64,000 nucleotides of DNA from contig NZ_OCNK01000003.1 of the NCBI RefSeq assembly GCF_900230285.1, forward strand, positions 744,001 through 808,000. Reading direction: 5' to 3'. The position numbers and the translations under genes are program-made. The notes below the pieces were generated by a model. It did not search any database. It was not told the DNA's origin and saw nothing but the letters and a program-made list of their open reading frames with translations. Shown here in pieces: positions 1-64,000 of the stretch; position 1 is the first letter of the stretch; each line of letters opens with the position of its first letter. Origin of the DNA: Blastococcus haudaquaticus (GTDB taxonomy: Bacteria > Actinomycetota > Actinomycetes > Mycobacteriales > Geodermatophilaceae).

Positions 1-1398
1 GACCCGATCGCAGGGGTGCTGGCGCTCGGGGCCGTGCTGGCGGCGCTCGCCCGCACGGGCCTCACCTTCCGGGACGTCCGGGCCCTGGCCGACAGCCGTC
101 GCCAGGCGCGGACCGACGAGCTCACCGGGCTGCCGAACCGGCGGTCGGTCTTCGAGGCGCTGCAGGCCGCGAACGGGCGGCTGCGTGCCGGGGAGAGCGT
201 CGCCGTCCTCGTACTGGACCTGGACCGGTTCAAGGAGATCAACGACTCCCTCGGCCACGCCGTCGGGGATGCGCTGCTGCGGCAGGTCGGGCCGCGGCTC
301 GCCCGCGAGCTCCGTTCGGAGGACGTCCTGGCCCGACTGGGCGGCGACGAGTTCGTCGTCCTGGCCTCCGACCTCGACGACGCGGACGCCGGGGCGCTGG
401 CCAAGCGCCTGCTCACGCAGCTGCGGCAGCCCTTCCGCGTGGGCAGCATGACCCTCACCGTCGACGCCAGTGTCGGGGTCGCCATCGGTCCCGAGCACTC
501 GGTGACCGCCGAGGAGCTCCTCCAGCTCGCCGACCTGGCCATGTACTCGGCGAAGGCCGGCCGCGGCGGCGTCGCGGTCTACGACGACGAGCGCGACGGC
601 TCCGGCCGCCACCGCCTGGAGGCCGTCGAGCAGCTGCGCGCCGGCATCTCCGGCGGCCAGCTCGTCCTGCACTACCAGCCCAAGCTGGCCCTCGGCACCG
701 GCGAGGTGGAGGGCGTCGAGGCCCTGGTGCGCTGGGAGCACCCCACGCGGGGGCTGGTGTACCCGGACCAGTTCATCGAGCTGGCCGAGTCCGCCGGGCT
801 CATGGCCTCCCTGACCACGCGCGTCGTCGAGCTCGCCCTGGCCCAGTGCCGCTCGTGGGCCGACCAGGGACGCTGGCTGACCGTCGCGGTCAACGTGAGC
901 CCGTCGAACCTGGTCGACGAGCAGTTCCCGGGAGAGGTCGCGCGGCTGCTGGCTGCGCACGACCTCCCGTCGGGCGTGCTCACCCTCGAGGTGACGGAGA
1001 GCATCCTCATGGAGGACCGCGACCGCGCCGTCGGCGTGCTGACCCGGCTGCGCGATGCCGGCGTCGGCGTCTCCATCGACGACTACGGCACCGGCTACTC
1101 CAGCCTCGCCTACCTCGCCACGCTCCCGGTGACCGAGCTGAAGCTGGACCGCGCCTTCGTCGGGGAGATGGCCGGCAGCCCGCGGGCGGAGTCCATCGTC
1201 ACCTCCACGCTGCAGCTCGCCCACGCCATGGGCCTGTCCTTCGTCGCGGAGGGGGTGGAGGACCAGGGCACCCTGGACACGCTCACCTTCCTCGGGTGCG
1301 ACGTCGTCCAGGGCTACCACGTGAGCCGGCCGTTGCCGCCCGAGCAGCTGTGGGCGTGGCTGTCCGAGCGCGCGTCCGAGGAGCTCGCCGTCCTCTGA
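1..1398 (+). CDS. GGDEF-EAL cyclic-di-GMP signalling protein, 5' end outside window
   Basis: C-terminal part of a protein that makes and/or breaks cyclic di-GMP. The frame is open to base 1, so the true start and any sensor or membrane domain lie upstream. Counting from the GTG at 16, a GGDEF domain spans about residues 32-195, with GGDEF at 109-113 and an RSED inhibitory-site motif five residues before it. An EAL domain follows (about 205-450), with EAL at 235-237, DDYGTGYSS and AEGVED. Both active sites look intact, so either activity is possible. It ends 3 bp from the convergent thioesterase gene. A full-length paralogue lies at 32432-35338. Which activity dominates cannot be read from sequence. 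Confidence 0.95.
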   Translation, partial: DPIAGVLALGAVLAALARTGLTFRDVRALADSRRQARTDELTGLPNRRSVFEALQAANGRLRAGESVAVLVLDLDRFKEINDSLGHAVGDALLRQVGPRLARELRSEDVLARLGGDEFVVLASDLDDADAGALAKRLLTQLRQPFRVGSMTLTVDASVGVAIGPEHSVTAEELLQLADLAMYSAKAGRGGVAVYDDERDGSGRHRLEAVEQLRAGISGGQLVLHYQPKLALGTGEVEGVEALVRWEHPTRGLVYPDQFIELAESAGLMASLTTRVVELALAQCRSWADQGRWLTVAVNVSPSNLVDEQFPGEVARLLAAHDLPSGVLTLEVTESILMEDRDRAVGVLTRLRDAGVGVSIDDYGTGYSSLAYLATLPVTELKLDRAFVGEMAGSPRAESIVTSTLQLAHAMGLSFVAEGVEDQGTLDTLTFLGCDVVQGYHVSRPLPPEQLWAWLSERASEELAVL

Positions 1399-1401
1399 GG
1401 G

Positions 1402-1941
1402 TCAGCTCTGGGGGATCGGGAAGACGAGCAGCGAGCTGGACGCCGTCGCCACCGACTTCCCGGCGGCGTCGAGGACCTCGCCCTCGGCGAAGGCCACCCG
1501 CCGGCCCGGCTTGATCACGCGCCCGACCGCGGTGAGGGGCCCGCTGCCCGCGTGCACCGCCCGCAGGTAGTTCACCTTCAGCTCGATCGAGGTGTAGCCG
1601 ACACCGGCGGGCAGCGTCGTGTGCACCGCGCACCCGGCGACGGTGTCGAGCATCGTGCAGACCAGCCCACCGTGGACGACGCCGATCGGGTTGTAGACCG
1701 ACTCGTCGACCTCGCAGGTGAACTCGACGCGGCCCTCCTCGATGTGCGTGATGCCCATCTGCATCAGCATGGCGATCGGCGGAGGCGGCAGGACGCCGTC
1801 CCGGATGGCCTCCATCGTCGCGAGGCCGGTGCGCTCCGATGCTCCGGCCGCGGTGATCAGCGGGTCGTGCCAGGTGACGGTCCGCGAGCGCGGGTCCCCC
1901 CAGCTCTCGGGTGCGGTCGCGGTCGTGGGCTCAGCGGTCAT
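1402..1941 (-). CDS. PaaI-family hotdog thioesterase
   Basis: A 179-residue hotdog-fold protein of the PaaI/YdiI type, which hydrolyses acyl- or aryl-CoA thioesters in the cytoplasm. The diagnostic stretch is GVVHGGLVCTMLDTVAGCAV, whose HGG turn precedes the long hotdog helix, followed by beta strands ending in ASSSLLVFP. An extra N-terminal segment of about 50 residues precedes the fold. ATG at 1941 is the first good start. The substrate cannot be predicted, and no catabolic cluster surrounds it. It is convergent with the GGDEF-EAL gene and separated from the upstream sdhB by a strong hairpin at 1991-2023, so it is probably transcribed on its own. Confidence 0.85.
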   Translation of the reverse strand: MTAEPTTATAPESWGDPRSRTVTWHDPLITAAGASERTGLATMEAIRDGVLPPPPIAMLMQMGITHIEEGRVEFTCEVDESVYNPIGVVHGGLVCTMLDTVAGCAVHTTLPAGVGYTSIELKVNYLRAVHAGSGPLTAVGRVIKPGRRVAFAEGEVLDAAGKSVATASSSLLVFPIPQS

Positions 1942-1990
1942 GCCGTCTAGGTTCGCACATCGAACTCAGGTGCAGAGCTCCCGGTACGAC

Positions 1991-2023
1991 GAAGGACCCA
2001 TCCCGCACCGGGATGGGTCCTTC
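1991..2023 (-). terminator. Hairpin terminator after sdhCAB
   Basis: A perfect 14-bp inverted repeat (arms 1991-2004 and 2010-2023) with a 5-nt loop lies 23 bp past the sdhB stop codon. No T-tract follows, as is common in high-GC actinobacteria. It sits between two genes on the minus strand and would end the sdh transcript before the thioesterase. Confidence 0.8.
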
Positions 2024-2045
2024 ATCGCAGGGTCCGAGCCGCTCG

Positions 2046-2867
2046 TCAGCTCTTGGGTCGCGCTCCGGCGCGGAGGGCACCGAGCAGGTCGTGGTTGAGC
2101 CGGGAGATCGTCTCCATGGAGATCCCCTTGGGACAGGCGTGCGAGCACTCCCCGATGTTGGTGCAGCCACCGAAGCCCTCGCGGTCCTGCTGGGCGACCA
2201 TGTTGACCACGCGGTCGTCGCGTTCCGGCTGGCCCTGGGGGAGCAGCCCGAGGTGGGTGACCTTCGCGGCGGTGAACAGCATCGACGACGCGTTGGGGCA
2301 GGCGGCGACACAGGCGCCGCAGCCGATGCAGGTGGCGGCGTCGAACGCGGCGTCGGAGTCCTTCTTGGGCACCGGGGTGGCGTGCGCCTCGGGGGCGGTC
2401 CCGGTCGGGACCGAGATGTAGCCACCGGCCTGGATGATGCGGTCGAACGCCCGCCGGTCGACGGCGAGGTCCTTGATCACCGGGAACGGGCTGGCCCGCC
2501 ACGGCTCGATGTCGATCTTGTCGCCGTCCTTGAAGGACCGCATGTGCAGCTGGCAGGTGGTCGTCTGCTGCGGACCGTGCGCCTCGCCGTTGATCATGAC
2601 CCCGCACATGCCGCAGATGCCCTCGCGGCAGTCGTGGTCGAAGGCCACCGGGTCGTCGCCCTGCATGATCAGCTGCTCGTTGAGCACGTCGAGCATCTCG
2701 AGGAACGACATGTCCGGCGAGATGTCGGTGACCTTGTAGGACACCATCTTGCCCTTGACCGACGGGTCCTTCTGGCGCCAGATGCGCAGGGTCAGGTTCA
2801 TGCCGCGCTTGCCGGCGTCGGTGTTCCCGACGCTGGACTGCATGGCGTCCTCACGTGTGGCTGTCAC
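2046..2867 (-). CDS. sdhB: Succinate dehydrogenase iron-sulfur subunit SdhB
   Basis: Iron-sulfur subunit that carries electrons from the flavoprotein to the membrane anchor of succinate:quinone reductase. In the 273-residue reading (GTG at 2867), the [2Fe-2S] ligands are C80, C85, C88 and C105. The second half holds the [12 protein letters not shown] motif (C180-C190) and C235/C241/C245 in a CSHACPKG context, the usual ligands of the [4Fe-4S] and [3Fe-4S] clusters. The start is uncertain: GTG 2867 and ATG 2843 both have purine-rich sites upstream, and conserved sequence begins only near residue 23. It lies 22 bp after sdhA and is the last gene of sdhCAB. Confidence 0.97.
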
Positions 2868-2889
2868 TTGAAGCTCCGCTGTATCGGTG

Positions 2890-4836
<1,947 letters not shown>

Positions 4837-4850
4837 TGCTGGGGAACTCC

Positions 4851-5552
4851 TTAGTCCACGAGCCCGAAGAGGACGCTGAAGGGCACGAGCAGGAAGCCGC
4901 CGATGAGCAGCGTCGAGAACACCAGGGCGAAGGCGTTGACCGTGCGCTCGCGGCGGCGGTTGCTCTGACCCAGGGTCTGCGTGACGCTCCAGATGCCGTG
5001 CCGCAGGTGCATGCCCAGCAGGATCAGCGCGACGACGTAGAACGCGGTGATGAACGGGTTCTGGAAGCTGGCGACGAGCCGGTCGTAGGGCGTCGAGTCG
5101 GTGCCGTCGGGGTTCACCGCACCGACCGTGAGGTCGAGGATGTGCCAGATGATGAACAGCAGCACGATGACGCCGCCCCAGCGCATGGTGCGGGACGCGT
5201 AGCTCTGGGCCACCGACTTCTTCGTGACGTACGCCTGCGGGCGGGCCTTCTTCGCCTGGCGCCACAGGGAGACCGCGGCCCAGAAGTGTGCGACGACGGC
5301 GACGACCAGGACGATGCGGACGATCGTCAGCACGGTCTGGTGGGGGACGGCCGGCTCGCCGACGGTCCGGATCCACTCGGAGTAGCTGTTGAACGAGTCC
5401 CGGCCCGCGAAGACCTTGAGGTTCCCGACCACGTGGGCGACCAAGTACAGCAGCATGACGATGCCGCTGACGGCCATCACGACCTTCTTGACCACCGAGT
5501 TGGTCTTCGCGACCTTCGGTGTTCCGCGCCCTGTGTGCGTCACTGTCACCAC
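4851..5552 (-). CDS. sdhC: Succinate dehydrogenase cytochrome b subunit SdhC
   Basis: Membrane anchor of about 233 residues with five hydrophobic segments (near residues 25-45, 75-95, 125-145, 165-190 and 210-230) and histidines in VAHVVGN, VAHFWAA, IWHILD and MHLRHG that can bind two b haems. It passes electrons from SdhB to quinone. Four GTG codons cluster at 5558, 5552, 5549 and 5543. A TAACTT box at 5559-5564 abuts the first, so leaderless initiation at 5552 or 5549 fits best; I chose 5552. It is the first gene of sdhCAB, with no sdhD after it. Confidence 0.92.
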
Positions 5553-5558
5553 ATGCAC

Positions 5559-5564
5559 AAGTTA
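5559..5564 (-). promoter_or_regulatory. sdhC: Candidate -10 box of the sdhCAB operon
   Basis: TAACTT read on the minus strand, six bases before the GTG at 5552. It matches the TANNNT box found before several apparently leaderless genes in this window. No convincing -35 was seen. Confidence 0.45.
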
Positions 5565-5643
5565 GGCCGCGTGGACCGTTGCGGCGAGGTAAACACGTGG
5601 TGACTCAGCTCTCGTAAGGCTGCCCTCACCCGGCTCCACGCCA

Positions 5644-5649
5644 TAGGGT
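5644..5649 (+). promoter_or_regulatory. Candidate -10 box for the molybdopterin oxidoreductase gene
   Basis: TAGGGT about 50 bp before the GTG at 5701, giving a short leader that contains the ribosome-binding site. Just upstream (5615-5630) is a sequence loosely like half of an iron box, judged too weak to call. Confidence 0.4.
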
Positions 5650-5700
5650 CATCCGTTGCGCGGCGCCCGGCCCCGCGCTCGGCCGAAGGGAGAGGACGAC

Positions 5701-6306
5701 GTGCCCGGACCCACCAGAGGATTCCTCGGACGCCGCGCCCGCGACCCGCGCCTGCCCCCGGGTCAGTACGACGTCGGCAGGGACTGGCCGGTGCTCACCG
5801 CCGAGCCCACGCCGCGGATCGCTCCCGAGACGTGGAGCATCACCGTCGACGGGAAGGTCGAGACGCCCACCACCTGGACCTGGGACGAGGCGCACGCCCT
5901 GCCCCCGTCGGAGTACCGCGGCGACATCCACTGCGTCACCACGTGGTCGAAGTTCGACACGCAGTTCGGCGGGGTGAGCGTCGACACGCTGCTCGAGGCC
6001 GCCCGCCCGACCGCCGAGGCGCACTTCGTCATGGCGACGTCCAAGACCGGGTACACGACCAACCTGCCGCTGGAGCACGTGACCGGGGGCAAGGCCTGGG
6101 TGGTCTGGGAGTTCGACGGCAAGCCGCTGCCGATCGAGCACGGCGGCCCGGTGCGGCTGCTCGTCCCGCACCTGTACTTCTGGAAGAGCGCGAAGTGGAT
6201 CAGCCGGCTGACCCTCCTGACGCGCGACCAGCAGGGCTTCTGGGAGCAGAACGGCTACCACGACCTCGGCGACCCGTGGCGTCAGCAGCGGTACCAGGGC
6301 GATTGA
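5701..6306 (+). CDS. Molybdopterin-dependent sulfite-oxidase-like oxidoreductase
   Basis: A 201-residue protein of the oxidoreductase molybdopterin-binding family (sulfite oxidase/MsrP fold). The cysteine in GDIHCVTTWSKFD is the expected molybdenum ligand, and KTGYTTNLPLE and PHLYFWKSAKW are family motifs. GTG at 5701 was chosen because GGGAGAGG lies 5 nt upstream. No signal peptide is visible, so it should be cytoplasmic, unlike periplasmic MsrP. It lacks the dimerisation domain of true sulfite oxidases. The next gene, an FAD reductase, overlaps or abuts it and is the likely electron partner. The substrate is unknown. Confidence 0.85.
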   Translation: MPGPTRGFLGRRARDPRLPPGQYDVGRDWPVLTAEPTPRIAPETWSITVDGKVETPTTWTWDEAHALPPSEYRGDIHCVTTWSKFDTQFGGVSVDTLLEAARPTAEAHFVMATSKTGYTTNLPLEHVTGGKAWVVWEFDGKPLPIEHGGPVRLLVPHLYFWKSAKWISRLTLLTRDQQGFWEQNGYHDLGDPWRQQRYQGD

Positions 6307-6314
6307 GCGGCGGC

Positions 6315-7046
6315 GTGAGCGAAGGGCTGGGCCTCGGCGGCCCCGAGGCGCCCCGCGGCGGCTGGCGCACGGCGACCGTCTCGCGCGTGCGCCGGCCCAT
6401 CCAGCGCTCGGTGGAGCTGCGCCTCGACGTGCACGACCGCATCGACCACATGGCCGGGCAGCACTACGTCGTCCGCCTCACCGCGGAGGACGGGTACACC
6501 GCCCAGCGGTCGTACTCGGTGGCCTCCGCGCCGGGGGACCCGCTCGTCGAGCTGTTCGTCGAGCGGCTGGACGACGGAGAGGTCTCCACGTACCTGGCCG
6601 ACGTCGTGGAGCCCGGTGACGAGCTGGAGGTGCGCGGGCCGATCGGCGGCTGGTTCGTCTGGGACGGCGACACCCCGGCGCTGCTGGTGGCCGGCGGGTT
6701 CGGCGTCGTCCCCTTCGTGGGGATGATCCGGCACGCCCGCGCGCTCGGGCGGCTGGACCTGCTCCGGGTGGTGGTGTCCAGCCGGACCCTGGCCGAGCTG
6801 CCCTACGCCGACGAGCTGATGGACGCCGGGGCGCTGGTGATCCTCACCCGCGAGGCGCACGGCATCCGGCCGGCCGGCCGGCTGACCGCCCCGGACCTGC
6901 TGCCCCTGTGGGAGCCGGGGCAGACCGCCTACGTGTGCGGGTCGGCCTCGTTCGCCGAGGCCGCCAGCCAGCTGCTGGTCGGCATGGGCTTCCCCGCCGA
7001 CGGCGTCCGGGTGGAGCGCTTCGGGCCCACGGGGGCACTCGCCTGA
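6315..7046 (+). CDS. FAD/NAD(P)-binding ferredoxin-reductase-like oxidoreductase
   Basis: A reductase of about 243 residues with an FAD-binding barrel (RSYSVASAPGD is the flavin motif) and a C-terminal NAD(P) domain (LLVAGGFGVVPFVGMIRHA, then AYVCGSASFAEAA). No [2Fe-2S] domain is present. The start is unclear: TTG 6303 overlaps the stop of the preceding molybdopterin gene and GTG 6315 lies just after it. Both imply translation coupled to that gene. The pair looks like a self-contained system: reductase takes electrons from NAD(P)H and hands them to the molybdenum centre or its mediator. Confidence 0.85.
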   Translation: MSEGLGLGGPEAPRGGWRTATVSRVRRPIQRSVELRLDVHDRIDHMAGQHYVVRLTAEDGYTAQRSYSVASAPGDPLVELFVERLDDGEVSTYLADVVEPGDELEVRGPIGGWFVWDGDTPALLVAGGFGVVPFVGMIRHARALGRLDLLRVVVSSRTLAELPYADELMDAGALVILTREAHGIRPAGRLTAPDLLPLWEPGQTAYVCGSASFAEAASQLLVGMGFPADGVRVERFGPTGALA

Positions 7047-7079
7047 GCCGGGGCGGCTCAGCCGCCGGCAGCCGGCCGG

Positions 7080-7685
7080 TCAGATCCAGCCGTGCCGGCG
7101 GGCCTCGACGACGGCGGCGTGCCGGTTGGGCGCGCCCAGCTTCACCGCCGCCGCGGACAGGTGGTTGCGCACGGTGCCGGGGGAGAGGTGTGCCCGGGCG
7201 GCGATCTCCTCGACCGGCGCGCCGCCGGCGGCCAGCTCCAGGATGTCGGCCTCCCGCGGTGTGAGGGGGCTGTCGCCGGCGCTGATTGCCTCCGCCGCCA
7301 GTTCCGGGTCGACGTAGCGCCCGCCGCGGTGGACGGTGCGCACCACGTCGCTGAGGACACCGGCCGGCACGGTCTTGGGCAGGAAGCCGCGGACCCCCGA
7401 CGCGAGGGCGCGCTTGAGGTGACCGGGGCGCCCGTGGCCGGTCACGATCACCAGCCCGCAACCGGGCAGCTCGGTGGCCAGGTCGGCGGCGAGCGAGATG
7501 CCGTCGCGGTCGGGCAGCTGGAGGTCCAGGACGGCCACCTCGGGGGCGTGCGCGCGGGCCATGGCCAGTGCCTCGTGCGCGGACGCCGCCTGGGCGACCA
7601 CCTCGAGGTCATCCTCCAGCGAGAGGAGTGCCGCCAGCGCCGACCGGATGAGGTTCTCGTCATCGGCGAGCAGGATGCGGATCAC
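7080..7685 (-). CDS. NarL/LuxR-family response regulator
   Basis: A 201-residue two-component regulator. The receiver domain covers residues 1-120, with acidic D8/D9, phospho-acceptor D54 in VLDLQLPDRDG and a lysine in FLPKTV. A LuxR-type helix-turn-helix occupies about 135-200 (LTPREADILELAAGG, then LSPGTVRNHLSAA). The GTG start at 7685 shares GTGA with the stop codon of the histidine kinase gene, so the two are translationally coupled. The adjacent ABC exporter at 8998-10806 is the likely target, as in many actinobacterial cell-envelope or drug-response systems; no operator was identified. Confidence 0.93.
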   Translation of the reverse strand: MIRILLADDENLIRSALAALLSLEDDLEVVAQAASAHEALAMARAHAPEVAVLDLQLPDRDGISLAADLATELPGCGLVIVTGHGRPGHLKRALASGVRGFLPKTVPAGVLSDVVRTVHRGGRYVDPELAAEAISAGDSPLTPREADILELAAGGAPVEEIAARAHLSPGTVRNHLSAAAVKLGAPNRHAAVVEARRHGWI

Positions 7686-8893
7686 GCGGCGGCCCCGGCC
7701 GGCAGCCTGGCGTCGACCGTGAAGGTGCCGGCGTCGGACTCCGCCCGGAGCCGGCCGTCCAGGGCGGCCAGCCGCTCGGCGAGCCCGGTGAGCCCGCTGC
7801 CCCAGCCCGCGCCCTCGTCGCCGGCGCCGTCGTTGACCACGGTGAGTCGGACCTCCCGCTCGGTGACCGTCAGGGTGATGGTGCACGCGGCGGCGCTGCT
7901 GTGCCGCAGCACGTTGGTGACCGCCTCGCGGACGACCCAGCCCAGGGCCGCGTGGAGCTGCTCCGGGAGGCCCGTCCCCGCGCCCTCGCCGACGACGGTG
8001 CAGGCGACGCCCGCCGCCCGGAGCACCGACCGGGCGCCGGCCAGCTCGCTCGCGAGGTCGGCGGAGCGGTACCCGCGCACGACCTCGCGCACCTCCCGCA
8101 GCGACCCCTCCGCGATCCGGCTGATGTCGGCCAGCTCGTCGGCCGCGCCCGCGTGGCCCCGTCGGACCAGCTCGGCGGCCAGCTGGGACTTGACCGCGAT
8201 CGTGGACAGGTCGCGGCCCATCACGTCGTGCAGGTCGCGGGCGAACCGCAGCCGCTCCTCGGCGACCGCCAGGTGGAGCTGGACCTCCCGGCTGCGCGCC
8301 ATCTCGCGCACGACGTCGAGCACCCAGACCGAGAACCGGAACCCCGTGACCACGGCGAGCACGGTGACGGAGAGCACGACCGCCAGCACCGCCGCGGCCG
8401 GCGCCCCGGCACCGTCGAGGTAGGCCACGAACGCGCTCAGCACGCCGATGACGATCGCCGGCGGGCAGAGCCGGCGCGTGGTCCACACCGTCGAGCACGC
8501 CGTCAGGACCGTGCCCAGGGGGAGGGCCACCGCCCAGAACACCACGGGCGTCGGCCCGTCGCCCCGCAACGCCCAGACCCCCACGCCCGCCGTCACACCG
8601 GCCGCGGCGAAGGCGGCCACCACCGGGAGCACGGGGAGTGGTTCGTCCCGGCGGTGCGCGGCCAGCCCGGTGCGGGCCACCACGATCGAACCGGCCGCCG
8701 TGGCTGCGCAGGCCGCCATGAAGAGGCCCACCCCGTGCGGCGGCGCGGGCTCCGCCCCGCCGTCGACCAGGGCCAGGGCGAAGAACGGGAGCGCACCGAG
8801 GAACGAGTAGAACGTCCACCTCGTGTAGAGGTAGAGACGATCCGTGTCGGAGCTGCTGCTCCACCACCTGACGACGTTCGGCACGGCGCCCAT
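7682..8893 (-). CDS. DesK/NarX-type membrane histidine kinase
   Basis: A 403-residue sensor kinase. Five to six hydrophobic segments fill about residues 25-190 with little external loop, so it probably senses something in or at the membrane. A HisKA_3 phospho-acceptor helix follows (RFARDLHDVMGRDLS, with the His in LHD). The C-terminal HATPase_c has REAVTNVLRHS and GSGLTGLAERL. ATG 8893 is the first start after three 21-bp tandem repeats; the frame is open through the repeats but offers no start codon in them. It precedes the response regulator with a 4-bp overlap. Confidence 0.92.
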   Translation of the reverse strand: MGAVPNVVRWWSSSSDTDRLYLYTRWTFYSFLGALPFFALALVDGGAEPAPPHGVGLFMAACAATAAGSIVVARTGLAAHRRDEPLPVLPVVAAFAAAGVTAGVGVWALRGDGPTPVVFWAVALPLGTVLTACSTVWTTRRLCPPAIVIGVLSAFVAYLDGAGAPAAAVLAVVLSVTVLAVVTGFRFSVWVLDVVREMARSREVQLHLAVAEERLRFARDLHDVMGRDLSTIAVKSQLAAELVRRGHAGAADELADISRIAEGSLREVREVVRGYRSADLASELAGARSVLRAAGVACTVVGEGAGTGLPEQLHAALGWVVREAVTNVLRHSSAAACTITLTVTEREVRLTVVNDGAGDEGAGWGSGLTGLAERLAALDGRLRAESDAGTFTVDARLPAGAAA

Positions 8894-8916
8894 GCTGCCG
8901 GAGCGCCGTGCCACCG

Positions 8917-8979
8917 CCGTGCCGACCCGACTTCTCGCCGTGCCGACCCGACTTCTCGCCGTGCCGACCCGACTTCTCG
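8917..8979. repeat. Three perfect 21-bp tandem repeats before a histidine kinase gene
   Basis: Three identical head-to-tail 21-bp units (8917-8937, 8938-8958, 8959-8979), with the start of a fourth degenerate unit after them. They lie between the permease stop and the kinase start. Exactly two helical turns per unit would put each copy on the same DNA face, as expected for a multi-site operator. A slipped-strand expansion is the alternative. If translated in the kinase frame they would encode a seven-residue Arg/Ser/Gly/Thr repeat. Confidence 0.9.
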
Positions 8980-8997
8980 CCGTGTCGGCCTGGTGGG

Positions 8998-9822
8998 TCA
9001 CCGGCGCGGGGCCCAGCGGAAGCCCCGCCGCGCGAGCACCGCGCCCACCACGAGCCAGCCGGCCAGCACCGCCAGCGGCAGCGGCGCGGCGCTCCACGCC
9101 CCGGCCAGGTCCACCACGTCGCCGTCCCAGGTGCGCCCGGACAGGCCGAGCCGACTCAGCTCCACGACCGGGGTGAGCGGCAGGTACCGCGCCGCGGTGG
9201 CGAGCGCCTCGGGCATGAGCGACAGCGGGAAGAACAGCCCGCACAGACTGGAGGAGATGACCAGCAGGGGCAGCGCGGTGATCTGGGCGCTCTCCGAGGT
9301 ACGGGTGAACGCCGTGCTGGCGGCAGCGAGCATCAGCATCAGGGCCGCGCCGCACAGCAGCGCCACCACCGGCAGGACCACGTCGACGGGCGCCGACCAC
9401 TCTCCGATGACGGCGACCCCCAGCGCGACGACCGCGATCTGGCCGGCGGTGACCAGAAGGGTGGGGGCGGCGATGCCGAGGACGACCTCGAGTCCGGTGA
9501 GCTCCCCGGTGCGCATCCGCTGCAGGATCTGTTCCTCCCGGCGGGCCACGAACGTGGTGAGCAGGTTGTAGTACGTGAGGAACACCAGCATCACGCCGAT
9601 GGCGGTGACGACGAGCTGCGGGCCGACCGGCCCGACCTCCTCGCCGATCCCGAGCGCCGGCACGGCCGCGACCAGGAGCAGCGGGAGCAGGACCGAGTTC
9701 ACGACCGCGGTGCGGTTGCGGAGGAAGAGGCGGAGCTCGGCGCCGGCCAGGGCCAGCGTGCGGCTGACCCTGCTGGGCCCGGCGTCGACAGGGGCGTGAG
9801 CGGCGGTGATGGCGGCGGACAT
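8998..9822 (-). CDS. ABC-2 type exporter permease
   Basis: A 274-residue membrane protein with about six hydrophobic segments and the ABC-2 permease layout: a cytoplasmic N-terminal stretch, then a first helix at about 38-60, and the segment EEQILQRMRTGELTGLEVVLG after the second helix. Charged cytoplasmic loops and a C-terminal Arg-rich end are visible. A GAGGAG ribosome-binding site precedes ATG 9822. It lies 27 bp after its ATPase gene, forming a DrrAB-like export pair. The cargo (drug, lipid or peptide) cannot be predicted. Confidence 0.9.
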   Translation of the reverse strand: MSAAITAAHAPVDAGPSRVSRTLALAGAELRLFLRNRTAVVNSVLLPLLLVAAVPALGIGEEVGPVGPQLVVTAIGVMLVFLTYYNLLTTFVARREEQILQRMRTGELTGLEVVLGIAAPTLLVTAGQIAVVALGVAVIGEWSAPVDVVLPVVALLCGAALMLMLAAASTAFTRTSESAQITALPLLVISSSLCGLFFPLSLMPEALATAARYLPLTPVVELSRLGLSGRTWDGDVVDLAGAWSAAPLPLAVLAGWLVVGAVLARRGFRWAPRR

Positions 9823-9849
9823 GGCGATCTCCTCAGCGGGATCAGGGAT

Positions 9850-10806
9850 TCAGCGGGTCGGGACCGGGGTGCCGTCGGCGACGGCGAGGAAGGCCTGCTC
9901 CAGCGAGGCGGCACGGGCCTGGAGGCCACCCAGCTCCACGTCGTGGTCGGCGGCCCAGGTCAGGAGCGTGGTCAGGTCCGCCTGGAGGGCGCGGGTGTGC
10001 ACGTCGACGGAGGGTCCGGGTGCGACGACGTCGGCGCCGGGCAGGGCGGGCAGCGCCGGGGCGTCGGCGGGGAGGGAGAACCGGATGGTCGAGGGCTGCG
10101 TCCCGGCGATCTCGGCGGGGGTCCCGGACAGCTCGATCAGCCCGGCCCGGAGCACGGCGATCCGGTCGGCGAGCTCCTCCGCCTCCTCCAGGTGGTGCGT
10201 GGTGAGCACGACGGCGGTGCCGCCGTCGACCATCTCGTGGACCAGACCCCACACCGCGCGGCGGCTCTCCGGGTCCAGCCCGGTGGTCGGCTCGTCGAGC
10301 ACCAGCACCCGGGGGCGGCCCAGCAGGGCGAGGGCGAGGTCGAGCCGACGGCGCTCCCCACCGGACAGACTGCGCACGCGGACGTCCGCCCGATCGGTCA
10401 GGCCGACCTGCCCGAGGGCTTCGTCCACCGGCCGCGGATCGGTCAGCGTGCGCTGCCAGGTCGAGACGGTCTCCCGGACGCTGAGATCACCCGGCAGCCC
10501 GCTGGACTGCAGCAGCACACCGAGGTGCGGACGGACCGCCGCGCGCTCGAGGTGCGGGTCGGCGCCGAGGATGCGCACGGTGCCGCCGTCGGGCCGCGCC
10601 AGGCCCTCGAGCACCTCGAGCGCCGAGGTCTTGCCCGCACCGTTGACGCCGAGCAGGGCGAACACCTCGCCGGGCTGCACCGCGAAGGAGATGCCGCGCA
10701 CCGCCTCGAAGGCGCCGTAGCGGCGGCGCAGGCCCGTCACCTCCACGGCCGGGACTGCGGCGTCAGGTCGCGGGACGGGCCGGACGGGGGCGTCGACTGG
10801 TTGCAC
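9850..10806 (-). CDS. ABC exporter ATP-binding protein, DrrA type
   Basis: A 318-residue ATPase. Walker A is GVNGAGKT (near residue 53), the signature is LSGGERRRLDLALALL, Walker B is VLVLDEPTTGLDP, and the H-loop is TTHHLEEAEELADR. A C-terminal extension of about 80 residues (SLEQAFLAVADG near the end) is typical of DrrA-type exporters. GTG 10806 has AGGAGG 5 nt upstream. It heads an operon with the permease at 8998-9822. The kinase/regulator pair lies directly downstream on the same strand and may be co-transcribed. Confidence 0.93.
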   Translation of the reverse strand: MQPVDAPVRPVPRPDAAVPAVEVTGLRRRYGAFEAVRGISFAVQPGEVFALLGVNGAGKTSALEVLEGLARPDGGTVRILGADPHLERAAVRPHLGVLLQSSGLPGDLSVRETVSTWQRTLTDPRPVDEALGQVGLTDRADVRVRSLSGGERRRLDLALALLGRPRVLVLDEPTTGLDPESRRAVWGLVHEMVDGGTAVVLTTHHLEEAEELADRIAVLRAGLIELSGTPAEIAGTQPSTIRFSLPADAPALPALPGADVVAPGPSVDVHTRALQADLTTLLTWAADHDVELGGLQARAASLEQAFLAVADGTPVPTR

Positions 10807-11058
10807 GCTGACCTCCTCGAGTGGCCCGCCGGCCCCTCGTGGGGCCGTTCCGCCGGGCTCGACCCCACGGTGCCGCCGGTTCCGGCGCAGGTCGCGTGCG
10901 GTCCCTCACGATCTCGCGCGGTTCGTTCCCGGAAGACCCGTGACTGGTGTCAGGGGTGCACCGTGCGGTGGAGCGGCGGACCTCCGCGTGGGTGGCGGCC
11001 TCCCGGGGTACGGGCGCGGTGGACGGGGCCGATCGGCCGGCGCCCACGAGGAGGCACC

Positions 11059-11880
11059 GTGTCGGTCGACCATGCGCGCGAGGAGCTCGGCCGGAGCGAC
11101 GCACCGGCGGAGGACGAGGTCGTCGAGGCCTTCGACCGCATCGTCGGCGAGGGGGCCCAGCGGCTGCACCGGACGTGGCGCGAGGTGCTCACCACCGGCC
11201 TCGCCGGGGGGCTCGAGGTCGGCGTCGGGGTGCTCGCACTGCTCGCCGTCTACGCCGAGACCGGCAGCCACCTGCTGGCCGGGCTGGCCTTCAGCATCGG
11301 GTTCATCGCTCTCCTGCTGGCTCGCAGCGAGCTGTTCACCGAGGGGTTCCTCGTGCCCGTGACGGCGGTGGTGGCCGGACGCGCCGGGGTGTCCCAGCTG
11401 GCCAAGCTGTGGGGCGGCACGCTGGTGGCCAACCTGATCGGCGGCTGGCTGGTCATGTGGGTGGTGGTCCACGCACTGCCGGAGCTCGGCACGACGGCGG
11501 TCGAGTCGTCGCTGGAGTTCGTGGACGCCCCCCTGGACCTGCAGTCGGTCTGCCTGGCCTTCCTCGCCGGGAGCACCATCACACTGATGACCCGCATGCA
11601 GCACGGCGCCGAGACCGAAGGCGCCAAGCTCGTCGCGGCCGTGGCCGGCGCCTTCGTGCTCGCCGGGCTCGTCCTCTTCCACTCCATCCTCGACTCGCTG
11701 ATCATCTTCGGCGCGCTCCACGCCGGCGCCCCGTTCGGCTACGTCGACTGGCTGGCCTGGTTCTGGTACGTCACCCTGCTCAACATGGCGGGCGGGCTGC
11801 TCGTCGTCACCCTGCTCCGGCTGGTGCGCAGCAAGGAGCTGATCGAGCAGGAGCGGGAGGAGGTGCACGCCGGTCACTGA
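11059..11880 (+). CDS. Formate/nitrite transporter family protein, YfdC-like
   Basis: A 273-residue channel-type membrane protein of the FNT family. It has a charged N-terminal tail, six hydrophobic segments, and the FNT-type stretches RSELFTEGFLVPV and KLWGGTLVANLIGGW. FNT proteins are pentamers that pass small monovalent anions such as formate or nitrite. The long acidic N-terminus and overall length fit the poorly understood YfdC branch. GTG 11059 has GAGGAGG 4 nt upstream. It is an orphan, with no formate or nitrite enzymes nearby. The 252 bp before it show no recognisable element. Confidence 0.85.
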   Translation: MSVDHAREELGRSDAPAEDEVVEAFDRIVGEGAQRLHRTWREVLTTGLAGGLEVGVGVLALLAVYAETGSHLLAGLAFSIGFIALLLARSELFTEGFLVPVTAVVAGRAGVSQLAKLWGGTLVANLIGGWLVMWVVVHALPELGTTAVESSLEFVDAPLDLQSVCLAFLAGSTITLMTRMQHGAETEGAKLVAAVAGAFVLAGLVLFHSILDSLIIFGALHAGAPFGYVDWLAWFWYVTLLNMAGGLLVVTLLRLVRSKELIEQEREEVHAGH

Positions 11881-11927
11881 GCGCGCGCCTCTCGCCGCTC
11901 GCACGCCGTGGTGGCCATGCTGGTCGC

Positions 11928-12830
11928 GTGATCGAACTGGTCGGTCTGACCAAGGCGTACCGCACCCGGGTCGCGGTCGACGACCTCACCGTCACCGTCG
12001 AGCCCGGCCGGGTGACCGGCTTCCTCGGGCCGAACGGCTCGGGCAAGACGACGACGATGCGCTGCGTCCTCGGCCTCACCCGCCCGACGTCGGGGACGGC
12101 TCGTGTCCTCGGCCGCCCCTACCGGGAGCTGGCCCGGCCGATGCGTCGGGTCGGTGCGCTCATCGACCCCCGGGCGCGCCATCCCGGCCGCACCGCGCAC
12201 GCGCACCTGCTGGCGCTGGCGCAGAGCAACGCCCTGCCACCCCGCCGGGTGGACCACGTCATCGAGATGGTCGGCCTCGAATCGGTCGCCCACGAGCGGG
12301 TACGCGGCTTCTCGCTCGGCATGGGTCAGCGGCTGGGCATCGCGGCCGCCCTCCTCGGCGATCCCGACGTCCTGCTGCTCGACGAACCGGTCAACGGGCT
12401 GGACCCCGAGGGCATCCGCTGGGTCCGGGAGCTGCTGCGCGACCTCGCGGACGAGGGCCGGACGGTGCTGGTGTCCAGCCACCTGATGAGCGAGATGGAG
12501 GACACCGCCGACCACCTCGTCGTCCTCGGCCGCGGGCGGCTGCTGGCCGACGTCCCGATGGCCGACCTGCTCGGCGCGCACTCCGCCGTTCGGGTCCGCA
12601 GCCCGCAGGCGCCGCTGCTCGCCTCGGCGCTGCGGCGGGCCGGCGGCATCGTCGAGCTGCAGCTGGACGGCTCGCTCCGCGTGGAGGGCCTGGATGTCCC
12701 CCGGGTCGGTGACGTCGCCTTCGAGGCCGGGGTGCGGCTGCACGAGCTCACCCGGGTCACCGCCTCCCTCGAGGCCGCCTACCTGGCCCTCACCGGCGAC
12801 GACGTCGAGTACCGGGCGGTGGCGCCGTGA
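11928..12830 (+). CDS. ABC transporter ATP-binding protein
   Basis: A 300-residue ATPase. Walker A is GPNGSGKTTT, the signature is the variant FSLGMGQRLGIAAALL, Walker B is VLLLDEPVNGLDP, and the H-loop is SSHLMSEMEDTADH. The variant signature and length match the subgroup that pairs with six-helix ABC-2 permeases of the Bcr/NosY kind. GTG 11928 has no ribosome-binding site, but CATGCT lies 6 nt upstream, so it may be leaderless. It overlaps the permease gene by GTGA. The substrate is unknown; bacitracin- or lantibiotic-type self-protection is one possibility. Confidence 0.92.
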   Translation: MIELVGLTKAYRTRVAVDDLTVTVEPGRVTGFLGPNGSGKTTTMRCVLGLTRPTSGTARVLGRPYRELARPMRRVGALIDPRARHPGRTAHAHLLALAQSNALPPRRVDHVIEMVGLESVAHERVRGFSLGMGQRLGIAAALLGDPDVLLLDEPVNGLDPEGIRWVRELLRDLADEGRTVLVSSHLMSEMEDTADHLVVLGRGRLLADVPMADLLGAHSAVRVRSPQAPLLASALRRAGGIVELQLDGSLRVEGLDVPRVGDVAFEAGVRLHELTRVTASLEAAYLALTGDDVEYRAVAP

Positions 12831-13573
12831 GCCGGGTGCCCTTCGGGGCGCTGCTCCGCAGCGAGTGGACCAAGCTCCGCTCCGTGCAGGCCACCTGGTG
12901 GTGCACCGGCCTGTACCTGCTGGTCGTCGGGGCCGCGGGCTGGCTGGCCGCCGCGAGCACCGACGGCGCGGCACAGGCCGACATCGCGGTGCAGACGGCG
13001 CTCACCGGCTTCGGCGTCGGCCAGCTCCTCCTCGTCGTCCTCGGGGTGCTGGCAGTGACCACCGAGTTCGCCTCCGGCCAGGTGCTGGTGTCGCTCACCG
13101 CGGTGCCCCGCAGGACCCGCCTGCTCGTCGCGAAGACGGTGGTCGTGGCCGCCTGGTGCGTCCTGCTCAGCGCAGTCCTCGTCGTCGTGTGCGCGCTGGC
13201 CGCACGCACCCTCACCGCCGTGCCCGGTGGCGTCCGGCCGACCGACCCCGCCGTGCTGCGGACCCTCGGTCTGCAGGTGGCGGCCGCCGGTCTGGTCGGG
13301 GTCCTGTCGGTCGCGCTGGGGGCGGTGCTGCGGTCCACCGCGGGGTCGACGGGCGCGGGCGTGGCGCTGACGTTCGTCCTCCCACCCGCCTTCGCGCTCG
13401 CGGGTGGGGAGATCGCCTCGCGGGTGTCCCAGGGGCTCCCCGCGCTGCGGGTGGGGCAGGACGCCTTCCTCGCCGTCGGCACCCCCTGGCCGGTCGGCAT
13501 GGCGATCCTCGGCGCGTGGGCGGCCGTCGTCTGGGTCGGCGGAGCGGTGCTGCTCGAGCGGCGCGACGTCTAG
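12827..13573 (+). CDS. ABC transporter permease
   Basis: A 248-residue membrane protein with six hydrophobic segments. Its N-terminal LLRSEWTKLRSVQATWW is the hallmark of ABC-2-like permeases in which a cytoplasmic SEWTK helix packs on the ATPase, and it ends LLERRDV. The start overlaps the ATPase stop (GTGA), so the two subunits are translationally coupled. It ends 4 bp inside the convergent gene at 13570, with a short hairpin over the junction. Together with 11928-12830 it forms a complete transporter. Confidence 0.9.
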   Translation: MSRVPFGALLRSEWTKLRSVQATWWCTGLYLLVVGAAGWLAAASTDGAAQADIAVQTALTGFGVGQLLLVVLGVLAVTTEFASGQVLVSLTAVPRRTRLLVAKTVVVAAWCVLLSAVLVVVCALAARTLTAVPGGVRPTDPAVLRTLGLQVAAAGLVGVLSVALGAVLRSTAGSTGAGVALTFVLPPAFALAGGEIASRVSQGLPALRVGQDAFLAVGTPWPVGMAILGAWAAVVWVGGAVLLERRDV

Positions 13574-14295
13574 GGGGTCGACGGACCCTCGCTGGTCCCC
13601 GTCTCCGTCGTCGTCGCCGGGGCGGTGCTGGCCGGAGGGGCGGTGCTGGTCGGAGGGGCGGTGCTCGTCGGAGGGGCCGTCGACGTCGGCGGTGCCGTGC
13701 TGGTGGGCGGCGCCTCGGTGGTGGTCGCGGGCGCGGACGTCGCGGGTGCCTCGCTGGTCGCCGGGGCCGAGCTCGCGGGCGCCTCCGGGCTCGGGGCAGC
13801 AGTCGTGGACGCCGCCACGGCCGCGGCCGGCGCCGGGGCCGATGTCCGGGGGGTCGTCCGTGCAGTGGTGCGGGCGGGGGTTGCGCGCGCCGCCGCCCGG
13901 GCGGTCGCGCCGGAGCCGGACTCCCGACCGCCCCCGGCCGCGGCGGCCGGCTGCGCCTCGGGGGTGCCAGCTGCCGGAGGGGCGGGCGGGCCGGCGACCC
14001 AGTCGGCCGGGTTCCACGTGGGCTCGCCGATCTCGCCGCCGGGCTCCCGCACCGGGTCCCGGCGGCTGTCGTCACCGGTGCCGACCGCGCCGGCGACCCG
14101 GTCACCTGCGGCGGCGGTGCCGTCGCCGTTCGCCGCGGGGACCACCAGGGCCAGGTACGCCGCGATCGCCACCAGGCCGACGACGGCCAGGGCGTCCAGC
14201 GGTCGGCGCCATCCGGGCATGGTCAGCCACGGTTCGGCCGCGGCGCGCCTGCCGCCCTGGGTGCGCGGACCGCGATCCGCAGGCTTCTGCGCCAC
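13570..14295 (-). CDS. Membrane-anchored Pro/Ala/Thr-rich protein of unknown function
   Basis: A 241-residue protein with a short basic N-terminus, a single transmembrane helix near residues 33-55 (DALAVVGLVAIAAYLALVV) and a long low-complexity Pro/Ala/Thr/Ser tail predicted to lie outside the cell. Its C-terminal part contains about five PPTSTA-type hexapeptide repeats, encoded by 18-bp units around 13615-13700. GTG 14295 is preferred over ATG 14223. No domain is recognised. The tail may be a wall-spanning or glycosylated stalk. The opposite strand is also open here (Gly/Ala/Val repeats) but lacks a plausible start or fold. Confidence 0.65.
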   Translation of the reverse strand: MAQKPADRGPRTQGGRRAAAEPWLTMPGWRRPLDALAVVGLVAIAAYLALVVPAANGDGTAAAGDRVAGAVGTGDDSRRDPVREPGGEIGEPTWNPADWVAGPPAPPAAGTPEAQPAAAAGGGRESGSGATARAAARATPARTTARTTPRTSAPAPAAAVAASTTAAPSPEAPASSAPATSEAPATSAPATTTEAPPTSTAPPTSTAPPTSTAPPTSTAPPASTAPATTTETGTSEGPSTP

Positions 14296-14457
14296 GGGAG
14301 CCCCCGAAGGTCGTCGATGCTGGACGTGGCACACCTTCGTCACGGGGGCCGATGCGTGGGACGTGCGTGTCGCCGCACACGGGCCACGGCCGGCGTCCAC
14401 GGCGGGTGGGCACGCACAGCGACCGGGGGAGTGCGCGCGGTGCGGCGGTGCGGCCGA

Positions 14458-15003
14458 TCAGCCCCGCGCCGCGCGCCGGATCGCGGCCACGTACCGGTCG
14501 GTGGCCAGCCGCTGCGCGAGCAGGCTGGCCGGTCCGCCCAGCCGGGCCAGCGGCGAGGCCAGCCGGAAGAAGACGCGGATCTCGTAGACCACGGCGCCGT
14601 CGGGCGTCAGCCGGACGAGGAAGCACTCCTCCCCGCTCTCGGGGTGCCCGGGGAGCGTGCCGTAGGCGAAGCCGCGTTCGTCGCCGTCCGTGCGCGCCCA
14701 GACGACGCGGCATGGGATGTCGTAGCCGAGGCGGGGGAGACCCGCGGTCAGCACGACGACCGTGCCCGGCTCGCTGCTCGGCCCCGTGGCACGGACCCGC
14801 AGGCCGGCACCGCGCTGGGCCCGCCAGTCGAAGACCGCGGCCGCCGCCCGCTGGAAGTCCCCGCGTCCCCGACCGACGACGGCCCTGCGGTGCGCGCCCC
14901 GGAAGCCGGCGGGCACCTGCCCGGACCGGGCGGTGCCGACGGGGGAGTAGGTGAGCGGCGCGTCCAGCAGCAGGGCGGGGTCGGCCGCGCGGAGCAGACC
15001 CAT
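14458..15003 (-). CDS. DUF1990 family protein
   Basis: A 181-residue protein matching the DUF1990 family by order of motifs: PLTYSPVGTAR near the N-terminus, VPAGFRGAHRRAVVGRG, the FGYGTLPGHPESGEE-like segment (here FAYGTLPGHPESGEE), and RVFFRLASPLARLGGP near the end. The fold is probably an SRPBCC-like ligand-binding cavity and the role is unknown. It is divergent from the SDR gene at 15067, with 63 bp between them. It is cytoplasmic, with no signal peptide or transmembrane segment. Confidence 0.82.
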   Translation of the reverse strand: MGLLRAADPALLLDAPLTYSPVGTARSGQVPAGFRGAHRRAVVGRGRGDFQRAAAAVFDWRAQRGAGLRVRATGPSSEPGTVVVLTAGLPRLGYDIPCRVVWARTDGDERGFAYGTLPGHPESGEECFLVRLTPDGAVVYEIRVFFRLASPLARLGGPASLLAQRLATDRYVAAIRRAARG

Positions 15004-15066
15004 CAGTGGGTCGGCGGCGCGTCGGTCACGTGCTCAGTCTGGTGTGGCGGCGGGTAGGACCGCCCG

Positions 15067-15660
15067 GTGGAGACCCGGGCGGCCCTGGTGGTCGGCGCGA
15101 GCAGCGACATCGGCGCGGCGATCGCCCACGCCCTGGCCACCGGCGGCTTCGACTGCCTGCTGTGGGGTCGGGACCGCGCGCGGCTGTCCGCGGTGGGTTC
15201 GCGGTGGGATGTCGTGGACCTCCGGTCGCCGGACGACGTGCGGGCGGGGATCGGCCGGCTGCCGGCCCGGTTGTCCGCCGTGGTCTACGCCGCCGGCCTG
15301 TTCGACCGGGCGCCGGCCGACACCGGGGACCCGGACGTGTGGGACGAGCTCGTGACGGTGAACCTCGCCGCGGCCATGCGGGTCACCCGCGGCGTGCTGC
15401 CCGCGCTGCTCGCCGCGGCGCCGTCGTCCCTGGTGCTGCTCGGTTCACTCGACGTCCGCGACCGCGACGTCGCCGTCACCCTGCTGTCGCCGGGACTCGT
15501 GGCAGCGGGAGCGGGGCTGGGCGCACCCGGCGTCCGGCCGGAGGAGCTCCTCCAGCCGGCCGACGTCGCCGACGCCGTCCGGTGGGTGGTCGGGACGCCG
15601 CCGCACGTCTGCCCGGTGGAGGTCGAACTGCAGCCGCAGCGGTCGCCAGGCACCGGCTAG
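15067..15660 (+). CDS. Short-chain dehydrogenase/reductase-like protein lacking the active-site helix
   Basis: A 197-residue SDR relative, against 230-250 for the usual family. The NAD(P) motif GASSDIG (residues 10-16), YAAG (74-77) and VNL (98-100) are present, and Ser127 sits at the expected end of strand 5. The next recognisable element, VTLLSPGLV (138-145), follows almost at once. The segment that should hold the catalytic YxxxK is therefore missing without loss of frame. It may be inactive, or a binding or scaffold protein. GTG 15067 has TAGGAC 6 nt upstream. The gene ends inside the candidate -10 box of the next gene. Confidence 0.85.
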   Translation: METRAALVVGASSDIGAAIAHALATGGFDCLLWGRDRARLSAVGSRWDVVDLRSPDDVRAGIGRLPARLSAVVYAAGLFDRAPADTGDPDVWDELVTVNLAAAMRVTRGVLPALLAAAPSSLVLLGSLDVRDRDVAVTLLSPGLVAAGAGLGAPGVRPEELLQPADVADAVRWVVGTPPHVCPVEVELQPQRSPGTG

Positions 15661-15663
15661 GTT
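15658..15663 (+). promoter_or_regulatory. Candidate -10 box of the HipA-like/DUF3037 operon
   Basis: TAGGTT, whose first three bases are the stop codon of the preceding SDR gene, lies 9 nt before GTG 15673. No ribosome-binding site is present, so leaderless initiation is likely. Confidence 0.4.
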
Positions 15664-15672
15664 GACGGCACT

Positions 15673-16515
15673 GTGCTCCCCGCCGTCACCGCCACCCGCT
15701 ACGTCACCCCGCTGCGCGAGGGTGGCTCGCTGCCGGGGCTCATGGAGGCCGACGACCTGGGCACCTACGTCGTGAAGTGGCGGGCGGCGGGCCAGGGCGT
15801 GAAGGTCCTCGTCGCCGAGGTGGTCTGCGCGGAGCTCGCCCGCGCGCTCGACCTGCCGGTCCCGGCGCTGGTGACCGTGGACGTGGCGCCGGAGCTGGCG
15901 GTGGGGGAGCCCGACGTCGAGGTCCAGGAACTGCTGCAACGCTCGGCCGGGCGCAACCTCGGGCTGGACTACCTGCCCGGTGCCCTGGACTTCGAGGCCG
16001 GGGCCGACGGCGTCGACCCCGAGCTGGCCGGCCGGGTGCTCTGGTTCGACGCGCTCGTCGGCAACGTCGACCGGTCCTGGCGCAACCCGAACATGCTGTT
16101 CTGGCACGGGCGCCTCCAGCTCATCGACCACGGCGCCGCGCTGACGTTCCACCACCACTGGCCCGGCGCGGAGGCGGCCGTCCGCCGCCCCTACGACGCC
16201 ACCTCCCACGCCCTGCTCGAGTGCGAGCCCCGGGTCCCGGCGGCCGACGCCGCGCTGGCCGGCCGGGTGACGCGGCCCCTGCTGGAGAACGTCCTGGCTC
16301 AGGTGCCCGACGACTGGCTGGAGGAGGAGCCGGGCCCCCTCCGTACCCGCTACGTCGACCAGTTGCTCGCCCGCCTCGCCGCCCGGGACGCCTGGCTTCC
16401 GGGCCTGGTGGCCGCCGCCGAGGCGGGCGGCGGCGGCCGGCGCCGGGCCCCGCGTGGGGAGAACCGGCCGTCGTGGCTCGGTCCGCCACCGCCGGAGGGA
16501 GTGACCCAGCGATGA
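15673..16515 (+). CDS. HipA-like kinase lacking the HipA N-terminal domain
   Basis: A 280-residue protein with the catalytic core of a HipA-type phosphatidylinositol-3/4-kinase-like Ser/Thr kinase. A Gly-rich loop region at 17-30 and K35 in TYVVKW form the ATP site. The catalytic loop is FDALVGNVDRSWRNPNML (D126, N131, N140) and the metal-binding motif is LIDHG (D152). It lacks the N-terminal HipA subdomain found in the E. coli persistence kinase, and no HipB-type antitoxin precedes it. The C-terminal 40 residues are Gly/Arg/Pro-rich. Its stop overlaps the start of the DUF3037 gene (ATGA). Its target and biological role are unknown. Confidence 0.82.
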   Translation: MLPAVTATRYVTPLREGGSLPGLMEADDLGTYVVKWRAAGQGVKVLVAEVVCAELARALDLPVPALVTVDVAPELAVGEPDVEVQELLQRSAGRNLGLDYLPGALDFEAGADGVDPELAGRVLWFDALVGNVDRSWRNPNMLFWHGRLQLIDHGAALTFHHHWPGAEAAVRRPYDATSHALLECEPRVPAADAALAGRVTRPLLENVLAQVPDDWLEEEPGPLRTRYVDQLLARLAARDAWLPGLVAAAEAGGGGRRRAPRGENRPSWLGPPPPEGVTQR

Positions 16516-16916
16516 GCGGGACGGCGAAGAGGGAGACGTTCGAGTACGCGGTGCTGCGCGTCGTCCCCCGGGTCGAACGGGGGGAGGCGCTCAACGCCGG
16601 CGTCCTCGTCTACTGCCGGCAGCGCGACTACCTGGGCTCCCGCGTGCACCTGGACGTCGACCGGCTGCGGGCACTCGACCCGACGGCCGACGCCGAGGCG
16701 ATCGGCCGGGCGCTCCAGGCGGCCACCGACGTGTGCAGTGCCGCGCCCGGTGCCGGGGCGGCCGGTCGGGAGGCGCTGGGCTCACGGTTCCGCTGGCTCA
16801 CCGCGCCGCGGAGCACGGTCATCCAGCCGGGGCCGGTGCACACCGGCCTGACCGAGGACCCCGACGCCGAGGCCGACCGGTTGCTCCGCCTGCTGGTCCT
16901 GCCCGTCCAAGGCTGA
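16512..16916 (+). CDS. DUF3037 family protein
   Basis: A 134-residue cytoplasmic protein of the DUF3037 family. FEYAVLRVVPRVERGEALNA and the following GVLVYCRQRDYLGSRV are the characteristic N-terminal half, and the C-terminal part is helical, ending RLLRLLVLPVQG. ATG 16512 shares ATGA with the stop of the HipA-like kinase gene, so the two are made together. The family has no established function to my knowledge. The tight coupling suggests a substrate, inhibitor or partner of the kinase. No DNA-binding domain is visible, so it is not an obvious HipB substitute. Confidence 0.8.
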   Translation: MSGTAKRETFEYAVLRVVPRVERGEALNAGVLVYCRQRDYLGSRVHLDVDRLRALDPTADAEAIGRALQAATDVCSAAPGAGAAGREALGSRFRWLTAPRSTVIQPGPVHTGLTEDPDAEADRLLRLLVLPVQG

Positions 16917-16961
16917 CAGCCCCGGGAGAGACGCGCCGGGAACGATCGACCGCTGTCCCGC

Positions 16962-16983
16962 GGTCACCATCCGTTCACGGACG
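16962..16983 (+). promoter_or_regulatory. PHO box (PhoP operator) upstream of phoX
   Basis: Two adjacent 11-bp direct repeats, GGTCACCATCC (16962-16972) and GTTCACGGACG (16973-16983). They match the actinobacterial PHO-box pattern of G(G/T)TCA half sites every 11 bp, and a weaker third unit follows (16984-16994). The box ends 27 bp before a TAGCGT -10, so PhoP could act as an activator in place of a -35. A PhoX phosphatase gene directly downstream strongly supports phosphate-starvation control. Confidence 0.75.
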
Positions 16984-17010
16984 GTCCATCCCCCGGAGGG
17001 AATGGCTGCT

Positions 17011-17016
17011 TAGCGT
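17011..17016 (+). promoter_or_regulatory. phoX: Candidate -10 box of phoX
   Basis: TAGCGT 33 bp before ATG 17050 and 27 bp after the PHO box. No recognisable -35 is present, which fits activator-dependent transcription. Confidence 0.5.
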
Positions 17017-17049
17017 CCGCAGCGCCCCGCTCCCGACCAGAGGCCTCTG

Positions 17050-19287
17050 ATGACCGACGTGCAGGAACCCCCGGCCCGTGCGCTGCTGCCCCTTCTCGAC
17101 TCCGTGCGCCACGGCAGCCGGAGCCACGCGACGTGCTTCTACAAGTGCGGCAACGCGTGCGACTCCGCCATCCCGAACCAGACCGACAACCCCACCTTCG
17201 CCGATGTCGCGCAGGCCGCCTTCAGCCGCCGCAACCTGCTCAAGGCGGCCGGTGTCAGCGCTCTGGTCGTGGCCGCGGGCCCAGTGGGGGTCGCCGCGGC
17301 GTCGGACCGGCGGGGTGGCCCCGGCCGGCCGTCCGGTTCCCGCGGGGACCTGACCTTCCAGCCGGTCGAGCAGAACCTCCAGGACGAGCTCATCGTCCCG
17401 CCCGGCTACCGGTACTCGGTGGTCATGGGCTGGGGCGACCCGGTCGAGCGGGGTGCCCCCGCCTTCGACATCGACGCCCAGACGCCCGAGGCCCAGGCGA
17501 AGCAGTTCGGCTACAACTGCGACTACATCGGCTTCCTGCCGCTCGACGGCCGCGGCCAGCGCTTCCTCCTGGTGGTCAACCACGAGTACACCAACGAGCA
17601 GCTCATGTTCCGCGGGGTCGCCAGCGAGACCGCGCCCACGACGCCCGAGCAGAAGAAGATCGCGATGATGGCGCACGGCATCTCCGTCGTGGAGGTCCAG
17701 CGCGAGGGCAACTCCGGGAGCTGGAAGCCGGTGCGCGACGGTGAGCGCAACCGCCGGATCACCGCGGTCACCCCGATGGAGCTGACCGGCCCGGTCGCGG
17801 GCTCGCCGTACGTGCGGACCAGCGCCGACCCGCGCGGGCGCACCGTCCTGGGCACGCTCAACAACTGCGCCGGCGGCATGACCCCCTGGGGCACGACGCT
17901 GCACGGCGAGGAGAACTTCAACCAGTACTTCGGGGCGTCCACGCCGGTGACGGAGAACCCGAAGGAGCCCCGGTACGCCCGGTACGGCATCACCGCCTCG
18001 GCCCCTCCTGGCCGGCGCTGGCACGAGGTCGACCCCCGCTTCGACCTCGCGCGCGAGCCCAACGAGGTCAACCGCTTCGGCTGGGTGGTGGAGGTCGACC
18101 CCTACGACCCGCGGTCGACGCCGAAGAAGCGCACGGCGCTCGGCCGGTTCAAGCACGAGGGCGCGAACGTGCAGATCGCCGAGGACGGCCGCGTCGTCGC
18201 CTACTCCGGCGACGACGAGCGGTTCGACTACATCTACAAGTTCGTCTCCCGGAAGAAGATGAAGCGGGGGAACGACCGGCACGCACGGGCGCACAACCTG
18301 ACCCTGCTCGACGAGGGCGACCTCTACGTCGCGCGGTTCGTCGGCGACTCCCCGGCGGCGGAGATCGACGGGAGCGGCCGGCTGCCGAGCGACGGCGAGT
18401 TCGACGGCTGGGGCCAGTGGATCCCGCTGGTCAAGGACGGCCGCTCGATGATCCCCGGCAAGGACGTGGCCTGGGTGCTGACGTTCACCCGCCTGGCCGC
18501 CGACCGCCTCGGCAAGCGGCTGGACCGCAACGGCGACTTCCCCGACCCGGCAGCCCCCGTGGTGGTCGACGCGGCGAAGGTGCCGACCCGCATGGACCGC
18601 CCCGAGGACATCCAGGTGAACCCGGTCAACGGACGGGTCTACGCCGCGCTGACCAACAACTCCGAACGCAACGGCACGGCGGGCCGCGGTGCCGACGAGG
18701 CCAACCCGCTGACCCGCTCCTTCGGCTACTCGAACGGGACCTACGCCGAACGGGCCGGCAACCGGAACGGGCACGTCATCGAGTGGGAGGAGACGCGGGG
18801 GATCGCCGGCGACCGGTTCGCCTGGCGCATCTTCCTCGTGGCCGGGGACCCGGCCCGCCCGGAGACCTACTTCGCGGGGTACGACAAGTCGAAGGTCAGC
18901 GCGATCTCCTGCCCGGACAACCTGGAGTTCGACCCCGCCGGCAACCTGTGGATCTCCACCGACGGCAGCGTGCTCTCGCGGGTGAACCAGGCCGAGGGGA
19001 CCGTCGGGGGCACCAACGACGGGCTGTTCGCCGTCCCCACCCAGGGACGCGAACGGGGTCACCTCAAGGCGTTCCTCACCGTCCCGCTGGGCGCCGAGTG
19101 CAGCGGTCCGCTCATCACCGGTGATGCCCGGTCGGTGTTCGTGGCGGTCCAGCACCCCGGCGAGACGTCCGGCTCGACCGTGGACACCCCGACGAGCACC
19201 TGGCCCGACCGCCGGCCGGTCCGGCCCTATCCGCGCCCCAGCGTGGCAGTGGTCTTCCGGCAGGACGGCGGCCGGGTGGGCAGCTAG
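17050..19287 (+). CDS. phoX: PhoX family alkaline phosphatase, Tat-exported
   Basis: A 745-residue secreted phosphatase of the PhoX type, which uses calcium and iron cofactors to release phosphate from phosphomonoesters. A twin-arginine signal lies unusually far in: about 58 residues precede SRRNLLKAAGVSALVVAAG (RR at 60-61). Family motifs follow, including VVNHEYTNEQ, GTLNNCAGGMTPWGT, a Glu-rich metal site HGEENFNQYFG, the PEDIQVNPVNGRVYAAL strand and DNLEFDPAGNLWISTDG. The leader segment CFYKCGNACDS is common to actinobacterial PhoX proteins. It is monocistronic, with a PHO box upstream and a strong hairpin downstream. Confidence 0.93.
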   Translation: MTDVQEPPARALLPLLDSVRHGSRSHATCFYKCGNACDSAIPNQTDNPTFADVAQAAFSRRNLLKAAGVSALVVAAGPVGVAAASDRRGGPGRPSGSRGDLTFQPVEQNLQDELIVPPGYRYSVVMGWGDPVERGAPAFDIDAQTPEAQAKQFGYNCDYIGFLPLDGRGQRFLLVVNHEYTNEQLMFRGVASETAPTTPEQKKIAMMAHGISVVEVQREGNSGSWKPVRDGERNRRITAVTPMELTGPVAGSPYVRTSADPRGRTVLGTLNNCAGGMTPWGTTLHGEENFNQYFGASTPVTENPKEPRYARYGITASAPPGRRWHEVDPRFDLAREPNEVNRFGWVVEVDPYDPRSTPKKRTALGRFKHEGANVQIAEDGRVVAYSGDDERFDYIYKFVSRKKMKRGNDRHARAHNLTLLDEGDLYVARFVGDSPAAEIDGSGRLPSDGEFDGWGQWIPLVKDGRSMIPGKDVAWVLTFTRLAADRLGKRLDRNGDFPDPAAPVVVDAAKVPTRMDRPEDIQVNPVNGRVYAALTNNSERNGTAGRGADEANPLTRSFGYSNGTYAERAGNRNGHVIEWEETRGIAGDRFAWRIFLVAGDPARPETYFAGYDKSKVSAISCPDNLEFDPAGNLWISTDGSVLSRVNQAEGTVGGTNDGLFAVPTQGRERGHLKAFLTVPLGAECSGPLITGDARSVFVAVQHPGETSGSTVDTPTSTWPDRRPVRPYPRPSVAVVFRQDGGRVGS

Positions 19288-19303
19288 GGGCGGCGGCCGA
19301 TCC

Positions 19304-19342
19304 GACGGCTACCGGGCGGAGGTCTTCCGCCCGGTAGCCGTC
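19304..19342. terminator. Bidirectional hairpin terminator between phoX and the pterin dehydratase gene
   Basis: A perfect 17-bp inverted repeat (19304-19320 and 19326-19342) with a 5-nt loop, lying between the stop codons of two convergent genes. It has no T-tract. It is the strongest hairpin in the window. Confidence 0.85.
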
Positions 19343-19369
19343 CGACCAGCGTCGATACAGCCGCTGTCG

Positions 19370-19663
19370 TCAGTCGGGGAGCAGCGCGTCGATCCGCCGG
19401 GCCAGCTCCAGGTCGAGGTCGGTGACCCCGCCGGCGGAGTGCGTGACCAGGCCCAGGTGCAGCGTGCGCCAGCGGAGATCGACGTCGGGGTGGTGGTCCA
19501 TCTCCTCGGCGACGTCGGCGATCGCGACGATGGCGGCGACGGCGTCCCGGAAGGACGGCAACGCCACCGTGCGCCGGAGGCCGTCCCCGTCGCCGGACCA
19601 GCGCGGCAGGCCGTGCAGGGCGGCGGCGATCTCGTCGGGGGAGAGGCGGGGTGGCCGGGTCAT
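19370..19663 (-). CDS. Pterin-4a-carbinolamine dehydratase
   Basis: A 97-residue enzyme of the PCD/DCoH family, which dehydrates 4a-hydroxytetrahydrobiopterin. The signature MDHHPDVDLRW, then LVTHSAGGVTDLDLELARRID, contains the catalytic histidine pair and the pterin-site aspartate. Length and motif order match the family. ATG 19663 was chosen; upstream extension in the frame runs antisense to nothing recognisable and loses similarity. There is no aromatic amino-acid hydroxylase nearby, so a role in molybdopterin or folate side chemistry, or as an orphan, cannot be excluded. Confidence 0.88.
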   Translation of the reverse strand: MTRPPRLSPDEIAAALHGLPRWSGDGDGLRRTVALPSFRDAVAAIVAIADVAEEMDHHPDVDLRWRTLHLGLVTHSAGGVTDLDLELARRIDALLPD

Positions 19664-19707
19664 GCGCCCATGGTGACGCGCAGGAACGGCCGACGCGAGG
19701 CCCTTCT

Positions 19708-20418
19708 TCAGGTGTGCAGGCCGCACTCGATCTTGTTCTTGCCGGCCCAGCGACCGGCCCGCGGGTCCTCGCCGGGGGCCACGGGACGGGTGCAGGGCTC
19801 GCACCCGATGGAGCCGTAGCCGATCTCGAACAGCGGGTTGACCGGCACCTGGTGCTCGGTGGTGTAGGCGTCGACCACGTCCTGGGTCCAGGCCGCGATC
19901 GGGTTGACCTTGACCATGCCGCGCTTGGCGTCCCAGTCGACGAGCCGGGTCGCGGCACGGGTCGGCGACTCGTCCCGACGAATTCCGGAGCCCCATGCCA
20001 CGAAGCCGGCCAGCGCCTCGGCGAGCGGGGTCACCTTGCGCAGCGAGCAGCAGAGGTCGGGGTCCCGCTCGTAGAGTCTCGGCCCGAACTCGGCGTCCTG
20101 TTCCGCGACGCTCAGCGGCGGCGTGACGTTGAGCAGCGTGATCGGCAGGACGCTGCTGATCCAGTCGCGGGTGCCGATCGTCTCGGCGAAGTGGTAGCCG
20201 GTGTCGAGGAAGACCACGTTCACGCCCGGCACCACCCGGCTCGCCAGGTGCGAGAGCAGGCCGTCGGCCATCGACGACGTGACGGCGAACCCCGCGCCGA
20301 ACGTGTCACCGGCCCACCGCAGCACGGCGAGCGCCTGCTCCACAGAGTCGGTGATGCCCTCGAACCGGGCGTCGGCGGCAGCAGCCAGTTCCGGGGTCGG
20401 CAGCACGGCGGTCGTCAC
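19708..20418 (-). CDS. cysH: APS/PAPS reductase with Fe-S cluster, CysH
   Basis: A 236-residue assimilatory reductase that converts adenylyl (or phosphoadenylyl) sulfate to sulfite. The cluster motifs CC (123-124) and CEPC (206-209) are those of the [4Fe-4S] APS-reducing form, and the C-terminal ECGLHT holds the catalytic cysteine C232. GTG 20418 shares GTGA with the stop of the small Zn-ribbon gene. It is the third and last gene of the sir operon. The cluster cysteines argue for APS rather than PAPS as substrate, as in other actinobacteria. Confidence 0.94.
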   Translation of the reverse strand: MTTAVLPTPELAAAADARFEGITDSVEQALAVLRWAGDTFGAGFAVTSSMADGLLSHLASRVVPGVNVVFLDTGYHFAETIGTRDWISSVLPITLLNVTPPLSVAEQDAEFGPRLYERDPDLCCSLRKVTPLAEALAGFVAWGSGIRRDESPTRAATRLVDWDAKRGMVKVNPIAAWTQDVVDAYTTEHQVPVNPLFEIGYGSIGCEPCTRPVAPGEDPRAGRWAGKNKIECGLHT

Positions 20419-20585
20419 CCGGTCACCCCCGTCGCGATCAGGCGGACCGTGAAGGCCCGCAGGCAGGCGCCGCAGCGCCAGGCGTCGGCGCCGTCCCCGT
20501 GCGGGGTCAGCTCCTCGTCGCCGCAGTACGGGCAGTGGAACACCGGCAGCTGCCGGGTCCTTCCCGTCCCCGCCTGGTCCGTCAC
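20415..20585 (-). CDS. Small zinc-ribbon protein of the sulfite-reductase operon
   Basis: A 56-residue protein with two CxxC pairs (HCPYCGDE and RCGACLRAF) spaced like a zinc ribbon or rubredoxin knuckle. Its GTG start overlaps the sulfite reductase stop (GTGA), and its stop overlaps the cysH start (GTGA), so all three proteins are translationally coupled. From memory, a similar small gene sits between the sulfite reductase and cysH in Streptomyces. Its function is unknown. An electron-carrying, metal-delivery or assembly role for the reductases would fit the context. Confidence 0.85.
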   Translation of the reverse strand: MTDQAGTGRTRQLPVFHCPYCGDEELTPHGDGADAWRCGACLRAFTVRLIATGVTG

Positions 20586-22255
20586 AGCAACCAGTCCTCG
20601 TCCGCGCGGGAGACGTAGTGCGCGAACGACTCGCCGTCGGTCCGGCGCTCCTGGAAGCCGCGCAGCACCCGCTCGCAGTAGTCGGCGGTCTCGGCCTTGG
20701 TCACCTTGTGGCCGCGGAACTTGCGGCCGAAGGTCGCCTCGACACCGAGGTGGCCGCCCAGGTGCACCTGGAAGCCCTCGACCATCTCGCCGTTCGCGTC
20801 CTTCACCATCGAGCCCTTGAACCCGATGTCGGCGGTCTGGAACCGCGCGCAGCTGTTGGGGCAGCCGTTGACGTTGATGCCGATCGGCACGTCGAAGTCC
20901 GGCAGCCGCTTCTCCAGCTCCGCGTAGAGGTCCTGCGCGTGCTGCTTGGTCTCCACGATCGCCAGCTTGCAGAACTCCAGGCCGGTGCAGGCCATCGTGC
21001 CGCGGCGGAAGGCGCTCGGGCGCACCTGCAGGTCGTGGACCGCGAGGGCCTCGACCAGCGCCTCGACCTTCTCGTCGGGGACGTCGAGGATGACCAGCTT
21101 CTGCTGCGTCGTCGTGCGGATCCGTCCCTGCCCGTACTCGTCGGCCAGGTCCGCGATCGTCGTGAGGAGGGAGCCGCTGATCCGGCCGGTGCGCAGCGCG
21201 AAGCCGACGGCGTTGGCGCCGTCCTTCTGCTTGCTGACGCCGACGTGGTCGCGCTGGTCGTGCTTGGCCGGCGGCGGCGGCGGACCGTCGGGGAGCGCCT
21301 CGTGCAGGTACTCGTCCTGCAGCACCTGGCGGAACTTCTCCGGACCCCAGTCGGCCATCAGGAACTTGATCCGGGCGCGGTTGCGCTGCCGGCGGTAGCC
21401 GTAGTCGCGGAAGACGCTCGTGCAGGCCGCCCACACGTCGGTGACCTGGTCGGGCCGGACGAAGACGCCGATGCGCTGGGCGAACATCGGGTTGGTCGAG
21501 AGCCCGCCGCCGACCCACAGGTCGTAGCCGGCCTCGCCGTCCTCGTTCACGACGCCGAGGAAGGAGACGTCGTCGATCTCCGGCTCGGTGCAGTGGTCGA
21601 CGCAGCCGGACATCGAGGTCTTCCACTTGCGGGGCAGGTTGCTGAACTCGGGGCTGCCCACGTACTTCGCCACGGTGTCGGCGATGACGCCGGTCGCGTC
21701 CAGCACCTCGTCCTCGAGGATCCCGGCGAGCGGGCAGCCGAGCATCACGCGCGGGACGTCACCGCAGGCCTCCATGGTGCTCAGGCCGACCGACTCGAGC
21801 CGGCGCCAGATCTCCGGCACGTCCTCGATGCGGATCCAGTGGTACTGCACGTTCTGCCGGTCGGTGACGTCGGCGACGTCCCGCCCGAAGTCGGTGCTGA
21901 TACCGCCGATGACCCGCAGCGCGTCGCTCGTCAGCTGCCCGCCGTCGATGCGGGCGCGCATCATGAAGTAGGAGTCCTCGAGCTCCTCCGGCTCCAGCAC
22001 GGCGGTCTTGCCGCCGGGGATGCCCTGGGCGCGCTGGGTGTACAGCCCCATCCAGCGCATCCGCCCACGGAGGTCACCCGGGTCGATGGAGTCGAAGCCG
22101 GCCTTCGCGTAGATGTCGATGATCCGCTGGCGGACCTCGAGGCCGTCGGAGTCCTTCTTCATCCGCTCGTTGGGGTTGAGCGGTTCCCGGTAGCCGAGCG
22201 CCCACTGACCCTGCCCCCGTTGGGGGCGGGTGCTGGTGCGGGGAGGGGTGGTCAC
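20582..22255 (-). CDS. sirA: Ferredoxin-dependent sulfite reductase, SirA type
   Basis: A 557-residue siroheme/[4Fe-4S] enzyme that reduces sulfite to sulfide with six electrons from ferredoxin. The cluster ligands are in the motifs CTGLEFCKLA and NGCPNSC. Y72 and C164 are 92 residues apart, the same spacing as the Tyr-Cys thioether pair I recall for M. tuberculosis SirA. That, and the Arg/Lys-rich siroheme face, favour sulfite over nitrite reductase, as does coupling to cysH. It is the first enzyme gene of the operon, about 100 nt after a cysteine leader peptide. Confidence 0.94.
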   Translation of the reverse strand: MTTPPRTSTRPQRGQGQWALGYREPLNPNERMKKDSDGLEVRQRIIDIYAKAGFDSIDPGDLRGRMRWMGLYTQRAQGIPGGKTAVLEPEELEDSYFMMRARIDGGQLTSDALRVIGGISTDFGRDVADVTDRQNVQYHWIRIEDVPEIWRRLESVGLSTMEACGDVPRVMLGCPLAGILEDEVLDATGVIADTVAKYVGSPEFSNLPRKWKTSMSGCVDHCTEPEIDDVSFLGVVNEDGEAGYDLWVGGGLSTNPMFAQRIGVFVRPDQVTDVWAACTSVFRDYGYRRQRNRARIKFLMADWGPEKFRQVLQDEYLHEALPDGPPPPPAKHDQRDHVGVSKQKDGANAVGFALRTGRISGSLLTTIADLADEYGQGRIRTTTQQKLVILDVPDEKVEALVEALAVHDLQVRPSAFRRGTMACTGLEFCKLAIVETKQHAQDLYAELEKRLPDFDVPIGINVNGCPNSCARFQTADIGFKGSMVKDANGEMVEGFQVHLGGHLGVEATFGRKFRGHKVTKAETADYCERVLRGFQERRTDGESFAHYVSRADEDWLL

Positions 22256-22370
22256 GTCGAACTTCTTCCTGCGCTCACCTGCTCCGCGACCGCCGGCCGT
22301 CGGGAGGAGGGGCGCTGCAGATCGGGGGCGCAGCGGAGGCTGCGCGGAGGGACCGGGCTCAGCGCTGAGC
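22256..22370 (-). promoter_or_regulatory. Attenuator region between the cysteine leader peptide and sirA
   Basis: The 103-nt gap between the leader stop and sirA contains a hairpin at 22329-22344 (arms CGCAGC/GCTGCG). A 14-bp perfect palindrome at 22357-22370 covers the leader stop codon. A ribosome stalled at the leader cysteine codon would cover the palindrome and could switch pairing downstream. The exact terminator/antiterminator pair was not resolved. Confidence 0.5.
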
Positions 22371-22445
22371 GCGACAGACGGCGCTGGAGACGAGCGCCAG
22401 GTCGATGTGCAGACGCGCGACGAGAAGGCTGCCGCGGTCGGTCAT
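22359..22445 (-). CDS. Cysteine-responsive leader peptide of the sir operon
   Basis: A 28-residue open frame ending ARLHIDLALVSSAVCRAQR. The R-x-H-(I/V)-D-L core followed by SSAVC matches the short actinobacterial leader peptides found before sulfur-assimilation and cysteine genes. The single cysteine (residue 24) lies four residues from the end, so ribosome pausing on its codon would report cysteine availability. ATG 22445 has a GGGAG sequence upstream. It is too short for ordinary ORF calling. Expected behaviour is transcriptional or translational attenuation of sirA, the Zn-ribbon gene and cysH. Confidence 0.8.
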   Translation of the reverse strand: MTDRGSLLVARLHIDLALVSSAVCRAQR

Positions 22446-22516
22446 GCCCCGATACTCCCATATCCCGACCGATCCGGTGTGTGACCCGGACGATGCGGGG
22501 GCGGCTGCGGCGCGGC

Positions 22517-22990
22517 TCAGCGCCCGGGGGAGTCCCCGAACGACCGCCAGGCGTCCTCGAGGGCGACGATCTCGGCGACGTGACCAGGCAGCTTGCCCGT
22601 GACCACGTCGGCCAGCGTCACCTCCTCGAGGACCCGGCGGTATCCCTCGCGGGCCGCGACCCAGACCGACGCCAGCGTCTCGGCGGCGCCGGGGTACTCG
22701 ACGTCCTCCGGACGCTTGCCGTGCACCTCGGCCAGGAAGCCCTGTTCCACCCGCATCACCCGGGCGATGGAGATCTCCGCCGGGGGGAGGGCCAGCCGGT
22801 ACCCGCCCTCGCGGCCCCGCTGGCTGGTGACCAGACGCGCGTGCTGGAGGTCGCTGAGGATCGTCTGCAGGAAGCGGGCCGGGATGCCCTGCGAGGTCGC
22901 GATCCGCTCGGCGGTCAGGGCCTCCGGGGCGACGGCGGCCAGCTCGAGAGCGGCGCGGACGGCGTAGTCCACGCGGGCGGTGATGCGCAC
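22517..22990 (-). CDS. Rrf2-family transcriptional regulator without cysteines
   Basis: A 157-residue winged-helix regulator. The N-terminal motif is ITARVDYAVRAALELA, followed by GIPARFLQTILSDLQHARLV and the wing GREGGYRLA. It has no cysteine at all, so unlike IscR, NsrR or RsrR it cannot bind an Fe-S cluster through Cys. CymR, the cysteine-metabolism repressor of Bacillus, is the well-known cluster-free member. Position directly upstream of the sulfur operon, same strand, suggests a similar role. GTG 22990 has AAGGAG 4 nt upstream. Confidence 0.9.
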   Translation of the reverse strand: MRITARVDYAVRAALELAAVAPEALTAERIATSQGIPARFLQTILSDLQHARLVTSQRGREGGYRLALPPAEISIARVMRVEQGFLAEVHGKRPEDVEYPGAAETLASVWVAAREGYRRVLEEVTLADVVTGKLPGHVAEIVALEDAWRSFGDSPGR

Positions 22991-23033
22991 TGTGCTCCTT
23001 CTTCTCCCGGGTCCCGATGCCCCGGTGTCCTCC

Positions 23034-23061
23034 CGTGTCCGTCCTGCCGTGTCCGTCCTGC
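23034..23061. repeat. Two 14-bp tandem repeats in a divergent promoter region
   Basis: Two perfect copies of a 14-bp unit (23034-23047 and 23048-23061), then a degenerate partial third, in the 116 bp between the rrf2-like gene and the divergent Nudix fusion gene. They could be regulator half-sites or a chance expansion of CCTG-rich sequence. Confidence 0.75.
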
Positions 23062-23106
23062 CGGGTCCTGCAGCCCACATCCTGCCTGCTCTGCGAGGCT
23101 GGCCCC

Positions 23107-23868
23107 GTGTCCCGGCTGCGATTCACCACCTTGGTGGAGGCACCCCTGACCGTCGCCTTCGACGTGGCGCGGACGCTGGGGCGGCCGTGGGGCGCCCCGC
23201 TGGAGGAGGTCGTGTCGGTCCGGCCGTACCGCGACGTCTACGCCGTCGGCCCCGGCTCGGGGTGGCGGTGGCTGACCCATTCCCGCCGGTTCTCCGCGAC
23301 CGGGACCGGCACCGTCGTCGACGAGCAGGTCGACTGGGAGACCGGTGCGCCCCGGGTGCTGGGCGGCCTGCTCGACCAGGGGGTGCTGCGCCGGCGCATC
23401 CAGGCAGCGATGCGGTCGCACCTGGACGCCTACGCCGCGGCGGCCGAGCGCCGGGCGCTGGACGTGGTGCAGGTCGTGGGTGCGGCGATCGTGTCCGACG
23501 GGCGCGTCCTCGTCGCCCAGCGGACCGGCGGTCCCTACGACGGGATGTGGGAGTTCCCCGGTGGCAAGGTCGAACCAGGGGAGTCCGACCTCGCCGCGCT
23601 GGTCCGTGAGTGCATCGAGGAACTGGGTGTCGCGATCGTACCCGGGTCGTTCGTGGGGGAGGTACTGCTCGACGGCGTGGTGGGCGGCGGTCCGCCCGGC
23701 GCCTCGACGCTGCGGGTCTGGGGGGCGCGCCTCGACGGCGGCGAGCCGGTGGCCCACGAGCACGCCGCGCTGCGGTGGATGCGGGCCGACGGGCTGGAGG
23801 ACCTCGACTGGATCCCGGCCGACCGTCCGCTGCTCCCCGCCGTGCGCCGGCTGCTGGCCGGCCGCTGA
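23107..23868 (+). CDS. SRPBCC-Nudix fusion protein
   Basis: A 253-residue two-domain protein. Residues 1-115 resemble the SRPBCC ligand-binding fold (TLVEAPLTVAFDVAR at the start, the RFSATGTGTVVDEQVDWETG strands, then a long C-terminal helix). Residues 118-253 form a Nudix hydrolase, with the box running from G153 to V175 (PGGKVEPGES, then RECIEELGV) as in MutT-type nucleotide-pool sanitisers. GTG 23107 begins exactly at the first domain; GAGG lies 8 nt upstream. A MutT role against 8-oxo-dGTP is plausible, but the fused domain could change substrate choice. Confidence 0.85.
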   Translation: MSRLRFTTLVEAPLTVAFDVARTLGRPWGAPLEEVVSVRPYRDVYAVGPGSGWRWLTHSRRFSATGTGTVVDEQVDWETGAPRVLGGLLDQGVLRRRIQAAMRSHLDAYAAAAERRALDVVQVVGAAIVSDGRVLVAQRTGGPYDGMWEFPGGKVEPGESDLAALVRECIEELGVAIVPGSFVGEVLLDGVVGGGPPGASTLRVWGARLDGGEPVAHEHAALRWMRADGLEDLDWIPADRPLLPAVRRLLAGR

Positions 23869-23883
23869 TCACTCCGGAGACGA

Positions 23884-23923
23884 CGACGGACGCCGCGCTC
23901 CGGGGGAGCGGCGGCGTCCGTCG
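23884..23923. terminator. Hairpin between convergent Nudix and CsbD-like genes
   Basis: A 13-bp perfect inverted repeat (arms 23884-23896 and 23911-23923), extended inward by a GCTC/GAGC pairing. It lies between the stop of the Nudix fusion gene and the stop of the convergent csbD-like gene and serves both. Confidence 0.8.
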
Positions 23924-23944
23924 AGGAGGTCCTACCAGGAGGGC

Positions 23945-24118
23945 CTAGGACTTGAAGGCGTCCTTGACGTTCTCCACACCCTGCTTGAGATTGCTCTTCG
24001 ACTCTTCCTTCTTGCCCTCGGCCTGGAGGTCGCGGTCGTCGGTGGCGTCGCCGACGGCCTGCTTCCCCTTGCCCGAGACCTCTTCGATCTTGTTGGTCAG
24101 TTTGTCCGTGCCGCTCAT
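23945..24118 (-). CDS. CsbD-like stress protein
   Basis: A 57-residue, highly charged, probably disordered or helical protein of the CsbD/UPF0337 family. It begins MSGTDKLTNKIEEVSGKGKQ and continues with an Asp/Lys/Glu-rich middle and a FKS end. Family members are general-stress proteins whose molecular role is unclear. ATG 24118 has GAGGAG 7 nt upstream. Its codon use is slightly less GC-rich than its neighbours because of the many Lys/Asn codons. It is convergent with the Nudix fusion gene. Confidence 0.88.
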   Translation of the reverse strand: MSGTDKLTNKIEEVSGKGKQAVGDATDDRDLQAEGKKEESKSNLKQGVENVKDAFKS

Positions 24119-24503
24119 CGGTGCACTCCTCTGTCAATCGATCGTTCCGTGTCGATCACTCCCGGCACGCGTTACCCACGGTGCCCCGGACCTGAACCTC
24201 CGCAGGTCAGCGGGCCGCAAGCTGTCCGGCGAAGAGGCCCGGCGGGCGGAAAGACGTGCCCGGCCGCGGCCTGCGCGGGTGTCGAAGTTACGGTCGTGGT
24301 GCAGATCGTGAGCCCAGGTCACAACTCGATGACGTACGTGGACACCCCCTTCGGGGCGTGCCTAGGGTCCATCCGTCGTACAGGGGAGGTTCACCTCCCG
24401 GGTGCGTTTCGCTCGTGACCAAGCAGTCGTCCGATCGCCCGTCGAGGCGCGGATCGACCTGTCCGTTCCCCCCGCTCGAAGCGGGACGAGGGAGGCCTTG
24501 CAC
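24119..24503 (+). other. 385-bp intergenic region and leader of the dipeptide-transporter operon
   Basis: No gene is supported here on either strand. Visible elements are a TAGGGT box at 24363-24368, probably the -10 of the transporter operon, and a 7-bp stem with a 2-nt loop at 24384-24399 (GGGAGGT/ACCTCCC) early in the predicted 135-nt leader. The long leader suggests post-transcriptional control, but no known riboswitch was recognised. The remainder upstream shows nothing clear. Confidence 0.55.
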
Positions 24504-26153
24504 GTGAAGTTGAGCAAGCGGAGTAGTTCGCTCGTCGCGACGGCCATCGCCGCCGCGCTGCTGATGACCGCCTGTGGCGGCAGCGACGAGGGTGAGGAGG
24601 GCGGCACCGCCGACGGCGGAGGTACCTTCAGCATCTACATCGGTGAGCCGGAGAACCCGCTGATCCCGGGCAACACCACCGAGAGCGAGGGCCACCAGGT
24701 CATCTCCTCCCTGTGGACCGGCCTGGTGGAGTACTCGGCCGACGGTGAGGTCGAGTACACCGGCGTCGCCGAGACGATCGAGTCCGAGGACAACACGACC
24801 TGGACCGTGACCCTCAAGGACGGCTGGACCTTCCACGACGGCACCCCGGTGACGTCGCAGTCGTTCGTCGACGCGTGGAACTACACGGCCCTGAGCACGA
24901 ACGCCCAGGGTGCGTCGTACTTCTTCTCGAACATCGAGGGCTACGACGACCTCCAGGGCGAGACGGACGACGCGGGCAACCTCGTCACCCCGCCCGTGGC
25001 GGAGGAGATGAGCGGCCTCCAGGTCGTCAGCGACACCGAGTTCACGGTCACCCTGGCGACGCCGTTCGCCCAGTTCCCCGTGACCGTCGGCTACAACGCC
25101 TTCTACCCGCAGCCCGAGTCCTTCTTCGAGGACCCGGAGGCGGCCGGCGAGCAGCCGGTCGGCAACGGCCCCTTCCAGGCGGAGGAGCCGTTCGTCCAGG
25201 GCACCGGCTTCACGGTGACCCGGTTCGACGACTACGCCGGCGAGCAGCCCGCGAACGCCGACTCGGTCGAGTTCCGGGTCTACGCCGACCAGGGCACCGC
25301 GTTCACCGACCTGCAGGGCGGCAACCTCGACGTGCTGCCCGACGTGCCGCCGGACGCTCTGGCCTCGATCGAGGACGAGTTCGGGGACCGCTTCCTCGAG
25401 GCGCCCTCGTCCGGGTTCCAGTACCTGGGCATCCCGACCTACGACCCGCGGTTCGCTGACGAGCGCGTGCGGCAGGCCCTGTCGATGGCCATCGACCGGC
25501 AGGCGATCGCCGACGCCATCTTCTCGGGTGGGCGCACGCCGGCGGACTCCGTGGTGGCTCCCGTCGTCGAGGGCTACCGCGAAGGCGCCTGCGAGTTCTG
25601 CGAGCTCGACGTCGAGCGCGCCAACGAGCTGCTGGACGAGGCGGGCTTCGACCGCAGCCAGCCGATCGACCTGTGGTTCAACGCCGGTGCCGGTCACGAC
25701 GCCTACATCGAGGCGGTCGGCAACCAGCTGCGCGACAACCTGAACGTCGAGTACACGCTCCGCGGTGACCTCGACTTCGCCGAGTACCTGCCGCTCCAGG
25801 ACGAGAAGGGCATGACCGGCCCGTTCCGGCTCGGCTGGAGCATGGACTACCCGAGCCCGCAGAACTACCTCGAGCCGCTCTACTCCACCGCGGCCCTTCC
25901 CCCGGCGGGCTCGAACACGTCGTTCTACTCGAACCCCGAGTTCGACGCGCTGATCCAGCAGGGCAACTCGGCGAGCAGCAGCGAGGAGGCCATCGAGTTC
26001 TACAACCAGGCCGAGGACCTGCTGCTCCAGGACATGCCCATCATCCCGATGTTCTACGAGCTCGAGCAGGCCGCTCACTCGGAGAACGTCAGCGACGTGG
26101 TCATCGATGTCTTCGGTGACATCGACGTCGCAGCGGTGTCCGTCACCAGCTGA
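24504..26153 (+). CDS. dppA: Dipeptide/oligopeptide ABC transporter substrate-binding lipoprotein
   Basis: A 549-residue lipoprotein of the SBP_bac_5 (DppA/OppA) family that captures peptides outside the membrane. The signal peptide (SSLVATAIAAALLMTAC) ends at a lipobox cysteine, and Gly/Glu/Asp-rich linker residues follow. Family motifs include WTFHDGTPVTSQSFVDAW and VRQALSMAIDRQAI. GTG 24504 was chosen because GGGAGG lies 8 nt upstream and the signal peptide then starts correctly. It heads dppABCDF. A hairpin at 26169-26211 probably reduces read-through, giving more binding protein than permease. Confidence 0.92.
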   Translation: MKLSKRSSSLVATAIAAALLMTACGGSDEGEEGGTADGGGTFSIYIGEPENPLIPGNTTESEGHQVISSLWTGLVEYSADGEVEYTGVAETIESEDNTTWTVTLKDGWTFHDGTPVTSQSFVDAWNYTALSTNAQGASYFFSNIEGYDDLQGETDDAGNLVTPPVAEEMSGLQVVSDTEFTVTLATPFAQFPVTVGYNAFYPQPESFFEDPEAAGEQPVGNGPFQAEEPFVQGTGFTVTRFDDYAGEQPANADSVEFRVYADQGTAFTDLQGGNLDVLPDVPPDALASIEDEFGDRFLEAPSSGFQYLGIPTYDPRFADERVRQALSMAIDRQAIADAIFSGGRTPADSVVAPVVEGYREGACEFCELDVERANELLDEAGFDRSQPIDLWFNAGAGHDAYIEAVGNQLRDNLNVEYTLRGDLDFAEYLPLQDEKGMTGPFRLGWSMDYPSPQNYLEPLYSTAALPPAGSNTSFYSNPEFDALIQQGNSASSSEEAIEFYNQAEDLLLQDMPIIPMFYELEQAAHSENVSDVVIDVFGDIDVAAVSVTS

Positions 26154-26168
26154 CGCACCAGCACGACC

Positions 26169-26211
26169 CGCCGGGGGCGCTGTCTCGACGGAGACGGTCG
26201 CCCCCGGCGGC
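26169..26211 (+). terminator. Intra-operon hairpin after the substrate-binding protein gene
   Basis: A 12-bp perfect stem (26169-26180 and 26200-26211) with an inner GTCTC/GAGAC stem in the loop, 16 bp after the dppA stop. It stands between dppA and dppB and likely acts as a partial terminator or 3'-end stabiliser that raises dppA mRNA relative to the permease genes. Confidence 0.75.
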
Positions 26212-26322
26212 GCGTGGTGCCCCGGTCGGGGGCACGATGGAATCCGGCGTGACCACCGACCGTGGTCGCGCACCTTCGGCACGACCCGCTGATGGCGGTC
26301 GCGCACATCCCTGAGGGGGAAC

Positions 26323-27246
26323 ATGGGCCGCTACGTAGCGCGCCGCCTCTTGCTGACGATCCCCGTCCTGCTCGGCGCGTCCTTCTTGATCTTCGCGATG
26401 GTGTACGCGCTGCCCGGCGACCCCATCCGCGCCCTGGCCGGTGAACGGCCGCTGTCGCCGGCCGTGATGGCCCAGCTGCGCGACGACTTCAACCTCAACG
26501 ACCCGCTCGGCGTCCAGTACCTGAAGTACGTGGGCGACCTCCTGCAGGGCGACCTCGGCACCGACTTCCGGGGCCGGGCGGTCACGGAGACCATCGCCCG
26601 CACGCTGCCGGTCACGGTGAAGCTGACCGCGGTCGCCGTCGGTTTCGAGATCGTGATCGGCATCGTCGCCGGGGTGCTCGCGGGCATCCGCCGCAACGGG
26701 TACTTCGACAACCTGGTGCTCGTCTCGACGACGATCATCGTGTCGATCCCGATCCTGGTGCTGGCGTTCGTCACCCAGTTCGTGTTCGGGCTGAAGCTGG
26801 GCTGGTTCCCCATCGCCGGCACGCAGGAGGGGATCTACAGCTATCTGCTCCCCGGCCTCGTACTGGCCTCCGGGTCGCTGGCCTACGTGGCCCGGCTGAC
26901 GCGGACGAGCCTGGCGGAGAACCTGCGCGCCGACTACGTCCGGACCGCGCGGGCGAAGGGCCTCCCGCAGCGGACGATCATCGTGCGGCACACGCTGCGC
27001 AACAGCCTGATCCCGGTCGTCACGTTCATCGGCGCGGACATCGGGGCGCTGCTCGGCGGCGCGATCGTGACCGAGTCGGTCTTCAACCTGCCCGGCATGG
27101 GGCGCGAGGTCTACAACGCGGTGCGCCAGCAGGAGGGCGCGGTCGTCGTGGGCATCGTGACGCTGATGGTGTTCTTCTTCATCTTCTTCAACCTGGTCGT
27201 GGACGTGCTCTACGCCGTCCTCGACCCGAGGATCCGTTATGACTGA
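26323..27246 (+). CDS. dppB: Dipeptide ABC transporter permease, DppB type
   Basis: A 307-residue inner-membrane permease with six hydrophobic segments. The N-terminal MGRYVARRLLLTIPVLLGAS is the standard DppB start, and the EAA loop (VRTARAKGLPQRTIIVRHTL) contacts an ATPase. ATG 26323 has a purine-rich GAGGGGG site. Its end overlaps dppC by 8 bp. It forms a heterodimer with DppC. Confidence 0.95.
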   Translation: MGRYVARRLLLTIPVLLGASFLIFAMVYALPGDPIRALAGERPLSPAVMAQLRDDFNLNDPLGVQYLKYVGDLLQGDLGTDFRGRAVTETIARTLPVTVKLTAVAVGFEIVIGIVAGVLAGIRRNGYFDNLVLVSTTIIVSIPILVLAFVTQFVFGLKLGWFPIAGTQEGIYSYLLPGLVLASGSLAYVARLTRTSLAENLRADYVRTARAKGLPQRTIIVRHTLRNSLIPVVTFIGADIGALLGGAIVTESVFNLPGMGREVYNAVRQQEGAVVVGIVTLMVFFFIFFNLVVDVLYAVLDPRIRYD

Positions 27247-28213
27247 CTCGCAGCAGCAGCAGGACCTGCTCCATGACGAGGTCCAGGCGGGGACGACGAC
27301 CGGCCTCGCCAGCCCGTCGGTCGACGTCACGAACGACCGGCAGAACAGCCTGTGGAGCGACGCGTGGAAGGCGCTCAAGCGCAATCCGCTGTTCTGGATC
27401 GGCGCGGTCCTCGGACTCGTCTTCCTCGTGATGGCGATCGTGCCGCAGGTGTTCGCCCGCGGCGCCGACCCCCGCGACTGCGACCTCGCCAACTCGCGGC
27501 AGACGCCGTCGTCCGCGCACTGGTTCGGCTACGACCAGCAGGGCTGCGACTACCTGGCCAACGTCGTCTACGGCGCCCGCAGCTCGCTGATCATCGGCGT
27601 GGTCGCCGTGCTGGTCGTGCTGCTGCTGGGCATCGTCGTGGGGGCGATCGCCGGCTACTTCGGCGGCTTCACCGACGGCCTGCTCTCCCGGGTGGCCGAC
27701 ATCTTCTACGGGCTGCCGCTCATCCTCGGCGCGCTCGTGCTGCTGCGGGTGGGGCCGTCGACCGACCTCCCCATCATCAGCTCCCGCGGTCCGGGGGCGG
27801 TCGCCATCGCCCTCGCGCTGTTCGGCTGGATGACGGCGATGCGGCTGGTCCGCTCGCAGGTCATCGCGGTCAAGAGCTCCGACTACGTGGCCGCGGCCCG
27901 GGCCATGGGCGCGTCCAGCCCGCGCATCCTGGTGCGGCACATCCTGCCGAACGCGGTCGCGCCGGTCCTGGTCTACGCGACCATCACCATCGGCGTGCTG
28001 ATCGCCGCCGAGGCGACGCTCAGCTACCTCGGGGTGGGCCTCCAGCGGCCGGCCATCTCGTGGGGGCTGCAGATCGACGCCGGGCAGGACCTGCTGCGCA
28101 CCGCGCCGCACCTGGTGCTGTTCCCCAGCCTCATCCTCACCCTGACGGTGATGGCCTTCATCATGATGGGCGACGCCCTGCGCGACGCCCTCGACCCGAG
28201 GCAGCGAGCATGA
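27239..28213 (+). CDS. dppC: Dipeptide ABC transporter permease, DppC type
   Basis: A 324-residue permease with an N-terminal OppC/DppC-type cytoplasmic tail (about 50 residues, Gln-rich at the start), six hydrophobic segments and an EAA loop (YVAAARAMGASSPRILVRH). A long loop after the first helix contains two cysteines (RDCDLANSR and QQGCDY) that could form a disulfide outside. It overlaps dppB by 8 bp and dppD by ATGA. Confidence 0.95.
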   Translation: MTDSQQQQDLLHDEVQAGTTTGLASPSVDVTNDRQNSLWSDAWKALKRNPLFWIGAVLGLVFLVMAIVPQVFARGADPRDCDLANSRQTPSSAHWFGYDQQGCDYLANVVYGARSSLIIGVVAVLVVLLLGIVVGAIAGYFGGFTDGLLSRVADIFYGLPLILGALVLLRVGPSTDLPIISSRGPGAVAIALALFGWMTAMRLVRSQVIAVKSSDYVAAARAMGASSPRILVRHILPNAVAPVLVYATITIGVLIAAEATLSYLGVGLQRPAISWGLQIDAGQDLLRTAPHLVLFPSLILTLTVMAFIMMGDALRDALDPRQRA

Positions 28214-29262
28214 CCACTCTTCCCGGTTCCGCCCCGTCCGTGCGGGACGGCGGCGGGTCGGCGCCGATCCTCGCCGTGGAGGACCTGTTCGTCGAGTTCC
28301 GCACCCGTGAGAACGTCGTCAACGCGGTCAACGGCATCAGCTACACCGTGTCGTCGGGGGAGACCCTGGCGATCCTCGGCGAGTCCGGGTCCGGCAAGTC
28401 GGTCTCGGCGCAGGCGATCATGGGCATCCTCGACACCCCGCCCGCGCAGGTCCCGAACGGCGAGATCTGGTTCGAGGGCCGGAACCTGCTCACCCTCCCC
28501 GCGGAGGAGCAGCGCAAGGTCCGCGGACCGGGCATCTCGATGATCTTCCAGGACGCGCTGTCGTCGCTGAACCCCGTCTACAGCGTCGGCTTCCAGATCG
28601 GCGAGATGTTCCGGGCGCACCGCGGCCTCTCGCGGAAGGAGGCCAAGAAGCACGCCGTCGAGCTGATGGACCGCGTCCGCATCCCGGCCGCCGCCCAGCG
28701 GGTGAACGACTACCCGCACCAGTTCTCCGGCGGCATGCGGCAGCGCGTGATGATCGCGATGGCGATCGCCCTCGACCCGAAGATCCTGATCGCCGACGAG
28801 CCGACCACCGCCCTCGACGTCACCGTGCAGGCGCAGGTCATGGACCTGCTCAAGGACCTGCAGCGGGAGACGGGGATGGGGCTGGTGCTCATCACCCACG
28901 ACCTCGGGGTGGTCAACGAGGTCGCCGACAACGTGGCGGTCATGTACGCCGGCCGGATCGTCGAGCGCGGCACCGTCGACGACGTCTTCACGCGCCCGGC
29001 GCACCCCTACACCGAGGGCCTGATGAACTCGGTGCCGAACGTCGAGGTCAAGGGCGGCAGGCTGCAGCCCATCACCGGTCAGCCGCCGAACCTGTCCAAG
29101 ATCCCGTCCGGCTGCCCGTTCCACCCGCGCTGCGCACGCCGTCGTCTCGGCGCGGAGGCGGCTCCCGGTCGCGACTGCGCCGGCGACCGTCCGCCGTTGC
29201 GCCTGGTCGTCCCCGGTCGCGAGGCAGCGTGCCACTACAGCGAGGAGGTGCTCGGTGTCTGA
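28210..29262 (+). CDS. dppD: Dipeptide ABC transporter ATPase, DppD type
   Basis: A 350-residue ATPase. Walker A is GESGSGKS, the signature is [16 protein letters not shown], Walker B is [13 protein letters not shown], and the switch is [13 protein letters not shown]. The oligopeptide-transporter C-terminal segment is present ([12 protein letters not shown], then DCAG and ACHYSEE), with the cysteines expected of the Fe-S-like C-terminal motif in DppD/OppD. ATG 28210 shares ATGA with the dppC stop, and the end overlaps dppF by 8 bp. Confidence 0.95.
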
Positions 29263-30340
29263 AGCCGCCGGAGCCACCGCAGCATCCGTCCCGTCCGACT
29301 CCGAGTCCGCCCTGCCACCGGCGCCCCCACCCGGGGCCCCGCTGCTGGAGATCAAGGGCCTGAAGAAGCACTTCCCGCTGACCCAGGGAGTCGTCTTCAA
29401 GCGGACCGTCGGGCACGTCCGCGCCGTCGACGGCGTGGACCTCACCCTTCGCCGCGGCGAGACGCTCGGCCTCGTCGGCGAGTCCGGCTGCGGGAAGTCG
29501 ACGGTCTCCAAGCTGCTGGTCGCGCTGGAGAAGCCCACTGCCGGCGAGATCCTCTACAAGGGCCGGGACGTCGCGAAGATGGGCGGCCGCGCGCTCAAGC
29601 AGTACCGGCGCGAGGTGCAGATCATCTTCCAGGACCCCTACGCGTCGCTGAACCCGCGGATGACCGTCGGCGACATCGTCGCCGAGGGCTGGTCGGTGCA
29701 CGCCGACATCGCGCCGCGCAAGGGCCGGCTCCAGCGCACCCAGGAGCTGATGGACCGGGTCGGTCTCAACCCCGACTTCGTCAACCGCTACCCGCACCAG
29801 TTCTCCGGTGGCCAGCGGCAGCGCATCGGGATCGCGCGGGCCCTGGCCCTGCAGCCGGAGATCATCGTCTGCGACGAGCCGGTCTCCGCGCTGGACGTGT
29901 CGGTCCAGGCCCAGGTCGTCAACCTGCTCGAGGACCTGCAGGACGACTTCGGCCTGTCCTACCTGTTCATCGCCCACGACCTGTCGGTGGTGCGCCACAT
30001 CTCCGACCGCGTCGCCGTCATGTACCTGGGCAGCGTGGTGGAGGAGGGCACGGACGCGCAGGTGTACGGCTCGCCGTCGCATCCCTACACGCAGGCGCTG
30101 CTGTCCTCCGTGCCGCTGCACGAGCCGGCCCTGCGGGGGCAGAAGGACCGCATCCTGCTCCAGGGTGACGTGCCCAGCCCGGCCAACCCGCCCTCGGGCT
30201 GCCGGTTCCGCACCCGCTGCTGGAAGGCGCAGGACATCTGCGCCGTCGAGCCGCCGGCGCTGGTGGACCGCGGCCAGGGGCACCCGTCGGCCTGTCACTT
30301 CGCCGAGGCCCGCACCGTCGTCCCGGTGGACGTGGACTGA
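29255..30340 (+). CDS. dppF: Dipeptide ABC transporter ATPase, DppF type
   Basis: A 361-residue ATPase partner of DppD. Walker A is GESGCGKS, the signature is [16 protein letters not shown], Walker B is [13 protein letters not shown], and the C-terminal segment [17 protein letters not shown] carries the usual cysteines. A Pro/Ser-rich N-terminal tail of about 30 residues precedes the domain. It is the last gene of the operon. A small palindrome (30341-30353) follows directly and may contribute to termination. Confidence 0.95.
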
Positions 30341-30370
30341 GTCCTGTCAGGACGATCCGGCAGGATCCTG
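30341..30370 (+). promoter_or_regulatory. Paired CAGGA/TCCTG palindromes before mshB
   Basis: GTCCTGTCAGGAC (30341-30353) and CAGGATCCTG (30361-30370) are both palindromic, with the same CAGGA half site, and lie in the 32 bp between dppF and mshB. The second covers a possible -10 (CAGGAT) 6 nt before GTG 30373. They could be a regulator operator, a weak dppF terminator, or both. Confidence 0.4.
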
Positions 30371-30372
30371 GC

Positions 30373-31269
30373 GTGACTGCTGATCGCCGCATGCTGCTCG
30401 TCCACGCCCACCCCGACGACGAGACGATCAACAACGGCGCCACCATGGCGCGGTACGTCGCCGAGGGGGCGCAGGTCACCCTGCTCACCTGCACGCTGGG
30501 GGAGGAGGGCGAGATCCTCGTGCCGGAGCTCGAGCAGCTGGCCGCCGACCAGGCCGACCAGCTGGGCGGCTACCGGATCTGGGAGCTGCGCGCGGCGATG
30601 GACGCAGTCGGGGTGAGCGACATCCGCTTCCTCGGCGGGCCCGGCCGTTACCGCGACTCCGGGATGATGGGCGTGCCGTCCAACGGCAACCCGCGCGCCT
30701 TCTGGAACGCCGACCTCGACGAGGCGATCGGGCACGCGGTCGCCGTGGTCCGCGAGGTACGGCCGCAGGTCGTCGTCACCTACGACGAGAACGGCGGCTA
30801 CGGCCACCCCGACCACATCCAGGCCCACCGGGTCGCGATGGGGGCGGTCGCGGCCGCCGCGGACCCCGCGTACCGGCCCGACCTCGGTGCGGCATGGACG
30901 ACGGCGAAGGTCTACTGGTGCTGCGTTCCGCGGTCGGTGCTGCAGCAGGGCATCGATGCCATGGCCGCGGCCGGCGACACGACCTTCTTCGACGGCGCCA
31001 CCAGCGCCGACGACATCCCCTTCGGCGTGCCGGACGAGGACGTGACCGCGGCGGTGGACGGCCGGGCGTTCGCCGCGCACAAGGACGCCGCGATGCGCGC
31101 CCACCCGACGCAGATCCTCGTGGACGGGCCCTTCTTCGCACTCTCCAACAACCTGGGCCTGGAGGTGGCCGGGGTGGAGTACTACCGGCTCGTCCAGGGC
31201 GAGCGCGGTCCCGCGGGCCCGGGCCCCGAGGGCTGGGAGGACGACCTCTTCGCCGGCACGGCCGGATGA
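30373..31269 (+). CDS. mshB: Mycothiol biosynthesis deacetylase MshB
   Basis: A 298-residue zinc deacetylase that removes acetate from GlcNAc-inositol, the second enzymatic step toward mycothiol. The metal motif HAHPDDE (H13, D16) and [10 protein letters not shown] (H145-H148) are both present, and length and C-terminal [11 protein letters not shown] agree with MshB rather than Mca. GTG 30373 lacks a ribosome-binding site and may be leaderless. It shares ATGA with the following membrane-protein gene. Mycothiol is the main low-molecular-weight thiol of actinobacteria, so the gene is a taxonomic marker. Confidence 0.93.
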
Positions 31270-31709
31270 GGGCCGCCGGCGAGCGGGCCGGCTGGGTCCT
31301 GGTCGCCGTCGTGGTGGCCGGCTGGCTGGCGCTCGTGGAGGTGTTCTGGCTGCCGCTGCGGGTCGGCGGTGTCCTGGTGCCGCTGTCGATCGTGGTCGCG
31401 GTCGTCGGCAACCTCATGCTCCCGGCGGCCGTCCTCCGGCTCTCCGGCAGCCGGCTGGCCGCCGTCCTGCCGGCGGTGGTCTGGCTGGTCGTGGCGGTGG
31501 GCGCGATGGTCCGGCGTCCGGAGGGGGACCTGGTCATGACCGGCGGCGGAGCCACCGGCGTGGTCAACCTGGCGTTCCTGATGCTCGGGGTCGTGGCGGC
31601 GGCGTTCTCCGTCGGCCGGGTGCTGGGCGGGCCTCGGCGTCCGCCGCTCAGGTCGGAGAGCGCGCCGGCGCCGGACCCAGCCGGTAGTGGTACCGGTGGT
31701 GCTCGGTGA
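31266..31709 (+). CDS. DUF6113-like four-helix membrane protein
   Basis: A 147-residue protein with about four hydrophobic segments (near residues 8-28, 36-56, 62-80 and 98-115) and a Pro/Ser/Gly-rich cytoplasmic end. It resembles the small membrane protein that follows mshB in other actinobacteria (DUF6113). Its start overlaps the mshB stop (ATGA). Its last 62 bp overlap, tail to tail, the convergent acetyltransferase gene. The function is unknown; the conserved neighbourhood is the only clue linking it to thiol metabolism. Confidence 0.7.
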
Positions 31710-32400
31710 AGCCGAGCCGTTCGTAGAGGGCGAGCGCGCCGGCGTTGTCGCCCGAGACCTGCAGCAGGCAGGAGTGCCCACCCCGGTCGCGGGCCCACGA
31801 GCCCAGCGCCGCCATGACCGCCGTCGCCAGGCCGCGCCGGCGCCACGCGTCGTCGACGGTCACCGCGGTCACCACCAGCCAGCCGTCGACGACCACCCCG
31901 CGGGCGACGGCCGCCGTCGGGGCTGAACCCGGAGCGGTGCGGACGGCGGCGAACACCGGGTCGTCGGCGTTGGCGAGGACGGCCGAGGCGACCGGCGGGA
32001 GCGGGGTGCCGCGGTACCGGTAGCCGCGCAGCCATGCCTCGTCCGGAGTCGGTGCCAGCTCGACCGGCACCGACGGCTCCGGCCAGGACCCGAGCGAGGC
32101 GGTCAGCACGAGGACGTCCTCCCCGCGGGCCCAGCCGGCGGCCGCGAAGGCGTCGTCGGCGGCCTCGCTCCCGGGTGACGGCACCTGGGCCATCGGCCGA
32201 GCGCCCCGTGCGGCGTACCACCGGGTCACCGCCGCGACGGCCGTGGGGAGGTCGGAGGGCGGATCGCCGACGACGAGCGCGGAGTTGGCGCGCCCGGAGA
32301 ACCCGCCGCCGGCCCGCAGCAGCCAGTCGCCGTGCCGCTCCTCCTCGAGCCCGCGCCAGGTCCGGGCGGCCAGCCGCTCGAGATCGGGGACGCCGGGCAT
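31648..32400 (-). CDS. GNAT acetyltransferase, Rv0428c/CG3035-like
   Basis: A 250-residue protein. The N-terminal half has the pattern RTWRGLEEERHGDWLLRAGG plus FSGRANSAL, and the C-terminal half is a GNAT domain with the acetyl-CoA loop RRRGLATAVM and the helix [13 protein letters not shown]. This two-part layout matches the actinobacterial CG3035/Rv0428c family, linked in annotation to N-acetylglutamate synthesis. ATG 32400 and ATG 32412 are both possible. Its 3' end overlaps the convergent DUF6113-like gene by 62 bp. The acetyl acceptor is uncertain. Confidence 0.8.
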   Translation of the reverse strand: MPGVPDLERLAARTWRGLEEERHGDWLLRAGGGFSGRANSALVVGDPPSDLPTAVAAVTRWYAARGARPMAQVPSPGSEAADDAFAAAGWARGEDVLVLTASLGSWPEPSVPVELAPTPDEAWLRGYRYRGTPLPPVASAVLANADDPVFAAVRTAPGSAPTAAVARGVVVDGWLVVTAVTVDDAWRRRGLATAVMAALGSWARDRGGHSCLLQVSGDNAGALALYERLGFTEHHRYHYRLGPAPARSPT

Positions 32401-32431
32401 GGTCCCGATCATGCCGGGGGTAGGCAGCGGG

Positions 32432-35338
32432 CTAGGACGGCTGGTGGGTCCCGCGTCGGGAGGGGAGTCCGCGCTGGACCGGGATGGCAGTGCGGGGCAC
32501 GGACGTCGGCTGGTCGGCCAGCCAGGCGAGGAACCGGTCGGCCGGCTGGGGCCGGGCGATGTGGTAGCCCTGCGCGTAGTCACAGCCCCAGGCCCGCAGT
32601 GCGGCCAGCGTGGCGGCGTCCTCGACGCCCTCGACCACCATGCTCATGCCCAGGTCCTCGCTCAGCTGCAGCGTGCTGCGGACGATGGCCGCCGCCCGCT
32701 CGTCCGACGTCAGGTTGCTGGCGAAGCTGCGGTCCAGCTTCAGCTCGTCCACCGGGAGGGCCCGCAGGTAGGCCAGCGACGAGTAGCCCGTCCCGTAGTC
32801 GTCGATGGACAGGCGGACGCCCAGGCGGCGCAGTGCGGCCATCACCTGCTGGCTGCGCGCGGCGTCGGACATGAGGACGTCCTCGGTGATCTCGAGGACG
32901 AGCGACCCGGCCGGCACGCCGAAGGCGTCCAGCAGCATCTCGACCTGCTCCGGCAGCGCGACGTCCTGCAGGTTGGACACCGACAGGTTCACCGCCACCG
33001 ACAGGTCGAGCCCGTCGGCGCGCCAGGCCTGCAGGTCGCGCAGCGACCGCTCGAGCACCCGGAGTGCGAGGCGGCGCATCAGCCCGGCCTGTTCGGCCAG
33101 GGGCAGGAAGACGTCGGGGTAGAGCAGCCCCCGCTCGGGGTGGTTCCACCGGACGAGCGCCTCCACGCCGGTCACGCAGCCGGTCCGGAGGTCCAGCTTG
33201 GGCTGGTAGTGGACGTCGAGCTGGTCGGTGTCCAGCGCCGTCCGCAGCTGTTCGAGGGTCTCCAGGCGGTCGCGCGAGGCCGGGGTGCCGTCGGGTGCCC
33301 AGATCTCGAAACCGTGCTTCCCCCGCTTGGCGACGTACATGGCGGTGTCGGCGCGGGCCAGCAGCAACGACCGGTCGCGGCCGTGGTCGGGACAGAGCGC
33401 GATGCCGATGCTGGCGTCGACGTGCAGCGACATGCCGTCCAGGACGAAGGCGTCCCGCAGGGCGGCGGCGAGGTCGACGGCGACCTCCCGGGCTCGCCCC
33501 TCGTCGGCGCCGGGCAGGAGGACCGCGAACTCGTCGCCGCCCATGCGCGCCAGGAGGTCCCCGGGCCGCAGGACGCGCTCCAGGCGGGGTCCGACGAGGC
33601 AGAGCAGGTCGTCGCCGACGCTGTGCCCGAAGCTGTCGTTGATCTCCTTGAAGCGGTCCAGGTCGATCATGAGGACGGCGCTGTCGCCGGCTCCGGTCGC
33701 GTAGACGGTGGCCTCCAGCTCCTCGATGAACCGGCGGCGGTTGGCCAGCCCGGTCAGCGGGTCGTGGTGGGCCTCGACCGCCAGCTGCTGCAGGCGCTGC
33801 TGCTCGATGGCGCGCAGCGCGGCGTTCTCGACGACGAGCGAGCCCTCCAGGGTCACCTGCCGCACGGCCTCCCGGACGTCGGCGGACCACGCGCGCGCCT
33901 CGGTCACCGAGCCGGTCACCACCAGGCCGAGGAGCCGGTCACCGGAGAGCAGGGGCACGCTGACGTAGGAGGCGAGGTCGAGGGCCCGGGCCAGGCGCGG
34001 GTCCAGCAGGTCGCTGGTGGTCGTGTCCTCGACGAAGACCGCCGAGCGCTGCTCGGCGGTGAACCGCCAGAGAGGGACGTCGGCGGCCGGTCGGCCGACC
34101 AGCGTGCTGGCGACCACCTGCTTGTGGGCGTCGGGCCAGTCCACGTGCCGGACCTCGCCGATGCTGCCGTCGTCGTCGATCAGGTAGGCGGCGCTGCGGT
34201 GGGTGCCGGCCAGGCGCTGGACGGCGCGGGCCAGGACCTCGGCGGCCTCCGGGACGCCGGTCGCGTGCGCGCCGTCCACCAGCATCTGCCGGACGACGCG
34301 TGCGGTGGCCAGCGAGGCCGCGCGCGCCTCGCTGGTCCGGGCCTGCTCGATCACGCCACCGAGATGGGCGCCGGCCGCGGCGGCCAGCCGGCGGACGTCC
34401 TCGGAGAACGGCCGTACCTGCGTGCTGTCCAGCGTGAGGACACCGGCCAGGTGGGGGCTGCGCCCGATGGGGACGGCGAGGCCGGAGGCGACCCCGAACT
34501 TGTCGACCCACCACCCCGAGAGCAGGCCGGAGTCCTTGTCGGCTGCCATCGGCTCGCCGGTGCGGAGCACCGTCTCGGCCAGGTGCATGCCGACCGGGGC
34601 GTTGCGGAACTGCTCCCAGGTGGCCGGGTCCCGCCGGCCGTCGGCGTAGGCGGCCATCCGCGGGACGAGGCGGCCGTCCTCCAGCAGGAAGATGCAGGCC
34701 CGCTCCACCTCGCCGAGCTCGGCGAGCTGGCGGCAGGCGGCGCCGAGCAGGTGGTCCATCGACTGGGCCGTCGAGGCGGACTCGATGAGCGTGAGGAGCA
34801 CCTCGGCCTGCGCGGTGCGGCGCTGCTCCGCCCGGCGCGTCCATGCCTCGGCCAGCGCGGCGGCGAGTCTCGGGGTCACCTGCCGCAGCAGGTGGGGGGC
34901 GGCCGCGGCGGCCGGCTCGACCGTGAGGACGCCGACGACCTCGCCGTCGACGAGCAGCGGTTCCCCGTGCGCGGACCGGATCCCGCGCTCGGCGAGCTCC
35001 CGGTCGGAGAGCCGCTTGCCGTCGGCCCTGGCCGCCAGCGAGCGGCGGCTCCGGATGACGGCGGACATGAAGGGGGAGCGGGAGAGCGTGATGGCGGTCC
35101 GGGGCGTCGACGCGGGATCGGCCGCGGTACCGGGGTCGGTGTCGTGCGGGTCGGCGACCGACTGCCGGTAGGGGACGATCATCTGCGTCGAGGCCTCGTG
35201 GACCCAGACGGAGACGCGGGTGGCGCCGGCGGACGCCCGCAGCCGGGCGAGCAGGTTCTCCAGGGCCGCCTGCGCGTCATAGGGCGACGCCGGCGCGGGA
35301 TGCGTCGTCGTCCTGCGGTGCGTCCGCTCCTCTGGCAC
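32432..35338 (-). CDS. Multi-GAF GGDEF-EAL cyclic-di-GMP protein
   Basis: A 968-residue soluble signalling protein. The first half (about 20-500) contains three GAF-like sensory domains, recognisable from strands such as EPLLVDGEVVGVLTVEP, GLAVPIGRSPHLAGVLTLD and YVSVPLLSGDRLLGLVVTG. A GGDEF domain follows (MGGDEFAVLLPGADE, with an RPGD inhibitory site five residues before). Last is an EAL domain (GVEALVRWNH, SIDDYGTGYSSLAYL, VVEGVED). Catalytic residues of both output domains are present. No transmembrane helices, so it senses a cytoplasmic cue. It is transcribed divergently from fdxA. Confidence 0.95.
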   Translation of the reverse strand: MPEERTHRRTTTHPAPASPYDAQAALENLLARLRASAGATRVSVWVHEASTQMIVPYRQSVADPHDTDPGTAADPASTPRTAITLSRSPFMSAVIRSRRSLAARADGKRLSDRELAERGIRSAHGEPLLVDGEVVGVLTVEPAAAAAPHLLRQVTPRLAAALAEAWTRRAEQRRTAQAEVLLTLIESASTAQSMDHLLGAACRQLAELGEVERACIFLLEDGRLVPRMAAYADGRRDPATWEQFRNAPVGMHLAETVLRTGEPMAADKDSGLLSGWWVDKFGVASGLAVPIGRSPHLAGVLTLDSTQVRPFSEDVRRLAAAAGAHLGGVIEQARTSEARAASLATARVVRQMLVDGAHATGVPEAAEVLARAVQRLAGTHRSAAYLIDDDGSIGEVRHVDWPDAHKQVVASTLVGRPAADVPLWRFTAEQRSAVFVEDTTTSDLLDPRLARALDLASYVSVPLLSGDRLLGLVVTGSVTEARAWSADVREAVRQVTLEGSLVVENAALRAIEQQRLQQLAVEAHHDPLTGLANRRRFIEELEATVYATGAGDSAVLMIDLDRFKEINDSFGHSVGDDLLCLVGPRLERVLRPGDLLARMGGDEFAVLLPGADEGRAREVAVDLAAALRDAFVLDGMSLHVDASIGIALCPDHGRDRSLLLARADTAMYVAKRGKHGFEIWAPDGTPASRDRLETLEQLRTALDTDQLDVHYQPKLDLRTGCVTGVEALVRWNHPERGLLYPDVFLPLAEQAGLMRRLALRVLERSLRDLQAWRADGLDLSVAVNLSVSNLQDVALPEQVEMLLDAFGVPAGSLVLEITEDVLMSDAARSQQVMAALRRLGVRLSIDDYGTGYSSLAYLRALPVDELKLDRSFASNLTSDERAAAIVRSTLQLSEDLGMSMVVEGVEDAATLAALRAWGCDYAQGYHIARPQPADRFLAWLADQPTSVPRTAIPVQRGLPSRRGTHQPS

Positions 35339-35455
35339 GTGATCAAGATCGGCAGCTGCTCCGCAGGCTTGAGCCGCACCCCCGGGTCACCCCCTTCGGG
35401 GGGAGTCGGGTTCGGGTTGCGGGACACCGGTCGGGCCCGGTCCGGGGCGGCGCGG

Positions 35456-35461
35456 CATACT
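35456..35461 (+). promoter_or_regulatory. Candidate -10 box of the fdxA-dapC operon
   Basis: CATACT, 68 bp before GTG 35530, giving a leader of about 60 nt with a GGGAGGGA ribosome-binding site. A GC-rich hairpin (ACCCCC/GGGGG, around 35391-35405) lies upstream. Confidence 0.4.
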
Positions 35462-35529
35462 GAGCGCGCACCGCCGCGCCCTGGCTGCGGCCAGCGCACA
35501 CTGCTCCGCGCCCCCGGGAGGGAACCACC

Positions 35530-35856
35530 GTGACCTACGTCATCACACAGGCCTGCGTCGACGTCCTCGACAAGGCGTGCATCGACGAGTGTCCGGTGGA
35601 CTGCATCTACGAGGGCGACCGGATGCTGTACATCCACCCCGACGAGTGCGTCGACTGCGGTGCCTGCGAGCCGGTGTGCCCGGTGGAGGCCATCTACTAC
35701 GAGGACGACGTCCCGGACAAGTGGAAGGACTTCTACAACGCCAACGTGGAGTTCTTCTCCGACCTGGGCAGCCCGGGCGGAGCCGCCCGCACCGGCAAGG
35801 TCGGCAAGGACCACCCGCTCGTGGCGGCCCTCCCGCCCCAGGGCGAAGGCCACTGA
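35530..35856 (+). CDS. fdxA: Seven-iron ferredoxin FdxA
   Basis: A 108-residue ferredoxin with one [3Fe-4S] and one [4Fe-4S] cluster. Cysteines C9, C17, C21 and C25 in the first motif and C40, C43, C46 and C50 (CVDCGACEPVCP) in the second. The pattern and the acidic C-terminal extension (DKWKDFYNANVEFF) match the actinobacterial FdxA/FdxC type. GTG 35530 has GGGAGGGA upstream. It may feed the ferredoxin-dependent sulfite reductase encoded elsewhere in this window. Its stop overlaps the apparent CTG start of dapC. Confidence 0.95.
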   Translation: MTYVITQACVDVLDKACIDECPVDCIYEGDRMLYIHPDECVDCGACEPVCPVEAIYYEDDVPDKWKDFYNANVEFFSDLGSPGGAARTGKVGKDHPLVAALPPQGEGH

Positions 35857-36971
35857 CCGCTCCGGTCCCCGGCGCGCCGCGCCCGCTGCCGGACTTCCCG
35901 TGGGACTCCCTCGCCGGCGCTCGCGCCCGGGCGGCGGAGCACCCGGGCGGCGTGGTGGACCTCTCGATCGGCACGCCGGTCGACGACACCCCCGCCGTCC
36001 TCACCGAGGCGCTGGCCGCCGCCGGTGACGCCCCCGGGTACCCGACGGCCCTGGGGACGGCGGAGCTGCGGACCGCCGCCGCCGGATGGCTGCGTCGTCG
36101 GCTGGGCGTCGAGGTGGCCGACCCGCTCGGTGCAGGTGGCCCGTCGCTGATCCCGACCGTCGGGTCGAAGGAACTGGTCGCGCTGCTGCCCACCCTGCTG
36201 GGACTGCGCACCGGCACGGTCGTCATCCCCGAGGTGGCGTACCCGACCTACGAGGTGGGCGCGGTGCTCGCGGGGCTGGCCGTGCGCCGCACCGACGTGC
36301 CCCCGCCGGACGCGGCCGGGGTGGTCCTCGTCTGGCTGAACTCGCCGGGCAACCCGCACGGTCGGGTGCTGTCCGACGACCAGCTGCGGGAGTGGGTCAC
36401 CTGGGGCCGGGCGCACGGCGTACCGGTCGTCGCCGACGAGTGCTACGTGACGCTCGGGTGGGACGTCGAGCCCCGGTCCCTGCTGCACCCGGAGATCGCC
36501 GGTGCCGACCACGCCGGGCTGCTGGCCGTCCACTCGCTGTCCAAGCAGTCGACCGCGGCCGGCTACCGCGCCGGGCTGCTCTCCGGCGACCCCGGGCTGG
36601 TCCGGCCGGTCTGGGAGGTCCGCCGGCACCTCGGGCTGCTCGTGCCGGGACCGGTGCAGGCAGCCATGGCAGCCGCCCTCGACGACGACGCGCACGTGGA
36701 CGCGCAGCGGGAGCGGTACCGGGCCCGGCGGGAGACGCTGGCCGCCGCCGTCCGGGGCGCGGGCCTGCGCATCGACCACTCCGAGGCCGGCCTCTACCTG
36801 TGGGCGACCCGCGACGAGGACTGCTGGGCGACCATCGAATGGCTCGCCGGGCTGGGCGTCGTCGCCGCGCCCGGCAGCTTCTACGGGCCGGCGGGGTCCA
36901 CGCACGTCCGGCTGGCGCTCACCGCGACCGACGAACGGATCGCCGCGGCGGCGGAGCGGCTGACCGGCTGA
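35853..36971 (+). CDS. dapC: Succinyldiaminopimelate transaminase DapC
   Basis: A fold-type I PLP aminotransferase of about 372 residues for the succinylase branch of lysine/diaminopimelate synthesis. It begins near LPDFPWDSLAGARARA, the hallmark of actinobacterial DapC. PLP motifs include NSPGNPHGRVL, ADECYVTLGWD and the Schiff-base lysine in SLSKQSTAAGYRAG. No ATG, GTG or TTG exists between the fdxA stop region and the conserved start. The best candidate is CTG 35853, which shares CTGA with the fdxA stop. Partners dapD and dapE lie 4-5 kb downstream. Confidence 0.9.
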   Translation: MTAPVPGAPRPLPDFPWDSLAGARARAAEHPGGVVDLSIGTPVDDTPAVLTEALAAAGDAPGYPTALGTAELRTAAAGWLRRRLGVEVADPLGAGGPSLIPTVGSKELVALLPTLLGLRTGTVVIPEVAYPTYEVGAVLAGLAVRRTDVPPPDAAGVVLVWLNSPGNPHGRVLSDDQLREWVTWGRAHGVPVVADECYVTLGWDVEPRSLLHPEIAGADHAGLLAVHSLSKQSTAAGYRAGLLSGDPGLVRPVWEVRRHLGLLVPGPVQAAMAAALDDDAHVDAQRERYRARRETLAAAVRGAGLRIDHSEAGLYLWATRDEDCWATIEWLAGLGVVAAPGSFYGPAGSTHVRLALTATDERIAAAAERLTG

Positions 36972-36991
36972 GCCCCGCCGGTCGGGCTCAG
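36968..36991. terminator. Hairpin between dapC and the convergent GGDEF-like gene
   Basis: An 8-bp stem (CTGAGCCC, 36968-36975, with its complement at 36984-36991) and an 8-nt loop spanning the stop codons of both convergent genes. Confidence 0.65.
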
Positions 36992-37494
36992 TCCGACTCG
37001 CGGTGCACGATGACCGTCCCCGCGCCGGCCCGCCGTGCGGCGGTGAGGCTCACGAGCGCCCGCCGGAGCACCTCCGCAGCGCCGGCACCCGGCGTCAGCG
37101 GAGCGATGCCTGCGGCCGCGGTGAGACCCGGGATGCCCAGGCCGGGTACCGCGGAGACCAGCCGCGCCGCGGCGGTCTCCGCCGCGGTGGCCGGACCGGC
37201 CAGCACGACGGCGAACTCTCCCGGCCCCGACTTGCCCAGCCAGTCGTCGCCGCGCAGTGAACCGGCGAGCAGGGTCGTCACCTGCGTCAGGGTGCTCTGC
37301 GCGGTCGGCCAGCCGTCGTCGCGACGCAGCAGGCCGATGACCATCAGCGTGGCCGCGGCTGGGGAGGTCCGGCCCTCGGTGAGCCGGTCGAGGAGGGCCT
37401 CGCGCGACGGCAGGAGGGCCGTCACATCGGCGACCGCAGCCTCGGCGGCGGCGGGCGTGGCCGCGAGGGTGGGAGTGTTCGGCGCGATCGTCAT
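36988..37494 (-). CDS. Stand-alone degenerate GGDEF-domain protein
   Basis: A 168-residue protein that folds like a GGDEF domain but has lost the active site. The GG(D/E)EF hairpin reads SGPGEF (89-94), preceded by RGDD (81-84) at the place of the inhibitory site. Flanking elements (LMVIGLLRRDDG, GEFAVVLAG and the final VIVHR strand) keep the family pattern. It has no sensor or membrane segment. Without the second Gly and the acidic residue it should not make c-di-GMP, so it could be a c-di-GMP or GTP receptor, or a decaying enzyme. Start ATG 37494. Confidence 0.75.
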   Translation of the reverse strand: MTIAPNTPTLAATPAAAEAAVADVTALLPSREALLDRLTEGRTSPAAATLMVIGLLRRDDGWPTAQSTLTQVTTLLAGSLRGDDWLGKSGPGEFAVVLAGPATAAETAAARLVSAVPGLGIPGLTAAAGIAPLTPGAGAAEVLRRALVSLTAARRAGAGTVIVHRESD

Positions 37495-37572
37495 GGTCGT
37501 GTTGTCGGCGCGCGGGAGCCCCTCATGGAGAGCTGCGCGAGCGCGGGTCCCTCCGTCGGGGGAGCGGTCCGG

Positions 37573-38511
37573 TCAGCTCCCCGGCCGGAGGACGACGGCG
37601 TCCGCCCCGACCTCCGGAGCGTCCGTCCAGCCGGCCTCCGGCGTCCACCGGCGGCCCGCGAAGTCGATGCCGGCCAGCTGGAGCCGGCCGGCCTGCGCGA
37701 CGGCCCAGGTCGCGGCCGGCCAGCCCGCCGCGGGATCGACGAAGACGGCGCCACCGGCGCGGGGCATCGCGGCCACCCCGAGCTCGGCGGCGGCGACGGC
37801 CGAGACGTCGGCAGCGGACACCGGGGACGCCGGCTCGTAGCGGCAGTCCAGCCGGGACGGCTCGGGGGATCCCAGGACCGCGGTCAGCTCCGTGGCCAGG
37901 GGCTCCCACTGCTGGTAGGCCTCCGGGAAGCCGCTGCGCTGCACGGCCTGGGCCACCTCGGTGAGCCGGCCGGTGTCCCAGCCGGGCACCTCCACCAGCC
38001 GGTCGTAGAAGATGCTCGCCGAGTAGACAGGGTCCCTCACCTGCGTCTCCGTGCCCCAGCCCATCGACGGCCGCTGCTGGAACAGGCCGAGGGAGTCGCG
38101 GTCGCCGTAGTCGAGGTTGCGCATACGGGACTCCTGCTGCGCGGTGGCCAGCGCCAGGACGGCCGCGCGGTCGGGCAGCCCCCGCACGCGGGCGACGGCG
38201 GCGATCGTCGCCGCGGAGGACGCCTGCTCGGTGGTCAGCGTCAGGTCCGACCCGGCCACGGTGCACTGTCCTGGCACGCCCGGTACCCCCGTCGTCTCGG
38301 TGTCCCACGCCAGCCCCACGAGGACGGCGGCGGTGATCAGCAGCGCGGGCCACCAACGGGCGGCCTGCCGGCCGCCACCCCGGCGCCTGCGTGCCGCCTT
38401 CGTGGCCGGTCGGCGACGCGCCGACGCGCGACCGCCCCGCGCGGGGCTGCGCCGGGCGCTGCTGCTGCCGGCCCGGGCTGGGCGGGCGGCGGTCCGGGCG
38501 GTGGGCATCAC
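37573..38511 (-). CDS. Membrane-anchored actinobacterial protein with lysozyme-like core
   Basis: A 312-residue protein with a very basic cytoplasmic N-terminus (about 50 residues, Arg/Ala-rich), one transmembrane helix (WWPALLITAAVLVGLAW, about 53-70) and an external domain. The stretch TAQQESRMRNLDYGDRDSLG, then LFQQRPSMGWGT, resembles a lytic-transglycosylase/lysozyme active-site region with its catalytic-type Glu. Two cysteines (QCTVAG and DCRYEP) could form a disulfide. Wall remodelling is plausible but unproven. GTG 38511 and ATG 38508 are both possible starts. Confidence 0.75.
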   Translation of the reverse strand: MMPTARTAARPARAGSSSARRSPARGGRASARRRPATKAARRRRGGGRQAARWWPALLITAAVLVGLAWDTETTGVPGVPGQCTVAGSDLTLTTEQASSAATIAAVARVRGLPDRAAVLALATAQQESRMRNLDYGDRDSLGLFQQRPSMGWGTETQVRDPVYSASIFYDRLVEVPGWDTGRLTEVAQAVQRSGFPEAYQQWEPLATELTAVLGSPEPSRLDCRYEPASPVSAADVSAVAAAELGVAAMPRAGGAVFVDPAAGWPAATWAVAQAGRLQLAGIDFAGRRWTPEAGWTDAPEVGADAVVLRPGS

Positions 38512-38602
38512 GATCGACTGTAGGTGCGGAGCGCGGCAGCGCCGGGGTGCCCGAGGTCACGTCGGCGGGGCGGAGTCGTTGTCGTGCCGTGCCCGTCGTC
38601 GC

Positions 38603-38608
38603 TAGCGT
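38603..38608 (+). promoter_or_regulatory. Candidate -10 box of the alpha/beta hydrolase gene
   Basis: TAGCGT 32 bp before ATG 38641. The predicted leader of about 25 nt contains GGAAGG as ribosome-binding site. Confidence 0.45.
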
Positions 38609-38640
38609 GGGCGCCCCGTCGTCTCCCGGAAGGTCCCTCG

Positions 38641-39762
38641 ATGCCCGATCAGGCGCTGGCCGATCTCCTCCTGCCCGGCATCGCCGCGACCCAGGTGTCC
38701 ACCGCGCGACTGACGCAGTCGGTGCTGCACCCGGAGGGGACCGATCCCGCCGGGCCGGGGGAAGCGGTGCTCTTCGTGCACGGCAACGTCAGCTCGGCGC
38801 TCTTCTGGCAGCAGGCCGTCCTCGACCTGCACGGCACCGGACGGCACCGCGCGCTGGCGGTCGACCTGCGCGGGTACGGGGACACCGAACCGCTCGGGAT
38901 CGACGCCACCCGCGGGGTGCGCGACTGGGCCGAGGACATCGCCGCGCTGGTGGACGTCCTCGGCCTGGACCGCGTGCACCTGGTCGGCTGGAGCATGGGT
39001 GCGGGGGTCGTGCTGCAGTACCTGCTCGACGCGCCCGACCGGGTGGCCTCCGTCGCCCTGGTGGCGCCGGTGTCGCCGTTCGGATTCGGAGGGACGGCGG
39101 GACCGGACGGCGCGCTCGTCCACGCCGACGGCGCGGGCTCCGGTGCGGGAGCGGCCAACCCCGACTTCGTCGCGTCGCTGGCCGCCGGTGACACCACGTC
39201 GGACAACCCGGCGGGCCCGCGCGCGGTGCTGCGGGCCTTCTACGTCGCTCCGGGTTCCCTCCCGCTGGACCCGCGGCTCGAGGACGTCTTCGTGGCCTCG
39301 ATGCTCAGCACCCGCACCGGGGAGGACCACTACCCCGGTGAGACCGCGACGAGCGGCGTCTGGCCGGGGGTGGCACCCGGCAGGCGCGGGGTGCTCAGCA
39401 CGATGGCGCCGACCGTGTTCGACGTGTCGGCCATCGTCGACCTGGCCCACAAGCCGCCGGTGCTGTGGGTGCGCGGCGACGCCGACCAGATCGTCTCGGA
39501 CACGTCGCTGTTCGACCTGGCCCACCTCGGCTCGCTCGGGGCGGTGCCGGGCTGGCCCGGGGACGACGCCTTCCCGGCCCAGCCGATGGTCACCCAGACC
39601 CGGACGGTGCTGGACCGCTACGCCGCGACCGGCGGCGCCTACCGGGAGGTGGTCCTCCCCGGGGTGGGGCACTCACCGCACGTCGAGCGCCCCCAGGAGT
39701 TCGCCGTCGCGCTCCTGGAGCACCTGGACACCCCCGCCGACGCCCCCGCGAACTTGGCTTAG
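38641..39762 (+). CDS. Alpha/beta-fold hydrolase
   Basis: A 373-residue cytoplasmic serine hydrolase. The oxyanion motif is VLFVHGNVSSALFW, the nucleophile elbow is GWSMGAG, an acid is in WVRGDADQIVSD, and the catalytic His is in PGVGHSPHVERP. A cap domain fills about residues 150-290, enlarged by Gly/Ala-rich and Ser/Thr-rich inserts. Esterase, lactonase or C-C hydrolase activity are all possible. ATG 38641 has a GGAAGG site upstream. It is convergent with dapD. The 119 bp between the stop codons hold no clean terminator. Confidence 0.85.
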   Translation: MPDQALADLLLPGIAATQVSTARLTQSVLHPEGTDPAGPGEAVLFVHGNVSSALFWQQAVLDLHGTGRHRALAVDLRGYGDTEPLGIDATRGVRDWAEDIAALVDVLGLDRVHLVGWSMGAGVVLQYLLDAPDRVASVALVAPVSPFGFGGTAGPDGALVHADGAGSGAGAANPDFVASLAAGDTTSDNPAGPRAVLRAFYVAPGSLPLDPRLEDVFVASMLSTRTGEDHYPGETATSGVWPGVAPGRRGVLSTMAPTVFDVSAIVDLAHKPPVLWVRGDADQIVSDTSLFDLAHLGSLGAVPGWPGDDAFPAQPMVTQTRTVLDRYAATGGAYREVVLPGVGHSPHVERPQEFAVALLEHLDTPADAPANLA

Positions 39763-39881
39763 CGACGCTTGTCGTGCCGAGTGGGACCCGGAGGGTTCCG
39801 CGCAGGCGCGATAGACCCATGGCCCCGTTGCAGGGTCCCGCCGCGAGCCTGCGAGCGGTGGGGGGCAAGGGGGTCCTTCAA

Positions 39882-40856
39882 CTATGTATTGGCGTGCAGG
39901 GCGGCGTTCAGCTCGCCCCAGGTGCCGGTGCGGGGGAGGGCCTCGAGCGCACCGCTGACGCTGTTGCGCCGGAACAGCAGCCCGTCGCGGCCGGACAGCT
40001 CGCGCGCCTTGACCACCGAGCCGTCGGGCAGCGTGACGCGGGATCCGCCGGTCACGTAGCACCCGGCCTCGACGACGCAGCCGTCGCCGAGGGAGATGCC
40101 GATGCCGGAGTTCGCCCCCAGCAGGCAGCCGCTGCCGATCGAGATGACCTCGGTGCCGCCGCCGGAGAGGGTGCCCATGATCGAGGCGCTGCCCCCGATG
40201 TCGCTGTCGGGCCCGACGACGACCCCGGCGCTGATCCGGCCCTCGACCATGGACGGCCCGAGCGTGCCGGCGTTGTAGTTGACGAACCCCTCGTGCATGA
40301 CCGTGGTGCCCTCGGCGAGGTGGGCGCCCAGGCGGACGCGGTCGCCGTCGGCGATGCGGACGCCCGAGGGGATGACGTAGTCGACCATCCGCGGGAACTT
40401 GTCGACGCCGAAGACGGTGACCTGGCCGACCGCCGCGCGCAGCCGGTGGGCGTTGAACCCGGCCGCCTCGACCGGGCCGGCGCTGGTCCAGGCCACGTTG
40501 GTCAGCAGCCCGAAGATCCCGGTCAGGTCGGCCTCGTGCGGGCGGATCAGCCGGGTGGACAGCAGGTGCAGCCGCAGCCAGACGTCGTGGGTGTCCACCG
40601 GGGGCTGGGACAGGTCGGGGATGACGGTGCGGACGGCGATGATCTCCACCCCACGCGCCTCGTCGGTGCGCACCAGCCCGCCGTAGTCGGGGCCGAGCTC
40701 GCCGGAGAGTTCGAGGGCCCCCAGGCGGGTCGTGCCGGCGGTGGCCCCCTCGGGAGCCCCCAGCCGGGGCTCGGGGTACCAGGTGTCGAGGACCGTCCCG
40801 GAGGGGGTGACGGTCGCGAGACCAGCGGCCACGGCGGAGACAGGAGCAGCAGTCAC
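39882..40856 (-). CDS. dapD: Tetrahydrodipicolinate N-succinyltransferase DapD
   Basis: A 324-residue trimeric acyltransferase with a left-handed parallel beta-helix built from hexapeptide repeats (about 170-280, e.g. [20 protein letters not shown]). It adds succinyl from succinyl-CoA to tetrahydrodipicolinate in lysine/DAP synthesis. The N-terminal domain (about 1-130) and overall length match the actinobacterial class rather than E. coli DapD. GTG 40856 has a TAGCGT box 7 nt upstream and no ribosome-binding site, so it is probably leaderless. It is divergent from dapE, 61 bp apart. Confidence 0.94.
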
Positions 40857-40863
40857 GACGAGG

Positions 40864-40869
40864 ACGCTA
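40864..40869 (-). promoter_or_regulatory. dapD: -10 box of dapD
   Basis: TAGCGT on the minus strand, 7 nt before GTG 40856. The spacing implies that transcription starts at or next to the initiation codon. Confidence 0.6.
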
Positions 40870-40903
40870 CCGAGCGTCGTCCGTGGCCGGACCGTCCGGT
40901 CGT

Positions 40904-40909
40904 TAGGCT
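40904..40909 (+). promoter_or_regulatory. dapE: -10 box of dapE
   Basis: TAGGCT, 8 nt before GTG 40918. It lies back to back with the dapD promoter, so one regulator bound between them could act on both genes. Confidence 0.6.
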
Positions 40910-40917
40910 CGACAGTC

Positions 40918-42036
40918 GTGACCGACGTGCCGCCGCTCGACCTCTCCTCCGACGTGCTCGCGCTGACCCGGGCCCTGGTGGACGCGCCGTCGGTGTCGGG
41001 CTCGGAGGAGCCGCTCGCCGACGCGGTCGAGGCGGCGCTGCGCGGTCTCGGTGGCCTCGAGGTCGAGCGCGTCGGGAACTCGGTGCTGGCGCGCACCTCG
41101 CTGGGCCGGCCGTCGCGCGTCGTGCTGGCCGGCCACCTGGACACCGTCCCCATCGCCGACAACGTGCCCTCCGACCTGCGGGAAGTCGACGGGTTACAGC
41201 GGCTGTACGGATGTGGCACCAGTGACATGAAGGCCGGCGACGCGGTCATGCTGCGGGTGGCCGGCAGGTTCGGCGTCCCCGGTGCCGAACCGGCGCACGA
41301 CCTCACGTTCGTCTTCTACGACAACGAGGAGGTCGAGGCCGTGAAGAACGGCCTCGGCCGGGTCGCCCGCGAGCGGCGGGGCTGGCTCTACGGCGACCTG
41401 GCGATCCTGCTCGAGCCCACCGACGGCGAGATCGAGGGCGGCTGCCAGGGGACGCTGCGGGCCCGGCTGGAGACGACGGGCCGCCGGGCGCACAGTGCCC
41501 GCAGCTGGCTCGGGGTCAACGCGGTGCACGGTCTGGCCAGCGCGCTGGCGACGCTGGCCGCGTACGAGGCCCGCGAGGTCGAGATCGACGGGCTGACCTA
41601 CCGGGAGGGCCTCAACGCGGTCGGGGTGTCCGGCGGCGTCGCCGGCAACGTGATCCCCGACGAGGCGTCCCTCACCGTCAACTTCCGCTACGCGCCGGAC
41701 CGGGACGAGGACGCCGCGGAGGCGCACGTCCGCGAGGTGTTCGCCGAGGCGCTGGCGGACGGCGTGACCCTGACCGTCACCGACAACGCCGGTGGTGCCA
41801 TGCCCGGCCTGTCCGAGCCCGCCGCGGCGGCGTTCGTGGCGGCCGTCGGCCGGCCGGCGCGGGCCAAGCTCGGCTGGACCGACGTCGCTCGTTTTGCCGC
41901 CTTCGGCATCCCTGCGGTCAACTACGGGCCCGGCGATCCCCAGCTGGCCCACACCCGTGAGGAACACGTCCTCGTCGACCGGCTCCAGCCGGCCGAGGAC
42001 GCCCTGATCGCCTACCTGTCCGGGAGTCCCGCATGA
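40918..42036 (+). CDS. dapE: Succinyl-diaminopimelate desuccinylase DapE
   Basis: A 372-residue di-zinc M20 peptidase-family enzyme that releases succinate to give L,L-diaminopimelate. Metal-site motifs are [21 protein letters not shown] and FYDNEEVEA, and the dimerisation domain occupies about 180-290. GTG 40918 is preceded by TAGGCT with no ribosome-binding site, so it is probably leaderless. Its stop overlaps the ATG of the LOG-family gene (ATGA). With dapC and dapD it gives three enzymes of the succinylase pathway within 6 kb. Confidence 0.94.
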
Positions 42037-42893
42037 CCGTTCCGCCGACCCCGCCCGCGTCCGACGCGCCGCTGCCCGACGGGCGCCGTCCGCGCCCCAC
42101 CCGGCACCGCGGCCCCGTGGTCCTCCGCGGCGGCGAGCCGTCGGCGCAGGAGCAGGACTCGACGACGGACCAGCGGCTGCTGGACCGGCGCGGGCCGAGC
42201 GACTGGGTGCACACCGATCCGTGGCGCGTGCTCCGGATCCAGAGCGAGTTTGTCGAGGGCTTCGGCCTGCTCGCCGAGCTGCCCCGCGCGGTCAGCGTCT
42301 TCGGCAGCGCCCGCACGCCGCGCGACCACCCGCACTACGCCGCTGGGGTGGCCATCGGCGCCGCGCTCGCCCAGGCCGGGTACGCGGTCATCACCGGTGG
42401 GGGACCGGGGGCGATGGAGGCGGCCAACCGCGGCGCCTGCGAGGCCGGTGGCCTGTCGGTGGGCCTGGGCATCGAGCTGCCGTTCGAGCAGGACCTCAAC
42501 GAGTGGGTCGACGTCGGGATCGCCTTCCGCTATTTCTTCGTGCGCAAGACGATGTTCGTGAAGTACGCCCAGGCGTTCGTGATCCTCCCCGGCGGGTTCG
42601 GCACCCTCGACGAGCTGTTCGAGGCGCTGACCCTGGTGCAGACGCGCAAGGTGACCCGCTTCCCCGTCATCCTCTTCGGCAGCGAGTACTGGTCCGGTCT
42701 CCTCCAGTGGATCCGCACCACGCTGGCGGCCACCGGCACCATCAACGCCGCCGACCTCGACCTGATCACGGTGACCGACGACATCGGCGAGGTGATGTCG
42801 GTGATCCAGGCAGCCGACGCGGCCCGCCGGAGCGGGGACGGCGGTGGCGGCATGCAGCACGTCCCGGTCGAGCAGGGCCCGCTCGAGGCCTGA
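42033..42893 (+). CDS. LOG-family Rossmann-fold protein, TIGR00730
   Basis: A 286-residue protein with the lysine-decarboxylase-like LOG fold. The signatures are [14 protein letters not shown] and [12 protein letters not shown], used for nucleotide binding and hydrolysis in cytokinin-activating phosphoribohydrolases. A Pro/Arg-rich N-terminal extension of about 55 residues precedes the core. It is translationally coupled to dapE (ATGA) and abuts the DivIVA-domain gene (TGATG). From memory, a LOG-family gene is near dapE in mycobacteria too. The natural substrate is probably a nucleoside monophosphate. Confidence 0.9.
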
Positions 42894-43294
42894 TGCTCTC
42901 GTTCGTCGCCTTCGTCCTGGGGGTCCTCGTCGTGGGCGCCCTGCTGTTCCTCGGCGCCTCGCTGCTCCTGGGCCGAGGGGAGACGCAGGAGCCGGCGGAC
43001 CCCGAGACGTCACCGGTCGTCCTGCCGGGCAGCCGGCCCGTCACCGGCGACGACGTCCGCGCACTGCAGCTGTCGGTCACGGCCCGCGGCTACCGCATGT
43101 CGGAGGTGGACTGGCTGATCGACCAGTTCGCCGCGGCCCTCGACGAGCGGGACGCGGAGATCGCGGGGCTCCGGGCGCCGCGGCAGGTGCATCCGGCGGC
43201 TCCCGGGCCGGCGAAGGAGGACGGGGAAGCGGTGGTCGACGACGGCGCCGTGCCCGCCGCAGTTCCCGACGACGAGGAGTTCCGCCGTGCCTGA
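42893..43294 (+). CDS. DivIVA-domain membrane protein
   Basis: A 133-residue protein with one N-terminal transmembrane helix (about 3-27) and a DivIVA-type motif VTARGYRMSEVDWLIDQFAAA (about 63-83), then an Ala/Pro/Asp-rich tail. DivIVA domains form coiled coils that locate growth or division machinery in actinobacteria. The short form here lacks the long coiled coil of Wag31. Its ATG overlaps the LOG-gene stop by one base, and its end overlaps the SRPBCC gene by 8 bp. Confidence 0.8.
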   Translation: MLSFVAFVLGVLVVGALLFLGASLLLGRGETQEPADPETSPVVLPGSRPVTGDDVRALQLSVTARGYRMSEVDWLIDQFAAALDERDAEIAGLRAPRQVHPAAPGPAKEDGEAVVDDGAVPAAVPDDEEFRRA

Positions 43295-43739
43295 ACTGGT
43301 CGAACGGGTCGACGTCGACGCGCCGCCCGAGAAGGTCTGGGCGACGCTCACCGACTGGGCGAGCCAGGGTGAGTGGATGCTGGCCACCGACGTCGAGACC
43401 GTCGGTGGGCCGGCGCAGGGCCTGCACGGGCGGCTCGCCGCCCGCACCGGGATCCCGCTGCCGAACGGGCGGCACCTCGGGGTGCTCGACACGATGATCA
43501 TCACCGTGTGGGATCCGCCCCGGCGGGTGGAGGTCCAGCACACCGGCCGGCTGATCCGCGGCCCGGGCATCTTCGAGATCGAGCCGCGCGGCGACGGTTC
43601 GACCTTCGTGTGGACCGAGCGGCTCTACCTGCCCTACGGGTACGTCGGCGTCGTCGGCTGGTTCCTGGTCCGGCCGTTCGCCCTGTTCGGCATCCGGAAG
43701 TCGCTGAAGCGGTTCGCCGCCGTGGCCGCCCGGGGCTGA
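43287..43739 (+). CDS. SRPBCC family protein
   Basis: A 150-residue protein with the SRPBCC/polyketide-cyclase-like helix-grip fold. It begins ELVERVDVDAPPEKVWATL, continues with paired strands and ends in a long helix (FGIRKSLKRFAAVA). GTG 43287 has GAGGAG upstream and lies inside the 3' end of the DivIVA-domain gene. The ligand is unknown. It is the last of a tightly packed run dapE-LOG-DivIVA-SRPBCC. Confidence 0.87.
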   Translation: MPELVERVDVDAPPEKVWATLTDWASQGEWMLATDVETVGGPAQGLHGRLAARTGIPLPNGRHLGVLDTMIITVWDPPRRVEVQHTGRLIRGPGIFEIEPRGDGSTFVWTERLYLPYGYVGVVGWFLVRPFALFGIRKSLKRFAAVAARG

Positions 43740-43840
43740 GGCCCCGCCCTGCCGCAGCTGCACGATCCCTCGTCGCCCGGGCGTCGCGGGCGACCCGCCG
43801 TGGGCGAGGATGCCGGGGTGACGACGGTGGTGGGGCGGCC

Positions 43841-44746
43841 GTGAGCCGTCGCGGCTGGGCGCTGTTCCTGGCGATGTCGGTGATCTGGGGCGTCCCGTAC
43901 CTGCTGATCAAGGTGGCGGTCGACGAGGTCTCCCCGGAGATGCTGGTCTTCGTGCGCTGCGTGGTCGGAGCGGCGCTGCTGCTGCCCTGGACCATCGCCA
44001 AGGGGCAGCTCCGGCCGGCGCTGCGGCACTGGCGGGCCCTGCTGCTGTTCACCGTGCTGGAGATGGCCGGCCCCTGGTTCCTCATCGCCTACGCCGAGGG
44101 CTCGCTGTCCAGTTCGCTGACCGGCCTGCTGGTCGCGGGTGTCCCCTTCGTCGCCGCCCTCGCCGCGCGCATCGCGGGGGAGGACGACCGGCTGACCCCC
44201 GTCCGGATCCTGGGCATGGCGATCGGGGTCGTCGGCATCGGTGTCCTGCTCGGCCTCGACATCGACGGCGCCCAGCTCCTGCCCTTGCTGGCGATCGCCC
44301 TGGTGCTGATCGGCTACGCCACCGGCCCCCTCGTCGTCACCAAGGCGCTGCCCGAGGTGCCCGGTGTCGCCGCCAGCTCCATCGCCCTGTTCGTCACCGC
44401 GGTCGTCTACGCACCGTTCGCCCTGCCGCAGACCGGCGACCTCACCCGGCTGTCGTCACCGGCGTGGCTCTCGCTGGTCGGACTCGGCGTCGTCTGCACC
44501 GCGCTGGCCCTGGCGCTGTTCTTCACGCTCATCCGGGAGGTGGGACCGCAACGGGCGCTGGTGATCACTTTCGTCAACCCGGCCGTCGCCGTCCTGCTCG
44601 GGGTGGCCCTGCTGGACGAGCCCTTCACGCTCGGCATCGCGATCGGGCTCCCGCTGGTCCTGGTCGGCTGCGTGCTGGCCACCCGGCGCAGCCCGGCCCG
44701 CACGGATTCGTCGGAGCTCCGCGACGTCGACTCCGCCGTGCCCTGA
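43841..44746 (+). CDS. EamA/DMT-family transporter
   Basis: A 301-residue membrane protein with ten hydrophobic segments arranged as two EamA repeats (about 5-135 and 150-285). The N-terminal FLAMSVIWGVPYLLIKVAV and the second-repeat motif ITFVNPAVAVLLGVALLDEP are typical. Family members export or exchange metabolites such as amino acids; the substrate is not predictable. GTG 43841 is the only reasonable start and lacks a strong ribosome-binding site. Confidence 0.88.
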   Translation: MSRRGWALFLAMSVIWGVPYLLIKVAVDEVSPEMLVFVRCVVGAALLLPWTIAKGQLRPALRHWRALLLFTVLEMAGPWFLIAYAEGSLSSSLTGLLVAGVPFVAALAARIAGEDDRLTPVRILGMAIGVVGIGVLLGLDIDGAQLLPLLAIALVLIGYATGPLVVTKALPEVPGVAASSIALFVTAVVYAPFALPQTGDLTRLSSPAWLSLVGLGVVCTALALALFFTLIREVGPQRALVITFVNPAVAVLLGVALLDEPFTLGIAIGLPLVLVGCVLATRRSPARTDSSELRDVDSAVP

Positions 44747-44789
44747 CCCCCGCCTGCCGTGACCCCCCGGCGCTGTCGGAGGCGCGCGC

Positions 44790-44795
44790 TAGCGT
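44790..44795 (+). promoter_or_regulatory. tag: -10 box of the tag gene
   Basis: TAGCGT, 7 nt before GTG 44803, with no ribosome-binding site between them; leaderless configuration. Confidence 0.6.
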
Positions 44796-44802
44796 CCGCC
44801 CC

Positions 44803-45363
44803 GTGGACGACGACCGGACCCGGTGCGGATGGGCGACCAGCGCCCCCGAGTACGTGCGCTACCACGACGAGGAGTGGGGCACCCCCCTGTACGGGGACGA
44901 CGCCCTGTTCGAGCGGCTGTCCCTCGAGGCATTCCAGTCCGGTCTCTCCTGGATCACCATCCTGCGCAAGCGGCCCGCATTCCGGGCGGCCTTCGCGGGC
45001 TTCGCCATCGACGCCGTCGCGGAGTTCGGCGACGAGGACGAGGCCCGCCTGATGGCCGATGCCGGGATCGTCCGCAACCGGGCCAAGATCGCCGCTGCGG
45101 TGCGCAACGCGCGGGCGGCGCAGCAGCTGCCGGAGGGGCTGTCCGTGCTCCTGTGGTCCTTCGCGCCGGCCGGTCCCCGGGCCCGCCCCGCGACGCTCGA
45201 CGACGTGCCCGCGACCAGTCCTGAGTCGGTGGCGATGGCCAAGGAGCTCAAGCGCCGGGGCTTCGCCTTCGTCGGGCCGACGACGGCCTACGCCCTCATG
45301 CAGGCGACCGGGATGGTCGACGACCACGTCGCCGACTGCTTCCGAGCCGGCGCGGGAGGGTGA
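44803..45363 (+). CDS. tag: DNA-3-methyladenine glycosylase I
   Basis: A 186-residue base-excision repair enzyme that removes 3-methyladenine. The N-terminal RCGWATSAPEYVRYHDEEWG provides the zinc-binding Cys and His, LEAFQSGLSWITILRKR holds the catalytic-pocket Glu and Trp, and the C-terminal DDHVADC supplies the remaining zinc ligands. Length agrees with E. coli Tag. GTG 44803 is leaderless, with TAGCGT 7 nt upstream. It is followed after 125 bp by the DUF3117 gene, an order I also recall from mycobacteria. Confidence 0.94.
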   Translation: MDDDRTRCGWATSAPEYVRYHDEEWGTPLYGDDALFERLSLEAFQSGLSWITILRKRPAFRAAFAGFAIDAVAEFGDEDEARLMADAGIVRNRAKIAAAVRNARAAQQLPEGLSVLLWSFAPAGPRARPATLDDVPATSPESVAMAKELKRRGFAFVGPTTAYALMQATGMVDDHVADCFRAGAGG

Positions 45364-45488
45364 CCCGCGGGGGGCTCATGTTGGACGGACGCGGGTCATA
45401 CGGGATCATTGGTGCAGAGCGCACAGCAGCGACCGACGCCACACCCCTTCTGCTCCGGCAGAGGAGTGGGCCGATGAAGGAGGCACGC

Positions 45489-45656
45489 ATGGCGGCCATG
45501 AAGCCGCGCACGGGTGAAGGTCCCCTCGAGGTCACCAAGGAGGGGCGCGGCCTGGTCATGCGCGTACCGCTCGAGGGAGGCGGTCGCCTGGTCGTCGAGC
45601 TGTCGCCCGACGAGGCGGCGGCGCTGTCGGAGGCACTGAAGGGCGCGACCAGCTGA
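45489..45656 (+). CDS. DUF3117 protein
   Basis: A 55-residue protein nearly invariant across actinobacteria. It begins MAAMKPRTGEGPLEVTKEGR, continues with VPLEGGGRLVVELSPDEA and ends EALKGATS. ATG 45489 has AAGGAGG 5 nt upstream, a near-perfect ribosome-binding site that is unusual in this window and suggests high expression. The function is unknown. Its stop lies in CTGA, and an in-frame CTG there opens a frame leading into pepA. Confidence 0.92.
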   Translation: MAAMKPRTGEGPLEVTKEGRGLVMRVPLEGGGRLVVELSPDEAAALSEALKGATS

Positions 45657-45742
45657 ACACTGCCGCGAGTCTGCCCACGGGCAGCCCCGCGAACGACTCG
45701 GCCCCGGCCGTCGGCAGCTCGCCGGCGACCGGGGCCGCGCCG

Positions 45743-47263
45743 TTGCCGCGGGTCGAGATCCTGTCGGAGGTCCCCGCGCTCGGGCCCGACGACGTCCTCG
45801 CCGTGCCCGTCGGGACCGGTGGCGCGCTGCCGGCCTGGCTGAACGCCTCGGCGTCGGCCCCGCCGGTGAGCCCCGAGCTGCTGACCGGCGCACTGGCCGA
45901 CACCGGCAACAAGGGGTCCGCCGGCGCGGTCACCAACATCCCGGTCGCCGGACGCCGCCCGCGCAGCGTCGTCGCCGTCGGGATCGGCGAGGGCACCCTG
46001 CCCGACCTCCGGAGCTACGTCGCCACCGCGGTGCGCCGGGCGCAGACCCTGGCCGAGCACGGTGCCCGTCGGCTCGTCCTCCCCGTGGACAGCACGGTGG
46101 CACCGGCCGGAGCCGTGGAGGTCCGTGCGGCCGTCGAGGCCGTGCTGTTGTCGGGTTACCGGTTCCGGGAGCTCTCCCGCCCGCATCCGCCGCGGCTCGA
46201 GACGGTCACCGTCGTCGCCGCGGACGCCGGCGATCCCGCCGTCGCCGAGGCGGCGGACAGCGGCCGGGTCACGGCCGAGGCGGTCGCCTGGGCCCGCGAT
46301 CTGATCAACACCCCCAGCAACGTGAAGAACCCCGCCTGGCTCGCCGCGCAGGCGGTCGAGCGGCTGGCCCCGCTGCCGCACGTGACGGTGCGGGTCCTGG
46401 AGGTCGACGAGCTGCGCGCGGGCGGGTTCGGCGGGGTGCTCGCCGTCGGCGGCGGGTCGGCGTCCCCGCCGTGCGTCGTCGTGGCCACCTACCGGCACCC
46501 GGAGGCCCCGTCGGGGCATCCGGTCCTCGTGGGCAAGGGCATCACCTTCGACACCGGTGGTCTGTCGATCAAGCCCAACGCCGGCATGCGCGAGATGAAG
46601 ACCGACATGGCCGGCGGTGCCGCCGTCCTGGCGGTCGTCGAGGCGGCCGCGCGGCTGGAGCTGCCGGTCGCGGTGACCGCGGTCGTCCCGGCGGCCGAGA
46701 ACGCCGTCTCCGGGTCCTCGTACCGGCCGGCCGACGTCGTCCGGCACGTGGGTGGGCGGACCACCGAGGTCCTCAACACCGACGCCGAGGGCCGCATGGT
46801 GCTCGCCGACGGGCTCGCCTTCGCCCGCCTGGAGCTCGGTGCGACCGTGCTCGTCGACGTCGCGACCCTGACCGGGGCGATGAAGGTGGCGCTCGGCGCG
46901 CGGACGGCCGGTCTGTTCGCCACGAGCGACGGTCTCGCCGACGCCCTGCGGACGGCGGGGGCGCAGGCGGGCGAGCAGTCGTGGCGGATGCCGCTGCTCG
47001 AGGAGCACCGCGACCTGCTCGACAGCGACGTGGCGGACGCCAACAACGCGCCCGGGAACCCCGGTGGGACGACCGCCGCGCTCTTCCTGCAGCCGTTCGC
47101 CGGCGACCTGCCGTGGGCCCACTTCGACGTCGCCGGCCCGGCGCGGGCCGGCTCCGACGACGCCGAGGTGGTCAAGGGCGGTACCGGCTTCGGCGTCCGC
47201 ACGCTCCTGCACTGGCTGGAGGCCGGCGCGCCGGTGGACGAGGTCGACACGGTCCTGGACTGA
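45743..47263 (+). CDS. pepA: Leucyl aminopeptidase PepA, M17 family
   Basis: A 506-residue di-zinc aminopeptidase that trims N-terminal residues from peptides. The catalytic Lys lies in LVGKGITFDTGGLSIKP, and the Arg and metal-binding residues lie in NTDAEGRMVLADGL. The hexamer-type N-terminal domain covers about 1-165. TTG 45743 is the annotated start, but the frame is open back to a CTG at 45653 that overlaps the DUF3117 stop, so up to 30 more residues are possible. A hairpin follows directly after the stop. Confidence 0.93.
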   Translation: MPRVEILSEVPALGPDDVLAVPVGTGGALPAWLNASASAPPVSPELLTGALADTGNKGSAGAVTNIPVAGRRPRSVVAVGIGEGTLPDLRSYVATAVRRAQTLAEHGARRLVLPVDSTVAPAGAVEVRAAVEAVLLSGYRFRELSRPHPPRLETVTVVAADAGDPAVAEAADSGRVTAEAVAWARDLINTPSNVKNPAWLAAQAVERLAPLPHVTVRVLEVDELRAGGFGGVLAVGGGSASPPCVVVATYRHPEAPSGHPVLVGKGITFDTGGLSIKPNAGMREMKTDMAGGAAVLAVVEAAARLELPVAVTAVVPAAENAVSGSSYRPADVVRHVGGRTTEVLNTDAEGRMVLADGLAFARLELGATVLVDVATLTGAMKVALGARTAGLFATSDGLADALRTAGAQAGEQSWRMPLLEEHRDLLDSDVADANNAPGNPGGTTAALFLQPFAGDLPWAHFDVAGPARAGSDDAEVVKGGTGFGVRTLLHWLEAGAPVDEVDTVLD

Positions 47264-47264
47264 C

Positions 47265-47296
47265 CGGTGGTGGCGGCCCGTGGGCCGCCACCACCG
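47265..47296. terminator. Hairpin terminator between pepA and the convergent DinB-like gene
   Basis: A perfect 15-bp inverted repeat (47265-47279 and 47282-47296) separated by only two bases, so the real loop must open to four or more. It lies exactly between the two stop codons and serves both genes. Confidence 0.82.
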
Positions 47297-47809
47297 CTAC
47301 TCCCCGGTGACGCCGTCGATCGCTTCGCGGAGCAGGTCGGCATGGCCGGCGTGCCGTGCGGTCTCCTCGATCATGTGCAGCAGCACCCAGCGCAGGTCCC
47401 AGCGGTCGCCGGTGCGGGTGGACGTCTCGACGGACAGCTCGTCGAGGCTCGGCGCCGCGGCGACGATCTCGCGGCTGCGGGCGCACGCGTCGGCGTACCG
47501 CCTCCGCAGCTCCTCCGGTGTCAGGTCGACGGCGGTGCGGAACTCGTGGTCCGGATCGGCGTGCCAGTCGACGCCGGCCCAGATCTCGTCCTCCGGATGT
47601 CCGGCGAACCGGACCCGGAACCAGGAGTCCTCCACCAGCGCGAGGTGGTTGATCAGCCCGGCCAGCGTCAGCGAGGACGACGGGATGGTCTGCGCGAGCT
47701 GCCCGGCGGTCAGCCCCTCGGCCTTGAGGAGCAGCGTCTCGCGCTGGTAGTCGAGGAAGCCGCAGAGCAGGTCGCGTTCGGAACCGGAGTCCGGCGGGTC
47801 GCTGCGCAC
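47297..47809 (-). CDS. DinB-like metalloenzyme-fold protein, DUF664
   Basis: A 170-residue four-helix-bundle protein of the DinB/DUF664 family. The histidines in LAGLINHLALVEDSW, VLLHMIEETARHAGHADLLRE are placed as in the metal triad of DinB-like proteins. Relatives include mycothiol- and bacillithiol-dependent enzymes, which is notable beside mycothiol synthesis, but the substrate here is unknown. GTG 47809 was chosen because GAGG lies 8 nt upstream; further upstream sequence is not conserved-looking. Confidence 0.85.
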   Translation of the reverse strand: MRSDPPDSGSERDLLCGFLDYQRETLLLKAEGLTAGQLAQTIPSSSLTLAGLINHLALVEDSWFRVRFAGHPEDEIWAGVDWHADPDHEFRTAVDLTPEELRRRYADACARSREIVAAAPSLDELSVETSTRTGDRWDLRWVLLHMIEETARHAGHADLLREAIDGVTGE

Positions 47810-47907
47810 CGCGACAGCCTCGCACCGGGTGCTGACATCGCGCGGCCGGGTCTGGTGCGCGGCAGCGGTGGTCGCGAGAGTGGTTGCCGGCGGACGAGGA
47901 GGCCGGC

Positions 47908-48945
47908 ATGGCGCGGATGATCGAGGCACCTGCCCTCTGGAAGGTGCTGCGGACGGGCAACCTCCGCGCCCGGCTGCGGGCGACCCGGGACGGTGTGGCC
48001 GCCCTCCGGCTGCACGTCGCCGGTGCGGCCATCGGAACCGGCGTCCTCGACGCGCTGGCGGCCGGGAGCGCCACGACCGATGAGCTGGCGCGCCAGATAC
48101 GCGTCGCCGACGAGGCGCTGCTGGGCGCCTTCCTGCGGGTCGTGGCCTCGACCGGGCTCGTCCGCGGCGACAAGGGACAGGGGCCCTGGCGGCTCACCGA
48201 GAAGGGCCGCGCCGCGATCGACGACCCCTTGGTGCGGGCCTCCTACGAGGGCTTCCCGGGCTTCCACACGGCGCTCTACCGCGAGCTCGGACCGCTGCTG
48301 GCCGGTGGGCCGCCCCGCCGGGACATCGCCGAGCAGGGCGAGCTCATCGCGCGGCTGTCCGGTGGGTTCGAGCCCCTGGTCCTCGGCGTGCTGCGCCGCG
48401 CCGTCGCGGAGCACGCACCGCAGCGGGTGCTCGATGTGGGCTGCGGAGCGGCGCTGGAGCTCGCCATGATGCTGGAGGCAGCGCCGCAGGCGCGGGGCGT
48501 CGGCATCGACATGGACGCGGGCGCCATTGAGCTGGCCAGTCGAACGCTGGCCGACCGAGGTCTCGCCGGGCGCGCGCAGGTGCTGCACTCGGATGTCCGC
48601 GATGCTCTGACCGCCTCGGACGCGCTCGCCGAGCCGTTCGACTTCGCGCTGCTCGCCAACGTCCTCTACTACCTGCCGATGGGCGAGCGGGCGGGCTTCC
48701 TGCGGGGCATCGCCGACCGGCTGGCCCCCGGCGGTGTGCTGTTCCTCGTCACGACCGTGGCCGCGCCGCAGTTCTTCAGCCGCCACTTCGACCTGCTGCT
48801 CCAGGCGCAGGAGGGGCAGATGGAGCTGTCCGACGCCGCAACCCTGACCGACCAGCTGACCCAGGCAGGCCTCGTGGCCGGACGGCCGAAGCCGGTCGCC
48901 GTGGGCACTCCGCTCGTCACCGTCACCGCGACCCGTCCTGGCTGA
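47908..48945 (+). CDS. SAM-dependent methyltransferase with winged-helix N-terminal domain
   Basis: A 345-residue class I methyltransferase. Residues 20-105 look like the dimerisation/winged-helix domain of O-methyltransferases (LDALAAGSATTDELARQIRV, then WRLTEKGRAAID). The Rossmann core follows, with motif I LDVGCGAALELAMM (about 178-191), motif II GVGIDMD and a catalytic-region LANVLYYLP. ATG 47908 has GAGGAGG 5 nt upstream. It is 12 bp from the convergent CrtI-like gene. The acceptor is unknown. Confidence 0.88.
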   Translation: MARMIEAPALWKVLRTGNLRARLRATRDGVAALRLHVAGAAIGTGVLDALAAGSATTDELARQIRVADEALLGAFLRVVASTGLVRGDKGQGPWRLTEKGRAAIDDPLVRASYEGFPGFHTALYRELGPLLAGGPPRRDIAEQGELIARLSGGFEPLVLGVLRRAVAEHAPQRVLDVGCGAALELAMMLEAAPQARGVGIDMDAGAIELASRTLADRGLAGRAQVLHSDVRDALTASDALAEPFDFALLANVLYYLPMGERAGFLRGIADRLAPGGVLFLVTTVAAPQFFSRHFDLLLQAQEGQMELSDAATLTDQLTQAGLVAGRPKPVAVGTPLVTVTATRPG

Positions 48946-48957
48946 GGCCCGGGTGCG

Positions 48958-50460
48958 TCACGCCGGCCCGACGAGCCCCGCGACGATCTCGGCCGACAGG
49001 GTCACCAGGGGAAGGCCGCCGCCCGGGTGGGCCGATCCGCCGACGAGGAAGAGCCCCGGCACCGGCGACGCGTTCGCCGGGCGGAGGAACGCGGCGCGCG
49101 CCCCGTTGCTCGAGGAGCCGTAGATGGAGCCGCCGACGCTCCCGGTGGCGCGGCCCAGGTCGGCGGGCGTCCGGACCTCGCACCAGCGCAGCCGGGCGCG
49201 GACGTCCAGGCCGCGCCGCGCCAGCACGGCGAGCAGATCGGCCGCGTACCGGTCGGCCAGTCCGGGCTCGTCCCAGTCGACCCCCCGCTCCGGGTCGTGC
49301 CGGGGCGCGTTCACCAGGACGAACCACGACTCGCTGTCCTCGTCGGGACGCAGCGCCGGGTCGTCGGGCGCGCTGACGTAGACCGTCGGGTCGGGGACCG
49401 GCCGGGGCGACCCGCGCAAGGGGCCGGTGCCGAACACCGCGTCGAACTCGGCGTCGTAGTCGTCCGGGAAGAAGACCGTGTGGTGCGCCAGCCCGGGGGT
49501 CCGGCCGCGGAGGGCGAGCAGCAGCACCACGCCCGACAGCGAGGGGGTGGCACTCGCGAGGTCGCGGCGCGGCCCGCGCGTGCGCCGGTCGGGTGGCAGC
49601 AGGTCGCCGTACAGGCCGGACGCGTCGACGCCGGAGACGACGACGTCGGCCGGCAGCCGCTCCCCGCCGTCGAGCTCCACGCCCGCGGCCCGGCCGCCCT
49701 CGACGAGCACCCGCCGGACCCGGCTCGCGGTGCGCAGCACGGCCCCGGCCCTAGTGGCCCGTTCCCCCACCGCCAGGGCGAGCCGGTGCAGCCCGCCGCG
49801 GACGTACCAGGAGCCGAACGCCTGCTCGGCGTACGGCACCGTGGCCAGCACCGCCGGTGCGCGCCGGGGGTCGGAACCGGAGTAGGTCGCGTAGCGGTCG
49901 AGCAGCATCCGCAGCCGGACGTCCGACAGCTGCCGCTCGCCGATCCCGCGCAGCGTCTGCCAGGGCGCGATCGTCGCGACGTCCGCGGGGCTGCGGGCGA
50001 GCCGGGCAAGGGTGGCCGCACCCCGCAGCGGCGTGCGCAGGAACGGCTGCTCGCTGATCCGCCACATCGCCTCGGCACGCGCCATCAGTGCCGTCCACTC
50101 GGCGCCGGAGCCGTTCCCCAGCGCCTGCTCCAGCGCATCGGGGACGGCTCCGGGGGTGCCGGGCACGTCCACCCGGGTGCCGTCGGCGAAGCGGTAGGCG
50201 ACGGCGGGGTCGAGGCGGACGAGGTCGACCTGGTCCTCGAGCCGGGCACCGGTGGCCGCGAACAGGTCGCGGTAGACCTGCGGCATGGTCACCAGGCTCG
50301 GGCCGGTGTCGAACACGTGGCCGTCGCGCTCGTAGCGGCCGAGCTTGCCGCCCACCTGCTCCGCCTGCTCCAGCACGGTCACGGCGTGGCCGGCCGCCGC
50401 CAGTCGTGCGGCCGTCGCGAGCCCGCCCAGGCCTGCACCCACGACCACGACCCGAGCCAC
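48958..50460 (-). CDS. Phytoene-desaturase-family FAD oxidoreductase, CrtI-like
   Basis: A 500-residue flavoprotein. The N-terminal dinucleotide motif is VVVVGAGLGGLATAARLAAA, followed by EQAEQVGGKLGRYERDGHVF and DTGPSLVTMP, which are standard CrtI features. The C-terminal FAD motif GLFLVGGSAHPGGGLPLV is also typical. CrtI members desaturate, oxidise or isomerise carotenoids. No crtE or crtB is nearby, so the exact step is open. GTG 50460 has TACCGT 6 nt upstream and no ribosome-binding site, consistent with a leaderless gene. Confidence 0.88.
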   Translation of the reverse strand: MARVVVVGAGLGGLATAARLAAAGHAVTVLEQAEQVGGKLGRYERDGHVFDTGPSLVTMPQVYRDLFAATGARLEDQVDLVRLDPAVAYRFADGTRVDVPGTPGAVPDALEQALGNGSGAEWTALMARAEAMWRISEQPFLRTPLRGAATLARLARSPADVATIAPWQTLRGIGERQLSDVRLRMLLDRYATYSGSDPRRAPAVLATVPYAEQAFGSWYVRGGLHRLALAVGERATRAGAVLRTASRVRRVLVEGGRAAGVELDGGERLPADVVVSGVDASGLYGDLLPPDRRTRGPRRDLASATPSLSGVVLLLALRGRTPGLAHHTVFFPDDYDAEFDAVFGTGPLRGSPRPVPDPTVYVSAPDDPALRPDEDSESWFVLVNAPRHDPERGVDWDEPGLADRYAADLLAVLARRGLDVRARLRWCEVRTPADLGRATGSVGGSIYGSSSNGARAAFLRPANASPVPGLFLVGGSAHPGGGLPLVTLSAEIVAGLVGPA

Positions 50461-50466
50461 CCCGTC

Positions 50467-50472
50467 ACGGTA
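50467..50472 (-). promoter_or_regulatory. Candidate -10 box of the CrtI-like gene
   Basis: TACCGT on the minus strand, 6 nt before GTG 50460. Confidence 0.5.
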
Positions 50473-50495
50473 GCCGCGGTGCGGCGCGGGCCGCG

Positions 50496-52208
50496 TCAGC
50501 TCGGCGGGGCCGCCGGCACGCCCAGGGCCAGGACCGCGAGGTCGTCGGCCTCGTGCGGGGAGCCGATCACCTGCTGCTCGACGGCGGCGGCGACCGTCGC
50601 GACGGCGAGCTCCGGATCGCCCGACGGTAGCTGCCGGAGCACCCGGGCGAGCCCGTCCTCCCCGAACTGGTCTCCGGCTCGGTCGCGGGCCTCGGTGACG
50701 CCGTCGGTGTAGAGCACCAGCATGGCGCCGCGGGGGAGGACGACGGTCGCCTCGTCGAAGTGCACGCCGGCGTCGATGCCCAGGGGGCGGCCGGGCGCGC
50801 CGACCTCGGTCACCGCACCGTCGGCCGAGCGCAGCAGCGGGAGGGGGTGGCCGGCCACGCTCACCCGGGCCACGTGCCCCCCGTCCGTCGCCTCGAGCAC
50901 GAGACAACAGGCCGTGACGAAGCGCAGCGGACCGCCGCGCTGCTCGCGCAGGAGCGCCGTGTTCACCGCGCACAGCACCTCGCCCGGCTGGCCGGCTGCG
51001 GCCGCAGCCCGCGCGGTGTGCCGGGCCAACGCCGTCACGGCGGCCGCTTCCGCCCCGGTGCCGCACACGTCGGCGATCAGGATCATCCAGCGGCCGTCCG
51101 GCAGTGGCATCACGTCGTAGGTGTCCCCGCCGACCAGGGCCGACCCACCGCCGGGCCGGTAGCGCGCGGCCAGCCCCATGCCCGGGATCGCGGGCAGGTG
51201 CGAGGGCAGCAGGCTGCGCTGCAGGGTGTCGGCCAGCTCGCGGACCTCCGACTCCGCGTGCAGTCGGGCGAGGAACTGCCCGATCTGCCGGCCGGCGTGG
51301 GCCAGCACGTCGAGCAGCTCCGCGGGGACCTCCCGCTGCTCGCGCGAGAAGAGTTCGCAGACGGCGAGCAGGGTGTCACCGCGCATCACGGGGAACGCGA
51401 CGCCGGTGCGGACGGCGTCGAGCCTGGCTGCCGCCGGGCGGAGGAAGCGCGGGTCGGTCCAGAGGTCCTCGACGACGACGGGTTCGCGGTGGAGCCAGGC
51501 CAGGCCGGGCAGGCCCTCCCCGCGCGCGAAGGTGCGGGTCGCGGAGTCGGCCGCCAGTGCCCGCACCGAGGCGCCCGGCGCCTCCCACGTGCGGGTGTGG
51601 ACCAGCCGGCGGCTGTCCTCGTCGGGCTGCCACAGCGTGGCGGCGTCCCAGTCGAGCTCGGTGCAGAGCGTGGGCAGGAGCTGTGCGAAGGCCACGACGG
51701 AGTCCGGCGCCTCGGTCAGGGCAGCCGTGACCCGCAGCGTGGCCGCGAGGTACCGGCTCACCTCGAACTGGCGCTCCAGCAGGATGGTGGTGCTGGCGTC
51801 CCGGAGGACGGCCACCACCAGCGCATCCTGCGATGACCGGCCGCCGGTGGGCTCGAGGCGGGAGAGTGTGAGGTCGATGGGCACCTCGTGTCCCGCGGCG
51901 TGCAGGGCCGGCACCTGCGTCGTCGCGCCGACCAGCTTGCCCTCCCCGGTGGCCCGGTACCGGGAGAACCCCTCGCCGTGGCCCCGCCGCAGACGTTCGG
52001 GCATGAGGACCTGCAGTGGCCGACCCAGGAGGTCCGCCGGGTCGTGGCCCAGGAGCGCGGTGACCGCCGGATTGACGTAGGCGATCCGGCCCTCCGCGTC
52101 GGCGACGATGACGGTGTCGGGCAGGGCCTCCACGAGGGCGCGGGCAGGCAGCGCAGCGTTCAGCATTGGTGCGTTGCTCCCCCCGGGCATCGACAGCACC
52201 GTTGCCAT
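50496..52208 (-). CDS. PAS-GAF-PP2C (SpoIIE/RsbU-type) phosphatase
   Basis: A 570-residue signalling phosphatase. A PAS domain (about 18-140, with ADAEGRIAYVNPAVTALLGHD) is followed by a GAF domain (about 165-315) and a SpoIIE-type PP2C domain (about 330-565, with LVGGDTYDVMPLPDGRW, DVCGTGAEAA, LYTDGVTEARDR and DDLAVLALG). Such proteins dephosphorylate anti-anti-sigma factors. ATG 52208 is preferred; the frame extends to TTG 52271 through a comparatively AT-rich stretch that looks like leader or promoter. No anti-sigma gene is adjacent. Confidence 0.9.
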   Translation of the reverse strand: MATVLSMPGGSNAPMLNAALPARALVEALPDTVIVADAEGRIAYVNPAVTALLGHDPADLLGRPLQVLMPERLRRGHGEGFSRYRATGEGKLVGATTQVPALHAAGHEVPIDLTLSRLEPTGGRSSQDALVVAVLRDASTTILLERQFEVSRYLAATLRVTAALTEAPDSVVAFAQLLPTLCTELDWDAATLWQPDEDSRRLVHTRTWEAPGASVRALAADSATRTFARGEGLPGLAWLHREPVVVEDLWTDPRFLRPAAARLDAVRTGVAFPVMRGDTLLAVCELFSREQREVPAELLDVLAHAGRQIGQFLARLHAESEVRELADTLQRSLLPSHLPAIPGMGLAARYRPGGGSALVGGDTYDVMPLPDGRWMILIADVCGTGAEAAAVTALARHTARAAAAAGQPGEVLCAVNTALLREQRGGPLRFVTACCLVLEATDGGHVARVSVAGHPLPLLRSADGAVTEVGAPGRPLGIDAGVHFDEATVVLPRGAMLVLYTDGVTEARDRAGDQFGEDGLARVLRQLPSGDPELAVATVAAAVEQQVIGSPHEADDLAVLALGVPAAPPS

Positions 52209-52290
52209 GAGGATCGCATACGTCCCGTCATTCTCCGACCACTGACTGTCAATATGTATCCAAGTCGACAATTCGACACGACGACCGACG

Positions 52291-53412
52291 TCAGAAGGCG
52301 TACCGGACGTCCAGCCACGGCGCGTGGGCCGCGATGAGGGACCGCAGCGTGGCCACCCCCGCCCGCTTGACGTCGTTGCGGTACCGGACGTTGTCCTGCC
52401 CGTTGCCGCTGCGCTTGGGCTGCTGGATCTCCGGCCGCCAGAGCAGGTCCTCGGCCTTCGGGTGCCAGCCGAGATTGACCTCGTGCAGGTCGCGGTTGTG
52501 GGTCAGCAGGATGACCTCCGCAGCAGCCTGCGCCTTGGCCGCCGGCGACAGGGTGTCGTCGAGCTGCCGCAGCAACGTCGTCCAGTCCCGCTCCCAGCCG
52601 TCCCGGAGGACGACGGGGGAGAGGTTGAGGTGCACCTCGTAGCCGGCCGACACGAAGTCGTCGACGGCGGCGATCCGCTCGTCGACCCGGCTGGTGCGGA
52701 TGTCCAGCAGTCGCGCGTCGTCGTCGGGCATCACCGAGAACCGGATCCGGGTGCGGCCGGCCGGGTCGAGGTCGAGCAGCTGCCGGTTGACGTACTTGGT
52801 GGCGAAGGACGCCTTCGCCGTCGGCAGGCCGCGGAACGTGGCGATCAGGTCGGCCACGTTGTCGCTGACCATGGCGTCGACCGAGCAGTCGCTGTTCTCG
52901 CCGATGTCGTAGACCCAGCTGACCGGGTCGCACTGGTCTGGCGCGGGCTTCACGCCCTGGCGGGCCACGTGCCGGCGCACGTAGCCGGTGATCTGGTCGA
53001 TGTTGGTGAAGACCGTGATCGGGTTGGCGTAGCCCTTGCGCCGGGGCACGTAGCAGTAGGCGCACGCCATGGCGCAACCGTTCGCGGTGGACGGGGCGAT
53101 CCAGTTCGCCGACCGCTCGTTGGGGCGGGCCGCCAGCGACTTCTTCACCCCGAGCACGAGGGTCTCGGTCTTGACCCGGACCCAGCGGTCGACGTTGCCC
53201 GCGTTGCCGTGCAGATCCGGGATCTGCCAGTGCGAGGGGACCTCGACGACCTCCGCGTCCGGGAAGCGGGCGATCACCTGACGTCCGCGGGAGGAGGAGG
53301 CGGCAGCCGGCTCGGCGTAGATCTGCCGGACGCGCAGCATCCGGTCATCGACCGGCGCCTCGCTCACCGGGTCCGGGTCGTCGAAGAGGGTGAGCGCGTC
53401 GCCGGCTGTCAC
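52291..53412 (-). CDS. Spore photoproduct lyase-like radical SAM protein
   Basis: A 373-residue radical SAM enzyme of the SPL family, which reverses UV-made thymine dimers of the spore-photoproduct type. The cluster motif CAMACAYC (C113, C117, C120) has the CX3CX2C spacing. C161, 41 residues later, is close to where Bacillus SPL carries its hydrogen-donor cysteine (about 44 residues after its cluster). The SPL-like VPRRKGYANPITVFTN and KYVNRQLL are present. GTG 53412 was chosen. It is divergent from the zinc dehydrogenase gene across 138 bp. A role in UV or desiccation resistance is inferred. Confidence 0.85.
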   Translation of the reverse strand: MTAGDALTLFDDPDPVSEAPVDDRMLRVRQIYAEPAAASSSRGRQVIARFPDAEVVEVPSHWQIPDLHGNAGNVDRWVRVKTETLVLGVKKSLAARPNERSANWIAPSTANGCAMACAYCYVPRRKGYANPITVFTNIDQITGYVRRHVARQGVKPAPDQCDPVSWVYDIGENSDCSVDAMVSDNVADLIATFRGLPTAKASFATKYVNRQLLDLDPAGRTRIRFSVMPDDDARLLDIRTSRVDERIAAVDDFVSAGYEVHLNLSPVVLRDGWERDWTTLLRQLDDTLSPAAKAQAAAEVILLTHNRDLHEVNLGWHPKAEDLLWRPEIQQPKRSGNGQDNVRYRNDVKRAGVATLRSLIAAHAPWLDVRYAF

Positions 53413-53550
53413 ACCGGTTCCAGCGCCTCGGGGAGGGGCGGCATTCCGGTCCACCCGCGCGTCGGACCTGGGGTTGCGGTGGTCGCAGTCCGGGCACCCC
53501 GTCGTCGAGCGCCGTCCGGTCCGGACAGGCGCACCACGACGGGAGACCCA

Positions 53551-54738
53551 TTGAAGGCAGTGACCTGGCACGGACAGCGGGACGTGCGCGTCGAGGAGGT
53601 CCCCGACCCGTTCGTGCAGGAGCCGACGGACGCCGTCATCCGCGTGACGACGAGCAACATCTGCGGGTCGGACCTGCACCTCTACGAGCCGCTGTCGCCG
53701 TTCATGGGCGTGGGCGACATCCTCGGCCACGAGAACATGGGGCAGGTCGTGGAGGTCGGCTCGGCGGTCGGCGACCTGAAGGTGGGGGACCGCGTCTCGA
53801 TCCCCTTCCAGATCTCCTGCGGGCACTGCTGGATGTGCCAGCAGCAGCTCTACACGCAGTGCGAGACGACGCAGGTGCGCGAGCACGGCACCGGCGCTGC
53901 CCTGTTCGGGTTCTCCAAGCTCTACGGCGAGGTCCCGGGCGGCCAGGCGGAGTACCTGCGGGTGCCCCAGGCCCAGTTCACCCACATCAAGTTGCCGGAG
54001 GGGCCGGCCGACGACCGGTTCGCCTACCTCTCCGACATCCTGCCGACCGCCTGGCAGGGCGTGGAGTACGCGGCCGTGCCCGAGGGCGGCACGCTCGTCG
54101 TGCTGGGCCTCGGCCCGATCGGTGACTTCGCCTGCCGCATCGCCAAGCACAAGGGGTTCCGGGTCATCGGCGTGGACCTCGTCCCGGAACGGCTGCACCG
54201 AGCGCGGCTGCAGGGCGTGGAGGTCGTCGACCTGCGCGAGCACGAGAAGGACCTGGGCGACGCCATCCGGGACATGACCGGCGGTCGCGGCCCCGACTCG
54301 GTGCTGGACGCCGTCGGCATGGAGGCGCACGGATCGCCGGCGACGTCCTTCGTCCAGAAGATGGCCGGGCTGCTGCCCAAGGCGATCTCCGCGCCGCTGA
54401 TGGAGCACGCGGGCGTCGACCGGCTCAACGCCCTCTACTCGGCGATCGACATCGTGCGGCGCGGCGGCACGATCTCACTGTCCGGCGTCTACGGCGGGGC
54501 GGCCGACCCGCTGCCCCTGATGACGATGTTCGACAAGCAGATCCAGCTGCGGATGGGTCAGTGCAACATCAAGCGCTGGGTGCCGGACATCATGCCGCTG
54601 CTCACCGACGACGACCCGCTCGGCGTGGACGACTTCGCGACGCACCGGGTGCCCCTGTCGCGGGCGCCGGAGATGTACCGGAAGTTCCAGCAGAAGGAGG
54701 ACGGCGCCGTGAAGGTGCAGCTCAAGCCGGAGCTGTGA
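53551..54738 (+). CDS. Zinc-dependent alcohol/formaldehyde dehydrogenase-like protein
   Basis: A 395-residue medium-chain dehydrogenase. The catalytic zinc ligands are C38 and H61 (in ICGSDLH and LGHENMG). The structural zinc site is SCGHCWMCQQQLYTQC, and the NAD motif is VLGLGPIGDFACRIA. Close motif order to glutathione-independent formaldehyde dehydrogenases is noted, including the GGYG-like GVYGGAADPLP. TTG 53551 has GGGAG 5 nt upstream. The substrate may be formaldehyde, threonine or another alcohol. It is followed by a decayed pxpA fragment. Confidence 0.88.
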   Translation: MKAVTWHGQRDVRVEEVPDPFVQEPTDAVIRVTTSNICGSDLHLYEPLSPFMGVGDILGHENMGQVVEVGSAVGDLKVGDRVSIPFQISCGHCWMCQQQLYTQCETTQVREHGTGAALFGFSKLYGEVPGGQAEYLRVPQAQFTHIKLPEGPADDRFAYLSDILPTAWQGVEYAAVPEGGTLVVLGLGPIGDFACRIAKHKGFRVIGVDLVPERLHRARLQGVEVVDLREHEKDLGDAIRDMTGGRGPDSVLDAVGMEAHGSPATSFVQKMAGLLPKAISAPLMEHAGVDRLNALYSAIDIVRRGGTISLSGVYGGAADPLPLMTMFDKQIQLRMGQCNIKRWVPDIMPLLTDDDPLGVDDFATHRVPLSRAPEMYRKFQQKEDGAVKVQLKPEL

Positions 54739-54762
54739 CCGACCGGGTGCTGGACTGCCCGC

Positions 54763-54965
54763 GTGGCTGAGGTGCGCGTCCGGGGTCGCGGTGGGGGCGC
54801 AGCTCTCCTACCGCGACCTCGCCGGCTTCGGCGCTGGTTCATCGACGTGGAGCCCGGTGAGCCGGCCGACGACGTGCTCCACCAGCTCGCCGCGCTCGAC
54901 GGCATCGCCCGGTCCGTCGGCACCCGGGTCTCCTGGGTGAAGCCGCACGGTGCCCTCTACGGGGT
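54763..54965 (+). pseudogene. pxpA: Truncated, frameshifted pxpA (LamB/YcsF) relic
   Basis: Remnant of 5-oxoprolinase subunit A. One frame reads GVAVGAQLSYRDLAGFG (54782-54832). Another frame continues with RWFIDVEPGE, a helical segment and VGTRVSWVKPHGALYG (to about 54965), matching successive family motifs. Inserting one C near 54832 restores a single frame, so one base was lost. The N-terminal third and the whole C-terminal half are missing; the 3' end runs into the opposite-strand GAF-ANTAR gene. pxpB and pxpC are not in the window. Confidence 0.75.
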
Positions 54966-55787
54966 GACCGTCGGCCCCTTCGCGACCGGGGGCGCCTGGT
55001 CCTCGGTCGGCTGGTCCTCGGTCGGCTGGTCCTCGGTCGGCTGGTCCTCGGTCGGCTGGTCCCCGGGCGGGAGCAGGTCCTGCGCACGCATCGGGCCGGA
55101 CAGCAGGTCCGCCGCGACGTCCTCGATCGTCCGGCCGCTGCCGAAGGCCGCCGCCCGCATGAGCTGCAGGGCGTCCGGGGCGTCGATGCCCAGCTCGACG
55201 CCCACCTTGCCCATGGCCTCCCACACGGCCGCGCGGCGCCGCGGTGCCGGTCCCTGGAGCCATTCGGGGCCCTCGGTGGGCGACCACGACGACCAGACGG
55301 CGGCCTCGCTGAGCACCGAGCTCACCAGCTCACCGACGGCCATGGCCTCGAAGACGTCGAGGCGGGTCACCTCGCCGGACCGACGGAAGTACAGGTCGAT
55401 CGCCCCGGCACCCGCCAGCGCCGGCTGCAGCGGCAGGGCCACCACGGCCCGGTAGGAGGTGGCGCCGACCAGCAGGTCGGTGAAGACCGGCCACCGGTGG
55501 CGCAGGTCCTCCGCGACGGCGAACACCGGCTGCCGCGTCTCCTGCGCCGTCATGCACGGTCCGGCTCCGACGGTGAACTGCAGTCGCTCGGCGACGGCGG
55601 CCTCCTCCGAGCTCGCGCCGAGCGGCACCCGCTGCTGCGCGCCGTCGAGGAACGAGAGGCCGGCGCCGGCGACCTGCAGCGTCCGGGCGCAGGCGCGCGC
55701 CAGCCGCACCGGCAGCAGCTCCGGGCCCCGGAGCGCGGGGTCGTCCTCGTCGTCGAGCGCCGCCTCGAACCGCCCGGCGATGGTCAT
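54957..55787 (-). CDS. GAF-ANTAR regulator with C-terminal PTEDQ repeats
   Basis: A 276-residue cytoplasmic protein with an N-terminal GAF sensor domain (about 25-165, ending near YFRRSGEVTRLDVFEAMAVG) and a C-terminal ANTAR-like RNA-binding helical domain (about 190-238, with AAVWEAMGKVGVELGIDAPD and a following helix AADLL). ANTAR proteins act by antitermination at dual hairpins. After it comes a disordered tail containing four PTEDQ-type pentapeptide repeats. It is the last gene of a four-gene minus-strand operon starting at 58669. No target hairpin pair was found nearby. Confidence 0.82.
   Translation of the reverse strand: MTIAGRFEAALDDEDDPALRGPELLPVRLARACARTLQVAGAGLSFLDGAQQRVPLGASSEEAAVAERLQFTVGAGPCMTAQETRQPVFAVAEDLRHRWPVFTDLLVGATSYRAVVALPLQPALAGAGAIDLYFRRSGEVTRLDVFEAMAVGELVSSVLSEAAVWSSWSPTEGPEWLQGPAPRRRAAVWEAMGKVGVELGIDAPDALQLMRAAAFGSGRTIEDVAADLLSGPMRAQDLLPPGDQPTEDQPTEDQPTEDQPTEDQAPPVAKGPTVTP
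55000..55059. repeat. Four perfect 15-bp tandem repeats
   Basis: Four identical 15-bp units (55000-55014, 55015-55029, 55030-55044, 55045-55059) near the 3' end of the GAF-ANTAR gene, encoding a Pro-Thr-Glu-Asp-Gln repeat on the minus strand. A multiple of three keeps the frame, so copy number could vary between strains. Confidence 0.92.
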
Positions 55788-55831
55788 GCCCGAGTGTCCG
55801 CCCGCGCGGTCGGCAGCACACCCCGGGGCGG

Positions 55832-56347
55832 TCAGGCCTCCAGGGCGCGGGCGACGGCGGCCACGTTGGACCGGCCCTTCCCGTAGTCGACGAGCGTCGT
55901 CGCGACGACCGGGCGGCTGGAGACGACGGCCTCCGGCGCGGACGGGTCGCCGGTGAGCTGCACCGAGACCTCCTCGCCGAAGCTCTTCCACGTCGTCGTC
56001 GTGCGGGCGCGGTAGCGGCCTGCGGCCACGTCCGCCTCGCGGATCTCGGCCGGGAGCCCGCGCAGCGCAGCCATGATCCGGTCGGGCAGGTCCGGGCCGG
56101 AGCGCACCGCGACGGTCCGGTCCTGGCGCGGGCCGCGCGGGGCGCCCTTCGGGGCCCGGTCGCTCACCGCGTCCACCGTCCCCAGCACGGCGGCCATCAC
56201 ACCCCCGAAGACCAGCCCCGCGCCGACGCCGGCGAGCAGTCCGGCGCGCACCGAGCCCAGCACGAGTCCGGTGGCCAGACCCGCGAGCGCACCGAACGGG
56301 ACGGCGGTGGCGACGAACAGCAGCAGACCTGTCCGGAGTGAACGCAC
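55832..56347 (-). CDS. Membrane protein of unknown function with soluble C-terminal domain
   Basis: A 171-residue protein with two hydrophobic segments near the start (about 5-27 and 33-58) and a soluble C-terminal domain of about 85 residues. That domain contains RYRARTTTTWKSFGEEVSVQ, SSRPVVATTLVDYGKGRSNV and a final helix. This layout suggests a small beta-sheet domain. The family was not recognised. GTG 56347 has GAGG 6 nt upstream, and the gene begins 10 bp after the preceding membrane-protein stop, within the phosphatase operon. Confidence 0.75.
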   Translation of the reverse strand: MRSLRTGLLLFVATAVPFGALAGLATGLVLGSVRAGLLAGVGAGLVFGGVMAAVLGTVDAVSDRAPKGAPRGPRQDRTVAVRSGPDLPDRIMAALRGLPAEIREADVAAGRYRARTTTTWKSFGEEVSVQLTGDPSAPEAVVSSRPVVATTLVDYGKGRSNVAAVARALEA

Positions 56348-56357
56348 CGGTGCCTCG

Positions 56358-57467
56358 TCACTCAGCCGTGGGGCCGCGGTCGGGCCGGTAGCTGTAGGCC
56401 GCCTGGCGGACGGCGTCGTCGCTCTCCAACCCGGCGCCGAGCGCGCCGCCCACGGTGGCCAGCGAGCTGATCAGCCAGGCCAGCTCGAGGTAGTCCGACA
56501 CGCCCGCCGCGTGTCCCAGCCCGCCGGTGAACAGCGCCGGCACCACCAGCAGCAGCGATCCGGCCAGGGCCAGCAGGAACAGCACCGCGTAGAGGGTCAG
56601 CACGCCGATGAGGACGGTCGCTCCGGTGGCCAGGTTGAACAGCGTCACCTGCTTCCTGACCCGCCGGCTGTGCGGGCGCTCCCAGAGCTCGGCACCGACC
56701 ACGAGGGTGGCGGCGGTGGCGACCACCGACCCGACGGCGACCACGGTGAGCCGCAGCCAGCCGAAGTTGTCCGCGAGCCGCCAGATGTCGGGGGTGATGA
56801 GGGCGAAGACGCCGGCGGCGATCGCGGCGGTCAGTGCCCGGGTCAGCCGGGCCGCCAGCCGCCACGGCCGGTTCGCGCGCACCATCCCGACCAGCAGCCG
56901 CAGGTTCCCCGTCAGCACGCGGGCGGTGAAGCGGACGCCCTCGGTCGTGTCGGACGGATCGGTCGCCAGCTCCCGGAGGCGGCGACCGACCAGCGCGCGG
57001 TCGTCGGGGTCGTCGCCGTCGTCGTCGCCCAGCAGGGTGTGGACCAGGCCGGTCGCCGCCTCGAGCGCCCGCCGCCCCCGGCCGACGGCGCCCAGCGCGG
57101 GCACCGACAGGACGGCGACGCCGTGGACCGGGCTGGCATGCCCCACGACCGGCCTCCGGGAGACCTCGAGCGGCACGTCGGTGAGGCAGAGGACGAGGTC
57201 CCAGTCCTCGGTGAGGAGGCGTCGCCGGGCCGCGTCGACCAGCTCGTCGTCGTCGAATGGTGGCTGCACCAGCCCGTCGACGACCGGCCGCACGTCCCAG
57301 GTGACGTCGGGGTGTCGCGCTGCCAGCGCCTGCGTCAGCTCACCGCTCAGGGACGCCGCGACGTCGGCGGGCGCCCCGGGAGCGGCGACGAGGCCGAGGA
57401 CGACGACGACAGGTGAGGGCTCGGCCTCCGGTTGCTGCTGGCGGGAGGCGGCGTGCTGCTCGGTCAC
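56358..57467 (-). CDS. Polytopic membrane protein of unknown function
   Basis: A 369-residue protein with an N-terminal soluble half (about 20-175) containing LVLCLTDVPLEVSRRPVVGH and VHGVAVLSVPALGA, and a C-terminal half with about five hydrophobic segments (about 205-350). It ends with RQAAYSYRPDRG. The family was not recognised with confidence. Its GTG start shares GTGA with the stop of the PP2C phosphatase, so they are translationally coupled. It is plausibly a membrane partner or target of that phosphatase. Confidence 0.78.
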   Translation of the reverse strand: MTEQHAASRQQQPEAEPSPVVVVLGLVAAPGAPADVAASLSGELTQALAARHPDVTWDVRPVVDGLVQPPFDDDELVDAARRRLLTEDWDLVLCLTDVPLEVSRRPVVGHASPVHGVAVLSVPALGAVGRGRRALEAATGLVHTLLGDDDGDDPDDRALVGRRLRELATDPSDTTEGVRFTARVLTGNLRLLVGMVRANRPWRLAARLTRALTAAIAAGVFALITPDIWRLADNFGWLRLTVVAVGSVVATAATLVVGAELWERPHSRRVRKQVTLFNLATGATVLIGVLTLYAVLFLLALAGSLLLVVPALFTGGLGHAAGVSDYLELAWLISSLATVGGALGAGLESDDAVRQAAYSYRPDRGPTAE

Positions 57468-58669
57468 AGGACGAGCTGGTCCTCGCGTCCGGTGCGCCAC
57501 TCGACGACGACGATGCTGGCGTCGTCCTGCAGCCGGCCTGCCTGGTGGTCCAGGACGCTGCGCATGAGCCGGCGCAGGGTCTCCGGGGGCGGGTCGCCGG
57601 CCGCCTCCGCGCGGACGACGAAGTCGGCGAGGCGTTCCTCGCCGAAGAACTTCCCATCGGGGGACCGCGCCTCCACGATGCCGTCGGTGTAGAACACGAC
57701 CCGGTCGCCGGGCTCCAGCTGGACCGAGCACTCGTGCGCCGGTCGGTGCTGCAGTCCCAGGGGGAGGGACGACGGGCACGGGTGGGCCGGTAGCAGCGTG
57801 TGGTCGCGGATGACGAGCGGCGCGGGGTGCCCGGCGTTGACCCAGGTGAGCCGGCCGCTGTCGAGGTCGAGCTGGGCCAGCACGGCCGTGGCGAACCGGC
57901 TCGCCGGGAACTGCTCCGCGATCACCCCGTTCACCAGGGCCGACACCTCGGGCAGGCCCAGGCCCTCGCGCCGGCCGTTGCGGTAGGCGCCCACGGCGGC
58001 GGAGGCGAGCAGCGCCGCGGGCAGCCCGTGGCCCACTGCGTCGAGGACCATCAGCTCGGCGATCGGCCCGTTAACGGCGTAGTCGAAGGTGTCCCCGCCG
58101 ATCTCGTAGGACGGTTCGAGGGCACCGGTGATGACGATGCGCTCGCTGCTGAAGGTCAGCGGGGGCAGCAGGTCCCACTGGATCTCCGCGGCGAGCGCCA
58201 TCGGGCGGCTCCTGCGCAGGCGGGCGAAGACGTCGCTGTAGGCGTCGCGCGTCACCGTCAGCTCGGCGACCAGCGAGGTGAAGGGCCGGGCGTGCTCCAC
58301 GTCGGCCGCGGTGGGCTCGTGCGGGTAGACCAGTTCGACGACGCCGGCCCGCTCCGATCCGTCCAGCAGCGGCAGCCACAGCCGCGCCTGGCCGTCGTGC
58401 AGCGGTGAGCGGGCGATCGTCACCGTGCGGAAGGCCTCCCCGGCGATCGACGCGTCGATGGGCTGCGGGGTGCGGTCCGGCACCCCCTCGCCGAGCACCG
58501 GCATCAGGTGGTGCTGCTCGTAGTCGCTCAGGTAGACCACGGCGGTGGTCGCGCCCAGCATGCGGGCGTGGTCGGCGACCATGCTGCCGAGCTGATCGGC
58601 CGGCAGGTGGTGGGAGGCGTGCAGGAGCGACCGCAGCGCTTCCGCTTGCGCGGGCATCCGGTCGCTCAT
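57464..58669 (-). CDS. GAF-like/PP2C (SpoIIE-type) phosphatase
   Basis: A 401-residue signalling phosphatase. The N-terminal 170 residues look like a GAF domain (MLGATTAVVYLSDYEQHHLM, RLWLPLLDGSERAGVVELVY). The C-terminal PP2C domain (about 180-395) contains IGGDTFDYAVNG, DAVGHGLPAALLAS, FYTDGIVEARSPDG and DDASIVVVEW, so the metal-binding aspartates are present. ATG 58669 was chosen. It is the first gene of a four-gene operon with two membrane proteins and a GAF-ANTAR protein. It likely controls an anti-anti-sigma factor not encoded here. Confidence 0.9.
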   Translation of the reverse strand: MSDRMPAQAEALRSLLHASHHLPADQLGSMVADHARMLGATTAVVYLSDYEQHHLMPVLGEGVPDRTPQPIDASIAGEAFRTVTIARSPLHDGQARLWLPLLDGSERAGVVELVYPHEPTAADVEHARPFTSLVAELTVTRDAYSDVFARLRRSRPMALAAEIQWDLLPPLTFSSERIVITGALEPSYEIGGDTFDYAVNGPIAELMVLDAVGHGLPAALLASAAVGAYRNGRREGLGLPEVSALVNGVIAEQFPASRFATAVLAQLDLDSGRLTWVNAGHPAPLVIRDHTLLPAHPCPSSLPLGLQHRPAHECSVQLEPGDRVVFYTDGIVEARSPDGKFFGEERLADFVVRAEAAGDPPPETLRRLMRSVLDHQAGRLQDDASIVVVEWRTGREDQLVL

Positions 58670-58752
58670 CCGTCCCAGCCTTCCAGCCAGGCCGCGGGAA
58701 GGCGAATGCGCACCCGGCAACCTGGCTGGTCAGGCTGGCGTCCCACCGTCGA

Positions 58753-59562
58753 TCACGGCACGGCGGAGCGCACCGGGAGCACCGCGGGACCCGACGGTCC
58801 GTGGACCACCTGGGCGCGGGCCCCGTAGTGGGTGCTCAGGGCCTGCGCGGTCAGCACGTCGGCCGGTGTCCCCTCCGCGACGACCCGGCCGTCGGACAGC
58901 AGGGCGAGCCGGTCGGCGTACTGGCCGGCCAGGGTGAGGTCGTGCAGCGTGCTCACCACGGTGAGCCCGTCCTGCCGGCGCAGGAGGTCGACCAGGTCGA
59001 GCACCTGCTGGGCGTGCCCGAGGTCGAGGGCCGCCGTCGGCTCGTCGAGGAACAGCACCCGGGGCTGCTGGGCCAGCGCGCGGGCGAGCACCGCGCGCTG
59101 CTGCTCCCCGCCCGACAGCGTGCTCAGCCGGCGCTCGGCGAGGGCGCCGAGCTCCAGCCGGTCCATGACGTCGGCGACCACCTCCCGGTCCACGGCGCGC
59201 GGGGCAGCCAGCAGTGCCCGGTGCGGAGTGCGCCCGAGGGTCACGTAGTCGCGGGTGAGCACGCCGTCGGGCAGGACGGGGGCCTGCGGTGCGTAGGCCA
59301 TGGACCGGGCGCGCTCCCGGCGCCGCATCCCGCTGGTCGGGACGCCGTCGACGCGCACCTGCCCCTCGTGCGGGTGGAACCCGAGCACCGAGCGCAGCAG
59401 CGTGGACTTGCCGGAGCCGTTGGGCCCGATGACGGCCAGCCAGCCGCCCGGCTCGACGGTCAGCCGCACGGAGTCGAGGACCGGGGTGCGGCCGTATCCG
59501 GCGCTCAGGCCGACGACCTCGACCCGCGCGCCGCCCGGGCTCGTCGGTCCGCCCGCGCTCAT
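58753..59562 (-). CDS. btuD: Cobalamin ABC transporter ATPase BtuD
   Basis: A 269-residue ATPase of the FecE/BtuD type. Walker A is GPNGSGKST, the signature is LSGGEQQRAVLARALA, Walker B is VLFLDEPTAALDL, and the H-loop follows in TLHDLTLAGQYADR. Its ATG shares ATGA with the permease stop. Specificity for vitamin B12 rather than haem or siderophore is inferred from the cobalamin riboswitch upstream of the operon. Confidence 0.92.
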   Translation of the reverse strand: MSAGGPTSPGGARVEVVGLSAGYGRTPVLDSVRLTVEPGGWLAVIGPNGSGKSTLLRSVLGFHPHEGQVRVDGVPTSGMRRRERARSMAYAPQAPVLPDGVLTRDYVTLGRTPHRALLAAPRAVDREVVADVMDRLELGALAERRLSTLSGGEQQRAVLARALAQQPRVLFLDEPTAALDLGHAQQVLDLVDLLRRQDGLTVVSTLHDLTLAGQYADRLALLSDGRVVAEGTPADVLTAQALSTHYGARAQVVHGPSGPAVLPVRSAVP

Positions 59563-60641
59563 CGCCGCCGCGCCCCGGCCCACAGCAGGCCGGCGAAGAA
59601 GGGTGCCCCGATGAACGCCGTGACGACGCCGATCGGCAGCTCGGCGGGGGACAGCACGACCCGCGCCACGAGGTCGGCGAGGACCAGGAACGCGCCGCCG
59701 ACCAGCAGCGACATCGGCAGCACGCGCGCGTGCGAGCCGCCGACGAGGCGGCGGACGATGTGCGGGACCACCAGTCCGACGAAGCCGATCAGGCCGCTCA
59801 CGGCGACCGCGGCGGCCGTGGCGAGCGAGGCGGCGAGGATGACCACCAGGCGCAGCCGGCCGGGGTGCACGCCCAGCGAGCTGGCCTCGTCGTCGCCGAC
59901 GGCCAGGACGTCCAGCGCGCGTCCGCAGAGGAGCAGCACGGTGCCCGACACGACGAGGTAGGGCAGCACGAGCACGACGTCGGACCATTGTGAGTTGCCC
60001 AGCTGCCCGAGCAGCCAGCCGTAGATCTGCCGCAGGTCGTCGGTGTTCGCCTGCTGGACGAGGGTCTGTCCGGCGGCGAGGAAGGCGGCGACCGCGACCC
60101 CGGCCAGCAACAGGGTCGGGGTGTGCGAGCCGCCGGCGACCGTGCCCAGCGCGATGGCGCAGCCGACGCCCACCAGGGCGCCCACGAACGCCGCCAGCGG
60201 GACGATGCCGATGGGTCCGACCGACTGCACGGGGGACCACGCGATGACGACCGTGGCACCGAGCCCCGCACCGGCCGCGGCGCCCAGCAGGTACGGGTCG
60301 GCCAGCGGGTTGCGGAAGACGCCCTGGTAGGCGGCGCCGGAGACGGCGAGCCCGGCGCCGACCAGGGAGGCGAGCAGCACCCGGGGGAGACGGAGCTCCA
60401 GGAGGACGGCGGCCCGCGTCCCCTCCAGGCCGCCGGGGACCGAGCCGCCGAACGGGGCGACGAGGCGGTCGAGCAGGGTGACGACGACGGCGCCCGGAGG
60501 GAGCGGCAGGGCGCCCACCCAGACCCCCGCCAGCAGGGCGAGGACGAGGGCCAGCGCCGCGCCGGTCAGCGCCGGCCACGACCTCCGGCGGGTCGCCGGC
60601 GCGGTCGCCGGGCCCGCGGTGCCGGGAGCCGTCGTGGTCAT
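59559..60641 (-). CDS. btuC: Cobalamin ABC transporter permease BtuC
   Basis: A 360-residue FecCD/BtuC-type permease with about ten hydrophobic segments. Family motifs include LRLPRVLLASLVGAGLAVSG, YQGVFRNPLADPYLLG and GLVVPHIVRRLVGGSH, the last being the coupling loop that meets the ATPase. An Ala/Thr/Pro-rich N-terminal tail precedes the first helix. ATG 60641 has GAGG 8 nt upstream. The gene lies 13 bp after btuF and overlaps btuD by ATGA. Confidence 0.93.
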   Translation of the reverse strand: MTTTAPGTAGPATAPATRRRSWPALTGAALALVLALLAGVWVGALPLPPGAVVVTLLDRLVAPFGGSVPGGLEGTRAAVLLELRLPRVLLASLVGAGLAVSGAAYQGVFRNPLADPYLLGAAAGAGLGATVVIAWSPVQSVGPIGIVPLAAFVGALVGVGCAIALGTVAGGSHTPTLLLAGVAVAAFLAAGQTLVQQANTDDLRQIYGWLLGQLGNSQWSDVVLVLPYLVVSGTVLLLCGRALDVLAVGDDEASSLGVHPGRLRLVVILAASLATAAAVAVSGLIGFVGLVVPHIVRRLVGGSHARVLPMSLLVGGAFLVLADLVARVVLSPAELPIGVVTAFIGAPFFAGLLWAGARRR

Positions 60642-60654
60642 GGATCCGCCGTCC

Positions 60655-61587
60655 TCAGCCCTGCAGGGTCTCGGCGACGGCCTCGGCGAAGTCCGCGACC
60701 CGTGGGCCCCAGCGCGATGCGATGTCGTCGTCGGCCTCCAGGATCCGCCCCTCCTGCACGGCGGGCAGGGTGTCGAAGGCGGGGCGCTGGGCGACGACCT
60801 CGGCGGACTGCTCGCAGCACTTGGTGTCGGCGAGCACGATCAGGTCCGGTGCCTGCCCGGCGATGTACTCCGCGGACAGCTGCGGGTAGCCGCCGGAGGC
60901 GTCGGGCGCGCCGTCGGCGATGTTCTCCAGGCCGAACTGCGTGTAGATGCTGCCGATGAAGGTGCTGCTGGCGGCGGAGAAGAAGCTCGGGTCGAGCTCG
61001 TGGTACACCCGCAGCCCCTCGGCGTCCGCGGGTACCGAGTCGATCGCCGCGGCGATCCGGTCCTGCATGTCGGCGACGACCTCGTCGGCCTCCTCGGCGT
61101 GCCCGGTCGCGTCCCCCAGGGTCTCCAGCTGCGCGTAGCTGTCGTCGAGCGTCTCGGCCGCGGGGAGCAGCAGCGTCGGGACCTCGAGGGCGTCGAGGGC
61201 GTCGACGATGCCGTTGAGGTCGTCGCTGAGCACCACCAGGTCCGGGGCGTACTCGGCGATCGCCTCGGCGTTCGGCGTGAACGCCGACAGGTCCGTGGTG
61301 GGCGCGTCCTCGGGGAAGTTCGAGTTGTCGTCGACGGCCTCGACCTGGTCACCCGCGCCGATGGCGAAGAGCATCTCGGTGGCGGTGGCCGACATCGACA
61401 CGATGGTCTCGGGCTGCTGCTCGAGCGTGAGGTCGCCGTCGGCACCGGTCACCGTGACCGGGAAGGCGTCGTTCGAGGAGCCGGCGGCGGGGTCGTCGGA
61501 ACCCGACGGGTCGCCACCGCAGGCGGTGAGCCCGAGCGCCAGCGCCAGGGGGACGGCGAGCAGCGGGCGGGGGAGGGAACGGGGCAC
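60655..61587 (-). CDS. btuF: Cobalamin-binding lipoprotein BtuF
   Basis: A 310-residue substrate-binding lipoprotein of the periplasmic-binding-protein-2/BtuF family. The signal peptide ends [13 protein letters not shown], with the lipobox Cys near residue 23, and an acidic/Ser linker follows. The family motif is [20 protein letters not shown], and a second lobe begins around [13 protein letters not shown] pair (TKCCEQS) is unusual. GTG 61587 places the signal peptide correctly; earlier in-frame starts would add a non-signal extension over the riboswitch. It is the first gene of btuFCD. Confidence 0.9.
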
Positions 61588-61687
61588 GGGGGAAGGCCTT
61601 CGCGAGAGGCGGCAGTGCCGCCCATGAGCTGCCCCGTGCTGTCCGGCGGTGCCCGATGCGCGACCCCTGCCGCGAGGGTCGGGAACA

Positions 61688-61806
61688 TGGCGCACGGCAG
61701 GCGATCTGGCTCAGGCCCTCGGAGGACCATCACAGTTGCGGGACAGCGCCGGGTTCTCACCGGCTTCGCTGCGCGTGCGTCGCCGACGAGTCGGCAGCTG
61801 GAATCT
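61688..61806 (-). ncRNA. Cobalamin riboswitch upstream of btuFCD
   Basis: Reading the minus strand, the conserved core GCCGGTGAGAACCCGGC and then GCTGTCCCGCAACTGTGA is found at 61729-61768; this is the B12-box region of the cobalamin riboswitch. The 3' part, GAGCCAGATCGCCTGCCGT (61693-61712), matches the closing element. Between it and the btuF start (61587) lie a weak hairpin (61662-61680) and a 6-bp-stem hairpin (61608-61622), the second about 20 nt before the start codon and suited to masking it. B12 should repress btuFCD. Outer boundaries are approximate. Confidence 0.92.
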
Positions 61807-61820
61807 ACCAGCGGAACCGG

Positions 61821-62993
61821 TCAGGCCCGTGCGGCGAGGACCGCGGAGTAGACCTCGACGGTCTGCTGCGCGATGGCCGGCCAGCCGAACTCCGCGAGCA
61901 CCCGCTCGCGACCGGCCGCGCCCATCGCGGCCGCCCGGGCAGGATCGGCGAGCAGTTCGGTCATGCGCTCGGCCAGCCCCCGCTCGAAGGCGGCGACGTC
62001 GTCGGGGTGGTAGGGCACCAGCAGACCCGTCCGGCCGTCGTCGACGACCTCGGGGATGCCGCCGACGGCGCTGGCGACGACCGCGGTCCCACAGGCCGCC
62101 GCCTCGAGGTTGACGATGCCGAGGGGCTCGTACACCGACGGGACGACGAAGACCGTGGCACCGGTGATCAGCGGCACCAGCTGGTCGCGCGGCAGCATCG
62201 CCTCGATCCAGACCACCCCGCTGCGCCGTGCCTGCAGCTCGGCGACGGCGTCGGCCACCTGCTGCCGCTCGCCCGGGGTGTCCGGGGCGCCCGCGCACAG
62301 GACGAGGCCGTACTGCTCGGGCAGCTGGTCGGCGGCGCGCAGCAGGTGCATCACGCCCTTCTGCCGGGTGATCCGACCGACGAACAGCGCATAGGGGCGG
62401 TCGGGGTCGACGCCCAGGCCGCGGACGACGTCGGGTGCCTCGACGGGTCGGTAGGCCTCGGCGTCCACCCCGTTGCCGACGACGTGCACCCGGGCGGGGT
62501 CGAGGTCGGGATAGGCGTCGAGCACGTCGGTGCGCATCCCGTGGCTGACGGCGACGACCGCGTCCGCGGCGAGGTAGGCGCTGCGCTCCACCCAGGAGGA
62601 GAGCCGGTAGCCGCCGCCGAGCTGATCGGCCTTCCACGGCCGGCGTGGCTCCAGCGAGTGGGCGGTGACCACGTGCGGAACGCCGTGCACGAGGGCGGCC
62701 AGCATGCCGGCGCCGTTGGCGTACCAGGTGTGGCTGTGCACCAGGTCGACGTCGCCGAGGGCCGCGGCGATCTCGACGTCGACGCCGACGGCCTGGAGTG
62801 CGCCGTTGGCGTCCCGCAGCCCGGCGGGGACGGCGTGCGCGGTCGCGTCGACGCGCGGCTGGCCGAAGCAGTGGACGTCGATCTCGGGCCCCGCCGACAG
62901 GGACCGCAGGGCGGCGACGAGGTGCTCGATGTGCACCCCGGCTCCGCCGTAGACGTCCGGCGGCCACTCCCGGGTCACGATGCCGATGCGCAC
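61821..62993 (-). CDS. glgM: GT4 glycosyltransferase GlgM / actinobacterial glycogen synthase
   Basis: A 390-residue retaining glycosyltransferase (GT4). The N-terminal motif is [20 protein letters not shown], with [14 protein letters not shown] for the acceptor side. The C-terminal nucleotide site includes [12 protein letters not shown] and the E-x7-E element [20 protein letters not shown]. In mycobacteria the equivalent enzyme forms maltose-1-phosphate from ADP-glucose for alpha-glucan synthesis. GTG 62993 has TAGGGT 6 nt upstream, so it is probably leaderless. It is divergent from glgC, whose product makes ADP-glucose, the donor. Confidence 0.92.
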
Positions 62994-62999
62994 GTGCTC

Positions 63000-63005
63000 A
63001 CCCTA
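63000..63005 (-). promoter_or_regulatory. glgM: -10 box of glgM
   Basis: TAGGGT on the minus strand, 6 nt before GTG 62993; leaderless configuration. Confidence 0.58.
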
Positions 63006-63053
63006 GGGGGCGGTTTGAGCGCCGCGCAGGGCGCGGAAGCACAGCTCAGCGGC

Positions 63054-63059
63054 TACGTT
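63054..63059 (+). promoter_or_regulatory. glgC: -10 box of glgC
   Basis: TACGTT, 6 nt before ATG 63066; leaderless configuration. It is only about 50 bp from the glgM box, so the two promoters share a short control region. Confidence 0.58.
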
Positions 63060-63065
63060 TCGAGC

Positions 63066-64000
63066 ATGCGCGGCGGTCCACGGGTTCTCGGCATCGTCCT
63101 CGCCGGCGGTGAGGGCAAGCGACTCTCGCCCCTGACGGCGGACCGGGCCAAGCCGGCCGTGCCCTTCGGGGGGCAGTACCGGCTGATCGACTTCGTGCTG
63201 TCGAACCTGGTGAACGCCGAGATCCGGCAGATCGCCGTCCTCACCCAGTACAAGAGCCACAGCCTCGACCGGCACATCACGACCACCTGGCGGATGTCGC
63301 AGCTGCTCGGCAACTACATCACCCCGGTGCCGGCCCAGCAGCGGCTCGGCCCGCGCTGGTACACCGGCAGCGCCGACGCGATCTTCCAGAGCCTGAACCT
63401 GATCTACGACGAGCGGCCCGAGATCGTCGTGGTCTTCGGTGCCGACCACGTCTACCGGATGGACCCGGGCCAGATGGTCGACCAGCACCTGCAGACGGGC
63501 GCCGGCGTGACGATCGCCGGGCTCCGCGTGCCCCGCCGGGAGGCGACCGAGTTCGGTGTCATCGACGCCACCGCCGAGGGCAAGGTGCGCGGGTTCCTGG
63601 AGAAGCCCGCCGACCCCCCGGGGCTGCCGGACTCGCCCGAGGAGAGCTTCGCCTCGATGGGCAACTACGTCTTCACCACCGACGCCCTGCTCGAGGCGCT
63701 GCGCAGCGACGCCGAGGACGACTCCTCGGTGCACGACATGGGCGGCTCGATCATGCCCATGCTGGCCGACGCCGGTGAGGCGTGGGTCTACGACTTCTCG
63801 ACCAACATCGTCCCGGGAGCCTCCGAGCGCGACCACGGCTACTGGCGCGACGTCGGGACGATCGACGCCTACTACGACGCGCACATGGACCTGGTGTCGG
63901 TGACGCCGGTGTTCAACCTCTACAACGACCGCTGGCCCATCTACACGCTCCCGCCGCAGCTCCCGCCGGCCAAGTTCGTGCTCGGCGGGCGGGCCGAGGA
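63066..64000 (+). CDS. glgC: Glucose-1-phosphate adenylyltransferase GlgC, 3' end outside window
   Basis: First 311 residues of ADP-glucose pyrophosphorylase, which makes ADP-glucose from glucose-1-phosphate and ATP. The nucleotidyltransferase motif is [20 protein letters not shown], with [14 protein letters not shown] for allosteric/substrate contacts, and [10 protein letters not shown] holds the catalytic Asp. EKPADPPG and [15 protein letters not shown] follow. The C-terminal beta-helix domain, of which FVLGGRAEE begins the first turns, is cut by the window edge (family length is about 400-415). It is divergent from glgM. Confidence 0.95.

Follow-up and report, generated by a model that had tools for sequence, protein, structure and literature searches.

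A run of four genes in Blastococcus haudaquaticus places a SpoIIE-type phosphatase beside two membrane proteins and a GAF-ANTAR regulator, and raises the question of whether these genes form a self-contained stress-signalling circuit, as a preliminary description proposed. We analysed the locus within a 64,000-nucleotide stretch of contig NZ_OCNK01000003.1 (the window). Four genes on one strand, with gaps of -4, 10 and 44 bp, had been described, and the open frames (g1, g2, g3 and g4, all on the minus strand) confirm this arrangement. All four have a third-position GC of 0.93-0.96, as expected in a GC-rich genome, which makes g1 to g4 plausible real genes. The novelty of the locus lies in g2. 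The locus and its flank contain the following features:

57464-58669, minus strand: g1, 401 aa, ATG start; GAF-like and SpoIIE/PP2C serine phosphatase
57464-57467, minus strand: four bases (GTGA) shared by the end of g1 and the start of g2, probably coupling their translation
56358-57467, minus strand: g2, 369 aa, GTG start; predicted membrane-anchored pseudo-metzincin of an unnamed protein family
56952-57425, minus strand: g2 residues 15-172, metzincin-like cytosolic domain without a zinc motif, predicted by structure and profile comparison
56361-56948, minus strand: g2 residues 174-369, helical membrane part and conserved C-terminal tail LExDxxVRxAAY, from alignments and the model
55832-56347, minus strand: g3, 171 aa, GTG start; small membrane protein between g2 and g4
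54957-55787, minus strand: g4, 276 aa, ATG start; GAF-ANTAR regulator
55000-55059, minus strand: four exact 15-base repeats in g4 (PTEDQ tail)
53461-54735, plus strand: zinc alcohol dehydrogenase frame (PF08240, 7e-23)
52294-53475, minus strand: spore photoproduct lyase-like radical SAM frame (PF20903, 3e-35)

Conservation of the locus in Geodermatophilaceae

We compared gene neighbourhoods across 112 Geodermatophilaceae genomes, in which 53 g2 matches comprise 49 full genes and 4 remnants. Neighbours were counted from 76 g4 matches among those listed and from 62 of the g1 matches listed; the omitted g1 matches are more distant paralogues, none of which adjoins g2 when places are compared by eye. 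Geodermatophilaceae g2 copies at least 65% identical to that of the window were treated as orthologues (n = 38). The g1 gene lies directly upstream of g2 in 15 of these orthologues and does not adjoin it in the other 23. A GAF-ANTAR gene had been described as following g2, and g4 is indeed a frequent downstream neighbour (30/38, among the g4 matches listed). Among the matches listed, both g1 and g4 are missing beside 18 of the 49 full copies; 7 of these belong to the 38 orthologues and 11 are divergent. Because g1-g2 and g2-g4 adjacency recurs in relatives, it exceeds chance.

The same comparison does not extend to g3. Relatives of g3 are present in 8 of the 112 genomes, the present one included, and g3 adjoins g2 in the present genome and in 0 of the 111 others. 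We therefore reject a fixed four-gene module and infer that g3 is a lineage-specific insertion. As the preliminary description held, g3 is a second membrane protein without assignment, with nothing above any Pfam or NCBIfam cut-off.

Three genomes (G001, G473 and G476) retain g1 and g4 next to a missing or decayed g2, and in three more (G487, G482 and G474) g4 survives such a loss. There is thus no strict mutual need among g1, g2 and g4. Survival of g1 and g4 beside a lost g2 speaks against an obligatory circuit and, together with the 23 orthologues that lack an adjoining g1, leaves the self-contained circuit unsupported.

The junction between g1 and g2 is conserved exactly. Among named loci (the best 80 of at least 590 matches, which overlap with the Geodermatophilaceae genome set and are not an independent sample), the GTGA overlap, with GTG at -4, is kept in 14 of the 14 that have g1 upstream of g2. 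The four bases are retained at loci where g2 shares 70-87% identity with that of the window. This conservation establishes that the g1-g2 link is real, and the translational coupling of phosphatase and membrane protein that had been claimed is likely, judging from the overlap. The 12 loci read also have another in-frame GTG, at -37, that would overlap g1, so that the exact g2 start is not proven.

A predicted metzincin fold without a zinc site

The membrane protein beside the phosphatase had been called unassignable, and g2 indeed has nothing above any Pfam or NCBIfam cut-off, including no match to the archaemetzincin family (Pfam accession PF07998). A PDB search by sequence with the g2 profile gave a best E of 0.08. 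The preliminary description had called for a remote-homology search; this likewise returned no known family above cut-off, but a predicted model of the N-terminal domain resembles metzincins. The model was built on 35 sequences and has a mean pLDDT of 72-90 per block over residues 21-150. VIA-align superimposes it on the archaemetzincin 2x7m with Z 15.9 over 147 residues at 3.0 A. The top four rows are archaemetzincins (Z 13.2-15.9), and 49 of the 50 listed can be recognised as metzincins, from their titles or from general knowledge; the exception, 6o38, is titled a chaperone-substrate complex.

Profile comparison points the same way. With a 49-row alignment, hhalign scores g2 against M54 at 23.05 (probability 6%), above the reversed profile and above 100 shuffled decoys, which peak at 15.46. 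In comparisons for which 18 of 20 fetched loci were kept, the probability is 22% with a broader alignment (A1); with a narrower one (A2) the match failed, at 0.2%. The match is colinear over about 100 columns and includes the stretch TD..L...V.G.A.....AV.S...L just before the zinc helix.

The zinc site itself appears to be missing. HExxH occurs in 0 of 49 non-redundant rows in the active-site helix (columns of residues 124-160), and anywhere in 2 of 191 full-length hits, with identical letters in two stretches of one genome. The window's g2 has a single cysteine, at position 94, and therefore lacks the M54 Cys4 zinc site (CX4CXMX17CXXC). We conclude that the g2 N-terminal domain looks like a metzincin-type domain that lacks a zinc site. 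It resembles archaemetzincin M54 (AmzA) in predicted fold and in the weak colinear match up to the zinc helix, but differs in lacking HEXXHXXGXXHC, the Cys4 site and a Pfam hit, and in being fused to membrane helices.

It is improbable, in our judgement, that this is an unrelated alpha/beta domain merely resembling the metzincin N-subdomain. Such a reading could draw on the Foldseek result, where E is 0.022 and unrelated folds begin at rank 11, on the 0.2-22% range of hhalign probabilities and on the size and pLDDT of the model. It is opposed by the Z of 15.9, by a list that archaemetzincins head and metzincins fill, and by a colinear profile match that runs into the stretch before the zinc helix.

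An inactive archaemetzincin relative has a precedent. CarG of Myxococcus xanthus is described in PMC3427221 as an archaemetzincin relative without proteolytic activity that belongs to a transcriptional regulator. CarG is thus similar to what we propose for the g2 N-terminal domain; according to the same source, however, it loses the catalytic Glu of HEXXH, whereas in g2, a membrane-bound protein, the motif is missing altogether. The terms M54 and archaemetzincin do not occur in the main text of a pseudopeptidase paper (PMC11266112).

The N-terminal domain is predicted to be cytosolic and anchored by about four membrane helices. Predicted-inside stretches carry mean net charges of +4.7 and +1.5 and outer loops -0.3 and -0.6, a positive-inside pattern that supports this topology; the C-terminal tail, also predicted inside, is acidic (-1.45), which counts against it. 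No known fold was matched for the membrane part (Foldseek E 1.4 and Z 4.3 at best), which is not proof of a new fold.

Other assignments were considered and rejected as not common to the protein family: a methyltransferase (E 0.08, with the window's g2), MFS (1 of 25 members, E 6e-5) and DUF2267 (2 of 25 members). A search of viral contigs gave 81 pattern matches, with no relative among them.

The phosphatase, the regulator and partner-switch domains

The g1 protein contains a SpoIIE/PP2C domain (Pfam accession PF07228, E 6e-49), preceded by a weak GAF_2 match under the cut-off (E 0.0015). Its motifs GGD (at 191), DAVGHG (at 210), YTDG (at 327) and DD (at 382) are presumably metal ligands. By sequence, the phosphatase domain is complete, and the top PDB match of g1 is an Rv1364c chain (E 1.2e-13). 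The domain, catalytic motifs and sensor-linker-phosphatase layout of g1 are those of partner-switch PP2C phosphatases of the RsbU/SpoIIE/Rv1364c type. Unlike these, g1 has no adjoining STAS or RsbW gene, and it overlaps g2.

The lack of an anti-sigma factor gene had been noted as unusual for such a phosphatase. It holds at the locus but not genome-wide: we identified 20 HATPase_c_2 matches (which ordinary histidine kinases can also produce) and 10 STAS_2 matches over the cut-off, all outside the window. SpoIIE matches number 19, two of them inside it. Since such domains are scattered over the genome, a g1 without a neighbouring anti-sigma gene is unremarkable. The coding strand between 54501 and 62000 matches none of the consensus strings searched for promoters of actinobacterial stress sigma factors.

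The g4 protein matches ANTAR with E 1.6e-5 and 25.0 bits, below the gathering score of 27.3, and GAF_2 with E 1.7e-4, also below the gathering score. A PDB search by sequence gave no credible match for g4, and a general Rfam scan of 50000-62500 gave none over the gathering score.

Chaperone genes and mobile islands near g2 relatives

DnaK/GrpE/DnaJ/CbpM/ClpB-type genes lie within 5 kb of g2 in 17 of 46 named loci outside Geodermatophilaceae, compared with 1 of 20 controls (Fisher p 0.007, uncorrected for relatedness). In the phylum sample alone the proportion is 7 of 26 (p 0.11 against the same controls, likewise uncorrected). Controls were 16-18 kb stretches placed by hand in g2-holding genomes, and test stretches were about 4-18 kb. 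Reference proteins came from locus L216, itself outside the counted loci, and cut-offs were E 1e-10, or 1e-12 in the phylum sample, which left out L095, L096 and L099-L101, where the scan did not re-find g2. The controls also held matches to HtrA-like (1), FtsH-like (2), TrxR-like (1) and alcohol dehydrogenase (1) genes. A stress-signalling role had been suggested for the four genes. Part of the wider g2 family does neighbour stress genes. None of the 46 loci has a g1-type phosphatase near g2, and phmmer with nine island proteins found no chaperone genes in the window.

Some g2 copies lie in plasmid islands with Tn7-like genes. Four of nine plasmid stretches with g2 relatives contain chaperone/protease blocks (L216, L219, L240 and L241), and four of nine contain none. 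These blocks recall the proteobacterial stress-tolerance locus (tLST), for which the accessible part of PMC8407380 lists clpK, sHsp20, hdeD and kefB and, in its main text, does not use the word Actinobacteria. Some plasmid g2 relatives likewise sit in chaperone and protease gene blocks, whereas the window locus lacks chaperone genes, and gene set and host phylum differ. Titles and abstract openings, with subscription journals mostly uncovered, yielded no description of the g2 family or of such an island in Actinobacteria. The plasmids come from environmental and clinical isolates, and the association suggests that actinobacteria carry a mobile stress-tolerance island.

Possible roles

Our preferred explanation, which we put forward tentatively, is that the genes belong to a stress-response locus rather than to a fixed four-gene circuit; g1 would feed an unlinked partner switch and g2 would be a membrane stress adaptor. 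The GAF-like domain of g1 may sense stress, and g1 would dephosphorylate a STAS protein encoded elsewhere, which in its dephosphorylated form would release a stress sigma factor held by an RsbW-type kinase. Coupling would keep g2 production in step with g1. No longer proteolytic, g2 would serve membrane protein quality control as a pseudoprotease that holds client or partner proteins at the membrane, in the manner of an adaptor or scaffold, and g4 may add RNA-level control to the same response. The STAS and RsbW-type domains in the genome count in favour of the unlinked switch, and an adaptor role would explain why some g2 relatives travel with DnaK, ClpB, HtrA and FtsH genes. Searches found no g1 substrate, g2 partner or, in the Rfam scan, g4 RNA target.

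These predictions give a widespread, unnamed actinobacterial membrane protein family a fold, a topology and a testable role. To our knowledge, membrane-bound pseudoproteases are known mainly from animals. If the predictions hold, membrane protein quality control would gain a new element, an inactive metzincin on the cytosolic face of a bacterial membrane that is encoded near ClpB, DnaK, HtrA and FtsH genes. A bolder extension, with a small chance of being right, is that g2 represents a new class of stress proteins in bacteria, dead metzincins tethered to the membrane, which would monitor harm to membranes or proteins and, when coupled to a PP2C phosphatase as at this locus, relay it to a partner switch. 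On this view, Tn7-like heat-shock islands on plasmids, an actinobacterial counterpart of tLST, have carried the family from one actinobacterium to another.

We consider it unlikely that g2 regulates g1 directly, sensing envelope stress and using its cytosolic pseudo-metzincin domain to bind and switch the phosphatase, as RsbT does on RsbU. The persistence of g1 without intact g2 in G001, G473 and G476, the 23 of 38 orthologues without an adjoining g1 and the lack of a g1-type phosphatase at the 46 loci outside the family all weigh against direct regulation, even though the overlap in 14 of 14 loci suggests matched amounts of the two proteins. A partner-driven layout also has a model in RsbU, which the available part of PMC12143880 describes as driven by a bound partner via a coiled-coil linker, with the same layout proposed for other sensor-phosphatases.

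Somewhat doubtful, too, is the idea that the genes are ordinary neighbours: an inherited stress neighbourhood (zinc alcohol dehydrogenase, photoproduct lyase, two SpoIIE phosphatases and a GAF-ANTAR gene) in which co-transcription alone ties g1, g2 and g4. Gene loss that leaves the remaining genes intact agrees with it, as does the wider synteny of many Geodermatophilaceae loci, which includes an upstream ABC transporter (periplasmic-binding protein, FecCD permease and ATPase); the photoproduct lyase-like radical SAM gene also lies near g2 in many of them. Simple inheritance is harder to reconcile with an exact four-base overlap at 70-87% g2 identity and with similar alcohol dehydrogenases beside g2 in two distant actinobacteria. 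Aligned with its counterpart next to g2 in L076, the zinc alcohol dehydrogenase of the window scores 628 bits; such a gene also adjoins g2 in L086 and lies near it in Blastococcus loci.

Conservation of the four genes and the g1-g2 overlap

The locus contains four minus-strand genes separated by gaps of -4, 10 and 44 bases. We confirmed all four at the positions assigned in the preliminary description, and two further features lie in their neighborhood.

57464-58669, minus strand: g1, SpoIIE-type PP2C phosphatase
56358-57467, minus strand: g2, membrane protein of an unnamed family
55832-56347, minus strand: g3, small membrane protein
54957-55787, minus strand: g4, GAF-ANTAR protein
54763-54957, plus strand: LamB/YcsF gene fragment (PF03746, E 5e-8, 42 residues only)
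50496-52271, minus strand: second SpoIIE phosphatase, PAS-GAF type, adjoining a photoproduct lyase-like gene

Third-position GC of 0.93-0.96 across g1, g2, g3 and g4 supports all of them as coding. The g1 protein has a weak GAF match ahead of a phosphatase domain with the usual motifs, and its closest solved relative is the Rv1364c chain. The GAF and ANTAR matches of g4 each fall slightly under the curated cut-off. Its PTEDQ-repeat tail is encoded by four exact 15-base repeats (window positions 55000-55059), and the LamB/YcsF fragment directly past its end looks like a remnant. Neither g2 nor g3 matches anything above any cut-off in Pfam or NCBIfam.

We identified g2 in 50 of 112 Geodermatophilaceae genomes, remnants counted, and compared the family's 49 full-length copies. 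Among the 38 copies sharing at least 65% identity with g2 of the window (itself included), g4 is directly 3' in 30 (with g3 intervening in the window only), g1 is directly 5' in 15, both flank g2 in 14 and neither does in 7. The remaining 11, all divergent, lack both g1 and g4 alongside. Within Blastococcus, g2 is present in 5 of 16 genomes versus 12 of 16 for g4 (E 1e-40 or better). Remnants of g2 precede an intact-looking g4 in four genomes (G476, G487, G482 and G474; G476 also with g1), and in two others (G473 and G001) g4 follows g1 and tblastn detected no g2. Because g2 is decayed or absent beside a surviving g4, with or without g1, these genes can disappear one at a time. The proposed four-gene module fails in part: g3, which has relatives in 8 of the 112 genomes (this one counted), adjoins g2 only here. 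At three loci in relatives (L266, L267 and L268, the first also with g1), g2 is decaying next to an intact-looking g4, a repeated loss of the same gene.

The suggested connection between g1 and g2 finds its firmest support in a kept GTGA overlap. As in the window, a g2-frame GTG is at position -4 relative to the stop of g1 in 14 of 14 named loci with g1 5' of g2; these come from Blastococcus, Geodermatophilus and one Bacillus-labelled record resembling them. A further in-frame GTG lies at -37, within g1, in the 12 loci examined for a second start. Either GTG may be the true start, and both overlap g1. The Bacillus-labelled record (L135, titled Bacillus sp. AZ43, UNVERIFIED_ORG) has an 87% identical g2 and Geodermatophilaceae-type neighbors, and its label looks wrong.

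An apparently dead metzincin-like domain in g2

The real find at this locus is g2, a widespread unnamed family with an apparently dead metzincin-like domain. Besides an N-terminal domain and hydrophobic helices, a broad alignment (A1, 25 sequences, identity down to 26%) reveals a conserved C-tail and an Arg-rich stretch (GMVRANRPW). Charge bias flanking the helices predicts a cytosolic N-domain; the C-tail is acidic, though predicted on the same side. An AlphaFold2 model (35 sequences) has a mean pLDDT of 73.9, with block means of 72-90 for residues 21-150. The membrane part modelled by itself (pLDDT 76.8) gave no convincing fold match in structure comparison.

Four archaemetzincins lead the structure comparison of the g2 model, headed by 2x7m (Z 15.9, 147 residues, 3.0 Å, 22% identity). 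The next archaemetzincins score Z 13.2-13.5, and other metzincins follow at Z about 12 or less; judging by title or general knowledge, we take 49 of the 50 displayed rows to be metzincins. This Z-ranked comparison re-examined Foldseek's own candidates, and Foldseek alone was weak: 2x7m ranked first at E 0.022, and the folds listed from rank 11 on are unrelated. Against a profile of the archaemetzincin family M54, built from 18 sequences out of actinobacterial genomes, A1 scored 28.2 (probability 22%), with a colinear match of ~100 columns that stops just ahead of the zinc helix. The 49-row g2 set scored 23.05 (probability 6%), against a maximum of 15.46 for 100 column-shuffled decoys and 10.6 for the reversed profile; the match failed with the narrower alignment A2 (probability 0.2%). 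HExxH is missing from the zinc helix in all 49 rows, and g2 of the window contains a single Cys. From the structure ranking, the profile match, the missing HExxH and the single Cys, we read the modelled N-domain as a degenerate metzincin, archaemetzincin-like most of all, and do not class it as an M54 member. CarG of Myxococcus is reported to be an archaemetzincin relative that lacks activity and serves in regulation (PMC3427221). M54 archaemetzincins themselves were matched in 33 of the 296 Actinomycetota genomes sampled (loci L244-L263 among them), and three M54-positive genomes (G126, G137 and G350) also contain distant g2 relatives.

Stress-related neighbors of g2 and a possible function

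Across the phylum, 30 of the 396 genomes sampled have g2 relatives (E 0.001; own genome and some weak matches counted), and the named collection has them at no fewer than 590 places. Among the best 80 of these, 17 of 46 loci outside Geodermatophilaceae encode DnaK, GrpE, DnaJ, CbpM or ClpB-type proteins within 5 kb of g2, versus 1 of 20 control stretches (Fisher p 0.007). Five of the 17 are from Gordonia and five from Nocardioides or Aeromicrobium, so they represent fewer independent events than 17. Several ClpB-type matches score like the control's match and may be ClpC-type instead. In the phylum sample, chaperone-type genes occur at 7 of 26 g2 loci outside Geodermatophilaceae (p 0.11).

A zinc alcohol dehydrogenase also recurs among the neighbors, as do a DJ-1/PfpI protein, a cNMP-thioredoxin-reductase-like protein and an ABM-type monooxygenase-like protein (labelled from sequence; no Pfam match). 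The 20 control stretches contain ADH in 1, TrxR in 1, HtrA in 1 and FtsH in 2. The window's alcohol dehydrogenase (53461-54735) is similar to those directly adjoining g2 in loci L076 and L086. The suggested stress role gains moderately strong support.

In a putative mechanism, g1 would be the stress-activated input to a partner switch, with its STAS and kinase components encoded elsewhere. Such unlinked partners are suggested by the genome's 20 HATPase_c_2 and 10 STAS_2 matches over cut-off (alongside 19 SpoIIE), and linker-mediated activation of such phosphatases is described in PMC12143880. It is possible that g2 is instead a direct sensor that switches g1, a reading that has to account for g1 outlasting g2 in some genomes. 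With g1 as partner-switch input, g2 production would be kept in step with g1, and g2 would work at the membrane through binding, not cutting.

Plasmid copies and transfer

A g2-relative match occurs in 26 plasmid records, of which nine stretches were examined (the ninth is without annotation). In Arthrobacter sp. FW306-05-C, a g2 relative on the conjugative plasmid is accompanied by dnaK-grpE-J-domain-cbpM-clpB and by genes for a heat-induced YflT protein (general stress protein type), an HtrA-like protease, an MscS channel and FtsH. Plasmids of Nocardia farcinica and two Rhodococcus qingshengii strains carry similar blocks close to g2 relatives (the four being L216, L219, L240 and L241, with FtsH in one), and the chaperone gene order holds where the block is fully seen. 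One block includes TnsA-, TniB- and TniQ-like genes (Pfam; TnsA slightly below cut-off). These blocks may be the actinobacterial equivalent of the stress-tolerance island known from proteobacteria. The examined stretches of Kocuria, R. pyridinivorans, R. erythropolis and P. equi plasmids contain no chaperone/protease block, and the window locus, on a 950-kb contig, has no such chaperone genes.

In 17 of the best 80 loci (L190-L205 and L212), g2 is mutually 82-100% identical (median about 97%, 136 pairs) and 46-48% identical to the window's g2. Their hosts include Microbacterium, Brevibacterium, Gordonia, Rhodococcus, Kocuria, Actinomyces and others; near-identity across so many genera suggests recent transfer of these g2 genes between genera.
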